From the NCBI GenBank assembly GCA_013151015.1, contig JAADJA010000016.1, positions 1-49,260 on the forward strand: 49,260 nt of DNA, in the 5' to 3' direction. Made by a program: the position numbers and the translations under genes. A model generated the notes under the pieces. That model saw only the letters and a program-made list of their open reading frames with translations, was not told where the DNA came from and ran no database searches. Shown here in pieces: positions 1-49,260 of this stretch; position 1 is the stretch's first letter; each line of letters opens with the position of its first letter. This DNA comes from Chlorobiota bacterium (GTDB lineage Bacteria > Bacteroidota > Bacteroidia > Bacteroidales > JAADJA01).

Positions 1-116
1 AGTAATAATAAATAAAATAAATATTAAATAATTAGTGCAAAAGTAATTGTTATTCCGTTCGGTTTGTAATTTTTTTTAATTTTTTAATTTCAGTAGTTTT
101 AAGGTCAATAAGTCAT

Positions 117-3100
117 TCAATTTTTCACCATCTTCTGAACCACAGCCCGATCTCCAATATTAAGCCGGATAAAGTAAATACCATTGTCCAATGTTTGACC
201 AGAGGCTTTTTCCCCATTCCAGAAAACAGATTGCCTGCCAGCATTCAAATATTTTTTATCCAGGACAGTGGCCACCTTCCGTCCGGAAATGTCGAACACG
301 GCAATGGACACATTATCTGTATTTGGAAGAGTAAATGAAATCTGTGTACCGGAAACCATGGGGTTGGGGGAAACCCTCAGGTCAAACAACACTTCATTCC
401 TTACAATCCCTGTGAGCGAATCGGCAGTAACATAATCCACCTTGGTTTCGGTATCGGACTGGGATCCGTTGATAATCTTTAAGGATACGGTGTATGTCCC
501 AATATTATTATAGGTGTAAGTTGGGTTTTGGTCATAAGAGTCAATTGTGCCGTCGTTGTCAAAATCCCATTCCCAATCAGTAATATCCCCCGTTGATAAA
601 TCGGCAAAATGGACTTCAAAGGGGATATTGCCCGTTGTTTCATCAGCCGAAAAGTCGGCATTTAAGAGAGTGATGTTCAATCCTCCTGAATAGCAGCTCA
701 ATTTCCCGTTGCGGCCACCCACAACCATTTCCATGGAACCATCGCCCGTAATATCAGGGATTGCCGCAATGGCATCTATCACTTCTGTATAGTTTTGCGA
801 AAACAGCACCTCCCCATCCACACCGTTCAGGAAATAAAAGCGGTTGGTACTGAACAAAGTTCCGGCAATCAGATCATTGATCCCATCGCCGTTCACATCC
901 CCTATCTTGTCAATGTTCCAGCATTTATCGGCCAGTGGTGTTGTCCAGAGGTTTTCGCCGGTTTGCCCATCGAGCATGATGGCATTTGCCCCGGCATGGG
1001 CAACAGCGATATCGGCAAAGCCATCGTTGTTCACATCCTCCAACCTTTCAAATCGCAACAACAGGGAAGTGTTGGTATTTCCGGCAATTTGCGGGATACC
1101 GTTGGTGGCATCCATCAAATAATAATTCCCGAGGAAATCACCCGAAATCACATCAGAAACCCCATCATTGGTAATATCATCCAATTGTTCCAAAGCCCAA
1201 ACCGAAGAACCGGAAGCGGGGAAAGTCCACTCAATGAAGCCATTGGATCCATCGATCCCATAAACCATACCCTGGGTTTCCTGGTTATTGGATGCACCGG
1301 CAACCACATCTGGAATACCATCATTTGTAAAATCAGCCACACCGATAACCGCAAAGTTGGGTCCGTTGGTATTGGCCTCCCAAATGGGAATACCCGTCAA
1401 CCCATCGAGGCAAAAAACCCGTTTCGGGCCTGTGTTGTTGCCATCGTTCCCCGTGGCTGCCAACACATCATTTATTCCGTCATTTGTATAATCAGTTTCT
1501 GCAAACACTTGGTAAACCCAGCCACCATCACCATAAACATGGGTATCGTAAACCCAAAGTATTTCCCCTGTTTTCCCGGAAAAAGCCTTGATGGCACGGA
1601 CGCCCCAGCCAAAGCCCACCACCACATCTTCAAACCCATCATTATCAATATCCTCAATAATGCTCAAATCATTTTGGGAATAAACACTCCCGGCCTCATT
1701 TTCCCAAAGGATATCCGCAAGCCCTGACGAATTGCCATTGAAACAGCGGACATAGTTATCTTCGGAACAGACAATCACATCGGCGATGCCATCACCGCTC
1801 ACGTCACCAATGGGTGCTATCGCTTTTATGCTGTTGTCATAACTTGTATTGATGGTATAATCCCAAAGCCCATCGCCCATGGGATAATCCTGATCGACAC
1901 CGCTTCCCGACAAATCAATTGAAACGGGTGGCTGGGTTGCATCGTTGTGTTCAATCTCCGCAGTAGCTTCAAAAGAAGTTGCCGCCTCAGGCGAAAACCA
2001 AATCCCGATTTCTTTTGTTTCCAAAACCCCGACCGAAATGGGGAAAACCACTTCTTCACCCAAATAAAAGGCCGGGTCGGAAACCGTAATATTATTGACT
2101 TCAAGAGCCGTGTTACCATCGTTCTGGATTTGCAGGAACCAACGGGTATTCGCATTCATGCGCACATTTCCATAATTATGTGAGGTTTGGGGAACAAGGA
2201 TATGTGGCCCATCAAAAACAGCTTCCCCAAGAAGTGCAACATCCACAATTGGCGTTACCGGATCATTTGATTCAATATCAACAGAAGTGTTTAGGTTTCC
2301 TGTTTCCGTAGGCTTAAAAACAAACGGGATTTCCAGGAAATCGCCCGGGGCAATAATTTGCGGGAATGTCATGTAAACGAAAATGGGCACCGCATTTTGA
2401 ACGACAAGGTTTGTAATCTCCAGATCGGCTGTCCCGGTATTGTTAATGGTACAATCCCAGACGGAAGAATCGCCAACTGTAACATTTCCATAATTATATT
2501 CAGTTACCGGCACCTCAATATGGGGTGTTCCGACACCTCCCAAATCAACTTTGTACAATGTGCTGTTCGTTCCCAATCCACCATCGACATACCATAGATA
2601 TTGCCCATCGAAAACCACTCCGGCAGGTTTAACATTTTCACAATCATGGCTTTCGAGAATATTTCCGGCCTGGTCGATTTTAAACAAAAGGTCGGCATTG
2701 TAGTCCACTACCCACAAATTATCTTCATGTACGGCAATGTCCCAGGGTTGGTCATCTGGGGCCTGAAACTGAATCAATATATTCCCTGAAGCATCAACTT
2801 TGTATATAGTGGATGGATCGGGATAATAGGTTGCTACCCAAAAGTCACCGTTATCGTAAGCAATGCCCGACATATAATGATCCGGCAAGTCGAACTGGGA
2901 AAGCGCCGTGCCCGAAAAATCAAGTTGCATGGCGTAAGCAGGTACGGATGAACTCGTGCCATGATCGGTAATCCATAAATCCGTTCCATCATATGTCATC
3001 CCAAAAGAATCGCCGATAACAGGATTCGTGAACAATAAAACATTGCTTCCCGAGTTAGGATCAAACTTGAAAACCTGATCGCCACCCGAACCATAAATGC

Positions 3101-3281
3101 CAAAATAGAGATAAGTCCCATCATAGGCAAGACCCGATGCTTTTCCGGGAATGTCGTATGTTGCCACAATTGACCAGTCGTTTGTATTGGCAACAAGCTG
3201 GTAAGAAATTAGATTTAAAACCATCAGTAAACCGATAATCGGGATGCCTGGTTTTTTTGGAATATCGGATAGATTTTTCAT
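117..3281 (-). CDS. T9SS-exported FG-GAP/PKD surface protein
   Basis: This 1054-residue protein is predicted to be exported by the type IX secretion system and held at the cell surface or released. An N-terminal hydrophobic signal (about residues 12-31) is followed by a beta-propeller-like region (35-250, repeated SGLAYDG/GMTYDG motifs). Two choice-of-anchor-D/ASH-type Ig domains come next (about 255-355 and 360-465, each with a YNYGNV or HNYGNV motif). A run of FG-GAP/VCBS-like repeats with DVNGDG and DFTNDG calcium-type motifs covers 475-865, then a PKD domain (about 875-955) and a T9SS type A sorting domain (about 968-1054, starting SPNP and ending VQKMVKN). The substrate is unknown; such architectures usually mean adhesion or carbohydrate binding. 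It lies beyond the terminator of the dcw operon, so it is probably a separate unit. Family assignments are from motif recognition only. Confidence 0.88.
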   Translation of the reverse strand: MKNLSDIPKKPGIPIIGLLMVLNLISYQLVANTNDWSIVATYDIPGKASGLAYDGTYLYFGIYGSGGDQVFKFDPNSGSNVLLFTNPVIGDSFGMTYDGTDLWITDHGTSSSVPAYAMQLDFSGTALSQFDLPDHYMSGIAYDNGDFWVATYYPDPSTIYKVDASGNILIQFQAPDDQPWDIAVHEDNLWVVDYNADLLFKIDQAGNILESHDCENVKPAGVVFDGQYLWYVDGGLGTNSTLYKVDLGGVGTPHIEVPVTEYNYGNVTVGDSSVWDCTINNTGTADLEITNLVVQNAVPIFVYMTFPQIIAPGDFLEIPFVFKPTETGNLNTSVDIESNDPVTPIVDVALLGEAVFDGPHILVPQTSHNYGNVRMNANTRWFLQIQNDGNTALEVNNITVSDPAFYLGEEVVFPISVGVLETKEIGIWFSPEAATSFEATAEIEHNDATQPPVSIDLSGSGVDQDYPMGDGLWDYTINTSYDNSIKAIAPIGDVSGDGIADVIVCSEDNYVRCFNGNSSGLADILWENEAGSVYSQNDLSIIEDIDNDGFEDVVVGFGWGVRAIKAFSGKTGEILWVYDTHVYGDGGWVYQVFAETDYTNDGINDVLAATGNDGNNTGPKRVFCLDGLTGIPIWEANTNGPNFAVIGVADFTNDGIPDVVAGASNNQETQGMVYGIDGSNGFIEWTFPASGSSVWALEQLDDITNDGVSDVISGDFLGNYYLMDATNGIPQIAGNTNTSLLLRFERLEDVNNDGFADIAVAHAGANAIMLDGQTGENLWTTPLADKCWNIDKIGDVNGDGINDLIAGTLFSTNRFYFLNGVDGEVLFSQNYTEVIDAIAAIPDITGDGSMEMVVGGRNGKLSCYSGGLNITLLNADFSADETTGNIPFEVHFADLSTGDITDWEWDFDNDGTIDSYDQNPTYTYNNIGTYTVSLKIINGSQSDTETKVDYVTADSLTGIVRNEVLFDLRVSPNPMVSGTQISFTLPNTDNVSIAVFDISGRKVATVLDKKYLNAGRQSVFWNGEKASGQTLDNGIYFIRLNIGDRAVVQKMVKN

Positions 3282-3323
3282 GATAGGGAGTTTTAAATTT
3301 CAAGAAACCAAAGTACAAAAAAA

Positions 3324-3343
3324 ATTCCCTTGATAGAGGGGAT
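3324..3343 (-). terminator. Intrinsic terminator after yqeY
   Basis: A short stem (CCCT/AGGG extended by A-T pairs, six-base loop) is followed on the minus strand by a run of eight T. It lies 34 nt after the yqeY stop and so probably ends the dcw transcript. The other strand also has a T-run, so it could act in both directions. Confidence 0.6.
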
Positions 3344-3376
3344 TTTTTATAATTGTTCAAAAAACAAGGTTAACGG

Positions 3377-3826
3377 TTAGCTTAAAAGTGCTTTTACAAT
3401 ATTTGATATGAGTTTGTTATCCGCTTTTCCCGCGAGTTTTTTTGTGGCCATTCCCATCACCCTGCCCATATCCTTCATGGACGAGGCACCCGTTTCGGAA
3501 ACAATCCCTTCAATAATCCCCTTGATTTCATCTTCGCCCATTTGTTCGGGTAAATATTTGCTGATAACATTATACTGGAACTCCTCGTCAACTACCAGGT
3601 CATCCCTTCCCTGTGACTTAAAAAGCTCTGCAGATTCCTTGCGTTGCTTCACAAGCTTCTGAAGGATTTTCATTTCGACATCTTCGGCCATTTCGCCGGA
3701 AGCACCTTTGCCCGTTTTCTCCAATAATATTGCAGCTTTCACGGCACGTAAGGCTTCAAGGGTTTTCTTGTCCTTTGCCCGCATGGCGGTTTTTATGTCA
3801 TCGTTGATTAATTTTTCGAGGCTCAT
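3377..3826 (-). CDS. yqeY: GatB/YqeY domain protein
   Basis: This 149-residue single-domain protein is related to the C-terminal tRNA-interacting domain of GatB, the amidotransferase subunit; the free-standing family has no firmly established role. The family pattern is clear: MSLEKLINDDIKTAMRAKDK at the start, LRAVKAAI, then a C-terminal helical part with EQMGEDEI and DMGRVMGMATKKLAGKAD. The length is normal for the family. It is the last gene before a terminator. It is separated from ftsZ by a duplicated hairpin repeat and is probably co-transcribed with it. The ATG start is well placed. Confidence 0.93.
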   Translation of the reverse strand: MSLEKLINDDIKTAMRAKDKKTLEALRAVKAAILLEKTGKGASGEMAEDVEMKILQKLVKQRKESAELFKSQGRDDLVVDEEFQYNVISKYLPEQMGEDEIKGIIEGIVSETGASSMKDMGRVMGMATKKLAGKADNKLISNIVKALLS

Positions 3827-3845
3827 TGTTTTGCTTTTATAATTC

Positions 3846-3945
3846 TACCATAATTTCGCACCGATGGTGCTACCATAATTCCGCATCTACGATGCTACCA
3901 TAATTTCGCACCGATGGTGCTACCATAATTCCGCATCTACGATGC
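3846..3945. repeat. Two exact 50-bp tandem units of palindromes
   Basis: Positions 3846-3895 and 3896-3945 are identical 50-bp units. Each is made of two 25-bp halves beginning TACCATAATT and carrying a perfect hairpin: GCACC-GAT-GGTGC in the first half and GCATC-TAC-GATGC in the second. The array ends exactly at the base before the ftsZ stop codon. It has the look of a REP element, and related 5-bp-stem/3-nt-loop hairpins occur at 8130-8142 and 9643-9655. Confidence 0.9.
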
Positions 3946-5511
3946 TTAATCCACATTGTCGTGCAAGAACGAATTATTGGTCAGGATTTCGCCTTTGTTG
4001 TTTTCACCTTCACCGATAGTGTATTTCGGGATTACCGTTTCGGCAGAAGGTTTTACATCGTTCAGTTCAATATTCCTGCGGATATAGGCCGGTACGTTCT
4101 CCATGGCTTCCAACTCTTTTTGTGATTTCAACTTAACGCTTAAATCCTTTAGCTTCCTGATCCGCTCTACTGATTTTTTTTCGATGGCCTGTTTTTCAGG
4201 GCTCAATTCAATTTCAGGTTCTTCATCACGGGGAAGCGAAAATGAGATTTCCCTTTGCTCAACTTCATCCGAAACAGGCTCTTTTATCATAATCGGCTTG
4301 TCAATTTCAAGTGCCGGTGATTCCTCCTTTTTCTTCAAATAAATCCCGGAAGGGCTTTCTTCAGTTTCAACGGGTTTGCGTTCAGCTACAACTTCGGTTT
4401 TCGTTTCCTCTTTTTTATCCTCCACCTCTTTTTTTGAGGGAATAAGGGTTATTTCACTAATGGGCTCGGTGATACGCGTACTTGTTTTTGCTATTGGTTT
4501 TTCTTTCCTTTCAAAGGTCAAAGGGTGGACAATTTTCCGCTTTGGCTTGCCATCAACACTATCCGTTTTAAAACCAGTGGCCACAAGGGTAATGCTTATT
4601 TTGTTCCCCAAGGATTCATCAATCCCGTTTCCCCAGATAATCTCGGCATTCTGTCCGGCTTCTTCCTGGATATAATCAGTAATTTCAACCACCTCGTCCA
4701 TGGTGATTTCCTCAGCTCCCGAAGAAACATAAAGCAGGATATTATCGGCCCCAACGATATGGTTGTCATTGAGCAAAGGCGACGACAATGCGGTTTCGAC
4801 AGCTTCCATGGCCCTGTTTTCCCCTTCGGCAGTGGCCGAGCCCATGATTGCCGTGCCACTGTCTTTCATCACGGTTTTCACATCCTCAAAGTCAACATTG
4901 ATATATCCCGTTACGGTAATAATCTCGGCAATACCTTTGGCCGCCACAGTCAGGATATTGTCAGCCTGCTGAAAAGCCTCGGACAATTTCAGGTTCCCAT
5001 GGACATCGCGCAGTTTATCGTTCCCTATCACGAGCAAAGTATCCACCGATTGTTTCAGTTCATCAATCCCGGCCTCGGCCTGTAATTTTCTTTTTCGGCC
5101 TTCAAAAGCGAAAGGAAGGGTAACGATACCAACGGTAAGTATCCCCATTTCTTTGGCCACTTCGGCAATTACCGGAGCGGCGCCCGTTCCCGTTCCGCCA
5201 CCCATTCCGGCAGTTATGAACAGCATTTTCGTGTTTTTGTCAAGGAGTTGTTTGATATCCTCTATATTTTCGATGGCAGACTCTTTCCCAACCGCAGGCA
5301 CGGAACCAGCCCCAAGACCTCTTTCCCCCAACTGTATCTTGGTCGGCACAGGGCTCATTTTCATGGCTTGTGCATCCGTGTTGCAAACAATAAAGTCAAC
5401 ACCTTCGATGCCCTGGTTAAACATATGCGAAACGGCATTTCCGCCGCCGCCGCCCACACCGATTACTTTGATGATGGAAGATTGGTCTTTTGGTAGGTCA
5501 AATTTTAGCAT
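3946..5511 (-). CDS. ftsZ: Cell division GTPase FtsZ
   Basis: FtsZ is the tubulin-like GTPase that polymerises into the Z-ring at the division site. The 521-residue product has the N-terminal GGGGGN nucleotide-binding loop (about 20-25), the tubulin signature GGGTGTG (104-110) and the NTDA motif near residue 44. The GTPase and C-terminal domains end near residue 335. A long, charged, K/E-rich linker (about 335-500) follows, ending in FLHDNVD, the form seen in Bacteroidota; this makes it longer than the E. coli protein (383). The ATG start fits the family N-terminus. It is separated from upstream ftsA by 286 nt, which may hold an extra promoter. Confidence 0.98.
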   Translation of the reverse strand: MLKFDLPKDQSSIIKVIGVGGGGGNAVSHMFNQGIEGVDFIVCNTDAQAMKMSPVPTKIQLGERGLGAGSVPAVGKESAIENIEDIKQLLDKNTKMLFITAGMGGGTGTGAAPVIAEVAKEMGILTVGIVTLPFAFEGRKRKLQAEAGIDELKQSVDTLLVIGNDKLRDVHGNLKLSEAFQQADNILTVAAKGIAEIITVTGYINVDFEDVKTVMKDSGTAIMGSATAEGENRAMEAVETALSSPLLNDNHIVGADNILLYVSSGAEEITMDEVVEITDYIQEEAGQNAEIIWGNGIDESLGNKISITLVATGFKTDSVDGKPKRKIVHPLTFERKEKPIAKTSTRITEPISEITLIPSKKEVEDKKEETKTEVVAERKPVETEESPSGIYLKKKEESPALEIDKPIMIKEPVSDEVEQREISFSLPRDEEPEIELSPEKQAIEKKSVERIRKLKDLSVKLKSQKELEAMENVPAYIRRNIELNDVKPSAETVIPKYTIGEGENNKGEILTNNSFLHDNVD

Positions 5512-5722
5512 TTTTCAATTTTTTTATTTGTAAACCGATTATCCCACAGCTTTGGTTCTTACAAAAACCCGTGAACTATTCAGATTATAAAAATAGATTT
5601 AATAAAGGATGGGAGAATATCCCTGTCAATTATTTTTCAACAATTTGAATGTTAGTAACAAATCAGTAAATCAAATAATCGGGAAATTTTAAAATAAGGT
5701 TATCCATATAACACACCCCCAG

Positions 5723-5738
5723 CCCCTCTCAAGAGGGG
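5723..5738. other. CCCCTC-TCAA-GAGGGG hairpin between ftsA and ftsZ
   Basis: A perfect 6-bp stem with a TCAA loop sits in a C-rich stretch (ACACCCCCAGCCCCTC) in the 286-nt ftsA-ftsZ gap. No T-run follows on the minus strand, so it is not a clear terminator. It resembles a common dispersed Bacteroidota intergenic motif. Nothing else is obvious in the AT-rich remainder of this gap. Confidence 0.5.
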
Positions 5739-5797
5739 AGTATTGGTAATTATTTTAAAATTTCTACTATCAAACATATACTGATTAGTTACAAATG

Positions 5798-7108
5798 TTA
5801 ATTAATATTATCGTTTTCAAAGAAATTCTTGATCTTGTTGAGGAACGAAAGCGGGCTGTTTTCCGAAGATTCGGGTTTCTCCTGTTCTTCAATGGTTTCA
5901 TCGTTTTCTTCTACTTCCGGCTCATCTGAAATCTCCACGTTCACCATGTCCTTTTTGGTGCGCTCCATCCCTTCGATCACAAGGCCAATACCGGTGGAAT
6001 ACATCGGACTTGCAAGTTCTTCAGGTACATCCTTGGCAAGGTGTTCGTTGGGATAGCCGATGCGCGTGTCCATCCCGGTAATAAACTCCGTCAACTGCGT
6101 AAGGTCCTTTAATAGCGCTCCACCACCGGTAAGCACAATTCCGGCAATCAACTTTTTCTCATAACCCGAATTTTTGATTTCGTAATAAACATGCTCCACG
6201 ATTTCCTCCATACGGGCCTGGATAATGCTGGCAAGGTTTTTCAAACTTATTTCCTTGGGCGGACGGCCACGAAGACCGGGAATTGCAACGATTTCGTCAT
6301 CGCGGTTTTCGCTGGCAAGGCTCGATCCGAATTTCACTTTCAGTTCCTCGGCATGTTTGCGGATAATGGTACAGCCTTCTTTCACGTCTTCGGTAATCAC
6401 ATCGCCACCAAAGGGGATAACTGCCGTATGCCGGATAATCCCATCCTGGAAAATGGCAATATCTGTTGTCCCACCACCAATATCAACCAAAACAACACCT
6501 GCCTCTTTTTCCTCCTCGCTCAAAACAGCATTGGCAGAAGCAATAGGCTCAAGGATCAGGTCAACCACTTCAAGACCGGTTTTGGTAACACATTTATAGA
6601 TGTTCTTGGCCGCCGTGGTTTGCCCGATAATAATATGGAAATTTGCTTCCAGGCTATTGCCCAACATCCCCACCGGTTCCTTGATCCCCTGTTCGTTGTC
6701 AATCACATATTCCTGTGGGATCACGTCAATGATCTCCTCCCCCGGGCTCATGTTCAGGTTGTACATATTGTTGTGCAGGGTCTCTACATCATGCTTGCTG
6801 ATCTCGTCCTCATAGTTCTCGCGGATAATCCCGCCCCGGTGTTGCAGGCTCTTGATGTGCTGTCCTGCAATACCCACGTTCACGTACTTGATGTTGACAC
6901 CTGATTTCTGGGAGGCTTCATCAATGACAGTCCGGATGGAGTTTACGGTATTTTCGATATTTGAGACCACGCCCCTTTTCACACCGATCGATTCGGTCTT
7001 TCCATGGCCCAGTATTTCAATTTTCCCATGCTCGTTTATCCTGCCAACAATGGCTGCAATTTTTGTTGTCCCGATGTCCAAGCCAACTACAATTTCTGAA
7101 GGTTTCAT
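5798..7108 (-). CDS. ftsA: Cell division protein FtsA
   Basis: FtsA is the actin-like ATPase that tethers FtsZ to the membrane. The ATP-binding motifs are intact: VGLDIGTTKIAAIVG near the start, VLVDIGGGTTDIAIF in the middle and TGGGALL toward the end. A C-terminal acidic linker leads to a final FLNKIKNFFEN stretch that fits the membrane-targeting amphipathic helix. I place the start at the ATG giving MKPSEIVVG (436 residues). The frame stays open upstream to 7165, but that part (MAKYRPSDTRQ...) is encoded by repeat-like TTGTCC/TGTCCG intergenic DNA and does not match the family. It lies between ftsQ and ftsZ as usual. Confidence 0.95.
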   Translation of the reverse strand: MKPSEIVVGLDIGTTKIAAIVGRINEHGKIEILGHGKTESIGVKRGVVSNIENTVNSIRTVIDEASQKSGVNIKYVNVGIAGQHIKSLQHRGGIIRENYEDEISKHDVETLHNNMYNLNMSPGEEIIDVIPQEYVIDNEQGIKEPVGMLGNSLEANFHIIIGQTTAAKNIYKCVTKTGLEVVDLILEPIASANAVLSEEEKEAGVVLVDIGGGTTDIAIFQDGIIRHTAVIPFGGDVITEDVKEGCTIIRKHAEELKVKFGSSLASENRDDEIVAIPGLRGRPPKEISLKNLASIIQARMEEIVEHVYYEIKNSGYEKKLIAGIVLTGGGALLKDLTQLTEFITGMDTRIGYPNEHLAKDVPEELASPMYSTGIGLVIEGMERTKKDMVNVEISDEPEVEENDETIEEQEKPESSENSPLSFLNKIKNFFENDNIN

Positions 7109-7184
7109 ATTGCTGTTTTTATTTGTTGTCCGTTGTCTGGTGTCCGATGGCCGATATTTGGCCATCCATTACCAAAAGTAATTT

Positions 7185-7967
7185 TTATTTCTTCGCACAC
7201 ACTACCTGATTATCAAATTTCAGGTTGATAGACTTGTATTTATCCCAGCCCTTTTTATTTATCCCTTTGTTATAAAAAGCAATGAGGTTGCTGAATTTTT
7301 TCTCCATATTATCGATACCACCAAAATAGATGACCTGCCTGCCTACTTTGGGGACCAATTCGAACTCCTTGCTTTTGCTCACATAAATCTGTTCGATCTG
7401 GGCTTTTAAAAATTCATTCCCATTTATATAGCTTGCCAAAATATAGAGGTCGTCTATCAATTTTTTATCTGCACCTAATGGCTTTTCTTCATTTGGGTTT
7501 TCCAAATCAGTATAATCAAGCTTGATATTCCCACTGGCCACAACCATACGGCACGAAAACCCGGAACGCACAGGAACAGCAGCCCCTGTTTTGTCAATGT
7601 AGAAACTTTTATTCTTCGAATTTATTACCCTTAAAATAGGCTGGCGCTGTATTGCATTGATTTTCATGTTTCCAAAAAGGGAGGCATATACTTCTGCCGA
7701 TTGGACAAATGGAATTTCGTTCACCCTTTTCTCGATGGCGGTCAAATCAATTTCGGAGAGCTTTTTCCCGATCAGGCTGTCAAAATCGGAATAGACGATT
7801 TCCTCCACATAACCGGGGCTGATCATGGGATCGGAATCGTGGTATTCGATGACGACGTCAAAACTTTTGCAGGTGATTTTCTTTTTTTCGGCATTGATGA
7901 AACTCAACAATACCATAATACCCGCCAATATTACAACCCATAATGTGATGTTCAGGATACGTTTCAT
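7185..7967 (-). CDS. ftsQ: Cell division protein FtsQ
   Basis: This is a 260-residue bitopic inner-membrane protein of the divisome, scaffolding FtsL and the FtsW/FtsI synthase. A single transmembrane helix lies at about residues 5-24 (ITLWVVILAGIMVLLSFI). A periplasmic POTRA-like segment follows (DSLIGKKLSEIDLTAIEKRV... then VQSAEVYASL), then the beta domain. Sequence is weakly conserved in this family, so the call rests on size, topology, the FtsQ-like INAIQRQPILRV stretch and position between murC and ftsA. It is followed downstream by ftsA with a 76-nt gap. Confidence 0.92.
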   Translation of the reverse strand: MKRILNITLWVVILAGIMVLLSFINAEKKKITCKSFDVVIEYHDSDPMISPGYVEEIVYSDFDSLIGKKLSEIDLTAIEKRVNEIPFVQSAEVYASLFGNMKINAIQRQPILRVINSKNKSFYIDKTGAAVPVRSGFSCRMVVASGNIKLDYTDLENPNEEKPLGADKKLIDDLYILASYINGNEFLKAQIEQIYVSKSKEFELVPKVGRQVIYFGGIDNMEKKFSNLIAFYNKGINKKGWDKYKSINLKFDNQVVCAKK

Positions 7968-7998
7968 TTTTCAAAATTCTATTATTGTTTTTAAACCC

Positions 7999-8144
7999 GG
8001 TTTTGTCAGGATTTTCGGCTTCCCTTCGACAAGCTCAGGGCAGGCCTCGAAAACCCCGCCAAAACCTATTTAATTTATTTTTTGTAGCCCAGTATTCCGC
8101 TCCGCTCCATACAGGGCTACAAATATTACGTGCCTACAGCACTT
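7999..8144. repeat. Composite REP-like element, copy 1
   Basis: The order is GGTTTTGTCAGGATT, the CCCTTCGACAAGCTCAGGG motif (8031-8042 core), CGCCAAAACCTATTTA, a hairpin with perfect 8-bp arms TGTAGCCC/GGGCTACA (8083-8090 and 8114-8121), then AAATATTAC and GTGC-CTACA-GCAC (8130-8142). A related copy lies at 9546-9661 and a divergent one at 24893-25070. The end of this copy overlaps the murC stop codon and encodes the last residues of MurC. Confidence 0.75.
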
Positions 8145-9508
8145 AATATATCATCCTTCAATAGTCCAACAATTGGTTCCACCAAACGGTCAATATCACC
8201 TGCGCCCATTGTTATCAACACATCGAAATCCTTTTTCTTCAATTCAGCAATCAATTCATTTTTTTCACAAATATTTACCGATATGTTTTCAACCTGTTTT
8301 GCAATCAATTCAGAATCCACTCCGCTTATCGGTTTTTCCCGGGCCGGATAAATTGGAAGCAAAATAAGTTCATCCAAAGTACTGAGGCTTTTCCCAAACT
8401 CCTTTGCAAAATCCCTTGTCCTTGAATATAGATGTGGCTGGAAAACCCCGAGGAGTTTTTTACGGGGGAACATTTCCCTCACCGAATGCAAAACCGCCTC
8501 AATCTCTTTCGGGTGATGGGCATAATCGTCGATATAAACTTTTGTTCCATCATTTACTAAAATATCAAAACGTCGGTTGGTACCAGAAAACCTTGCCAAC
8601 GATTGCCTTAAGTTATCTTCGTCAATCCCAAGCATCAAAGCCACCGAAAGTGCCGCCACTGCATTTTCCACATTGAACAAGCCAGGGATTCCAAGGGTAA
8701 AACCCTTTAATAATCCCTGTGGGGTTTGCAGATCAAATGTGTAAAAACCATTTTTCAGTTCCAGGTCCTTTGTAAAATAATCCGCTTTTTCCCGAAGGGA
8801 ATAACGAAGGATTTTATTCTTTCCTTTCTGATCAATTTCCAATTCCAGGCCCTGTTTTATAATAATTGTCCCACTATCTTTTGTTTGGGAAATGAAATCA
8901 TTGAAACTCTGAACCAGGCTGTTCTTAGAACCATAAATATCCAAATGGTCTGCATCAACGGAAGTCACCAAAGCGATATCAGGGAAAAGTTTCAGGAAGG
9001 ACTTATCGTACTCATCGGCTTCCGCCACCATCCAATCTGCATTTTCGGAATAAACCAAATTGGATTTGAAATTATTTGAAATCCCGCCCAGGAAAGCCGT
9101 ACATCCCAATTCGGATTGGTTCAGCAACCACGCAATAAGAGTCGAGACGGTTGTTTTTCCATGTGTTCCGGCCACGGCAATTGTTTTCCGGCCTTTGGTC
9201 AAAAGTCCAAGGGCTTCCGAACGTTTTAAAAAACCGATACCTGAATTTTGCAGATGGACAAATTCTTTCAGGTCTTTTGGAACAGCCGGTGTATAAATGA
9301 TCAAATCCAGGTTATCCGGTATTTGATTTACATCGTCTTCAAAATGAATGGCAATCCCTTCCTTTTGCAACCTGGCAGTAAGATCCGAAGGGGTCTTGTC
9401 GTAACCGCTGACATTTGCCCCCCGGGCATTATAATACCTTGCCAGGGCACTCATTCCAATGCCCCCGATCCCGAGAAAGTAGATATTATGTAATTGCCCG
9501 TTTTTCAA
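8126..9508 (-). CDS. murC: UDP-N-acetylmuramate--L-alanine ligase
   Basis: MurC adds L-alanine to UDP-MurNAc using ATP, the first peptide-stem step of peptidoglycan synthesis in the cytoplasm. The N-terminal nucleotide-binding motif FLGIGGIGMSALA (about 11-23), the ATP P-loop GTHGKTT (114-120) and the Mur-ligase central motif around DEYDKSF are all present. At 460 residues it is a normal-length ligase. The 3' end runs into a REP-like hairpin, so the final residues SAVGT are repeat-encoded. It lies downstream of the four-helix-bundle-like gene after a 198-nt repeat-bearing gap. Confidence 0.97.
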   Translation of the reverse strand: MKNGQLHNIYFLGIGGIGMSALARYYNARGANVSGYDKTPSDLTARLQKEGIAIHFEDDVNQIPDNLDLIIYTPAVPKDLKEFVHLQNSGIGFLKRSEALGLLTKGRKTIAVAGTHGKTTVSTLIAWLLNQSELGCTAFLGGISNNFKSNLVYSENADWMVAEADEYDKSFLKLFPDIALVTSVDADHLDIYGSKNSLVQSFNDFISQTKDSGTIIIKQGLELEIDQKGKNKILRYSLREKADYFTKDLELKNGFYTFDLQTPQGLLKGFTLGIPGLFNVENAVAALSVALMLGIDEDNLRQSLARFSGTNRRFDILVNDGTKVYIDDYAHHPKEIEAVLHSVREMFPRKKLLGVFQPHLYSRTRDFAKEFGKSLSTLDELILLPIYPAREKPISGVDSELIAKQVENISVNICEKNELIAELKKKDFDVLITMGAGDIDRLVEPIVGLLKDDILSAVGT

Positions 9509-9545
9509 AATCTATGGTTCTATTCGTTGCTTATATCCATGATTT

Positions 9546-9661
9546 TGGTTTTGTCATGATTAAAATCCCGCCAAAACCTATTTACTTAATTTCGTGTATC
9601 CCCGCATTCCTCAAAGCTATAATGCAGGGTTGCAAATATTTTGCTCCTACGGAGCTTTAAG
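9546..9661. repeat. Composite REP-like element, copy 2
   Basis: It begins GGTTTTGTCATGATT, continues with CGCCAAAACCTATTTA, an imperfect hairpin CCCGCATT.../AATGCAGGG, then TGCAAATATTTT and the perfect hairpin GCTCC-TAC-GGAGC (9643-9655). The order of modules matches the copy at 7999-8144, but this copy lacks the TTCGACAAGCTCAG block. It sits between the small four-helix-bundle-like gene and murC. Confidence 0.7.
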
Positions 9662-9706
9662 TCATCCACTCTTGCGCCTCATTTTATAATTAATTTGAGC
9701 TAAATT

Positions 9707-9979
9707 TTAATACGTATTCTTTTTAATGTAATTCCTCAATTTGCTTGCCCGGTCGTTGAGTACCCTTTTCATTCTTGTGGGATCATCTTCGTCCTGCAAA
9801 TAAGTTGGGTCCTGATTTTTGGTTGTTTTGCCCAAATCAGTTGTAACAGAATCAATCACCCTGATGATTTGCTTGCCAACAGAGTTTTTTGATGTGTTGT
9901 TCCAGTAACTGACCGATTCCCAAAGTTCCTCGGCCAATTCAATGGATGTTTCATAAACTTTTAGTTCGTTATTTTTCAT
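9707..9979 (-). CDS. Four-helix-bundle-like small protein in dcw operon
   Basis: This 90-residue protein has an N-terminal half resembling the S23/four-helix-bundle family: VYETSIELAEELWESV, then SVGKQIIRVIDSVTTDLG, matching the family's ELAEKVW...TVGKQLVRAADSIAANI pattern. The second half (about 55-90, QDPTYLQDEDDPTRMKRVL...) is charged and does not match the usual YYSRGSLYET...W helices, and the protein is shorter than the usual 115-125 residues. It may be a diverged, truncated or repurposed member. Its ATG overlaps the murG stop by 11 nt, which implies translational coupling to a cell-wall gene. The function is unknown. Confidence 0.7.
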   Translation of the reverse strand: MKNNELKVYETSIELAEELWESVSYWNNTSKNSVGKQIIRVIDSVTTDLGKTTKNQDPTYLQDEDDPTRMKRVLNDRASKLRNYIKKNTY

Positions 9980-11081
9980 TGTATGTCTGGTTGTTGAGTT
10001 TCAATATTTCATTTACAATCCTATCTGCCGCATCCCTGATTGCCAATTTACCCAGGTTTTCGGCAAACAGTTTTTGGCGTTCAGCATCCCTTAAAAGCCG
10101 GACAACTACATCCCCAAGTTTTTCTGACACCTCGCTATCTTTCACCAAAAGAGCTGCATTTTTATCCACCAATGCCCGGGCATTCTTTGTCTGATGGTCT
10201 TCTGCAGCCGATGGCAACGGCACAAAAACAGTGGGTTTCTGTACAGCACATATTTCGGAAATGGCAATGGCACCTGCCCGTGAAACAATAATATCGGCAG
10301 CCGCATAAGCCATGTTCATTTTATTGATGAACTTTATCACCCTCACATTTTCACCATCTTCAGCTTTTGCCGTTTCGTAATAATAATTTCCCGTTTGCCA
10401 AATAAGCTGCAAACCATTTTCGGCAAGGAGACCTAAATGCTGGTGAATACTTTTGTTTACAGATAAAGCACCGAGACTTCCCCCCACAATCAGCAGCGTT
10501 TTTTTGCCTTCTTTCAAATCGAAAAACCGGATAGCCTCATCTTTCAGCCCTTCGATTTCAACCATTTCATTGCGGATCGGATTCCCTGTTTTTACGATTT
10601 TCCCCTTTGGGAAAAACTTCTCCATCCCATCATAAGCAACACAAATCCTTTCCACTTTTTTCGACAGGATTTTATTCGTGATCCCCGGATAAGAATTCTG
10701 CTCCTGAATAAGGGCAGGGATTTTCAAAGAGGTAGCAGCCCGCAAAGTCGGTCCACTGGCAAAACCTCCCACACCCACAACTATCCCGGGATTGAATTCC
10801 TTGATAATTCTCTTTGCCTTCCATAAACTGGAAATGACCTTAAATGGGAACGAAAGGTTTTTCAATGTAAGTTTCCTTTGCAGGCCACTTATCCACAGAC
10901 CTTTTATTTCGTATCCGTTAGCCGGCACCTTTTCCATTTCCATTTTGCCCAATGCGCCCACAAACAAAATCGCACAATCATCCACGTTTTTTTTCAAGGT
11001 GTTCGCAATGGCGATTGCCGGGAAAATATGTCCCCCGGTCCCTCCACCGCTGATGATTACCCTAAGCTGTTGCGAGTTCAT
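9969..11081 (-). CDS. murG: UDP-GlcNAc:lipid I GlcNAc transferase
   Basis: MurG is the membrane-associated glycosyltransferase that converts lipid I to lipid II. The glycine loop SGGGTGGH lies at residues 11-18, with IQEQNSYPGITNK and the C-terminal donor-binding region SRAGAIAISEI...PLPSAAEDHQ. I choose the ATG at 11081 (370 residues, MNSQQLRVIISGGG), which matches the usual N-terminus. The longer frame to 11111 needs a GTG start and adds ten unneeded residues. This start overlaps the end of ftsW by 20 nt, and its own stop overlaps the start of the next small gene. Confidence 0.97.
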   Translation of the reverse strand: MNSQQLRVIISGGGTGGHIFPAIAIANTLKKNVDDCAILFVGALGKMEMEKVPANGYEIKGLWISGLQRKLTLKNLSFPFKVISSLWKAKRIIKEFNPGIVVGVGGFASGPTLRAATSLKIPALIQEQNSYPGITNKILSKKVERICVAYDGMEKFFPKGKIVKTGNPIRNEMVEIEGLKDEAIRFFDLKEGKKTLLIVGGSLGALSVNKSIHQHLGLLAENGLQLIWQTGNYYYETAKAEDGENVRVIKFINKMNMAYAAADIIVSRAGAIAISEICAVQKPTVFVPLPSAAEDHQTKNARALVDKNAALLVKDSEVSEKLGDVVVRLLRDAERQKLFAENLGKLAIRDAADRIVNEILKLNNQTYNEK

Positions 11082-12222
11082 TTGTAAAATTTGGTTTTTT
11101 TTCGATTTCACGGCTTACGCTCAATATAATCCCGATGGAAATACTGGTAAACCATAATGATGTCCCTCCCATGCTCACCAAAGGAAGGGTTTGTCCGGTC
11201 ACGGGCAAAAGATGCACGGCCACGCCCATATTTATCAGCGCCTGAAAAACCAGGCTAAATGCAATCCCAATGGCAAGGAACGCCCCAAAATTGCCCGGGG
11301 CCTTGGTAACGATCTTCACAGCCCGGAAAAGCAAAATGAGATAGAGAAGTAAAATAACCACACCTCCTATCAACCCATATTCTTCAATGATAATGGCATA
11401 AATAAAATCGGAATAGGGATGTGGCAGAAAATTCCGTTGATCACTGTTACCGGGCATTTTCCCTACGATACCACCTGAAGCAATAGCAATTTTTGCCTGC
11501 TCCACCTGGTAATTATCTTCCGCATTACTGTCCCCGTTTTTGAAATTTTCAATCCGGCTGACCCAGGTACTTAATCGGGGCAACAGTTTCGGGCTCGACT
11601 GGGCAATCAAAACCATCATCACCAAGAACACAATACCAATTCCGATGATGGAAAAAATATGTTTCAGGTTCACCCTTCCGATGAACATAATAACCAAACT
11701 GGTAGTAAACAAAATTGCCGCTGTTGAAAAGTTGGCCGGTAAAATCAGGAAACAGACAATAATCACAGGTGCCATAATCGGGACAAAGGCCGATTTAAAA
11801 TCTTTGATGTTTTCCTGCCGCTTCGTGAGCAATCGTGCGAGGTACATGATGAGCGCCAGCTTCGCCAAATCGGAAGTCTGGAAAGTCAACCCAAAAAACA
11901 GAGGCAGCACACGCCGTGCCTCGTTCAGGTTAACACCCACAAACAAAGTAATCAACAAAAGGGGCACGGCCACATAAAGTGCGATTTGTGAAATCCTTGA
12001 GAAATAGGTGTAATTGATACGGTGCACAAGGTACATCAGGCCAAAGCCCAAAACCAGGATAACCAATTGCTTCAACATATAGTATTCGGTATTGCCGCCA
12101 TGGTATTTATAGGCGAGCGTCCCGGTGGAACTATAAACCGCAAGAAGGGAAAAAATATAAAGGACGAAAACCACCGACCAGATGACTTTATCCCCTCCAA
12201 CTTTTTTGAAAATGAAATCCAT
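11062..12222 (-). CDS. ftsW: SEDS peptidoglycan glycosyltransferase FtsW
   Basis: FtsW is the divisome polymerase that builds septal glycan strands from lipid II together with FtsI. The 386-residue polytopic protein has about ten hydrophobic helices. SEDS features include AVYSSTGTLAYK near the first loop, PHPYSDFIYAIIIEEYGLIGG in the large periplasmic loop, and the C-terminal LLPVTGQTLPLVSMGGTS, containing the family PVTGxxLPxxSxGG signature. It is tightly packed between murD and murG. Confidence 0.96.
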   Translation of the reverse strand: MDFIFKKVGGDKVIWSVVFVLYIFSLLAVYSSTGTLAYKYHGGNTEYYMLKQLVILVLGFGLMYLVHRINYTYFSRISQIALYVAVPLLLITLFVGVNLNEARRVLPLFFGLTFQTSDLAKLALIMYLARLLTKRQENIKDFKSAFVPIMAPVIIVCFLILPANFSTAAILFTTSLVIMFIGRVNLKHIFSIIGIGIVFLVMMVLIAQSSPKLLPRLSTWVSRIENFKNGDSNAEDNYQVEQAKIAIASGGIVGKMPGNSDQRNFLPHPYSDFIYAIIIEEYGLIGGVVILLLYLILLFRAVKIVTKAPGNFGAFLAIGIAFSLVFQALINMGVAVHLLPVTGQTLPLVSMGGTSLWFTSISIGIILSVSREIEKKPNFTNELATA

Positions 12223-12274
12223 TCTATTATATTTAATCGTTTGTTCTAAGCAATAATTTTTTAATCAACGGAAA

Positions 12275-12320
12275 CTGGCTACTGGTTGCTGGTTGCTGGT
12301 TGCTGGTCGCTGGTCGCTAG
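12275..12320. repeat. Seven-bp tandem repeat next to murD stop
   Basis: Six 7-bp units (CTGGCTA, then CTGGTTG three times, then CTGGTCG twice) plus a partial CTAG run up to the base before the murD stop codon. It is a simple-sequence tract of the kind that may vary in copy number by slippage. Confidence 0.9.
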
Positions 12321-13661
12321 TTACAATTCCGAAACTGCTTTTTTAAATCTGTTGCCCCGGTCTTCGTAATCCTCGAACAGGTCAAAACTTGCACAAGCCG
12401 GCGACAACAGGACAGTTTCATCCCGTTTGCCCAGAGCCAGTGAATACTTCACGGCATCATCAATTGAGGTGGTTTCAAAAATATCGTCCAACACATCCCC
12501 AAAAGCCTCGGCAAGCTTTGTATTATCTTTTCCTACACAAATAATTGCTTTTACTTTTTTGGCCACAAGGTCTTTCAGGATGGAATAATCATTCCCCTTG
12601 TCGATTCCGCCAGCTATCCAAATGACCGGTGTATTCATGCTTTCCAATGCAAACCATGTGGAATTTACGTTGGTGGCCTTTGAATCGTTGATAAACTCGA
12701 CCCCGTGGATACGGGCGACATACTCAAGCCGGTGGGCAACATTTTTGAAATCGGACAGGCTTTCCAAAATAACTTTTTTCCTGATGCCCAAAAGGCTTGC
12801 AGCTACACCAGCCGCCATTGAATCGTAAATGTTGTGTTTTCCCTGAAGCGCTAATTGTTCTAACGTCATTGTAATTAAGTTTGGTTGTGTGTTGATTATT
12901 AAATTATTGCCTTCTAAAAAGGCCCCTTTGTTTTTTATTTTGTGTTCAATTGAGAAAGGGATCAATTCCTGGATTGGTTTTCGTTTTTCCAATTCAAGCT
13001 TTATGACCGGATCGTCGTAATTATAAACCAGGAAATCCGATCTGGTCTGGTTTCTGACAATCCTAAGTTTTGAATCAGCATATTTTTGAAAACTATATTC
13101 ATATCTATCGAGATGGTCGGGCGTGATGTTCAACAATATTGCAACATCGGCCTTAAAACCGAACATGCCATCCAATTGAAAACTGCTGATCTCCAAAACA
13201 TAGAAGTCAAAATCCTTTTCGGCTACCTGAAGCGCAAAACTTTGCCCCACATTCCCTGCAAGCCCCACATTCAACCCGGCCTTGTTCAAAATATGCCAGG
13301 TAAGCAATGTGGTCGTGGTTTTTCCATTGCTGCCCGTTATGCAAATCAGTTTTGCATTTGTATATCTTGCCGCAAACTCTATTTCGGAAATCACCGGGAT
13401 TTTCAATTCCTGCAATTGCCCTATCAATGCAACCGTATCGGGAATCCCCGGGCTTTTGACCACTTCATCGGCATCCAAGATCCTTTCGATGGAATGTTTT
13501 CCTTCCTCAAAATTTATTTCATACTGTGAAAGAACGTCTTTGTATTTATCTTTTATCGGACCTTTGTCAGAAACAAAAACCTCAAATCCCTGCTTCAATC
13601 CCAAAACCGCTGCGCCTGTCCCGCTTTCCCCCGCACCCAATATGACCAGCTTCTTTTTCAA
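12321..13661 (-). CDS. murD: UDP-MurNAc-L-Ala--D-glutamate ligase
   Basis: MurD adds D-glutamate to UDP-MurNAc-L-Ala. The 446-residue protein begins KKKLVILGAGESGTGAA, the family's N-terminal dinucleotide-like fold, and has the P-loop ITGSNGKTTTT (108-117) and the C-terminal SPACASFDLFEDYEDRG motif typical of MurD. The start is a TTG at 13661, six nt after the mraY stop. The nearby ATG at 13668 is out of frame, so TTG is the only start that fits the family N-terminus. Confidence 0.96.
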   Translation of the reverse strand: MKKKLVILGAGESGTGAAVLGLKQGFEVFVSDKGPIKDKYKDVLSQYEINFEEGKHSIERILDADEVVKSPGIPDTVALIGQLQELKIPVISEIEFAARYTNAKLICITGSNGKTTTTLLTWHILNKAGLNVGLAGNVGQSFALQVAEKDFDFYVLEISSFQLDGMFGFKADVAILLNITPDHLDRYEYSFQKYADSKLRIVRNQTRSDFLVYNYDDPVIKLELEKRKPIQELIPFSIEHKIKNKGAFLEGNNLIINTQPNLITMTLEQLALQGKHNIYDSMAAGVAASLLGIRKKVILESLSDFKNVAHRLEYVARIHGVEFINDSKATNVNSTWFALESMNTPVIWIAGGIDKGNDYSILKDLVAKKVKAIICVGKDNTKLAEAFGDVLDDIFETTSIDDAVKYSLALGKRDETVLLSPACASFDLFEDYEDRGNRFKKAVSEL

Positions 13662-13667
13662 AACCCA

Positions 13668-14912
13668 TTACCTCAGTTTCAATGTTATGATTGTTACCAC
13701 TGCCAGCATAATCCCCACGATAAAAAAGCGTTGGACTATTTTTGGTTCGGGGTAACCCATTTTTTGAAAATGGTGGTGGAGCGGTGACATTTTAAAAATC
13801 CGCCTTCCTGCCCCATATTTCTTTTTGGTGTATTTGAACCAACTCACCTGCATAATTACCGAAAGGCTCTCCACGAGAAAAATCCCACATAAAACCGGAA
13901 TCAGGAACTCCTTGCGGATAAGGATGGCAAAAACCGCAATTATCCCACCAATGGCCAAACTTCCCGTATCGCCCATGAACACTTGTGCCGGAAAGGAATT
14001 GTACCATAGAAACCCAATGGTGGCTCCCACAAAAGCACTGATGAAAATCGTGAGTTCGCCCGTATTCGGGATATACATGATATTGAGGTAATCGGCAAAT
14101 ATGATATTGCCCGAAACCCAGGCCAGAATACCGAGGGTAGCCCCGATAATGGCCGAAGTGCCGGTGGCAAGTCCATCCATGCCATCTGTAAGGTTTGCAC
14201 CGTTTGAAACCGCCGTGATAATCAGGATAACGATGGGAATAAAAATCAGGAATGCCCATTTTTCATATCCTTCACCGAGGAATGCAAGTATCTTTGAATA
14301 ATCGGCTTCGTTGTTCTTGAAAAAAGGGATGGTGGTTTTTGTGGATTTCTTTGCTTCCTTCGAAAAATTCCTTGAAATACTGTTTTGACCTGATACCCCT
14401 TCAACCCGGACACTTGTCCCCACCGGTATTTTCTCCCTGATAACAACGCTGTCATTAAAATACATCACCAAACCAACTACAAGGCCCAATACAATTTGGC
14501 CATAGATTTTAAACTTTCCGGCCAATCCTTTTTTATTCTTTTTAAAGACTTTTATGTAATCGTCCAAAAAACCGATCAATCCCAGCCACACCGTTGTGAA
14601 GAGCATGAGGATAATGTAAATGTTGTCCAGTTTGGCAAACAACAAAGTGGGGACAAGGATAGACCCAAGGATAATCAGTCCGCCCATGGTTGGTGTCCCT
14701 TGCTTCTCCATCTGTCCATCAAGGCCCAGATCACGAATGGTCTCGCCTACCTGTTTTTTGTTCAACAGACGTATCAGCCTTTTCCCAAACAACATGGATA
14801 TGACAAGTGAGGTGATGACCGCCGCCGCCGCCCGGAAAGTGATGTATTGAAACACCCCCGCCCCCGGGACATTAAAGGCTTCATCAAGATATGTGAACAG
14901 GTAGTAGAACAT
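13668..14912 (-). CDS. mraY: Phospho-MurNAc-pentapeptide transferase
   Basis: MraY is an integral-membrane enzyme that transfers phospho-MurNAc-pentapeptide to undecaprenyl phosphate, forming lipid I. It shows the family motifs TPTMGGL, the FLDDYIK aspartates, [10 protein letters not shown] and the C-terminal PLHHHFQ. At 414 residues it is longer than the E. coli enzyme (360) because of a periplasmic insertion at about 155-215 ([11 protein letters not shown]...), as is usual in Bacteroidota. The ATG is followed upstream almost at once by the 23-bp tandem array that separates it from murE. Confidence 0.97.
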
Positions 14913-14917
14913 TAGTT

Positions 14918-15131
14918 GTTATGCGTTATGCGTTAAAACTGTTATGCGTTATGTGTTGAAGTGTTATGCGTTATGTGTTAAGATTGTTATGCGTTATGTG
15001 TTAAGATTGTTATGCGTTATGTGTTGAAGTGTTATGCGTTATGTGTTAAGATTGTTATGGTTATGTGTTGAAGTGTTATGCGTTATGTGTTAAGATTGTT
15101 ATGCGTTATGTGTTAAGATTGTTATGCGTTA
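14918..15131. repeat. 23-bp tandem array between murE and mraY
   Basis: Nine full units plus a partial tenth, with starts at 14918, 14941, 14963, 14986, 15009, 15031, 15054, 15075, 15098 and 15121. Two variants alternate irregularly: GTTATGCGTTATGTGTT followed by AAGATT (23 bp) or by GAAGT (22 bp). Unit seven lost two bases (21 bp), and the first unit differs (ends AAAACT). Each unit contains an internal GTTATG half-repeat. There are no spacers, so it is not a CRISPR. It lies five nt upstream of the mraY start codon. Confidence 0.95.
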
Positions 15132-15182
15132 ATTTTGCACATTTTTTTAACTTTTAACTCCTAACTTTTAACCTTCCAACTC

Positions 15183-16658
15183 CTAACTTTTAACCTCAGA
15201 CTTTTCAACTCCTAAAAACCCTTTCAAAACCTTTTTATCATCAAAAGGCTGTTTCACCCCTTTTATCTCCTGGTATTTTTCATGCCCTTTACCTGCCACA
15301 AGGATTATATCACCTGGTGCAGCCAACATACAGGCTGTCTTTATGGCCTCTTTTCGATTCGTGATAGAAACCACCTTTTTGAGATCCTCCGGTTCAATAC
15401 CACTTTCCATATCCGAAATAATCTGTTCCGGGTCTTCCGAACGGGGGTTATCAGATGTCAGGATAACCTTGTCACTTTGTCGGGCCGCAATTTGTGCCAT
15501 CATGGGCCTTTTGCCCTTATCCCGGTCACCACCGGCACCCACAACTGTTATCAGCGTTTCGTTGCGGGTACGGATATTTGATATGGTGTTCAAAACGTTT
15601 TTCAGGGCATCCGGTGAATGTGCATAATCCACGATCCCCTTCACATTATTCTCCGATATGAAATATTCAAATCGCCCATCCACGGGGTCCAAAGTACTTA
15701 GGGCAGTCAATACCGCTTCCTTGCCTTCTCCAAGCAAAATTGCCGTTGCATACACCGCCAACAAGTTGTAAGCATTGAAGTTCCCGATCAGTTTGCACCA
15801 GATTTCCGTTCCGTTGATTTCCAATTGCAAGCCCTCGAATTGGTTTTCAACGACCCTGCATTTAAAATCCGACAAAGTCTTCAGGCTGTATGAAACTTTC
15901 TTTGCCCTGGTATTTTGCAACATTACCTTTCCGGTCTTATCATCCGCATTGGTCAGCGCAAAAGCCCCGGCAGGCAAATCGTCAAAAAACCTTTTTTTCG
16001 CTTTTATGTATTCATCAACGGTTTTATGGTAATCGAGATGATCGCGTGAAATATTGGTAAATATCCCTCCGTCAAAATGCAATCCCACAATACGGTTTTG
16101 ATGGATGGCGTGTGAGCTCACCTCCATAAAACAATGTGAAATTCCCTGATCGACCATCTGCGCAAGCAAGGCATTCAACTGAACAGGATCGGGCGTTGTG
16201 TGGGTAGCACTGATTATTTGCCCGTTGATCTTATTTTCGATGGTGGAAAGTAGCCCACAGGGATAACCCAGTTTTTCAAACATTTCATAAAGCAAACTTG
16301 CAATGGTGGTTTTCCCGTTTGTCCCGGTCACACCAACCAAAACCAGGTTTTCAGATGGGTTATTATAATAGTTGGAAGCTGCAATTCCAAGGGCTTTGCT
16401 GCTATCAGGAACCTGGATATATGTTATCTCATTATTTATCTCCTTCGGTAATATTTCACAAATAACAACACTTGCACCCAGATCAATCGTTTTGGAAATG
16501 TATTGGTGCCCATCGGTGATGGTTCCCTTAACGGCCACAAAAAGAGCATTCTTTTCCACCTTCCTCGAATCGAATTGGATGGAGGCTATATCCCGGTCGG
16601 TGTCCCCAAGCACCTTTTGGATTTCAATGTCCTTTAATATGTCGTTTAGGTTTACCAT
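15183..16658 (-). CDS. murE: UDP-MurNAc-tripeptide synthetase, meso-DAP type
   Basis: MurE adds the third residue of the stem peptide. The P-loop TGTNGKTT lies at 111-118, with the N-terminal FDSRKV motif and HTTPDPVQLN in the middle domain. The substrate motif DNPRSEDP (about residue 402) is the form associated with meso-diaminopimelate rather than lysine, so the wall is predicted to contain mDAP. The length of 491 residues is normal. The final codons (EKSEVKS) fall in a stretch of AACTTTTAAC/CTCCTAAC words that continues past the stop, so the extreme C-terminus is repeat-derived. Confidence 0.97.
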   Translation of the reverse strand: MVNLNDILKDIEIQKVLGDTDRDIASIQFDSRKVEKNALFVAVKGTITDGHQYISKTIDLGASVVICEILPKEINNEITYIQVPDSSKALGIAASNYYNNPSENLVLVGVTGTNGKTTIASLLYEMFEKLGYPCGLLSTIENKINGQIISATHTTPDPVQLNALLAQMVDQGISHCFMEVSSHAIHQNRIVGLHFDGGIFTNISRDHLDYHKTVDEYIKAKKRFFDDLPAGAFALTNADDKTGKVMLQNTRAKKVSYSLKTLSDFKCRVVENQFEGLQLEINGTEIWCKLIGNFNAYNLLAVYATAILLGEGKEAVLTALSTLDPVDGRFEYFISENNVKGIVDYAHSPDALKNVLNTISNIRTRNETLITVVGAGGDRDKGKRPMMAQIAARQSDKVILTSDNPRSEDPEQIISDMESGIEPEDLKKVVSITNRKEAIKTACMLAAPGDIILVAGKGHEKYQEIKGVKQPFDDKKVLKGFLGVEKSEVKS

Positions 16659-16672
16659 ATTTATTAATACAA

Positions 16673-16753
16673 CAATGATTCAATGTTTCAATGATTCAAT
16701 GCGAGAATGATCCAATGCAAGAATGACTCTCTGTGAAAATGAATCAATGTTTC
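16673..16753. repeat. Degenerate 10-bp CAATGATT repeat upstream of murE
   Basis: About seven imperfect copies of a CAATGaTTC/GAATGATCC word fill the gap between ftsI and murE. It is another simple, word-like repeat in a dcw intergenic gap, of different sequence from the murE-mraY array. Confidence 0.65.
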
Positions 16754-16775
16754 TTTTTTTTATTTTATGCTCAAT

Positions 16776-18878
16776 TTAAACAGCCAATCTCAAATAAACC
16801 GTATTTCCTTTTTTGATCCTCATCCCGGGTTTTATGGATTGTTCTTTCACGAAACCCCTTCCCTTAAGTATTACTTTCAAACCCATATTTTCCAATACAT
16901 ACACAGCGTCCCTGGCTCCCATCCCCCTTACGTTGGGAACGAGGTTTTCCTTTATCACCCTTGTCTTCAACAAAATGCTGCTGTCGGACTTCACCGAAAC
17001 CGCCCATTCCGAATTTGTACTTGAGGAATCGAGGGGAATATTCAGGGATTTATAGATATATTCTATCTCATCTTCGTAGCCCGTGGCATAAACCGGATAC
17101 GCAAGATTATCTGCCAATTCCAGTTCATCCTGCTGGATGCCCAAATCAGTAGAATAAACCTTATCGGCAATTTCCTTAAAAACCGGAACAGCCACAGAAG
17201 TAGCATAATAGTGGCCCTTGGAAGGACGGCTCACCACAACAATACAGGAATACTTTGGGTTATCCGCCGGGAAATAGCCTACGAAGGAAGCATTATAATC
17301 GCGCTTATTATATCCAGATTTACCGGCAATTTGTGCTGTACCTGTTTTTCCGGCCACTTTATAAACCGATTTGCCCAATGCCTTAGCAGTCCCGTTTTCA
17401 ACCACTCCTTCCAGCAATTCCTTTCCTTTTAGAATGGCTTCTTCCGAACAAATTTGATTGTTCAACACTTCAGGTTCAAATGTTTCCAGGGTTTTCCCTG
17501 CCTGCCTGATTTCCTGGACAAACATGGGTTTCATCAATTTTCCATTATTTGCCACGGCATTGTAAAATGCAAGTGTTTGCAAAGGGGTTATTTGAAGTTC
17601 ATAACCAATCGACATAAACGGCAATGAAACATTTGACCAGGTTTTATCCTTCGTGTTTTTGACATAGGGCCTCCCTTCGCCCGGAATATCCAAACCCAGC
17701 TTTTGGTTCAGGGACATCCCATATAAATGGTCAATATACTTTTGCGGATTTGAGGCATATGCATTGGTCACAAGTTGTGAAACACCTACATTCGATGACT
17801 TTTCAAAAATCTCCTTTATGGTCACACGTCCGTCACGGATCCCGTGCACATCCCGAATCGTAAGCCCGGAGTACATTTTGTACTCCTTGATTTCTACCGT
17901 GTCCTCAAGGTTAATCAAATTATCGTCCAATAACGAAAGCATGGACGCCAGTTTAAAGGTAGAGCCGGGTTCAACAGGAGCGCCCACCGCATAATTATAG
18001 GATTCCTTATAAGTCCCCGATCTTTTGTCTTTTGTGAGATTGGCAATTGCAAGGATATGTCCTGTTTGCACCTCCATCAGCACGGTACAGCCCCAATCCG
18101 CATCGTGTTCGACAAGATGGCTATAAAGTGCCGATTCGGCCACATCCTGTATGTTCAGGTCGATGGTCGTAATAATATCCTTACCGTCCTGAGGTTCGAT
18201 TTCGTTTTCGTCAAAAACAGGTTTCCAATCACCACTGTTTATTTTTTTCTTCAATTGCCGTCCCTGTTTACCACTCAAAACATCGTTATATGCCCCTTCA
18301 ATCCCAACAAAAAGGTCTTCCTTTTTATTTTGGTAACCGAGGGTCCTCTCGGCCAGCATCCGGTAGGGCTTTTCCCGTTTGGTTTTGGGAATAATGATCA
18401 ATCCACCACGATATTTTCCCCTTTCAAAAATGGGGAACCCGCGCATCTTCTTCAATTGCAGATAGGTCACGTTTCGCTTGATAAGAAAATAACGGTTGCC
18501 TTTTTTCCGTTCGCGCAGCAAAGCCGTTTTGTACTGGTACATTGATTTATCACCAAAAAGCGAGGACAATTTTCCCGCAAGGGCCGAAATATTGTTCTTG
18601 AAATCAGTATTTGAAATCAATGGGGAAGCCACATCCATACGTACATCGAATATGGGAACGGAAGTGGCAAGTAAACTTCCGTCAGATGCACAAATATTTC
18701 CGCGAACGGCATCCACGTTGAAATATTTCAATGATTGTTTGCGTGATTTGTCCAACAGCTCACTCCCTTCCACAAACTGGATGTGGATTACCTTTACGAT
18801 AATGGCCACGCCAAAAACGAGTATCCCGAAGTAAACCAGGAAAACCCTCCACAATATGTCTGTCTTGACGTTTTTCAC
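16776..18878 (-). CDS. ftsI: Septal transpeptidase FtsI (PBP3) with PASTA
   Basis: FtsI is the class B penicillin-binding protein that crosslinks septal peptidoglycan together with FtsW. A signal-anchor helix lies at about 10-32, the pedestal domain at 50-230 and the transpeptidase domain after that. The catalytic motifs are intact: SxxK as GSTFK (Ser306), SSN (361-363) and KTG (511-513). A C-terminal PASTA domain (about 630-700) is present, which E. coli FtsI lacks but Bacteroidota often have. The start is GTG at 18878 (MKNVKTDILWRV), preceded by a 75-nt gap from ftsL. Confidence 0.96.
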   Translation of the reverse strand: MKNVKTDILWRVFLVYFGILVFGVAIIVKVIHIQFVEGSELLDKSRKQSLKYFNVDAVRGNICASDGSLLATSVPIFDVRMDVASPLISNTDFKNNISALAGKLSSLFGDKSMYQYKTALLRERKKGNRYFLIKRNVTYLQLKKMRGFPIFERGKYRGGLIIIPKTKREKPYRMLAERTLGYQNKKEDLFVGIEGAYNDVLSGKQGRQLKKKINSGDWKPVFDENEIEPQDGKDIITTIDLNIQDVAESALYSHLVEHDADWGCTVLMEVQTGHILAIANLTKDKRSGTYKESYNYAVGAPVEPGSTFKLASMLSLLDDNLINLEDTVEIKEYKMYSGLTIRDVHGIRDGRVTIKEIFEKSSNVGVSQLVTNAYASNPQKYIDHLYGMSLNQKLGLDIPGEGRPYVKNTKDKTWSNVSLPFMSIGYELQITPLQTLAFYNAVANNGKLMKPMFVQEIRQAGKTLETFEPEVLNNQICSEEAILKGKELLEGVVENGTAKALGKSVYKVAGKTGTAQIAGKSGYNKRDYNASFVGYFPADNPKYSCIVVVSRPSKGHYYATSVAVPVFKEIADKVYSTDLGIQQDELELADNLAYPVYATGYEDEIEYIYKSLNIPLDSSSTNSEWAVSVKSDSSILLKTRVIKENLVPNVRGMGARDAVYVLENMGLKVILKGRGFVKEQSIKPGMRIKKGNTVYLRLAV

Positions 18879-18953
18879 TATTCTCGATTTGTATTGATTC
18901 CCCCATCCTTCCTTGCTCTGCCAAAGCTATGCGAAGGCAATGTAGGGTGGGGT

Positions 18954-19316
18954 CTATTTTTCTTCTTCTGCCGCAATCTTGTCGGGTGGCACTGTTGATT
19001 CTTTAATCCCTTTTGAGTTGAGCTGCTTTGCAATTTCCGACTGACGGGTTGCGTGCATTACTTCCGATTTTACCGAAATGTATTCGTACCTCAACTCTTT
19101 CAGTTCACGCTGCATTTTTTCTATCTTCCGTATGTTTTTCTCGGCAAAATAGGAATTGCCGATGTAAATAAGGGCGAGAAAAGCCAGCATTAACAAAAAA
19201 GGGATTTGCCGGAGCGTACTCTCATTTTTAATGAAATCGCCACCCAATACATTTCGTATGGAATTGGCAACTACTTTTCCACTTTTCCCGAAACCTTTAT
19301 TTTTTCCCTTTGTCAT
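18954..19316 (-). CDS. ftsL: FtsL-like divisome protein
   Basis: This 120-residue bitopic protein has a basic N-terminus, one transmembrane helix at about 40-58 (IPFLLMLAFLALIYIGNSYF) and a following coiled coil (NIRKIEKMQRELKELRYEYI). This is the layout of FtsL, which links FtsQ to the FtsW/FtsI synthase. The sequence itself is weakly conserved, so the call rests on topology and position. Its ATG overlaps the rsmH stop in an ATGA (4 nt), indicating translational coupling. Confidence 0.88.
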   Translation of the reverse strand: MTKGKNKGFGKSGKVVANSIRNVLGGDFIKNESTLRQIPFLLMLAFLALIYIGNSYFAEKNIRKIEKMQRELKELRYEYISVKSEVMHATRQSEIAKQLNSKGIKESTVPPDKIAAEEEK

Positions 19317-20206
19317 ATTTTTTCCGCAATCCTCAATTTTGCACTTCTTGCCCGGCTATTGCTTTTTATCTCTTCTTCTGTTGGGACAAGTGGTTTTCTG
19401 TTTACCGGTTTCAGGCTTGTGATCAAATTTCCGTAAAAGTCCTTTTCCTGCTTTCCTTCAAAATTCCCTGTCCTGAAAAAATTCTTTACCAACCTGTCTT
19501 CAAGGGAATGATAGGAAATCACCACTATCCGTCCCCCTTTTTCCAATACATCCACTGACTGCTTCAACATCTCTTTCAAAGCCCCCAGTTCATCGTTCAC
19601 CTCAATGCGCAAGGCCTGGAAAACCCGGGCGTAAAACTTATTCTCCAATCCCCGTGGCGCACATTTGCCAATTGCCTCTTTCAACTGGGCCGTGGTTTCA
19701 ATCTCCTTTTCGTTTCTGAAACTCTCGATTGCGACAGCCACCTTCCCCGAATTCTTCAAATCACCGTAGCGGTATAGGACATTCCTGATTTCCCTCACCG
19801 GCCAGCCGTTCACGATTTCCTTTGCCGACATCCCTTTCTCGCGGTTCATCCTCAAATCGAGCCCGGCATCAAACCGAACCGAAAAACCCCTTTCGCCCTC
19901 ATCGATCTGGTGCGAAGAAATCCCAAGATCTGCCAGTATCCCATTCACTGGAACAGCTTTGTACAGCTTTAAAAAGTTCCGCATATACCGGAAATTTTGC
20001 TGTATCAAAATCAGCCGTTCATCTTCAATCTTATTCTCAATGGCATCAATGTCCTGGTCGAACGCGATCAATGAGCCATTGCCTATTTTCCCAAGAATTT
20101 CTTTGGAATGTCCACCTCCGCCATAAGTTGTGTCCACATATACACCACCTTCAAGGATGTTGAGACCCTCAATGCTTTCCTTTAATAAAACGGGCTTGTG
20201 ATACAT
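19313..20206 (-). CDS. rsmH: 16S rRNA m4C1402 methyltransferase RsmH
   Basis: RsmH (MraW) N4-methylates C1402 of 16S rRNA using S-adenosylmethionine. The N-terminal HKPVLLKESI, SAM-binding YVDTTYGGGGHSKEIL, DLGISSHQID and the C-terminal SYHSLEDRLVKNFF are all diagnostic. I use the ATG at 20206 (297 residues, MYHKPVLLKES). The frame extends to a TTG at 20236, but the extra ten residues do not fit the family. It lies second in the dcw cluster between mraZ and ftsL. Confidence 0.97.
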   Translation of the reverse strand: MYHKPVLLKESIEGLNILEGGVYVDTTYGGGGHSKEILGKIGNGSLIAFDQDIDAIENKIEDERLILIQQNFRYMRNFLKLYKAVPVNGILADLGISSHQIDEGERGFSVRFDAGLDLRMNREKGMSAKEIVNGWPVREIRNVLYRYGDLKNSGKVAVAIESFRNEKEIETTAQLKEAIGKCAPRGLENKFYARVFQALRIEVNDELGALKEMLKQSVDVLEKGGRIVVISYHSLEDRLVKNFFRTGNFEGKQEKDFYGNLITSLKPVNRKPLVPTEEEIKSNSRARSAKLRIAEKI

Positions 20207-20275
20207 ATGCCATCTATTTCCATCTATGATAATCAATGGATTTCAAGCTGACAATTCTTAAATTTTCTTCCGGAT

Positions 20276-20740
20276 TTAGTTTTGATTATCGTCCATTTTT
20301 CCCATCACGTCCTCGGCCAGCGCACCAAAATCGACATCGCTATCCTCAACCTCTTTCCGATAGCTCCCTTTGTCCCATATCTCTATCTTATTGATCTGTG
20401 ATGTCAACACGAGTTCCTTGTCTATCTTCGCAAATGCAATCAAATCCTTAGGAATGAGCAAGCGTCCGTTTCCATCCAAATCAACGGGCTTCACACCTGC
20501 CATAAACCGCCTTATGAAATCCACATTTTTTTTAACAAACCTATTGAGCTTGTCCACGCCAGCCATCTCTTTTTCCCATTCAGCTTTTGGGTAAAGTTCA
20601 AGACAACGGTCGAACACGGACTTTTTAATTACAAACCCATCGTTCAAAACGAGTGCAAGTTCACGCTTCAATCCTGCCGGGAGCGCTACTCTCCCCTTGG
20701 AATCAGCCTTACATTCGTATGTATATGTCAGGTTTGTCAT
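20276..20740 (-). CDS. mraZ: Transcriptional regulator MraZ
   Basis: MraZ is an AbrB-like DNA-binding protein that represses the dcw cluster in E. coli. Two SpoVT/AbrB-type repeats are visible: YECKADSKGRVALPAGLK near the N-terminus, and the second with PVDLDGNGRLLIPKDL. I choose the ATG at 20740 (154 residues, MTNLTYTYEC); a further in-frame ATG at 20755 would add five residues. It is the first gene of the cluster, and GTGGG boxes lie just upstream, which supports autoregulation. Confidence 0.95.
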   Translation of the reverse strand: MTNLTYTYECKADSKGRVALPAGLKRELALVLNDGFVIKKSVFDRCLELYPKAEWEKEMAGVDKLNRFVKKNVDFIRRFMAGVKPVDLDGNGRLLIPKDLIAFAKIDKELVLTSQINKIEIWDKGSYRKEVEDSDVDFGALAEDVMGKMDDNQN

Positions 20741-20759
20741 GTTAAAAAATTTCAAGGCG

Positions 20760-20823
20760 TAAATTTAGAAAAGATTTCCCACTTTTCCCCACTTGTTAAT
20801 AACTTTTTTCCACTTTTTCCCAC
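20760..20823 (-). promoter_or_regulatory. mraZ promoter with four MraZ boxes
   Basis: On the minus strand there are four GTGGG-type boxes, at 20819-20823 (GTGGG), 20809-20813 (GTGGA), 20788-20792 (GTGGG) and 20778-20782 (GTGGG). The members of each pair are exactly 10 bp apart, and the two pairs are 21 bp apart. This matches the known MraZ operator form of TGGG repeats with 5-nt spacers. A possible -7 element TAAATTTA lies at 20760-20767, close to the start codon. The boxes would cover the -33 region, consistent with repression. Confidence 0.75.
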
Positions 20824-20903
20824 TTAGTGTATTGATAACTGCATTTTTTGGGAATTGTTACTTCCTACAAGAAGTTTTTTTTAGCATTTGGGCAAACATT
20901 ATG

Positions 20904-20911
20904 TAACTTTG
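20904..20911 (+). promoter_or_regulatory. -7 element for the acyltransferase pair
   Basis: TAACTTTG matches the Bacteroidota TAnnTTTG -7 consensus, with a T-rich stretch about 20 nt upstream in place of a strong TTTG -33. Transcription would start near 20918. This rules out the longer open frame beginning at 20888 and supports the ATG at 20942. Confidence 0.5.
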
Positions 20912-20941
20912 TATCACAATGACTTAGAATGTGACTTAAAA

Positions 20942-21796
20942 ATGGGAGATATAAAAACGAAAAAGCGGATTGTTGACATCGAAAACATATTTCGATCCAA
21001 GAGCCCACGTATTGCCAAAACAGTACCCGGTTTTATATATAAGTATTTACGGAAGGTAATCCACGAGGATGAAATCAATGAACACCTGCGTAAAACCGAA
21101 AACGTGATAGGGCTTGATTTTGTGAAAGCCACACTCGAAATGTTTGGTGTGATCGTATCAAGTAAAGGAACCGAAAATATTCCAAGGGAGGGGAAAGCGT
21201 TGCTTGCCTCTAACCATCCACTTGGGGGACTGGATGGCCTGGCGCTCATGCAGGAGGTAGGGAAAATAAGGAAAGACATTGTTTTTCCGGTAAATGACCT
21301 CCTGATGTTCTTGCCTCAAATGAGGCCGTTGTTTGTCCCGGTAAACAAAGTTGGTTCCAATGCCGATAATATTAAGATCATACAACAGACTTTTGAGTCG
21401 GAAAAGCTGATGCTTTACTTTCCGGCCGGCCTTGTTTCACGGAAACAGAAATCGGGCATTCAGGATTTGGACTGGAAGAAGACTTTCGTAGCCAAATCGA
21501 AACAATATAAAAGGAACATCATCCCGGTCTTTATCGATGGGAAAAACTCGAACAAGTTCTATAATATAGCCAATTGGCGAAAAAAAATCAATATAAAGGC
21601 AAACATTGAAATGGCTTACCTGCCGGACGAAATGTTTAAGCAGAAAGGGCAAAAAGTACATATTATTTTCGGGAAACCTATTCCATATGAAACTTTTGAC
21701 AAAAGATACAATAATGTGGTTTGGGCCGAAAAAGTTAAAAGACATGTTTATTCTTTGGGAGAAGGCAATACGGAAGCTTTTGACCCGGGGGAATAG
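20942..21796 (+). CDS. glsA: PlsC-family O-acyltransferase, GlsA-like
   Basis: This 284-residue protein belongs to the 1-acylglycerol-phosphate acyltransferase fold. The active-site block is ASNHPLGGLDG (His-Pro with a downstream Asp), followed by FVPVNKVG and PAGLVSRK, the usual motifs II and III of this branch. The next gene encodes a GNAT-type acyltransferase. Together they look like the glsA/glsB pair that makes N-acyl and then O-acyl glycine lipids in Bacteroides thetaiotaomicron, an assignment from gene pairing and motif recall. It is divergent from mraZ. The ATG is at 20942 because the predicted promoter lies inside the longer frame. Confidence 0.8.
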   Translation: MGDIKTKKRIVDIENIFRSKSPRIAKTVPGFIYKYLRKVIHEDEINEHLRKTENVIGLDFVKATLEMFGVIVSSKGTENIPREGKALLASNHPLGGLDGLALMQEVGKIRKDIVFPVNDLLMFLPQMRPLFVPVNKVGSNADNIKIIQQTFESEKLMLYFPAGLVSRKQKSGIQDLDWKKTFVAKSKQYKRNIIPVFIDGKNSNKFYNIANWRKKINIKANIEMAYLPDEMFKQKGQKVHIIFGKPIPYETFDKRYNNVVWAEKVKRHVYSLGEGNTEAFDPGE

Positions 21797-21914
21797 TAGG
21801 CAGTTGGCAAATATTTAGAACAAAGTCCATAGATAAACGTTCCTCCTTCGCCTTGCAATCAAAATAGGTTTAACGAAAGCGGTGAAGCTTCGGAGGATAA
21901 AAAAAACGAAAAAG

Positions 21915-22847
21915 ATGAAAACAATAATTTCCCCGGTTGACAGGGGCCTGTTAGAGAAAGAATTAACGAAAGATATTTTTATCCGTGAAACAAACAATGG
22001 AAACAATCAAATATATGTTTTCACTGACAAACAAGCACCAAACCTGATGCGGGAAGTGGGCAGGCTCCGCGAATACACGTTCAGGGAAGCCGGGGGCGGA
22101 ACCGGAAAAGAGATGGATATTGACGTATATGACACTGCCGAAGTCCCCTTTAAGCAATTGATTGTTTGGAACCCACGGGAAAAAGAAATCGTAGGGGGCT
22201 ATCGTTATATCTATGGAAAAGACGTGCCGGTTGATAAAAACGGCCAACCAAAAAGCCCAACTTCCAAGCTATTTCATTTTTCCGAAAAATTCTTAAAAAA
22301 ATACTGGCCTTACACCTTTGAACTGGGGCGCTCTTTTGTACAGCCTCTCTTTCAGCCCACGGTCAATTTGAGGAAAGGGATGTATTCACTGGATAATTTA
22401 TGGGATGGACTTGGGGCAATCTCCGTAATGAACCCGGAAACGAAATACAATTTTGGGAAAATCACTATGTACCCTGATTTTGATACGTTTGCCCGTGATA
22501 TGATATTGTACTTTATGAACAAATACTTCCCTGATACTGAAAATCTGTTAAAACCATACGAACCACTCAAACTAACGACCAGGCAAAAAGTACTTGACAG
22601 CATTTTTACCGGGGTCAATTATGACGAGGATTATCGGATATTGGCCCAGAAAGTACGCCGCTTAAAGGAAAGCATCCCTCCCCTGGTCAATGCGTACATG
22701 AACCTTTCCGGATCGATGAAAACCTTTGGGACTGCCGTTAACCCAGCCTTTGGCAATGTGGAAGAGACAGCCATCATCATTACCATTGCCGATATTTACG
22801 ATTACAAAAAGGACAGGCATATGGGTTCATTTGATCAAGGGAATTAA
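21915..22847 (+). CDS. glsB: GNAT N-acyltransferase, GlsB/OlsB-like
   Basis: This 310-residue protein resembles the OlsB-type acyl-ACP-dependent N-acyltransferases. Visible features are VGRLREYTFREAGGGTG, DIDVYDTAEVPFKQLIVW and EIVGGYRYIYG, matching the family's RY-x-VF / D-x-D / G-YR pattern, then ELGRSFVQP. It probably N-acylates an amino acid head group (glycine in the characterised Bacteroides homologue). I prefer the ATG at 21915 (MKTIISPVDRG); the frame opens 33 nt earlier with a lysine/arginine-rich stretch. It lies 118 nt after the O-acyltransferase and is likely in one operon with it. Confidence 0.78.
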   Translation: MKTIISPVDRGLLEKELTKDIFIRETNNGNNQIYVFTDKQAPNLMREVGRLREYTFREAGGGTGKEMDIDVYDTAEVPFKQLIVWNPREKEIVGGYRYIYGKDVPVDKNGQPKSPTSKLFHFSEKFLKKYWPYTFELGRSFVQPLFQPTVNLRKGMYSLDNLWDGLGAISVMNPETKYNFGKITMYPDFDTFARDMILYFMNKYFPDTENLLKPYEPLKLTTRQKVLDSIFTGVNYDEDYRILAQKVRRLKESIPPLVNAYMNLSGSMKTFGTAVNPAFGNVEETAIIITIADIYDYKKDRHMGSFDQGN

Positions 22848-22907
22848 AAAGGCGTATAGAGATACGGACCTAATAACCTAACCTGGTCAAGCCAGGAATC
22901 ACACACA

Positions 22908-22929
22908 CCTGCCTGTCGGCAGACAGGGA
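22908..22929. repeat. CCTGTC-GGCA-GACAGG hairpin
   Basis: A perfect 6-bp stem with a GGCA loop, inside a CCTGCCTGTCGGCAGACAGG block, in the 199-nt gap between glsB and ysxC. It belongs to the dispersed CCTGCC.../GGCAGG intergenic hairpins; a related block is at 30745-30770. No T-run follows. Confidence 0.6.
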
Positions 22930-23046
22930 ACCCACAGAAATTCACAGACAAGCATAACGAACATTCCTCAATAATTAATATTTTGCAACGACCAAAGGAA
23001 GTCCGTATGGAAAAATACACGAATATCAGAAATAATATACTAAACC

Positions 23047-23649
23047 ATGCAAATAAAGACAGCCAAATTTGTAATGAGCAATACCGATTACCAAAAATGT
23101 CCACAAACAGAACTACCGGAGTACGCCTTTATCGGTCGTTCAAATGTGGGTAAATCTTCTTTGATAAACATGCTCGTTGCCAGGAAAAACCTGGCCAAGA
23201 CATCCGGCACACCGGGAAAAACACAACTAATCAACCATTTCCTCATCGATGAAAACTGGCATATCGTTGACCTGCCCGGCTTTGGCTATGCAAAGACCTC
23301 AAAAAAAAACAGGAAAAGCTGGGAAGGAATGATAAGCAACTATTTGTTGCACCGCGAAAATTTGGTCGCTGTTTTTATCCTTATCGACTCACGGCTTGAA
23401 CCGCAGAAAATAGATTTGGAATTTATCTCATGGTTGGGCGAAAAGGAACTTCCCTTCTTCCTCGTGTTCACAAAAACCGACAAACTGACCAAAAACCGTT
23501 TATCAAAAAACATAAAAGCCTACAAGGAATTTCTCCTGACACAATGGGAAGAATTGCCTGTTTCCATACTGACCTCGGCAAAAACAAAAGTGGGCAAAGA
23601 TGAAGTTTTGGGGATTATCGAAAGCTTGAACGAGGAAATCAACGCTTAA
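23047..23649 (+). CDS. ysxC: Ribosome-biogenesis GTPase YsxC/EngB
   Basis: EngB/YsxC is a 200-residue Era-like GTPase that helps assemble the 50S subunit. G1 is FIGRSNVGKSSLIN, the G2 threonine lies in SGTPGKTQ, G3 is DLPGFGYA and G4 is TKTDKL. The length and the IKTAKFVMSN start are typical. The stop is followed by CCTAACTTTTCAACTTTTAAC, the same word-repeat style seen at the murE end. Confidence 0.96.
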   Translation: MQIKTAKFVMSNTDYQKCPQTELPEYAFIGRSNVGKSSLINMLVARKNLAKTSGTPGKTQLINHFLIDENWHIVDLPGFGYAKTSKKNRKSWEGMISNYLLHRENLVAVFILIDSRLEPQKIDLEFISWLGEKELPFFLVFTKTDKLTKNRLSKNIKAYKEFLLTQWEELPVSILTSAKTKVGKDEVLGIIESLNEEINA

Positions 23650-23737
23650 CCCCTAACTTTTCAACTTTTAACTTCCGAACCAGCAACACATTTTCAAAAC
23701 CAACCAAAAGCTATAAGGGGACTTCTATTAATTATCC

Positions 23738-24820
23738 CTATTTATTATCCCTAAGGAAATCTTTTAATTTCACCGGGACAGGCATCTTCTTTTGTTTCAC
23801 GAGGGTATCCCTGGCCACATCCCCGTTTCTGTTTAACCTTTCCACAACGAGTTTTTCTTTATCGATGGACAAAACCCTGAACTGATGGTTATTGAGTTCG
23901 TTGAACATAAGGAACTGGACCATCTCCCCATTACGGCTTATTTCCATGGGCGAGTCAAGGCTTCTGAAAATTGAATGAAGCGTGGCAGATTCTTCTTTGA
24001 TCTCCCAAACCTGTTTTACATAAATTTCCTTATCCCATAGCTTTTCGGGCATCGACCTTAAATAATCTTCATCAACCGATTTTTCTTCCCAAACCCCAAA
24101 AAGTTTTTCTTTGTTGAATTTTTGCTGAAAAGGGACTTTTTTAAGGGAAGCGGAATAAACCCTGTCGAACTCATCCTCACAAACAATCCCCGATGAATCC
24201 ACGGAAACGACATGGAGAAATGGCGCAAGACCAGAGAAATAGATGAACAGCTCATCATCAAAATCCACAACGGCCCATTTACTAAAACTTGGAAAGAAAG
24301 GCTCCACATTATCCGTTACCATAAACCGGCTTCCTTCATCAAATTCCATTTCAAACGCCCCCTCAAAAAAGGCAAAATCAAATTCAAACGGATTTTCTCT
24401 CATAAATGCTTCCAGTTCATCTTTTTCCCCGCCCAATTTATGCCTTTTCAATTTTACAAATGCTATCACTGTCCTTGGGTCTTCCTTGGTGATAATTTCC
24501 AACCGATTCCCATCCACAATATTCAACTTATAGGTTTTCTGGTTTGTACTGTCTTTGTTAAAAACCAACGAGCTATCGGCAAGATCGAAGAAACCCTCAT
24601 TTTCAAACAGGTTTTTCCCGGCAAGGTAATCGTCATAGTTTACCAATTGAAAACTTCCCCCATCGACCCGAAGGAGCATTTTAGTATAAGTCAATAAAGT
24701 ATCGGGTGAGGAATTTACGTAAACCGCTTTCCATAAGCCATCGGGCGATGATGCAAAACTAGGGAACACACTAAGGCCTAACAAAAACACCCATATCCTT
24801 TTCATTAAAAACTTTTTCAT
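23738..24820 (-). CDS. Exported protein of unknown function
   Basis: This 360-residue protein starts with a signal peptide (RIWVFLLGLSVFPSFAS, cleavage probably near residue 24 before SPDGLWKAV). I do not recognise the family. The mature part is rich in aromatic and acidic residues, with repeated short beta-strand-like segments. It opens DGLWKAVYVNSSPDTLLTYTK, reminiscent of lipocalin-like or DUF domains that begin with a G-x-W motif; a second such motif, LFGVWEEKSVDED, occurs about residue 240, suggesting two related halves. There is no lipobox cysteine. It is convergent with ysxC and divergent from rsgA. The start could also be the internal ATG at residue 6. Confidence 0.75.
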   Translation of the reverse strand: MKKFLMKRIWVFLLGLSVFPSFASSPDGLWKAVYVNSSPDTLLTYTKMLLRVDGGSFQLVNYDDYLAGKNLFENEGFFDLADSSLVFNKDSTNQKTYKLNIVDGNRLEIITKEDPRTVIAFVKLKRHKLGGEKDELEAFMRENPFEFDFAFFEGAFEMEFDEGSRFMVTDNVEPFFPSFSKWAVVDFDDELFIYFSGLAPFLHVVSVDSSGIVCEDEFDRVYSASLKKVPFQQKFNKEKLFGVWEEKSVDEDYLRSMPEKLWDKEIYVKQVWEIKEESATLHSIFRSLDSPMEISRNGEMVQFLMFNELNNHQFRVLSIDKEKLVVERLNRNGDVARDTLVKQKKMPVPVKLKDFLRDNK

Positions 24821-24892
24821 TTGAAAATCAATTATAAGTTTCTACTCAACAATCCGTACAAAACCTAACTATTTAATAAACTATTCGTTTTG

Positions 24893-25070
24893 TCACGACT
24901 TTCGGCTACCCTTCGACAAGCTCAGGACATGCCTCGAAAATCCCTGCCTTTGCCGAAACGGCTACGTACAGACAGGCCGCCAAAACTACTATGTTTTTTT
25001 GCTTTTTACCCTGAGCTAATGCACGGGGCTATTCAACCAATTAAACACACTTACGGAGCAACGATAATTT
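24893..25070. repeat. Composite REP-like element, copy 3, in a 391-nt gap
   Basis: The modules are GTTTTGTCACGACTTTCGGCT, CCCTTCGACAAGCTCAGGA, CATGCCTCGAAAATCCCTGCC, a CCGAAACGGCTACGTACAGAC block, GCCAAAACTACTATG, then TACCCTGAGC...GGGGCTATTC and a TTACGGAGC end. The first half closely parallels the copy at 7999-8144. The gap 24821-25211 holds this element and otherwise only AT-rich DNA before rsgA. Confidence 0.6.
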
Positions 25071-25211
25071 CAAAATGCAAAATTACGATTCATTCTTTTA
25101 CACATTGCAAAAAAACGATTTTTCCCATAATGCGGGTTAATCGCATAAATCTTGTAATTTTACACGGTTAAATAATAGGTTATTATTGCATTTTTATAAA
25201 AAACAAAACAA

Positions 25212-26156
25212 TTGCAGGGCACGGTAATCAAATCAACAGGAAGCTGGTTCACGGTTTTATCCGATGACGGGAAAATAGCCCAGTGCAAGTTGCGCGGGAA
25301 ATTCCGCATAAAAGGGATTAAAGCCACCAATCCGGTGGCCGTGGGCGATGAAGTGGTTTTCAAGAATTCCATTGATGGTTCAAGTGGCTGGATAACCGAA
25401 ATTTTGCCCCGGCACAATTATATCGTCCGTAAATCCACCAAACTTTCCAAGGTTTCCCATATCATCGCTGCCAATGTGGATCAGGCCATCATAGTTGCAA
25501 CACTGGCTTTTCCGCGAACATCCACGGGTTTCATCGACCGTTTCCTGATAACCACCGAAGCTTATCATATACCGGCCATTTTGGTTTTTAACAAAACAGA
25601 CATCTACAATGAAAAGCAATTGCAAGATTTGGAAAAGCTGATGGGCCTATATGAAAGTATCGGTTATAAATGCCTGAAAACATCAGCGATAAGAGGCGAT
25701 AATTTGGGGCTGCTCAAAGAGGTCCTTAAAGATAAACGAAGTCTGTTTTCGGGCCATTCGGGAGTTGGAAAATCCGCTTTGGCAAATACGATGCAGCCCG
25801 GATTAGAGCTTAAGACCGGAAAACTTTCGGAAGCCCACAAAAAAGGTCTTCATACCACAACCTTTGCGGAAATGCACCCTCTGTCTTTTGGGGGATTTTT
25901 AATTGACACGCCCGGGATAAAAGAATTCGGGCTTACCGATTTTAACCGGAAAGAGATTGCGGAACGCTTCCCCGAAATGCGGAAGCATATGCACGATTGC
26001 AAATTCAGCAACTGTTCGCACACACATGAACCGGGCTGTGCCGTAATCGAAGCTATTAAAGAAGGGAAAATAAATCTGAAAAGATATGAAAACTACCTGA
26101 GTGTGCTGAACGATGAATATTGGGAAAAAACGGAAAATGATTATCGGGAAAGGTAA
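25212..26156 (+). CDS. rsgA: Ribosome small-subunit GTPase RsgA
   Basis: RsgA (YjeQ/EngC) is a circularly permuted GTPase for 30S maturation. It has an N-terminal OB fold (VIKSTGSWFTVL...), G4 NKTD before G1 GHSGVGKSAL and G3 DTPGIKEFG, and the C-terminal zinc motif CKFSNCSHTHEPGC. The start is a TTG at 25212: an in-frame TAA lies at 25197-25199, there is no ATG between, and the family N-terminus (M-x-G-x-V-x-KSTGSW) begins exactly here. The length of 314 residues is normal. Confidence 0.96.
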   Translation: MQGTVIKSTGSWFTVLSDDGKIAQCKLRGKFRIKGIKATNPVAVGDEVVFKNSIDGSSGWITEILPRHNYIVRKSTKLSKVSHIIAANVDQAIIVATLAFPRTSTGFIDRFLITTEAYHIPAILVFNKTDIYNEKQLQDLEKLMGLYESIGYKCLKTSAIRGDNLGLLKEVLKDKRSLFSGHSGVGKSALANTMQPGLELKTGKLSEAHKKGLHTTTFAEMHPLSFGGFLIDTPGIKEFGLTDFNRKEIAERFPEMRKHMHDCKFSNCSHTHEPGCAVIEAIKEGKINLKRYENYLSVLNDEYWEKTENDYRER

Positions 26157-26178
26157 TACTTCGACAAGCTCAGTATGA
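26157..26178. repeat. CTTCGACAAGCTCAG motif copy
   Basis: The word CTTCGACAAGCTCAG follows the rsgA stop by a few bases. The same word is at 8031-8042 and 24908-24926. An inverted, interrupted form is at 31808-31828 and a degenerate one at 39427-39447. It is a dispersed motif without an obvious partner here. Confidence 0.65.
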
Positions 26179-26236
26179 CCTTGGTTAAGGGTAAGTAAAC
26201 CCTAAAGTGTATTGAAAAAAACATAAAATCAAAACA

Positions 26237-26902
26237 ATGAAAGCCAAAAACATGATTGCAGACGGTGTGATTCCCGTAAGCTCCACGGACCGGGGTTCGG
26301 AAGCACTGATTTCGATGGACGAAAATAAAATTTCACATATCCCCGTGGTGGACGATGGCGAATATATCGGGATTATTTCGGAAGTGGATGTTTACAATAT
26401 GAGCGACCTCGACAGTTCCATCAGCGAGAGTTTTTCGGTATTGCCCAAACCTTCCGTTTTTGAGCATGAGCATTTCTTCGATGTTATCAAGGCAATGTCA
26501 CAGGCACGTATTTCGGCACTTCCCGTTATCGACAGGAACGGCAAATATGTGGGGACCATCACCCTCAACCGTTTAATGAAGAACCTGGCCGAATTTACCG
26601 TAATCGAACAACCCGGGGCCATCATCGTGCTTGAATTGAACCATAAAGATTATGTGCTTTCGCAAATAGCGCAAATCGTTGAGTCACATGACTCTAAAAT
26701 ATTAAGTTTATTTATTGCATCGAAAAACGAATCCACAAAGATAGAAGTTACGTTAAAGATCAACAGAACGGACATTGAACCCGTCATTCAAACTTTCAAC
26801 CGTTACGATTACGTGATAAAAGAAACCTACACCGAAGATCAGGGTTCGATGGAGGATTTGAAGGACAGGTACGATTCCCTGATGAACTATCTGAACATTT
26901 AA
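26237..26902 (+). CDS. CBS-domain protein
   Basis: This 221-residue cytoplasmic protein has two CBS motifs (about 8-60, with HIPVVDDGEYIGIISEVDV, and 75-130, with ALPVIDRNGKYVGTITLN). They would form one Bateman module that binds adenosine nucleotides. An ACT-like C-terminal region follows (about 140-205, IVLELNHKDYVLSQIAQIVE). The ligand is not predictable. It ends one base before the Omp85 gene's ATG, so the two are clearly co-transcribed. In many Bacteroidota a similar CBS gene sits near nadK and bamA; nadK is absent here. Confidence 0.88.
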   Translation: MKAKNMIADGVIPVSSTDRGSEALISMDENKISHIPVVDDGEYIGIISEVDVYNMSDLDSSISESFSVLPKPSVFEHEHFFDVIKAMSQARISALPVIDRNGKYVGTITLNRLMKNLAEFTVIEQPGAIIVLELNHKDYVLSQIAQIVESHDSKILSLFIASKNESTKIEVTLKINRTDIEPVIQTFNRYDYVIKETYTEDQGSMEDLKDRYDSLMNYLNI

Positions 26903-26903
26903 C

Positions 26904-28340
26904 ATGAGGCAGCTTTTATTTTCCTTTTTCATTGTTTTCGCCCTAAATACTTTTTCCTGTACGAAAGGAAATGCCGCAAACCTGCCGGATTCTGTTTCTT
27001 CGGTGGATTATTTTATTATCAGGAACATTGAGTTTTCGGGGAACAAGATCACCAAAAAACGGATTATCCAACGTGAATTGCTTTTTAAGGAAAACGACAC
27101 AATTCCGGTAAGCGAAATAAGCTCGGTTTTTGAACAAAGCCGACAAAACCTGGTCAACACCTCCCTTTTCAATATCGTGCACATTGATTCGGTCCCGGTG
27201 AAATCCGATCCGAAATTATTGGACGTGAAACTGGGCTTTACCGAACGCTGGTATGTCTGGCCTGTCCCCATCCTTGAATTTGCCGACAGGAACATCAACG
27301 AATGGCTGAAGAAAAAAGACTGGCGCCGCGTGAACTACGGTATGTTCCTTACCTGGAACAATTTCAGGGGGAGAAGGGAAAAACTGATATTGTTCACCCG
27401 TTTTGGGTACGACCAAAAATATGAGCTTTCTTACCAGATCCCTTATATAAACAAAAAGCAGACATGGGGACTGGGCGTTGCCGGTGGATTTGCCCAAAAC
27501 CATGAAATAGCCTATAGTTCCGTTGACAACAAGGAAGTTTATTACCGGGAAGAAAACGAGAGCCCGAAACGTGAGGTCTTTGCCTATGCAGAAGCCTATC
27601 ACCGCAAAGGCATCTATAATATGCACTGGTTCAAATTTCAATATACCGACCTCAACGTAACCGATTCTGTCCTTATTTATAATCCCGATTATTCCTTTTC
27701 CCCATTCAACGACAATAAATTCTTTTCGTTCTTTTATCAATACCGCAGCGATTACCGCGACTTTAAACAATATCCGTTGAAAGGCCATTATTTTGATGCA
27801 ATGATCGAAAAGAAAGGACTAGGGCTTATGGCGGGCCAGAATGTAAATATCCTTGACTTGAAAGCCAATTACAGGCAGTACAACCAAATCGGCAAACGGT
27901 TTTATTGGGCAAGTGGTTTGTCGGCAAAGGTATCCCCCATCGGGAATTACCAGCCCTATTATTATCAAAAAGGCCTTGGTTATGGGCGTGATTTTGTAAG
28001 GGGCTATGAGTTTTATGTGGTTGATGGGCAGCATTACGCACTCATGAAAAACAACCTGAAATTCGAGTTGGTATCCATGCGTGAGTTTTCGTTGGATTTT
28101 ATCCCCACCGACAAATTCAGTAAATTGTATTATGCTTTTTACCTGAATATCTTTGCCGATTTCGGTTATGTGATCGACCACCGGAACATCAGCACCAACC
28201 CTTTGTCCAACGAAATTATGGCAGGTTATGGGATTGGCCTCGACTTTGCGACCTATTACGATTTTGTATTTCGCTTTGAATACACTTTTAACAAAATGGG
28301 GGAATCGGGTTTTTTCATTTCCTTTATGCCTTCTATTTAG
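26904..28340 (+). CDS. Omp85/BamA-like outer-membrane protein
   Basis: This 478-residue protein has a signal peptide (about 1-24), one POTRA-type domain (about 36-112: IRNIEFSGNKITKKRIIQREL...SLFNIVHID) and a predicted beta-barrel with alternating aromatic strands. The late motif GLGYGRDFVRGYEFYVVDG resembles the VRGY/F lid-lock motif of Omp85 proteins. One POTRA rather than five makes it a short Omp85 family member rather than canonical BamA. It is likely to act in outer-membrane insertion or translocation. Its last 32 bp are duplicated at 44234-44265. It is co-transcribed with the CBS gene. Confidence 0.85.
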   Translation: MRQLLFSFFIVFALNTFSCTKGNAANLPDSVSSVDYFIIRNIEFSGNKITKKRIIQRELLFKENDTIPVSEISSVFEQSRQNLVNTSLFNIVHIDSVPVKSDPKLLDVKLGFTERWYVWPVPILEFADRNINEWLKKKDWRRVNYGMFLTWNNFRGRREKLILFTRFGYDQKYELSYQIPYINKKQTWGLGVAGGFAQNHEIAYSSVDNKEVYYREENESPKREVFAYAEAYHRKGIYNMHWFKFQYTDLNVTDSVLIYNPDYSFSPFNDNKFFSFFYQYRSDYRDFKQYPLKGHYFDAMIEKKGLGLMAGQNVNILDLKANYRQYNQIGKRFYWASGLSAKVSPIGNYQPYYYQKGLGYGRDFVRGYEFYVVDGQHYALMKNNLKFELVSMREFSLDFIPTDKFSKLYYAFYLNIFADFGYVIDHRNISTNPLSNEIMAGYGIGLDFATYYDFVFRFEYTFNKMGESGFFISFMPSI

Positions 28341-28409
28341 TGTATCAAAGAAAACCGGTGCTTACAAAAATTTATCCCTGCAAAGTAGTATAACCAGAAA
28401 ATTATTGTT

Positions 28410-28417
28410 TATATTTG
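28410..28417 (+). promoter_or_regulatory. -7 element for the histidine kinase gene
   Basis: TATATTTG matches TAnnTTTG, 43 nt before the kinase ATG, in an otherwise gene-free 120-nt gap. No strong -33 is visible. Confidence 0.35.
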
Positions 28418-28460
28418 ACATTTGTTTGTTTCGAGGTATTTACTGATTTAATTTTATGAG

Positions 28461-30707
28461 ATGAAAAAAACCATTCCTTTAGATATTTTTTTGTTGGTTT
28501 TTTTCTTTTTCCCCTTTTCTGTTATCTCGTTTTCAAACAATTCAATACTCGACAGCCTTTTATCAAAATACCAAAATCCAACTGATAACACTGCGAAATT
28601 GGAGCTATTAAAAAAAATTGCACATTATTGGGCCGATAAAAATAGTGATTCTTCTATATTATATGGTAAAAAACTAATTTATGAGGCTGAAAATGCAAAA
28701 GATACGTTATTTATATCCAGTGGTTTTTTGCAAGTAATAAATCAATTTATTTTTTTGAGCGAATACGATTCTTCATTGTATTATTCATTTCGGTGTTTGG
28801 AATATGTCAGGGCCCGTAGTTTGTACAAATTACAATATGCCATGCTTTTATTGTTTATAGGGGATCAATACAGGGCAACTGCACAATATGACAATTCGAT
28901 ACGCTATTTAACAGAGGCCTGGGCTCTTGCAAACAAAACTAATAACACTAAATTAAAATCAAATATCTTAAACAGGTTGGCGGCTGTATATTTTGAGACA
29001 GGAAAGTACGACGAAGCCCTTTTATGGGCCGATTCTTCGCTTAGACTTGCTGAATTTATCAACAACAAAGTACTTTCATCAAACAACCTGGCCATAAAAG
29101 GAGCTATATTCCGCGACCAAGGAGATTATAAAAACGCTATCGAAAGTTTTCAGGAGGCTTTGCGCTTTATAAGGGAATTTGACAATCCAAGTGGGGAAGC
29201 AAATATATTAAATAATATATCCATTACTTATTTTCTTTTGAAAGACTACCATAACACGGTACAATATGCCATGGAATCTTATGATATTTCATCAAAATTA
29301 AACCTAAAAGCCCTTAGTGTTGTATCTTCAGAATACCTTGCCAGGGCTTATGCCGAAATTGGGGAATTTGAACTTGCCTATAAATACCATGTTATCTTTG
29401 AACATAAGCGAATGGGGATTTTCTCAGAGAAAAGCGATAAGCTGATATCGGAACTCAACACGAAATATGAAACACAAAAAAAAGAACAGCAGATCGAAAA
29501 ACAACAAATGCAGATTGAAAAGAAAGACTATAAGATCAAGAAAAAAAACATAACCCTGACCATGTTCTTGTTCATTTTTGTTTTTCTGGCCGTATTCTCA
29601 ATTTATATATACTCTACCCGTAAAAAGCTAAAAAAGGTCAACCGGCTTTTAACCAAGAAAAACTTACAAATAAGCAAGCAGAAAATCGAAATTGAAACTT
29701 ATGCAAAAAAGGTAAACAATGCCTATGAAAAATTACGGGAACTTGACGAATACAAGCAAGCCATGACAAGTATGCTGGTGCACGATTTAAAAAACCCGCT
29801 TAATTTATTAGCAAACCTTGATGTGTTTGACAATGAAAAGGAAAAGAGCGTAATCGTAAACCGTGCGAGCAAACAAATGCTTATCCTGATCATGAACCTC
29901 CTTGACATTAACAAAGCCGAGAACAATAGTTTGACCCTGAACAAAACCAAAGTCGATTTGTTTGAGATTATTCGGCTGTCATTACAGGAAACTGAGTATT
30001 TATGTTTGGAAAAAAACATTGAAATATTGAACAAGTCAACTTTCAATTACGGTTTTATGGCCGATAAGGATATTTTAACACGGGTTTTTATAAATTTCCT
30101 TACCAACGCAATCAAGTACTCACATTCCAACGACACTATTTCCATAAACACGGCCATAACCAAGGACAACCTCCTAAGGATTTCCGTGAAGGATGAGGGG
30201 ATCGGGATAGCTAAAGAACACCATGAGGTCATTTTTGAAAAATTCGCACAGGTAAAAAAAATCAAATCGGGCCAAATCGGCTCTACCGGTTTAGGCCTCG
30301 CATTTTGCAAAGTCGCTGCCGAATCCCATGACTGGGTGATTGGTGTCGATTCCGAACCCGGCAATGGTGCTGAATTTTGGATTATGCTAAATGAGTATCA
30401 AATAAACTCGGGGTCTTTTACTACATTTGAAGAAAATGCCGTAGAAACCGAAAATAACATAGAAGAACAGGAAATTTCAGAAAATGTTAAGCTGGCATTG
30501 GAACCTTTTCTTCTGGGACTGAAAAAACTGGATGTTTACAGGATTTCTGAAATAAAAAAATTGATACGGGATATCCGTAAAAAGGATATAAAAGAAATGA
30601 CACAATGGTTAAATGAGGTAAGGAAAGCCGCTGAAACCTTTAATGAAAAAAAATATATCAAATTGATGGAAGAAGGCTCTAAAAGATGGGGGATAGACAG
30701 TAGGTAG
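28461..30707 (+). CDS. TPR sensor histidine kinase
   Basis: This is a 748-residue membrane sensor. The signal peptide is at about 6-26, and periplasmic TPR-like repeats cover about 40-330 (ILNRLAAVYFETGKYDEALLWADSSL is one helical pair). A lysine/glutamine-rich coiled coil (about 335-360) leads to a transmembrane helix near 365-388. The HisKA box is MLVHDLKNPLNLL (His near 440). HATPase motifs are the N-box NFLTNAIKYS (about 540), G1 DEGIGIA and G2 GSTGLGLAF (about 608). An extra C-terminal helical segment of about 90 residues (670-748, ALEPFLLGLKKLDVYRISEI...) follows. It is directly upstream of its presumed response-regulator partner. Confidence 0.93.
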   Translation: MKKTIPLDIFLLVFFFFPFSVISFSNNSILDSLLSKYQNPTDNTAKLELLKKIAHYWADKNSDSSILYGKKLIYEAENAKDTLFISSGFLQVINQFIFLSEYDSSLYYSFRCLEYVRARSLYKLQYAMLLLFIGDQYRATAQYDNSIRYLTEAWALANKTNNTKLKSNILNRLAAVYFETGKYDEALLWADSSLRLAEFINNKVLSSNNLAIKGAIFRDQGDYKNAIESFQEALRFIREFDNPSGEANILNNISITYFLLKDYHNTVQYAMESYDISSKLNLKALSVVSSEYLARAYAEIGEFELAYKYHVIFEHKRMGIFSEKSDKLISELNTKYETQKKEQQIEKQQMQIEKKDYKIKKKNITLTMFLFIFVFLAVFSIYIYSTRKKLKKVNRLLTKKNLQISKQKIEIETYAKKVNNAYEKLRELDEYKQAMTSMLVHDLKNPLNLLANLDVFDNEKEKSVIVNRASKQMLILIMNLLDINKAENNSLTLNKTKVDLFEIIRLSLQETEYLCLEKNIEILNKSTFNYGFMADKDILTRVFINFLTNAIKYSHSNDTISINTAITKDNLLRISVKDEGIGIAKEHHEVIFEKFAQVKKIKSGQIGSTGLGLAFCKVAAESHDWVIGVDSEPGNGAEFWIMLNEYQINSGSFTTFEENAVETENNIEEQEISENVKLALEPFLLGLKKLDVYRISEIKKLIRDIRKKDIKEMTQWLNEVRKAAETFNEKKYIKLMEEGSKRWGIDSR

Positions 30708-30744
30708 CGGAAAAGCATTTAACAAATTAAGTTTTAACCCTTGA

Positions 30745-30771
30745 CACGCCCGCCTGAACGAACGGGCAGGA
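30745..30771. repeat. GCCCGCCTG...CGGGCAGG hairpin block
   Basis: CGCCCGCCTGAACGAACGGGCAGG lies between the kinase and regulator genes. It gives a short GCCCG/CGGGC stem and belongs to the same broad family as the CCTGCC.../GGCAGG blocks elsewhere. The response-regulator frame is open through it, but the real start is the ATG at 30804. Confidence 0.5.
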
Positions 30772-30803
30772 AACTTTTAACTTTAAACTCCAATCCAAAA
30801 AAA

Positions 30804-31637
30804 ATGACAAAAAATAAAATCCTCGTAGTTGACGATGTTATAGAAAGCCTAAGGACGATAATCTCGATCATTGAAAAGTACCACCCTGAATACATCATTT
30901 ACCAGGCAAATAATGGCCAATCGGCATTAACGGCAATGGAAAATATTACGCCCGATATTATTGTTTCCGATTGGGAGATGCCAGAGATGAACGGAATTGA
31001 GCTGATTCAGTCCCTAAAGAAATCACCTGCCCTGATGCATATACCAATAATAATTGCCACGGGGGTAATGCTATCGGACGAAGACCTAAAGACAGCACTC
31101 GATGCCGGTGCCATGGATTATTTAAGGAAACCGATAAACCCGGTGGAATTAGTGGCCCGGATGCATTCGGCCATTACCATTGCACAATATCAAAAAAAAC
31201 TCATCAAGGAAAAAGAGAGCAAAATACTTGAAAACGCCATCTTTACCACCAGGGTAAACCGTTTTTTGGGCAAGGCTTCATCAAGCATCAAAGAAATAAT
31301 TGAAACCGGGGGAAATAAAGCTATTATGGAAAAAGGACTTGCTGAAATAGCTTTTAAAATCGATGAGAAATTAAAAGGCAATGGTTGGCAAAAATTCACG
31401 ATCGCCTATAATAAACTTCACCCCGGTTTCGAACAAAGACTGCTTACTTTGCACCCCTTGCTCAATCCAACCGAATTAAAACTATCGGCCTTGATACGGC
31501 TTGGGCTTAGCGTGAAGGAACTTTCTGCGCTTATGTTCGTGACCACCGAAAGCATGAAGGTTTTCAGGTCGCGCCTAAGAAAAAAACTGGAACTGCAAAC
31601 CGGGCAAAACCTGCAATCCTATTTGTGTTCTGTATGA
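30804..31637 (+). CDS. Response regulator with C-terminal HTH
   Basis: This 277-residue protein has an N-terminal receiver (about 3-125) with acidic pocket DD (10-11), phosphoacceptor Asp56 in IIVSDWEMPEMNG, and the conserved Lys in DYLRKPINP. The linker (about 130-215) is helical. The C-terminus (about 216-270) is a GerE/LuxR-like helix-turn-helix (NPTELKLSALIRLGLSVKEL...STESMKVFRSRLRKKL), a form common in Bacteroidota. It is paired with the upstream kinase. The next downstream unit carries the paired TTGYTAACC promoter, so it is a candidate regulator of that promoter class, by location only. Confidence 0.92.
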   Translation: MTKNKILVVDDVIESLRTIISIIEKYHPEYIIYQANNGQSALTAMENITPDIIVSDWEMPEMNGIELIQSLKKSPALMHIPIIIATGVMLSDEDLKTALDAGAMDYLRKPINPVELVARMHSAITIAQYQKKLIKEKESKILENAIFTTRVNRFLGKASSSIKEIIETGGNKAIMEKGLAEIAFKIDEKLKGNGWQKFTIAYNKLHPGFEQRLLTLHPLLNPTELKLSALIRLGLSVKELSALMFVTTESMKVFRSRLRKKLELQTGQNLQSYLCSV

Positions 31638-32191
31638 AAGTTGGGGCGTGTAAGATTTGGAGATGCAACTTGGAGATGCAACAAGCGTCCACGCTTGTTG
31701 TTGGGTAGTGGTCGCATCGCAAACCCGGACACTTGCCTCATTTACCAGGATCGAAACCCTTATCCATAGCAAATAGTGCGCAAGCCCAACTTCTTTCTAT
31801 GAGTACCTGAACAGAGCTTGTCGAAGTAGGTGGTGCGGAGGGCATAACGTTGGCTGGGGTGTGTTATTGCACGCCCATCACAGATTATATCTGTGGTGCA
31901 TCCAGACACTTTTGCTGCAAAAAAAATTCAATTTTGAAAGACAGCCCATTACCGCCAACAGATTGCCACAGCATTCCCCCGATACTAGGCTCGCCCCACA
32001 ATGCTTCGCAATGACGTTGGTCTCTAATATCGTTCTTCCATATATGCGGAAAGCGTCCTCGCTTGTTACCGCCCCCTGAGACCCATATGCAATAAACATC
32101 CCCGCTGGTATTGCCAGGCGCTTTAGGATTTGCGATCCGAAAGCGGTACAATGGATTTCCAATCCCATATAGTCCCGGTACACTGGTTATT
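31638..32191. other. Gene-free 554-nt stretch with hairpins
   Basis: No supported gene. It contains a strong CAACAAGCGT-CC-ACGCTTGTTG hairpin at 31679-31700 (perfect 10-bp stem; likely RNA structure after the regulator gene, no T-run), an interrupted GAGCTTGTCGAAG word at 31814-31826, the CATCACAG hairpin copy at 31875-31913, and a GGAAAGCGTCCTCGCTTGTT block near 32048-32067. Open frames here (31878-32183 on both strands) show no protein-like composition. Confidence 0.6.
31875..31913. repeat. CATCACAG/CTGTGGTG hairpin repeat, copy A
   Basis: The hairpin CATCACAGAT...ATCTGTGGTG (31875-31897) is followed by CATCCAGACACTTTTG. Other copies are at 35732-35754, 36622-36660 and 39597-39654, all in this accessory region. 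Confidence 0.8.
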
Positions 32192-32282
32192 TTGTTAACC
32201 TATTGTTAACCTCCACAACCATTTTTGTTAACCTTTTGCTAACCACGATATTTTTATTTGCCGGTACGCACAAATACTTTTG
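32192..32282 (+). promoter_or_regulatory. Paired TTGYTAACC promoter, site 1
   Basis: TTGTTAACC occurs at 32192-32200, 32203-32211 and 32225-32233, and TTGCTAACC at 32236-32244. Starts within each pair are 11 bp apart, and the pairs are 33 bp (three periods) apart. After the last box come exactly 30 nt and then TACTTTTG (32275-32282), a perfect TAnnTTTG -7 element. It drives the T9SS protein at 32375. The same layout recurs at 36770 and 39744. Confidence 0.75.
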
Positions 32283-32374
32283 CCGGTGAAAACAATTTAT
32301 TCACTAAAAACAAATTTATGCATGAAAAAAAACAGTTCATTATTCATTTATTCATTCATTAAATTCAAATCATT

Positions 32375-33859
32375 ATGGTAAAAATCAAACATTTCTTAAT
32401 CGCATGCTCCCTGCTGGTGCTTTATGGCATAAGTTACGGACAGGCGGGCATGACGGTCGCTGCCGGGACCGATGTTACGGTGGTGGCCGGGACAACGCTC
32501 GACATTGGCTCGGGCAACCTGCTGCTAAAGGACGGCTTAAGCACGTCCCCTTCCTTTCTCGAAAAAGGGTCGCTTACCTTCTCGGGGGGCGGGGAAGCTT
32601 TTATTGAACAGTACATTGGCCAGGACGCATGGCATATTGTATCGCCTTCGGTCAGCAATGAGGTGAACGGCGCTTATATGTGGATGTACATGTACAGCTA
32701 CACCGAACCGAACAATTCGTGGTTCAGCATGAGCGACCCTGCCACTATCCCACTCAATGCCGGACAGGGTTACTTTTTGTGGTCTTATACCACAGACCCC
32801 AACGGGACATTCCCGCCCTCGCCCGATTCGGCAGTGCTCAATGGCATATTGAACAAGGCCGACTTTGGTTTAACGCTCTCGAACACCGATGCAAGCCCAA
32901 AATCAGGGTGGAACCTTATTGGCAACCCATACCCTTGTGCCATCGACTGGAACAACAACTGGACAAGCACAAACGTGGGGCCCACGGTTTACCTCTACGA
33001 TAATGCCGGAACCGGGAATTACCAGACCTGGAACCACAACACGGGCGTGGGAACCAATGGAAAGACCGATGGCAACATAGCCTCCGGGCAGGGCTTTTGG
33101 GTCAGGGCCGCCGACACGACCGGTGCGGCAACCTCCATCACGATCCCACAGGCCGAACGCCTGCACAGCACTCAGGCGTTCCTGAAAAACACCTGGGAAA
33201 ACCTGCTCAGGCTCAACGTGGCGGGCGACAACGGGTCCGACGAGACCGTGATATGCTTCGATCAAGGGGCAACCGCCGGTTTCGACGTAGAACTCGATGC
33301 ATGGCACGTGCCGGGAAGGGACGGGGCGCCCTCGGTCTATTCCGTACAGGGGAACCAGCACCTGGCCGTCAACTTCCTGACCTCATTGGAGATAAACCCT
33401 TTGGTACCATTAGACTTTATCGCTTTGGCACCGGGCAGCTTTATCATTACGGCAACGGGCATGGGGTCTTTCCCCGCCGATGTGCCGCTATGGCTCGAGG
33501 ACACCAGGGACGATGTGTTCCAGGACCTGCGGGTAAACGAAAGCTATGCCTTCGCCTCAAGCCCACTGGACGCAGCGGGACGTTTTGTGCTGCATTTCTC
33601 CAACCCGCTGGGCATTGACAACCCCAACAATTTTGACATGGTAAGGATATTCGCTTATGAAAACAAGGTGTATGTGAACATACAGGGCCAACCGGACAAC
33701 GGTTCCCATTGCACCATCTTCGACATGATGGGCAGGAAAGTGGTCAAAAGGGCCGTGGAACAAGGGCTCACCACCATTGCGGTGCCCGATCGGGGCTATT
33801 ACCTCGTAACGGTGCTGACGCACAGGGGGATGACAACCGAAAAAGTGTTTATCAAATAA
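32375..33859 (+). CDS. T9SS sorting-domain secreted protein
   Basis: This 494-residue exported protein has a signal peptide at about 1-22 (LIACSLLVLYGISYGQ). A beta-rich body contains PSVSNEVNGAYMWMYMY, GWNLIGNPYPCAIDW and GQGFWVRA, the W-x-L-x-GNPYP block that recurs in Bacteroidota surface proteins. The C-terminal T9SS type A sorting domain covers about 425-494 (IFDMMGRKVVKRAVEQG ... GYYLVTVLTHRGMTTEKVFIK). It lacks a recognisable catalytic domain. The DNA is clearly richer in GC than its neighbours. It is followed after 12 nt by the PID-CTERM-like gene, so the two are one unit under the TTGYTAACC promoter. Confidence 0.85.
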   Translation: MVKIKHFLIACSLLVLYGISYGQAGMTVAAGTDVTVVAGTTLDIGSGNLLLKDGLSTSPSFLEKGSLTFSGGGEAFIEQYIGQDAWHIVSPSVSNEVNGAYMWMYMYSYTEPNNSWFSMSDPATIPLNAGQGYFLWSYTTDPNGTFPPSPDSAVLNGILNKADFGLTLSNTDASPKSGWNLIGNPYPCAIDWNNNWTSTNVGPTVYLYDNAGTGNYQTWNHNTGVGTNGKTDGNIASGQGFWVRAADTTGAATSITIPQAERLHSTQAFLKNTWENLLRLNVAGDNGSDETVICFDQGATAGFDVELDAWHVPGRDGAPSVYSVQGNQHLAVNFLTSLEINPLVPLDFIALAPGSFIITATGMGSFPADVPLWLEDTRDDVFQDLRVNESYAFASSPLDAAGRFVLHFSNPLGIDNPNNFDMVRIFAYENKVYVNIQGQPDNGSHCTIFDMMGRKVVKRAVEQGLTTIAVPDRGYYLVTVLTHRGMTTEKVFIK

Positions 33860-33871
33860 AAACGACAAGAT

Positions 33872-34108
33872 ATGAAAAAGATCATAAAATATACAATAGC
33901 CATAATAGCCATGGTGCTTTTATCGTTCGGCCTGTTCGCACAGAGCCCACCCCACCCCAACGGAGGAGGCGGCCCCGGCAGCGGCAACGCCCCGGTGGGC
34001 GGTGGCGCGCCAATCGATGGGGGATTGACTTTCCTGTTGATAATGGGGGCGGCCTATGGCAGCAAAAAACTATTTAACAAAAACGATAACAATCAAACAA
34101 ATAATTAA
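33872..34108 (+). CDS. PID-CTERM-like small sorted protein
   Basis: This 78-residue protein has a signal peptide (about 1-24, ending GLFAQ), a glycine/proline-rich middle ([18 protein letters not shown]) and a C-terminal sorting-signal-like tail: GAPIDGG, a hydrophobic segment [12 protein letters not shown], then basic SKKLFNK. This tripartite tail is the pattern I associate with the Bacteroidota PID-CTERM family; the role is unknown. It lies 12 nt after the T9SS gene. The frameshifted gene at 36923 encodes a protein of the same general plan. Confidence 0.72.
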
Positions 34109-34123
34109 TAAACAAGGTAAAGG

Positions 34124-34137
34124 CAAGGCATGCCTTG
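34124..34137. other. Palindrome CAAGGCATGCCTTG
   Basis: A perfect 14-bp palindrome lies between the PID-CTERM-like gene and the FISUMP gene, 25 nt before the next start codon. It could be a short hairpin or an operator; nothing further supports either. Confidence 0.35.
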
Positions 34138-34161
34138 TCTCAACAATTAAAAAAAAACAAA

Positions 34162-35334
34162 ATGAAAAAAACAACTTTATTATTAATGGCAATTATTATG
34201 ATTGCAGGTTACACACTAACGGCACAGGTGGCCATTAACACCGATGGAAGTACCGCAGACGGCTCTGCGATGCTGGACGTAAAAAGCAGCGCAAAAGGCT
34301 TATTGCCCCCGCGTATGACAGAAGCCCAGCGCAATGCCATAAGCAGCCCCGCAGCAGGACTTATTATTTACTGCACAGATTGTGTGGAAATGCAAATGTA
34401 CAACGGCACCCAATGGGTGGGCATTACCACGGCCACGGCCACACCGCCAAACCAGGCCCCCGTGGCTTCCAATGTGAACTTTAGCGGCTCGCTGAATGTT
34501 GGTGATCTGCTTACCGGCTCATATACTTACAGCGATGTTGACAGCGACCCGGAAGGTAGCTCAACTTACCAGTGGTACAACGCAGATGACGGCTCCGGCA
34601 CCAACCAGGCGGCCATTAGCGGCGCTACCGCCTTGACATATACCCTGCAGGCAGCAGACGACACCAAATACATCAGCTTTGAGGTTACGCCAGTGGCTGC
34701 CACCGGGGCAAGCCTGGGCACCGCTGTGATGAGCGCTTATCAGGGGCCGGTAACTTCTGGCCCACCAACTGTTTACAACCCCAGCACAGGCAAAACCTGG
34801 GTAGACCGCAACCTTGGGGCCTCGCAAGTGGCAACAAGCAGCACCGATGCGGCAGCTTATGGCGACCTGTACCAGTGGGGCAGGCTGGCCGACGGGCACG
34901 AAAGCCGTACCAGCGGAACCACCACTACCCTTAGCAGCACAGATGTTCCCGGACACGGTAATTTTATTGTAACTTCCACATCTCCTAACGATTGGAGAAG
35001 CCCACAAAATGATAACCTATGGCAGGGGGTTAGCGGAACCAACAACCCATGCCCTGCCGGTTTCCGTTTACCTACAATAACAGAACTGGAAGGCGAACGT
35101 TATTATTGGACACCACAAAATGCGGCAGGTGCATTTAGTTCGGTTTTAAAACTAACTGTTGCCGGTGCCAGACCTTACAATAGTGGTGCAGTAAGCCTTA
35201 ATGGACAAGGCTACTACTCATCAAGTACACTTAATAATAATTCTGCCGTAAACATGAATATCTATGACACTGGCACTTACAGTTGGAGTGCGAGCCGTGC
35301 ATATGGACTAACTGTCCGTTGCATCAAGGATTAG
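34162..35334 (+). CDS. FISUMP-domain exported protein
   Basis: This 390-residue exported protein has a signal peptide at about 1-20 ([17 protein letters not shown]). A short coiled/beta head follows ([31 protein letters not shown], a frequent Bacteroidota N-terminal module). An Ig-like domain (about 110-200) contains [20 protein letters not shown]. The C-terminal FISUMP (Fibrobacter succinogenes major paralogous) domain covers about 215-390, with [38 protein letters not shown] and [15 protein letters not shown] take the ATG at 34162; an earlier in-frame start lies inside AT-rich leader DNA. A strong hairpin follows 80 nt downstream. Confidence 0.85.
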
Positions 35335-35415
35335 GTGTGCACTGAAGCAATTAATCAGGGTACACATGCACATTGTACTATTAAACTGATGATACCACAG
35401 GTATCGGCCAAAAAC

Positions 35416-35440
35416 AAGGGGTAGCCGCTGGCTACCCCTT
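35416..35440 (+). terminator. Strong hairpin after the FISUMP gene
   Basis: AAGGGGTAGCC-GCT-GGCTACCCCTT is a perfect 11-bp stem with a 3-nt loop, 81 nt after the stop. Only ATAATGG follows, so it lacks a real T-run. It is probably an RNA 3'-end structure or a bidirectional terminator. Confidence 0.55.
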
Positions 35441-35528
35441 ATAATGGCACTAAGGGCCGGGCAGTGTATAATGCCCGTAAAGGTTTAAAAAAAAATCGTT
35501 CTTTGATTTATTTAACTCACCCCCGTAC

Positions 35529-35657
35529 ATGAATGTTTCCGAAGAGTTCAAAAATGAATTTCAAAATTCAGGATCCATTGACACGTTTTATCTAAAAAAA
35601 ATCGTGAAATCCAAAATCATACGATTCTTTGTAAAGTGGGAAGGCCCCCAACAATAA
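35529..35657 (+). CDS. Possible 42-residue protein
   Basis: A short frame opens ATG AAT GTT TCC and encodes MNVSEEFKNEFQNSG..., ending FFVKWEGPQQ. The composition looks protein-like, but I recognise no family. It lies in a 721-nt gap, flanked by two copies of the word TCGTTCTTTGATnTA (about 35497 and 35693). It may be a gene fragment or chance. The start codon is preceded by a C-rich stretch with no convincing ribosome-binding site. Confidence 0.25.
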   Translation: MNVSEEFKNEFQNSGSIDTFYLKKIVKSKIIRFFVKWEGPQQ

Positions 35658-35731
35658 ACTGTCAATAGAATAATGGCAACTGCAATAGTTTGATCGTTCT
35701 TTGATATACTTGCCTACCGGCTTCTATCGCC

Positions 35732-35945
35732 CATCACAGTTTAAAACTGTGGTGGCTTCAGACACTAGTGCATCAATTCATAAATATGTTTGTTTATTTT
35801 CACTTCGGTTTTTTTCTTTGGATAAGGCAAAAATTTAAAGCATAGCCGTAGCTACGGTTTCAATTTTTAACGCAATATAAAGGAAAAAGAGTGTGAAAAT
35901 ACCAGTATGTAAATACCAGTATGTATTTGTGATTTGATGCACTAG
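35732..35945. repeat. Hairpin copy B and 12-bp inverted repeats
   Basis: CATCACAGTTT...AACTGTGGTG (35732-35754) is followed by CTTCAGACACTAGTGCATCAA. The 12-mer CTAGTGCATCAA (35765-35776) recurs inverted as TTGATGCACTAG at 35934-35945, bounding about 157 bp that includes a direct repeat TACCAGTATGTA (35900-35925). Just outside lies GGTTTGCAACC. The whole looks like a small mobile-element relic. The rest of the gap 35335-36055 holds no supported gene. Confidence 0.55.
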
Positions 35946-36032
35946 CGGTTTGCAACCGTAAAGTTTCAAGTTCCTGATTCGCTTCGGGCGAAACCGGCAC
36001 TTTTCCCTATTGCACATCTCAACAAAAACGCT

Positions 36033-36040
36033 TACTTTTG
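36033..36040 (+). promoter_or_regulatory. -7 element for the coiled-coil protein gene
   Basis: TACTTTTG is a perfect TAnnTTTG match, with TTGC about 19 nt upstream as a plausible -33. The start codon at 36056 would lie about 9 nt after the transcription start. Confidence 0.5.
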
Positions 36041-36055
36041 TAAAAAAACAATTCA

Positions 36056-36535
36056 ATGAAAAACAGTTTGTGCATATTATTACTGTTATTGTTGACCGTA
36101 CCGGGCTATAAGGCCAATGCACAAGGCACGGACACAAAGGCCAACACGCCTGTGCCCTTCACGCTTGCCGACAGGGACAGGCTATTGAAATTGGAAAACA
36201 GCGTGAAAATGCTCGATGTGAAAATCGATGCCACGAACCAAAGGATTTCCTCATTGGAAAAAAGCATCAACGGACATTTTGATGCACAAGACAAACGTTT
36301 TGATGCACAAGACAAACGTTTTGATGCCCTACAAAACCAGATGAACATTCTTTTCGGGTTTTTGTTCTTGATCCTTGGCGGGGTGATGTCGCTGATAGCT
36401 TTTGTTATTTACGACAGGCGGATCATATTGAGACCGCTGAACCAAAAGCAAGAGGAGATGGAAACCGCCCTCATAAAATTTTCAAGAAAGAACAAGGACT
36501 TGCGGGAAGCCCTCCAAAAAGCCGGGATATTGTAG
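36056..36535 (+). CDS. Exported coiled-coil membrane protein
   Basis: This 159-residue protein has a signal peptide (about 1-23, ending NAQ), a coiled coil (about 38-98) with MLDVKIDATNQRISSLEKSI, and an internal tandem duplication of FDAQDKR encoded by two exact 21-bp DNA repeats near 36281-36322. One transmembrane helix follows (about 101-122, LFGFLFLILGGVMSLIAFVIY) and then a basic, helical cytoplasmic tail. This type of short coiled-coil protein is common in Bacteroidota, with no known role. Confidence 0.75.
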   Translation: MKNSLCILLLLLLTVPGYKANAQGTDTKANTPVPFTLADRDRLLKLENSVKMLDVKIDATNQRISSLEKSINGHFDAQDKRFDAQDKRFDALQNQMNILFGFLFLILGGVMSLIAFVIYDRRIILRPLNQKQEEMETALIKFSRKNKDLREALQKAGIL

Positions 36536-36621
36536 TCCTTTCCCTTTGCCCATCACAGCTTGCAGCCCTCTCTCCCATTGCCCGTCTTTCGTAATACTTG
36601 GCAACATCGCCCATCATTGCC

Positions 36622-36755
36622 CATCACAGTTTGCAACTGTGGTGGGATCAGACACTTTTGGTTTGTAAGCAAAACACAACGCAAGCGTGGACACTTGCTC
36701 CATTTTGAAGTGCTCCCAACAGTAGTGTCGGCTTCGCTTCGAGCGAAACCGACAC
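36622..36755. repeat. Hairpin repeat copy C and GTGTCGG hairpin
   Basis: CATCACAGTTT...AACTGTGGTG (36622-36644) and TCAGACACTTTTGG are followed by a GCAAGCGTGGACACTTGCT block and then a long hairpin at 36725-36755: GTGTCGG-C-TTCGCT, loop TCG, AGCGAA-A-CCGACAC (13 pairs with one mismatch). A partial extra copy (GCCCATCACAGCTTGCAGCCC) precedes at 36547. These fill the 387-nt gap before the next promoter; no gene is supported there. Confidence 0.7.
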
Positions 36756-36769
36756 CCTCAAAAACTCCT

Positions 36770-36827
36770 TTGTTAACCTATTGTTAACCGAATAATTTGG
36801 CAGGCCAATCAAGGTTATATATTTTTG
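36770..36827 (+). promoter_or_regulatory. Paired TTGYTAACC promoter, site 2
   Basis: TTGTTAACC occurs at 36770-36778 and 36781-36789 (11-bp period), followed by exactly 30 nt and then TATTTTTG (36820-36827), a TAnnTTTG -7 element. There is only one pair here, unlike sites 1 and 3. It precedes the frameshifted small gene at 36923. Confidence 0.72.
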
Positions 36828-36922
36828 CCTTTGAAACTAAAAGCCAGATTGTTGCATATGGCAGCAAGTGTGCAGGTTTGTGGCAACCTGGGCTTGTGGA
36901 AAACAAACAAGAACCTTGGAAA

Positions 36923-37128
36923 ATGAAAACAAAGACAATTATGGCATTCATCGCAATGTATGTTTTTTTTGGGCTTATACGGGCACAAAATGCCCCCAAT
37001 CCTTTGAGCGGGGGGCAACGGGAGGCCGTTCGCACGACACTTCCATCTTGGTTGTTTTGTTCGTGTTGCTGCTAATGCTCACAGCATTCACCGTATATAA
37101 ATACAGAAGAAGGGACAGGCATATTTAA
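36923..37128 (+). pseudogene. Frameshifted small sorted-protein gene
   Basis: The first frame encodes a signal peptide (MKTKTIMAFIAMYVFFG...RAQ) and NAPNPLSGG, then runs out of frame to a TAA at 37073. Beyond a G6 tract (37010-37015), the other frame gives ATGGRSHDTS, a transmembrane segment (ILVVLFVLLLMLTAF) and a basic tail KYRRRDRHI. With seven G the two join into one protein of about 68 residues: signal peptide, Gly-rich linker, hydrophobic helix, basic end. That is the plan of the PID-CTERM-like protein at 33872. It could be a true mutation, a phase-variable slip or a sequencing error. Confidence 0.6.
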
Positions 37129-37332
37129 TATCTGCACCGGGTCTAAAATATCCACGATAATGCCCTGTGCAAGCATTTTGGCAGCGGTCCCCGGCCAAAA
37201 CCGGCAACTAACGGCCAGTACATGATAGTGGAACACATAAAAAAGCGTTCTTTTAATTTGTTTAAATTAGCAGTTTGGGGGGTTTCGGTTATACATGAGA
37301 GGCCGGCTCCCCCTTTTTTTAAAAAAAATGCC

Positions 37333-37557
37333 ATGGACACAATCAAAACAACATCAGCGACAATAAAAGGCTATGATTACAACGGACCCAACGAAGTATT
37401 GGATATCCTTACCTGTGATGGCACTATTTACCGGTATTTCGATGTACCGCTTAAAATATTCAAGGGCCTGTTGGAGGGCAACGACCCGGGTGGCTATTAC
37501 CAGAAAAACATCCGGAAAAAGTTCAGGCGCTTGTTCAAGGCCTACGATTTTGGTTGA
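37333..37557 (+). CDS. KTSC-domain protein
   Basis: This 74-residue protein is a single KTSC domain (named for the lysyl-tRNA synthetase C-terminus, where it also occurs). The pattern is visible: TTSATIKGYDYNGPNEVLDI, DGTIYRYFDVPLKIFKGL, GGYYQKNIRKKF. The function is not established. I take the ATG at 37333. The frame runs back to 37222, but that part does not match the domain and has a non-coding look. Confidence 0.78.
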   Translation: MDTIKTTSATIKGYDYNGPNEVLDILTCDGTIYRYFDVPLKIFKGLLEGNDPGGYYQKNIRKKFRRLFKAYDFG

Positions 37558-37594
37558 AAAAAACCGCCAACATCCATATTGCAGAAACGATGAG

Positions 37595-38065
37595 ATGAAA
37601 AAAAAGCCATATACTTTAATTGCCCTAATTTTCTTTTTCATTATGGGACAGATGGCATTCCCGTCCAGTACAAGCTTACGGACAACAGCTACAACCGGTC
37701 ACGCTGTCCAAAAATCTGGTTTACAGGGCAAGGGGGAGGTTGGTCATCGTTCGCACAGCCGCCCGGGCAACACTTTTGCCATTGGCCCCGGGAAAAAGAA
37801 AAGGAAAAAGAAAAGGCCACCGATAGGGAAACACAAGAAAGCAAAAAGAAAAGGAAGGCACAAAGCTTTCAAGAAGGGAAACAGACACAAAAAAAAACCA
37901 CTTCACCTTGCCTGCTCGAACTTTATCAATGACTTTTACCAAAATATTTACGACCATGAAACAAACATTTTGTATTTTAACGCTGTCCCCCCTTCTTTTT
38001 TTGTTGTCCTGTGCACCGGGACCCCTGACGTTAAAGATAAGCAGCAAGCAGGATATGGGGTTTAG
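37595..38065 (+). CDS. Exported, very basic Lys/Arg-rich protein
   Basis: This frame encodes 156 residues. It has a signal peptide (about 1-22, PYTLIALIFFFIMGQMAFP), a Ser/Thr/Gly-rich spacer, then a strikingly basic block (about 68-105: GKKKRKKKRPPIGKHKKA ... GNRHKKK). I recognise no family. The last part overlaps the next lipoprotein gene by 110 nt and does not look protein-like. A nine-A tract (about 37893-37901) precedes it; a one-base shift there would end the protein TSPCLLELYQ near 37931, without the overlap. The true C-terminus is therefore uncertain. It could bind anionic polymers or nucleic acid at the cell surface. Confidence 0.5.
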   Translation: MKKKPYTLIALIFFFIMGQMAFPSSTSLRTTATTGHAVQKSGLQGKGEVGHRSHSRPGNTFAIGPGKKKRKKKRPPIGKHKKAKRKGRHKAFKKGNRHKKKPLHLACSNFINDFYQNIYDHETNILYFNAVPPSFFVVLCTGTPDVKDKQQAGYGV

Positions 38066-39263
38066 CATCGTTACCTATTCCAATTTTGAGTCCGATACGC
38101 TCATGTCGGGTACGGTTAGTGCTGGCATATTATCGGAAACCCCTGTGGATTATCGGGGCTTTGCCCTGCTCACTATAAACAACACCTTTTCCTATCCCCT
38201 TATAATCGGAAATGAAGATATCCACATTGATTTTACAAAGCCCGGGGCCGCCCCCGAAATAAAAGAAGGTGACGAGAACCGTTTTTTTTATACGTTTTAT
38301 GGAGCTTACAATCTTTTAAATTCTCAATTGCGCTTTTATAACAATAAAAAAAACAGGATGGCCGGAAACGATTCCTTGTACCGGGAAATTGTTGCAATAA
38401 CGGATTCGCTTAACCAGGAAAAGGAACTTTTGGTTTCCGGACTGCCACAAAAAAATTACCCTGTTGCAAGTGCAATTTTGCAGGAAAAACTCCTTGAAGA
38501 ATCAAGTTGGGGCATTAAATCGTTGGACGAACTGCACCAAAAACAAAAAGGGTTTGCGCAATTCGCTTCTGGCAATTATCCGTATTTACAGCATAGCCAA
38601 CAGCTTTCGGCATTGATAAACCAGTCGTTTATGATGCTGGAATACATAAACTATTATGAAAGCATTGAAAAAACAGGTGACAAAAAAACCGATATAGACA
38701 AAATCAAAGAGCTGTTGCGTTCCGAAATGATCGACCAAACACAATTGTGGATAGATGCCCTAAAACCTTATGTCCCGGAACCGGTTATACTGGCCCAATG
38801 CGTTCAGGCCTTTTATAACAGGTCGATGACAACAAAGGCGATGGAAATAATATCGGCATTTGGCGAACTGGCAAAATGTGAGGGGGACGGGGACGGACAA
38901 ATTAATTTTCCAGAAGCCTTCGATGTTGTGAAGGGCGATGGATATACAATTATAAATACACACACCCTTAACCCGGAGAAAATTATAATAATGGTTGACA
39001 ACGAATGTGTCTTTTCCAAAGTGTTGGCAATACAAGCGGTGCGGGAACACGAAAAAAGCCCCATACCAATCATAATCCTCCCCAAAGGAAAACTTGATAG
39101 TGAAATACTTGCATTGGACAAGCTTTGTGTCAAGGATTTGTACTTTGTAAAGGAAAAAGCCTGGGTTAACAACGCTATAATGGACGGGCACAAATACCCT
39201 TATTATTATAAGTTGGGTGCTTCCAATAAAGTGTTAACTACAGGTTGGGCCGCTTGCCTGTAA
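37956..39263 (+). CDS. Lipoprotein, degenerate thioredoxin-like
   Basis: This 435-residue lipoprotein has signal peptide and lipobox LLFLLSC (Cys near 19). The N-terminal part (about 25-105) is beta-rich with TLMSGTVSAGILSE...GFALLTINN...FSYPLIIGNEDI, like the DUF4369-type domain that precedes thioredoxin folds. A long helical middle follows (about 110-300). The C-terminus (about 325-435) resembles a thioredoxin fold (EKIIIMVDNECVFSKVL...IPIIILPKG), but the CxxC motif is absent, with only one Cys at that place. An oxidoreductase role is therefore unlikely. I take the ATG at 37956; 37929 is an alternative. Confidence 0.65.
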   Translation: MKQTFCILTLSPLLFLLSCAPGPLTLKISSKQDMGFSIVTYSNFESDTLMSGTVSAGILSETPVDYRGFALLTINNTFSYPLIIGNEDIHIDFTKPGAAPEIKEGDENRFFYTFYGAYNLLNSQLRFYNNKKNRMAGNDSLYREIVAITDSLNQEKELLVSGLPQKNYPVASAILQEKLLEESSWGIKSLDELHQKQKGFAQFASGNYPYLQHSQQLSALINQSFMMLEYINYYESIEKTGDKKTDIDKIKELLRSEMIDQTQLWIDALKPYVPEPVILAQCVQAFYNRSMTTKAMEIISAFGELAKCEGDGDGQINFPEAFDVVKGDGYTIINTHTLNPEKIIIMVDNECVFSKVLAIQAVREHEKSPIPIIILPKGKLDSEILALDKLCVKDLYFVKEKAWVNNAIMDGHKYPYYYKLGASNKVLTTGWAACL

Positions 39264-39358
39264 TAATTGATCATCTGCAAGTATGTAGTTTGTATTGGGT
39301 GTACGACAAATTGCACAATCGAACAAATATCCTAAAATTCCACAGCCCTGCCCGTTCC

Positions 39359-39496
39359 GGCCAATGTCAATAAGTTTAGAGATGCTCTTGCTCTAAAAAC
39401 CTCGATATGATTAAAACTTTAGGGGTCAGGCTGAGCCTGTCGAAGCTTGTTTCATATTAACCGGATGCACAAAGTCTTAACTTATTGACATTGGCC
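39359..39496. repeat. MITE-like element with 22-bp inverted ends
   Basis: GGCCAATGTCAATAAGTTTAGA (39359-39380) and its inverted partner TCTTAACTTATTGACATTGGCC (39475-39496) differ by one base and bound about 94 bp. Inside lies GTCAGGCTGAGCCTGTCGAAGCTTG, related to the CTTCGACAAGCTCAG motif. It is flanked by GTTCCGG on the left and CTTTCCGG on the right. The gap 39264-40009 holds no other supported gene apart from a possible leader ORF. Confidence 0.65.
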
Positions 39497-39596
39497 CTTT
39501 CCGGTAGGCGGTTACAGTGCTATGTTGATATTGCAATTGTTTATATTGCCATTAATACCGCATCCTTGCCCGTTCCGGTAGGCGGGTACGATGCCA

Positions 39597-39722
39597 CATC
39601 ACAGATTGCCTGCCCAGTGCAGGTGGATATCTGTGGTGCATCCAGACACTTTTGGTTTGTGACCAAAGATTCAATTTAGAACGTATCGCAAGCGAGGGTG
39701 CTTGCTACATCCGACACTTGCC
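39597..39722. repeat. CATCACAG hairpin repeat, copy D
   Basis: CATCACAGAT (39597-39606) pairs with ATCTGTGGTG (39629-39638). A nested CCTGC-CCAGT-GCAGG hairpin occupies the loop. Then come CATCCAGACACTTTTGGTTTGTG and CGCAAGCGAGGGTGCTTGCTACATCCGACACTTGCC. It is the most complete copy and ends 22 bp before the third TTGYTAACC promoter. Confidence 0.75.
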
Positions 39723-39743
39723 TTAGTGATATCCCCCCCAATA

Positions 39744-39835
39744 TTGTTAACCTTTTGCTAACCACCCCCTGCCCTTCTTGTTAACCTTTTGCTAACCAAA
39801 ATATTTTGACAGGCTGTTCACGCTATATACTTTTG
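39744..39835 (+). promoter_or_regulatory. Paired TTGYTAACC promoter, site 3
   Basis: TTGTTAACC at 39744-39752 pairs with TTGCTAACC at 39755-39763, and a second pair lies at 39778-39786 and 39789-39797. The period within each pair is 11 bp; the pairs are 34 bp apart. After exactly 30 nt comes TACTTTTG (39828-39835), a TAnnTTTG -7 element. It lies about 175 nt upstream of the protease start. Confidence 0.75.
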
Positions 39836-39868
39836 CACGGATTGAATAGGGGGAATTAGCATTTCACA

Positions 39869-39964
39869 ATGTCACTCCCCACAAATAATTGTTATTGCCC
39901 TATTTTTAGGTTAGTAAATTTAAGGCCCGGATTTCATAAGGCCGGGCTTTTTTTAAAGCGTTGA
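39869..39964 (+). other. Possible leader ORF over an attenuator
   Basis: A 31-codon frame starts ATG TCA CTC CCC (MSLPTNNCYCPIF...) about 26 nt after the predicted transcription start and reads through the terminator hairpin at 39925-39954, ending TGA at 39962. It could be a regulatory leader peptide or chance; there is no protein-family evidence. Confidence 0.25.
39925..39954 (+). terminator. Terminator-like hairpin in the protease leader
   Basis: GCCCGG (39925-39930) pairs with CCGGGC (39942-39947) and is followed by seven T. It lies after the site-3 promoter and 56 nt before the protease start codon. It would either release an RNA of about 110 nt or act as an attenuator. Confidence 0.65.
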
Positions 39965-40009
39965 AAACATTTTATCTATAAAATCCCTTAATATTGAACA
40001 AAAAAAAAC

Positions 40010-43000
40010 ATGATGAAAAAACATTGCGCCCTTATTTGGATTACCGTTTTAAGCTTTATTGCAACTGCTGCCCTTGCACAACAAAACCATATTGTGAAAA
40101 GGGGTGAAAGGCCTCCTATCAACTTACAGTCAGTACCGGGCAATGCCTATGAAAGAGGGGTCATAAAAATCAAGGTCAATAGATCGTTTACGGTTCAAAT
40201 GGACAACAACCCGGTTATGATGGGAAATGACGGGATAGTCCGTTTCAATATCACCGGTATCGATAAGTTGAACCAACAATATGGTGCCAAAGGTTTCAAT
40301 AAGCTGTTCGAGAGCAAGTCTTTCTCGCCTGAATTTTCGGAAAGACACCGGGCCTGGGGATTCCACCTTTGGTACACCTTATATTTCGATAAGAAAAGCG
40401 ATGTTAAGGAATTAGTGCGCGCATATATGCAATTAGATGAGGTTTCGGTAGCAGAACCCGAATATATAAAAAAAATGATCTCCTCCGTCCCCGCCACCTT
40501 TCGATCAAAAACCGGTGGAGGCGACAAGGGGCTGTCGCAATTGACCTGGCTCCCCAACGATCCTGATTTCTACCAGCAATGGCATTATGACAATACGGGG
40601 CAACAGGGGGGCACACCCGATGCGGATATTGATTTGCCGGAAGCCTGGGACATTGAAAGGGGGAATCCCAATGTAATAGTTTGTATAGAAGATGGTGGGA
40701 TACAGTACGAACACCCTGATCTGGCTGGAAATATGTGGTCGGGACTTGGCTGGGATTTCGTGAACGACGATGCCACTATCGAACCAGATTTCCATGGTAC
40801 ACACGTGGCTGGCACGGTTGCTGCCGTAAGCAATAACGGGATTGGTGTATCCGGGGTTGCCGGGGGTTCCGGGTCAAACGACGGGGTGCGCTTGATGTCG
40901 TGCCAGGTTTTTACCAATTCATCCAGCGGCGGGTTTCATCTGGCACCGGTTTATGCGGCCGACAACGGGGCATGTATTTCACAAAACAGTTGGGCATACA
41001 CCGCGCCAAATACATACGAACAGAGTGTATTGGATGCAATAGACTATTTTAACGCAAATGGGGGAGGTAATGCGATTGTGAACGGGGGAATAACGATTTT
41101 TGCCGCGGGCAATTCTGCTTCTTCTGACACCTATTATCCGGCTTACTATTCCGGTACATTTGCAGTTGCCGCCACAACCAACCAGGATATCAAGGCATAC
41201 TATTCTAATTTTGGTAGCTGGGTCGATATTTCCGCACCCGGTGGTGAAACAAACGTAGTGGATGCAGAGGGTGTTTTGAGCACAATTACAGGAAGTTCGT
41301 ATGGCTTTATGGCAGGGACATCAATGGCCTGCCCCCATACGTCGGGTGTGGCCGCCCTGATAGTCTCTTTGGCATACAATTTCCTTACGCCAGGCGATGT
41401 TGCCGATATTATCCTTACCACAACAGACGATATCGATGGCGTGAACCCCGGATATGTCGGCCAGCTTGGAACAGGACGCTTGAATGCCTATCAGGCATTG
41501 TTAAAAACACAGACATATCTTATATTGACAGCGGATTTTGAAGGGACCCCAACTTCTATCTTTTCAGGCAATTCAGTAATCTTTGATGATCTGTCAAATG
41601 CGCCTGACTCAATTATATCCTATTCCTGGACGTTTCCCGGTGGCACGCCTTCTTCGGCCAATACAGCCGGACCCCATAATATTATATATACTGCCCCGGG
41701 CAGCTATTCCGTTTCATTGACGGTTGACGATGGGGCCTCCACGGACACAGAAACCAAGACAAATTATATAAGTGTTTCCAATTGCTTTAACTGCCCTTCG
41801 GAAGGGAACATGGACTTTCAGACAAGCACGACCCTCGTCGGTTTTAATATGATAAACAATAGTTCGGCAAAACCTGCCGCCTATAACGATTATACTTCCT
41901 TGTCAACTGATGTCGCCCAAGGCACCACTTATAACCTTACGGTAAATATAAATACCGATGGTGCTTTTTCTGTTTATTCTGTTGCCTGGATCGATTGGAA
42001 CAAAAATTGCGATTTCTCGGATCCGGGCGAGACTTATAATCTCGGTTCGGCTTATAATGTTGCCAATGGGCCTGTCAGTGCGTCCCCGTATAGCATAAGT
42101 GTTCCGGCAGAGGCAACATTGGGAAGCACAAGGATGCGGATTTCCACAAAATACTTTGGATATGCCGGTCCTTGCGAAACCGGGTTTGATGGCGAAGTAG
42201 AAGATTATACCATAAATGTAATTGCAGATGCCCTTCCCGGGGATGATTGTGCAACTGCCCAAGACCTGTCAACGCTCACCAGCCCATATAGTGCCACGAC
42301 TACCGGGTATAGCAATATTTTTGATATTTGCTCGATGGGGTCTTCTGCCGACAGAATTTTTTATATTGATGTCCCCTTTGGATGTGAAATCGAAATATGG
42401 CAGTCGTGGAACGATTATGATTCGAGGCATACGATGCGGTATGCTGGCAATTGTCCCGGTGATATCGAAATAGGATGTATCGATGACGATGATTATACCC
42501 CGATAAGCTGGACAAATAATACAGGCCAGCTAGAAAGGGTTTGGTTTATAGTGGCAGGATATGGATCGGGATCAGGTGACTTTACACTTGAATGGTCGTT
42601 AAAGGCAATTAACGATGATTGTGCCAATGCACTGGCCATTAACGAAGTAAGCGACTTGGCCTTTGATACACGTACTGCTATGCCAAGCGGTGTACAACCA
42701 AGCTGTGGCGGCCTCCCCCCTGCTGATATTTGGTATGCCTTTAGCCCAAGCCTTACCGGCATAGCCACATTCGACCTTTGTGGAAGCTCATTCGATACCA
42801 GGCTCAGTATTTGGGACACTTGCGGTGGTACGGAAATAGCTTGCAACGATGATAATGGCCCAGCCTGCCCTGGCGTCCCGTCCAGTATTGAATTATGGGT
42901 TACTACCGGGACAACTTATTATGTTCAAGTAGGTGGTTATGAAACAATTTCAGGTGTGGGCGATTTAACGATCCAGATTTCCAACAATCCTCCTGTTGCT

Positions 43001-43921
43001 GACTTTGAAGCTGATATCATTAACCCTGTCGTGGATGAAACCGTAAGCTTTACCGACCTTTCGACAAACAGCCCAGATTCCTGGTCATGGGTATTTACAC
43101 CTTCTACGTTTACTTATGTTGGAGGCACGAATGCAAACTCACAAAACCCACAGGTACAGTTCAATGCTACCGGGAATTATACTGTTGGCCTTACAGTGGG
43201 CAATTCGGCCGGCAACAATACAGAAACAAAAGTTGATTATATCAATGTGCAATATCCTGTTATCAACGTTGAGGTCAGCGTTTTCCTTGAAGGCCCGTAT
43301 TTTGGCCCGCTAATGAATACCGGAATCAATGCCATTTTACCTTCGTCACAACCGTTCAACGTAAGCCCATGGAATTACAATGGGACCGAAAACGCAACAA
43401 GCATCGCAACTGATATTGTTGACTGGGTACTCATAGATATCAGGGATGCAACTTCCGTGGAATTGGCAACTGCATCAACAAGTATTGGACGGCAGGCAGC
43501 ATTTTTGCGCAATGATGGAAAAGTGATTGGAATGGATGGAAGCCCAATATTGGATTTTACAACAACCTTATCAAACAACCTTTATGTGGCTGTTTACCAA
43601 CGTAACCATATTTCGATAATCTCGGCTTATCCTTTGGTCTCCTCCGGCGGCATTTACAATTATGATTTTTCGTCCGGTGATGGGCAGGCCTATGGCACCG
43701 GTTCACAAAAAAACCTGGGTGCAGGCGTTTATGGAATGTTTGCAGCTGATGCCGATGCCGATGGCAATGTAAATCCGGCCGACAAGTCCATTTGGGCAGG
43801 ACAAGCTGGCATCAACGGATATAATACCAGTGATTTTGATATGGACGGACAGGTGGGGAACCCCGATAAAAACGAAAACTACGTGCCAAACATAGGCAAG
43901 GCCAGTAATGTGCCACAATAA
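40010..43921 (+). CDS. Secreted subtilisin-like (S8) multidomain protease
   Basis: This is a 1303-residue exported protease. The signal peptide is at about 1-24 and a propeptide-like region at 25-165. The peptidase S8 catalytic triad motifs are IEDGGIQYEHPDL (Asp near 227), FHGTHVAG (His near 264) and GTSMACPHTSG (Ser near 438). Accessory domains are a PKD (about 510-595), a GEVED domain (about 600-735, FDGEVEDYTI), two Cys-containing pre-peptidase-like beta domains (about 740-865 and 868-985) and a second PKD (about 990-1080). The end is a Bacteroidota C-terminal module with dockerin-like DADADGNVNPADK and DFDMDGQVGNPDK. It ends NVPQ and has no classic T9SS type A tail. A terminator follows. 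Confidence 0.9.
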   Translation: MMKKHCALIWITVLSFIATAALAQQNHIVKRGERPPINLQSVPGNAYERGVIKIKVNRSFTVQMDNNPVMMGNDGIVRFNITGIDKLNQQYGAKGFNKLFESKSFSPEFSERHRAWGFHLWYTLYFDKKSDVKELVRAYMQLDEVSVAEPEYIKKMISSVPATFRSKTGGGDKGLSQLTWLPNDPDFYQQWHYDNTGQQGGTPDADIDLPEAWDIERGNPNVIVCIEDGGIQYEHPDLAGNMWSGLGWDFVNDDATIEPDFHGTHVAGTVAAVSNNGIGVSGVAGGSGSNDGVRLMSCQVFTNSSSGGFHLAPVYAADNGACISQNSWAYTAPNTYEQSVLDAIDYFNANGGGNAIVNGGITIFAAGNSASSDTYYPAYYSGTFAVAATTNQDIKAYYSNFGSWVDISAPGGETNVVDAEGVLSTITGSSYGFMAGTSMACPHTSGVAALIVSLAYNFLTPGDVADIILTTTDDIDGVNPGYVGQLGTGRLNAYQALLKTQTYLILTADFEGTPTSIFSGNSVIFDDLSNAPDSIISYSWTFPGGTPSSANTAGPHNIIYTAPGSYSVSLTVDDGASTDTETKTNYISVSNCFNCPSEGNMDFQTSTTLVGFNMINNSSAKPAAYNDYTSLSTDVAQGTTYNLTVNINTDGAFSVYSVAWIDWNKNCDFSDPGETYNLGSAYNVANGPVSASPYSISVPAEATLGSTRMRISTKYFGYAGPCETGFDGEVEDYTINVIADALPGDDCATAQDLSTLTSPYSATTTGYSNIFDICSMGSSADRIFYIDVPFGCEIEIWQSWNDYDSRHTMRYAGNCPGDIEIGCIDDDDYTPISWTNNTGQLERVWFIVAGYGSGSGDFTLEWSLKAINDDCANALAINEVSDLAFDTRTAMPSGVQPSCGGLPPADIWYAFSPSLTGIATFDLCGSSFDTRLSIWDTCGGTEIACNDDNGPACPGVPSSIELWVTTGTTYYVQVGGYETISGVGDLTIQISNNPPVADFEADIINPVVDETVSFTDLSTNSPDSWSWVFTPSTFTYVGGTNANSQNPQVQFNATGNYTVGLTVGNSAGNNTETKVDYINVQYPVINVEVSVFLEGPYFGPLMNTGINAILPSSQPFNVSPWNYNGTENATSIATDIVDWVLIDIRDATSVELATASTSIGRQAAFLRNDGKVIGMDGSPILDFTTTLSNNLYVAVYQRNHISIISAYPLVSSGGIYNYDFSSGDGQAYGTGSQKNLGAGVYGMFAADADADGNVNPADKSIWAGQAGINGYNTSDFDMDGQVGNPDKNENYVPNIGKASNVPQ

Positions 43922-44000
43922 GGTTTTGGGGCTTCTACCAATGCCGTTCCCATGAGAGCCAAAGAAGCAAATGTAGCATCTCCAATGATGTGAAAGGATT

Positions 44001-44027
44001 CACCCGGTAATATGCCGGGTGTTTTTT
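44001..44027 (+). terminator. Intrinsic terminator after the protease gene
   Basis: CACCCGG pairs with CCGGGTG around a short TAATATG loop and is followed by six T, about 80 nt after the protease stop. Confidence 0.85.
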
Positions 44028-44182
44028 ATATACAAGCACTTAAAGTCTTTGTTCGCATTGTCTTTGTTGGAACAGATTACACCAGACAAATTAATACATA
44101 GGTTATCACAAATCCAGATTCCTTTGTTGATCCCCTATCGGGACCGGTTATTTGACAAGGCCCGAAATACAGGTAACCACTG

Positions 44183-44266
44183 TGTTTTTGAGGATCACAT
44201 TGAATATTCCTTTAATATAAATAGGGTGTATCAGGTTTTTTCATTTCCTTTATGCCTTCTATTTAA
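44183..44266 (+). pseudogene. Fragment of an Omp85 gene 3' end
   Basis: The 32 bp at 44234-44265 are identical to 28308-28339, the last codons of the Omp85 gene (GFFISFMPSI), and the stop is kept as TAA instead of TAG. The preceding 50 bp are similar but diverged: E-Y-S-F-N aligns with E-Y-T-F-N of the intact gene, and a 2-bp indel breaks the frame. This is a decayed 3' piece of an Omp85 paralogue, or a recombination scar, directly upstream of the dynamin-like gene. The earlier part of the 43922-44285 gap holds only the protease terminator. Confidence 0.55.
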
Positions 44267-44285
44267 GGAAAATCAATTGGGTAAA

Positions 44286-45929
44286 ATGAACACTTTCAAG
44301 CTATTTAACAAATTAAACCGGGTTATTCAAGATGAAGATATCCGCGTTTTAAAACCACATGCCCGTCAAATTGAATTGGAAATCCAAAAAGGAAATTCAA
44401 TTGACATTGCTGTCCTTGGCGAATTCAAAGTTGGAAAAAGCTCGTTCATAAACAGTTTCATCGGGATGGATATCCTGCCAACAGGGGTCATTCCGGTAAC
44501 CTCCGTAATCACACGTATCCACAAGGGGGAAAAAGAAAACGCAATTGTGCATTACGAAAACGGGAAAACGGAAATAATATCCTTTGGGGACATTGCCCAA
44601 TTCGTGAGCGAATCAATAAACCCAAACAATGAAAAACAAGTTGAAACCCTTGAAATCCAATTAAGCAAGCCCGGTTTGCCGGATGGACTGCATTTGGTTG
44701 ACACACCGGGTTTAGGGAGTTTCTGGGAACACAATACCAAAACCACGAAGCAATGGTTCTGCCATGTTGGCGTCGCAATTATTTGTATCAGCACGGAACG
44801 CCCTTTGAGCGAAAACGAGATCAAGCTCATAAGGGCAATTGTCGATGAAACACCGGAAGTGGTCATCCTCCTAACAAAAACAGATTTATTTTCCGAAAGC
44901 GAAATCCAAAAAATCGAATCCTACATCCGAGAATCCTTGCGGTCGGAATTCCGGAAAGATTTTAGGGTTTTCAGGTATTCGTTAAAAAACAAGACCGTAG
45001 AATACAAAAACATATTCGATGAATCGGTAATAAAACCTTTGGGAAACGAACTGGACAAAAAACATGAAAAAATCCTAAACCATAAAATCCAAACCCTTTT
45101 TGGCCATTGCCTCGCTTATCTCGAAATATCCAGGGTGAGCGCACTCCATTCGGAAAACGAACGTAAAAAACTTAGAAAGGAAATTTTCGACAAAAAGATA
45201 AACCAATCCTTTGTTGCAAGGGAAATGGCACTTGTACTAACGGACGAACTGAATGGCATTAGGGACAAAATCCTCGCTTATTTGTTGCCCGAACAGCACA
45301 AGATCGGCAAAACGCTCAAGCAAAAATTCAAAATGGATTCAAGGACATGGAAAGGCAATCTGTCGAAACGGACCCGGACATTTGAACAATGGATGAAGGA
45401 AGAGCTCACAAGGGAAATGATCGGAATGGCGGAAAAACACCATAATGAAGTTGTTGCGATCCTTGAAGGGGCAAGATCGCATTTCAGGTTTTTCGTCTCC
45501 ACGTTCCGCAACAGTTTAAAAAACAAAATAAAAGAAACACTTGGAACGGACATGCACGCCGAAGACCTCGACATCCATTACCTCAACATAAAAAAACCCA
45601 ACATATTGGTAAGCTGGACTTTTGAAAGCCATATCGACCTGCTTTGGTTTTTGTTCCCCATGGCTGTTTTTGGAAAGGTGTTCAACAGCTATTTCGAAAA
45701 ACAAATTTCCCGCGAAATAGAAATAAATATTTACCGGATGGCCTCAAACCTGAACGGAACGATATCGAAAACAATCAAGGACATGAAGGAACAAGCGCAA
45801 ATATACATCGCCAACGAATTGATCACGATCGAAAATATCCTGAGCAAGCCGGAAACGGAAAACAATAAATACGGGAAAATAATTGGGGACCTGCAGAAAT
45901 CGAATCACGATGAGAGCCTCATCAAATAG
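44286..45929 (+). CDS. Dynamin-like GTPase
   Basis: This 547-residue protein belongs to the dynamin superfamily. G1 is GEFKVGKSS (45-53), the G2 threonine lies in GVIPVTS (about 67-73), G3 is DTPGLGS (139-145) and G4 is TKTD (197-200). The remainder is helical and charged. A hydrophobic paddle-like segment lies at about 470-490 (DLLWFLFPMAVFGKVF), which could insert in membranes. The role is not assigned; bacterial dynamins act in membrane repair and phage defence. I take the ATG at 44286. The frame runs back to 44019, but the extension covers the Omp85 fragment and is not part of the protein. Its 3' end overlaps frr by 8 nt, convergently. Confidence 0.85.
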   Translation: MNTFKLFNKLNRVIQDEDIRVLKPHARQIELEIQKGNSIDIAVLGEFKVGKSSFINSFIGMDILPTGVIPVTSVITRIHKGEKENAIVHYENGKTEIISFGDIAQFVSESINPNNEKQVETLEIQLSKPGLPDGLHLVDTPGLGSFWEHNTKTTKQWFCHVGVAIICISTERPLSENEIKLIRAIVDETPEVVILLTKTDLFSESEIQKIESYIRESLRSEFRKDFRVFRYSLKNKTVEYKNIFDESVIKPLGNELDKKHEKILNHKIQTLFGHCLAYLEISRVSALHSENERKKLRKEIFDKKINQSFVAREMALVLTDELNGIRDKILAYLLPEQHKIGKTLKQKFKMDSRTWKGNLSKRTRTFEQWMKEELTREMIGMAEKHHNEVVAILEGARSHFRFFVSTFRNSLKNKIKETLGTDMHAEDLDIHYLNIKKPNILVSWTFESHIDLLWFLFPMAVFGKVFNSYFEKQISREIEINIYRMASNLNGTISKTIKDMKEQAQIYIANELITIENILSKPETENNKYGKIIGDLQKSNHDESLIK

Positions 45930-46485
45930 TCATGATATCCTTTTCCTTGGTCTCGAACAGCTTATCGACCTTTTCGGTAAAATCGTTGGTCAGTTTTTGG
46001 ATATCGTCCTGAAGTTTCTTCACATCATCCTCGGGCGTCCCTTCTTTCTCCAGTTTCTTTGCCTCATCGTTGGCACTGCGCCTTATATTGCGGATGGCTA
46101 TTTTTGAGTTTTCGGCCTCTACTTTGGCCTGTTTCACCAATTCCCTCCTTCGTTCTTCGGTTACAACAGGGACTTTAATACGAAGGACCTCACCTTCATT
46201 TTGAGGGTTTAAGCCAAGGTTTGCATCGATAATTGCTTTTTCCAACAGGCCGATAATGCTTTTGTCCCAAGGCTGGACGATAATTTGCCGCGGGTCGGGC
46301 GTTGAAACATTTGCAGTTTGGCTTATCGGGGTCATGGTTCCGTAATAATCCACTACCACGCCATTCAACATATCGGGTGTAGCTTTGCCGGCCCTTATTT
46401 TCTGAAACTCCTTTTCAAGGTGGTCCACTGCTTTTTCCATCCCTTCCTGGGTGAAATCATATACGAATTGGCATTCCTCTAACAT
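45922..46485 (-). CDS. frr: Ribosome recycling factor
   Basis: RRF splits post-termination ribosomes with EF-G. The 187-residue sequence shows KIRAGKATPDMLNGVVVDYYG, IVQPWDKSIIGLLEKAI, PVVTEERRRELVKQAK and the C-terminal KVDKLFETKEKDIMTI, all typical. The ATG start is standard. It is on the same strand as pyrH, as in many bacteria, but a decayed gene lies between them. It overlaps the dynamin-like gene's 3' end by 8 nt. Confidence 0.97.
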   Translation of the reverse strand: MLEECQFVYDFTQEGMEKAVDHLEKEFQKIRAGKATPDMLNGVVVDYYGTMTPISQTANVSTPDPRQIIVQPWDKSIIGLLEKAIIDANLGLNPQNEGEVLRIKVPVVTEERRRELVKQAKVEAENSKIAIRNIRRSANDEAKKLEKEGTPEDDVKKLQDDIQKLTNDFTEKVDKLFETKEKDIMTI

Positions 46486-46511
46486 GGTAAATTCATTTTA
46501 TAGTTCAAATG

Positions 46512-46519
46512 CAAAAATA
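46512..46519 (-). promoter_or_regulatory. -7 element for frr
   Basis: On the minus strand, TATTTTTG matches TAnnTTTG, about 27 nt upstream of the frr start. It suggests that frr has its own promoter now that pyrH is separated from it. Confidence 0.45.
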
Positions 46520-46623
46520 AAAATTATCCATGATTAACGCCGTCCAACATTATTTATTTAATAACAAGGGGTTTTTAATAAGTCAGGCGAAGAGAAAGGT
46601 AATATTGGAAACCTGACCCATTT

Positions 46624-46644
46624 CCTGTTTTTTTTAAAAACAGG
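46624..46644. other. CCTGTTTTT hairpin between frr and the decayed gene
   Basis: A perfect 9-bp stem, CCTGTTTTT/AAAAACAGG, with a 3-nt loop, lies between the decayed AlbA_2 gene and frr. Being AT-rich, it may be a weak terminator; the reading direction is unclear. Confidence 0.4.
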
Positions 46645-46672
46645 GTACAACTATTGAAATCCTGTTAAGGAA

Positions 46673-47060
46673 TCATTTACTAATTACCTCCCAATAACTA
46701 CCTTTGTCAGGACCAATACGTTTGATTATTCCCTTGGTCTTTAATTTTTCCATGTTCTTGCGGATATTTCTCTCATTTATATTAATAAAACCAGATAATT
46801 CCCTTGAAGAAATTTTAGGATTATTAAAAATCAACTCAAGGATTTTTATTTCATTTTTGGATAAGAGTTTTATGAGGTCTTTTTCTATGTCTTTTCCTAG
46901 GTCTTTTATTTCCGTAGAATAATCAAAACTGCAATTTCCATTATCATTTACACCAAGTAAATAGTGAACCTCCCTGTGAATTGGCAAAAGCACAAATCCA
47001 TTTTAGGTATTCTTCTTTCCAAATACTCTTCCATTCTACATTTTGGTTCTCAGCATTCAT
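46673..47060 (-). pseudogene. Decayed AlbA_2-family regulator gene
   Basis: At the upstream end, the minus-strand frame from 47060 reads MNAENQNVEWKEEYLKW, then ICAFANSQGG, the N-terminus of Schlafen/AlbA_2-domain proteins, with the usual SWRD missing after the K. A frame change near 46970 continues with YLLGVNDNGNC. The sequence then passes straight to a C-terminal winged-helix segment (LLSKNEIKILELIFNNP...ISSRELSGFININERNI). The central several hundred residues of the family are absent. It is a deleted, frameshifted relic between frr and pyrH, AT-rich compared with both. Confidence 0.7.
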
Positions 47061-47081
47061 TCTAAAATTATTAATCTTTTA

Positions 47082-47789
47082 CTACCCAGAAACCAATGTC
47101 CCCACATTTTCACCTTCCACAACTTTCATAAGGTTGCCTTTTTGGTTCATATCGAAAACAATGATGGGGAAATTATTTTCGCGGCACATGGTAAAGGCCG
47201 TGAGGTCCATTATTTTCAGTTGCTTTTCGTAAGCTTCATCAAAAGAAATGTTTTCGTATTTAACAGCACCCGGGTCTTTTTCGGGATCGGCCGTATAAAC
47301 GCCGTCCACACGTGTCCCTTTCAGGAAAACAGAGGCCTCTATCTCCAGGCCACGCAGTACGGAAGTGGTATCGGTCGTAAAGTAAGGGTTTCCCGTTCCG
47401 CCCCCAATAATGACCACCTTCCCTTGTTCCAGGTAATCAATTGCACGATGGCGGCTCATCAACTCCGAAACAGGCCCGATTTGAAAACTACTGAGCAAAA
47501 CCGTTTTCACACCCTGCTTTTCCAGTTCCCCTTGCAACGAAAGGCTGTTGATGACCGTTGCCAACATTCCCATATAATCGCCCTGCACCCTGTCGAAGCC
47601 TTCGGAAGCGCCCTGCAACCCGCGGAAAATATTCCCACCGCCAATCACGATGGCAACCTGCACGTTTCTATCGGTAACTGCCTTTATTTCCTTTGTGTAA
47701 TCGGCAAGACGTTGCGGGTCAATGCCGTATTGTTTTTCACCCATCAATGCCTCTCCACTTAATTTTAAAAGTATCCTATTGTATTTCAT
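47082..47789 (-). CDS. pyrH: Uridylate kinase
   Basis: UMP kinase phosphorylates UMP to UDP. It has the amino-acid-kinase fold with KYNRILLKLSGEALMG at the N-terminus, VIGGGNIFRG, GVYTADPEKDP and the C-terminal MNQKGNLMKVVEGENVGTLV. I use the ATG at 47789 (235 residues); the frame extends to 47861, but the extra residues do not fit the family and cover the predicted promoter. It is divergent from the ECF sigma gene. Confidence 0.97.
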   Translation of the reverse strand: MKYNRILLKLSGEALMGEKQYGIDPQRLADYTKEIKAVTDRNVQVAIVIGGGNIFRGLQGASEGFDRVQGDYMGMLATVINSLSLQGELEKQGVKTVLLSSFQIGPVSELMSRHRAIDYLEQGKVVIIGGGTGNPYFTTDTTSVLRGLEIEASVFLKGTRVDGVYTADPEKDPGAVKYENISFDEAYEKQLKIMDLTAFTMCRENNFPIIVFDMNQKGNLMKVVEGENVGTLVSG

Positions 47790-47818
47790 CTGTATTTCTA
47801 ATTTTGAGAATTTGAAGC

Positions 47819-47826
47819 CAAAGGTA
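47819..47826 (-). promoter_or_regulatory. -7 element for pyrH
   Basis: The minus strand reads TACCTTTG, a TAnnTTTG match, 30 nt upstream of the pyrH start. It supports the shorter start. Confidence 0.45.
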
Positions 47827-47869
47827 AATATTAATTCAGTTGAATTATTCAGCTTAAACAAAACATTTT

Positions 47870-47877
47870 TATCTTTG
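47870..47877 (+). promoter_or_regulatory. -7 element for the ECF sigma gene
   Basis: TATCTTTG matches TAnnTTTG. The ATG at 47916 lies 38 nt downstream. There is no strong -33, and ECF self-regulation cannot be judged from this alone. Confidence 0.4.
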
Positions 47878-47915
47878 AGGTTTCAATTTCAAACCCAGGT
47901 CATAAATTGATTCAA

Positions 47916-48494
47916 ATGTCAGATCAAACAAAAACGGATTCAGAAAGGGTATCGGAACTTTTCAAGAGCCATGCCGACTACCTTTTCAATTATGCCATTA
48001 CCCGTGTAAACGACCAACATATTGCCGAAGACCTTGTTCAGGATACTTTTGTCGCAGCGCTCCGCAATATCAAAAACTTTGAATCGCGCAGCAAGGAAAG
48101 CACTTGGCTAACGGCCATTCTAAAAAACAAGATCATTGACCATTACAGGAAAAAAGTGCGACAGTACCACAAAGAAAGCCTTGATGATTTGCGGTCGGTG
48201 GAAGATTATTTTGACAAAAACGGAAAATGGAACAAAACCGATCAACCGCAAAAATGGCATATCAATTACAATGAAACCATTGAGCAAAAAGAGTTTTACG
48301 ATATTTTGAACAATTGCCTGAACCGCCTGAACGAGCTGCAAAGGATTGCTTTTACCATGAAGCATTTTGATGATATTAAATCGGAGGATATTTGTAAGGA
48401 ATTAGAAATCACCTCGTCAAACTATTGGGTTATTATCCACCGCGCAAAACTCCAACTCAGGAAATGTATGGAAGCTAAATGGGTGAACAGTTGA
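47916..48494 (+). CDS. ECF-type sigma-70 factor
   Basis: This is a 192-residue sigma factor. Region 2 has YLFNYAITRVNDQHIAEDLVQDTFVAAL and STWLTAILKNKIIDHYRKK. Region 4 has LNELQRIAFTMKHFDDIKSEDICKELEITSSNYWVIIHRAKLQL. An insertion of about 40 residues lies between them (KESLDDLRSVEDYF...QKWHINY), as in a Bacteroidota subgroup. The next gene encodes a zinc-motif anti-sigma-like protein, 70 nt downstream. The ATG at 47916 is preferred over an upstream in-frame TTG at 47907. Confidence 0.92.
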   Translation: MSDQTKTDSERVSELFKSHADYLFNYAITRVNDQHIAEDLVQDTFVAALRNIKNFESRSKESTWLTAILKNKIIDHYRKKVRQYHKESLDDLRSVEDYFDKNGKWNKTDQPQKWHINYNETIEQKEFYDILNNCLNRLNELQRIAFTMKHFDDIKSEDICKELEITSSNYWVIIHRAKLQLRKCMEAKWVNS

Positions 48495-48564
48495 TAATCC
48501 CGAAAAGGAAGTTAATCAATAGATAAAACAATTACTACAAAACTAAACCACAAATTAATTGAAG

Positions 48565-48813
48565 ATGAAAATGGGATTAATGTTATCGTGCAAAGATGCA
48601 AGTGAACTAATTGTGAAAAGAGATGCCGAAGAATTGAAATTCTATGACCGAATGCGATTGATGATGCACCTCAGTATGTGCAAATTTTGCGCTCTTTTCG
48701 AAAAACAAAATGCTTTCATTGATTCAAATATCAAAGCTTTGGACAATACGGTAGTAAAAGAATTTCAACCTGAATCAAAGGAAAAGATATTGGAGAGTTT
48801 GAAAAATGAATAA
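48565..48813 (+). CDS. Zinc-type anti-sigma factor-like protein
   Basis: This 82-residue soluble protein has MLSCKDASELIVKRDAEEL at the N-terminus and the HxxxCxxC zinc motif HLSMCKFC near residue 35, the hallmark of the ZAS/zf-HC2 anti-sigma fold. There is no transmembrane segment, so it would act in the cytoplasm. It probably binds and restrains the sigma factor encoded just upstream. The ATG at 48565 is used; an in-frame TTG lies at 48559. Confidence 0.82.
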   Translation: MKMGLMLSCKDASELIVKRDAEELKFYDRMRLMMHLSMCKFCALFEKQNAFIDSNIKALDNTVVKEFQPESKEKILESLKNE

Positions 48814-48846
48814 TTGCAAACCATATTAATTCATGAAGAAAACCAC

Positions 48847-48854
48847 TATATTTG
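48847..48854 (+). promoter_or_regulatory. -7 element for the methyltransferase gene
   Basis: TATATTTG matches TAnnTTTG, 58 nt upstream of the methyltransferase ATG, after the anti-sigma stop. Confidence 0.4.
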
Positions 48855-48912
48855 CACCAACAATTCGTAAAAAATAAACTATTTCATAACAATAAATTTG
48901 TACATCTTTGAG

Positions 48913-49260
48913 ATGAATGACACTTTAACTATATGTAAACCGAGATTAGGAACAACAATCGATGGGTTTCAAATGCAATTCAAGTTTATTAAAAATTCCG
49001 TTTCAAAGATAGATATGTCTGAATTTGAAAACAGTGACATAAAAGTACTGTCATTGTTTAGTGGTTGTGGCGGGTTGGACTTAGGGATACTTGGTGATTT
49101 TGAATTTCGGGGTAAAAAATATACTAAGAATCGTTTCAAAATTGTTTTTTCCAATGATTTTGACAGTGCAGCGACAAAAGTCTATAATGAAAACTTCAAA
49201 TACTTTAAACACAAGATATCCGAAAAGGACATTGCATTAATAAGCCATAGAGAAATACCT
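48913..49260 (+). CDS. DNA cytosine-5 methyltransferase (5' part)
   Basis: The frame runs off the window end after 116 codons. Motif I of C5 methyltransferases, the SAM-binding LSLFSGCGGLDLG, is clear near residues 50-62. The motif II-like KIVFSNDFDSAATKVYNENF follows. The PCQ catalytic motif lies beyond the window. It is probably the modification enzyme of a type II restriction-modification system, so a nuclease gene is expected just outside. The DNA is AT-rich relative to the core genes, consistent with acquisition by transfer. The start at 48913 gives a short N-terminal extension of about 45 residues before motif I. Confidence 0.88.
   Translation, partial: MNDTLTICKPRLGTTIDGFQMQFKFIKNSVSKIDMSEFENSDIKVLSLFSGCGGLDLGILGDFEFRGKKYTKNRFKIVFSNDFDSAATKVYNENFKYFKHKISEKDIALISHREIP

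Follow-up and report, generated by a model that had tools for sequence, protein, structure and literature searches.

The window analyzed here, a 49,260-nt stretch of contig JAADJA010000016.1 from a Chlorobiota bacterium, contains a pair of two-component genes on the forward strand. The first of them (28461..30707) codes for a histidine kinase, the proposed sensor, with Pfam matches to HATPase_c (1e-22) and TPR_12 (2.6e-18), in which an N-terminal signal or transmembrane segment, a TPR region, a transmembrane segment, an H-box (read in the sequence as MLVHDLKNPLN) and the HATPase domain follow one another. The second (30804..31637, in an open reading frame that opens at a TTG at 30741 and has an ATG start at 30804) codes for a response regulator, the proposed activator, with a Pfam match to Response_reg (2.5e-23). 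In the regulator, a REC domain is joined through a long helical linker to a C-terminal HTH with the recognition helix TTESMKVFRSRLRKK; the phospho-acceptor, D77, is invariant in 30 homologs.

Neither GerE nor any other HTH family was matched above threshold in the regulator, either in Pfam or in the 25 top-ranked NCBIfam rows, and Pfam gave no match to the winged-helix domain Trans_reg_C. A LytTR domain was found neither in the regulator nor in the other window genes scanned, and a PDB sequence search with the regulator returned, at the threshold used, receiver-domain matches only. Foldseek searches with the AlphaFold2 model of the full regulator (pLDDT 86.7) retrieved FixJ, LiaR, StyR and VraR, and with the HTH alone (pLDDT 89.1) the top matches were EL222, StyR, VraR, FixJ, LiaR and NarL (TMq ca. 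0.6, probability 1.00, E 0.03-0.1). A NarL/FixJ four-helix fold of the HTH is well suggested by these predicted structures. Since the E-values for the isolated HTH are weak and no GerE profile is matched, the regulator appears to represent a branch that is divergent by sequence.

Downstream of the regulator gene, five TTGYTAACC pairs are spread over three promoters, all on the forward strand. Each pair is made of a 9-bp box, a 2-bp gap and a second 9-bp box, so that the boxes are 11 bp apart from start to start. Site 1 (box starts at 32192, 32203, 32225 and 32236) contains a distal pair TTGTTAACC-TA-TTGTTAACC (32192..32211), a proximal pair TTGTTAACC-TT-TTGCTAACC (32225..32244) and a -7 element, TACTTTTG (32275..32282). 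Site 2 (box starts at 36770 and 36781) has a single pair, TTGTTAACC-TA-TTGTTAACC (36770..36789), followed by the -7 element TATTTTTG (36820..36827). At site 3 (box starts at 39744, 39755, 39778 and 39789), a distal (39744..39763) and a proximal (39778..39797) pair, both TTGTTAACC-TT-TTGCTAACC, precede the -7 element TACTTTTG (39828..39835). The double pairs are 33 bp apart at site 1 and 34 bp apart at site 3, and the end of the last box is separated from TAnnTTTG by 30 nt in all three cases. The positions, the 11-bp step, the 30-nt distance and the double pairs had been described in a sequence-only reading of this DNA; they proved exact to the base on recheck, provided that its "11 bp later" is read start to start.

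TAnnTTTG is the σA consensus in Bacteroidota (PMC9723704, PMC7366714), and it is matched at 3/3 sites. A TTG is present at the -33 position of sites 2 and 3, with spacers of 20 and 19 nt, respectively; at site 1, there is only a T-run at this place. No Rfam match was found between window positions 31600 and 40100, and a generic scan for σ70 promoters and terminators near site 3 gave nothing (the 11-nt loop of the hairpin located there exceeds the limit of the scan). This G+C hairpin with a T run (GGCCCGGATTTCATAAGGCCGGGCTTTTTTT; folding z of -2.2) lies at window positions 39918-39955, between the site 3 promoter and the start of the protease gene described below. It could be a terminator-like leader or attenuator; both the hairpin and the preceding TTTAGGTTAGTAA are conserved in a related genome, G010.

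The genes behind the boxes, all on the forward strand, code for exported proteins, as had been noted earlier from the sequence. The proposed site 1 target (32375..33859) codes for a 494-aa exported protein with a T9SS type A sorting domain (TIGR04183, 1.4e-6, above the cut-off). It possibly shares an operon with the next gene (34162..35334), whose exported product carries a FISUMP (Fib_succ_major)-like domain, with matches to TIGR02145 (6.6e-7) and PF09603 (5.6e-4) that are both below the cut-off. Site 2 is followed by a frameshifted miniprotein gene (36924..37128) with a signal peptide, a short linker, a transmembrane segment and a basic tail; the miniprotein is intact, with 65 aa, in G010. 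The proposed site 3 target (40010..43921) is a 1303-aa exported protease of the subtilisin family, with Pfam matches to Peptidase_S8 (2.5e-38), GEVED, PKD and a T9SS-associated domain. The C-terminal ca. 220 residues of the protease (43262-43921) form a module that is found in very many proteins of the genus. DxDxDG motifs reminiscent of dockerins occur in this module, which may be a T9SS or surface-anchoring domain that has no name yet.

In the window, 11 copies of TTGYTAACC were counted versus 1.3 expected, with a maximum of four in 100 shuffles, and the box pair at up to three mismatches occurs five times versus 0.17 expected from window shuffles. When the whole 4.3-Mb genome was searched for the pair at up to two mismatches, only the five places in the window were retrieved, all of them within ca. 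8 kb of the regulator gene; a reversed control pattern occurred once. The pair statistics and the single genomic cluster indicate that the box unit is real and strictly local, as would be expected of a pathway-specific local regulator. A genome-wide regulon, for which the sequence-only reading had proposed to look, is thus rejected, as no pair lies outside these ca. 8 kb at this number of mismatches. The absence of further genomic sites, which that reading had named as a refutation, does not refute the operator, since the arrangement recurs at orthologous and paralogous loci.

Among 17 genomes of the family, the sites are also present in G010. On contig C112 of this genome (locus L009), the miniprotein gene, a 451-aa gene and the protease gene follow in the same order as in the window, with an additional 505-aa gene ahead of the protease gene. 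The operator precedes both the miniprotein and the protease genes, with the 30-nt distance unchanged. At the gene orthologous to that behind site 2, 19 of the 20 bases of the pair are kept. At site 3, both pairs and the 14-nt length of the linker between them are retained, and the linker sequence has diverged; boxes that are kept while the linker drifts are, at the level of this alignment, a classic footprint. The protease is also present in G001 and G002 (73% and 65% identity over the N-terminal part), and neither an orthologous regulator nor the operator was found in these two genomes. Two further differences between the loci can be seen: the G010 gene for the 505-aa exported, possibly TlpA-like, protein, located between the 451-aa gene and the protease gene, is missing from window positions 39263-39744, and the region directly behind the G010 regulator gene lacks the site 1 block (ca. 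32192-35700).

The geometry was then examined in a set of 86 non-redundant full-length relatives of the regulator, from GTDB genomes and the order. We searched the 900 nt downstream of each regulator gene for repeats of any letters at pitches 9 to 23, with at least 7/9 identity (at least 8/9 in the strict form), located 29-32 nt before an exact TAnnTTTG. At pitch 11, 15 of the 86 loci were retrieved, 10 of them outside the genus of the window, versus 0-3 at any other pitch and one on the reverse strand. In the strict form, there were eight loci at pitch 11 versus 0-2 elsewhere (none at pitches 10 and 12-21). The profile of distances to TAnnTTTG peaks at 30 and is echoed at one and at two box steps beyond. 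A TAnnTTTG downstream of the regulator was accompanied by a repeat in 15/75 cases versus 9/927 elsewhere in the same loci (Fisher 2.5e-12), and most of these nine also carry family boxes. Across 18 collected promoters, a list gathered in part with a 28-33 gap filter, the gap was 30 (6 promoters) or 31 (12 promoters) only. A recognizable operator is found within the 900 nt in only ca. 1/6 of the relatives; in the others, it may be located elsewhere, diverged or unused.

The same genome has a paralog of the regulator (51% identity) on contig C96, with a similar kinase and regulator pair alongside. Directly behind this regulator gene, the boxes CTGTTAACATATTGCTAACA and CTGTTAACACATTGCTAACG stand 31 nt before TACATTTG, and the operator, CTGTTAACAYATTGCTAACR, which at zero mismatches is found only at its own locus, precedes a gene for a 944-aa T9SS-type protein. 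In G011, G012 and G014, the genes for relatives of the regulator with 33-36% identity are followed, 20-60 nt after the stop codon, by TGTCCACC or TTTTCCACC boxes arranged with the same geometry, and, by reading, FISUMP-like exported genes are again located behind the operator in G011 and G012. The genes behind operators look exported in ca. 11/16 loci (signal-peptide-like N termini, by reading), so the theme of a sensor pair that drives a neighboring surface protein recurs.

The letters of the boxes differ between relatives. TTGYTAAC pairs were found at 9/17 loci whose regulator has a V.R[SN]R helix versus 3/69 other loci (p 9e-6, in a statistic that ignores kinship), and two of the three exceptional loci hold a second regulator with a V.R[SN]R helix. 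Other pairings are those of the KKNR helix with TTKTCCAC and of the KKAR helix with TTGTACCC. By this computation, the box sequence appears to follow the recognition helix of the regulator. A Mantel test was significant but was set aside as proof of a specificity code, because box distance correlates with receiver-domain distance as well as with HTH distance (r 0.49 and 0.42).

The association was also approached from the side of the boxes. The full unit, TTGYTAACNNNTTGYTAACN{30,33}TANNTTTG, was searched for as an exact pattern, blind to regulators, in 393 genomes of the order, and was retrieved in three genomes other than that of the window; in 395 genomes sampled at the class level, it was absent outside the window's own genome. 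Two of the three matches adjoin regulators of the family: the match in G319 lies 153 bp downstream of a regulator with helix SIKVERSRLRKK, and that in G359 lies upstream of an operon of a kinase and a regulator with helix SLRVSKSRLRKK, both helices being close to the predicted type. The third match, in G280 (L255, ca. 6548-6640, minus strand), comprises three TTGTTAACC boxes in tandem, again with an 11-bp pitch, and precedes a gene for an exported protein; no regulator of the family was found within 13 kb around this site. A box-specific scan gave no match for large TPR proteins that share the HTH of the regulator.

Proceeding from the computed geometry, the local confinement, the conservation in G010, the 11-bp and 30-31-nt architecture found beside regulator genes of the family and the box letters that follow the recognition helix, we consider it likely that the boxes at the three promoters are operators of the adjacent regulator (30804-31637), a member of a Bacteroidota-wide family of NarL/FixJ fold, which, when phosphorylated, would bind head to tail and activate the genes for exported proteins. 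That the regulator is phosphorylated, that it binds the boxes as a head-to-tail pair and that it activates instead of repressing is what we infer. In the simplest mechanism, the TPR histidine kinase would phosphorylate the regulator, and two of its monomers, each with its HTH on one 9-bp box, would line up head to tail one helical turn (11 bp) apart; the second pair at sites 1 and 3 would add affinity. TAnnTTTG was mapped at -12 to -5 in Flavobacterium psychrophilum (PMC9723704). If the same holds here, the pair would span ca. -62 to -43, the proximal box would end at about -43, next to the -33 element on its upstream side, and the regulator, placed on a fixed face of the DNA, could touch σA RNA polymerase and recruit it to the neighboring exported-protein genes.

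Much of this had been suggested from the window alone. The idea of an activator on one-turn direct repeats at a fixed face, serving exported-protein genes, is supported and extends family-wide; the regulon turned out to be local rather than genome-wide. The two-component pair, a candidate by position at the time, is now strongly pointed to by comparative evidence, and the label "GerE-like" given to its HTH agrees with the predicted NarL/FixJ fold, with Pfam GerE undetected. The direct repeats had been taken as a LytTR-like trait that does not suit the GerE type; the comparative data point to the regulator with the GerE/NarL fold, and the reported lack of a LytTR regulator holds for the window genes scanned.

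It is unlikely that the regulator binds the boxes and acts as a repressor. The sign of regulation is not fixed by sequence alone, and tandem pairs can nucleate repressors too, but at sites 2 and 3 and in the orthologs ca. 6-9 nt separate the end of the proximal box from the presumed -33 TTTG downstream of it, the box overlaps neither the -33 nor the -7 element, and fixed spacing upstream of a promoter is typical of activators. We regard it as quite improbable that another transcription factor, of the OmpR/PhoB winged-helix or LytTR type, reads the boxes and that the adjacent regulator is a bystander. An 11-bp direct repeat near the promoter core is the classic geometry of the PhoB pho box (PMC2648988), and our inventory of regulators covers the scanned window genes only; however, among these genes none of the OmpR/PhoB or LytTR type was found, the operator occurs in the 4.3-Mb genome only beside this regulator, and the same architecture accompanies regulator homologs in many families, with box letters tracking the helix. 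That the promoters are recent copies of one another, so that the shared boxes and spacing merely reflect duplication, is very improbable, since their 30-nt spacers are identical at only 9-16 of 30 positions in pairwise comparison, the linkers, 13 and 14 nt long, also have different sequences, the orthologous G010 sites hold boxes and spacing though their linkers diverge, and distant relatives have the same geometry with other box letters, all this against a similarity that BLASTN detects over 60-97 nt (77-78%) between site 3 and each of sites 1 and 2. This similarity makes a shared ancestry of the promoters possible. It stops short of the longer flanks, and a long copied repeat, which the sequence-only reading had named as a refutation, is weakened as the full explanation by the divergence of spacers and linkers. 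Duplication followed by selection remains compatible with operators for the adjacent regulator.

Among known systems, the pho box of PhoB is a 22-bp element of two 11-bp direct repeats (PMC2648988). Direct repeats of 11-bp pitch just upstream of the promoter core and a response regulator as the reader are common to both systems, but here a NarL/FixJ four-helix HTH without a winged helix is predicted, the boxes have other letters, and the promoter behind the pair is of the -33/-7 type of Bacteroidota. The operator thus works like a pho-box system but is not one. With NarL, FixJ, VraR, LiaR and StyR, the regulator shares a REC domain and, by predicted structure, a C-terminal four-helix HTH; it differs from the NarL/FixJ (LuxR/GerE) family in the undetected Pfam GerE, the long helical linker between the domains and the strict one-turn direct repeats. 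The best-known sites of the NarL/FixJ family are inverted repeats. HTCS and SusR-like regulators of Bacteroides are likewise local and pathway-specific, and their operators are direct repeats with letters that change along the regulator tree. The repeats of HTCS, which have an AraC-type HTH, are on average 21 bp apart, and the distance is 67 or 77 bp for SusR-like regulators (PMC3878776), so neither has the 11-bp pitch, and those regulators serve polysaccharide loci, whereas the targets here are T9SS, FISUMP and protease genes.

In the open-access literature, no description was found of NarL-fold regulators from Bacteroidota whose operators are direct repeats with an 11-bp pitch. We think it reasonably likely that Bacteroidota-wide regulators of this fold have operators of strict one-turn direct repeats, set at a constant distance from the σA promoter and often behind the regulator gene, with a code that links a few recognition-helix residues to the middle bases of the 9-bp box, and switch on neighboring surface or secreted proteins. 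For Bacteroidota, regulators with known operators are few, and the secreted and surface proteins are mostly without an assigned regulator. The arrangement offers a rule that uses sequence only: from a regulator, one looks over a few hundred bases for tandem boxes that stand 30-31 nt ahead of a TAnnTTTG, and the gene behind them is the predicted target. A NarL-type domain is moreover combined here with a pho-box-like geometry, and the helix-to-base code is directly testable.

At three family loci, L080, L081 and L082, no obvious exported gene was seen behind the operator. A terminator-like hairpin is present there ca. 200-260 nt past the operator (L080 7013-7300, L081, L082 6880-7100) with no clear sense open reading frame, and what is transcribed may therefore be a small RNA or a leader; a simple terminator scan flagged the L082 hairpin only. 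At L106 and L097, which have TTGTACCC boxes, a short open reading frame of 59-93 aa with the motif LK.ALLKIL.DL is located ahead of a gene for a large exported protein.
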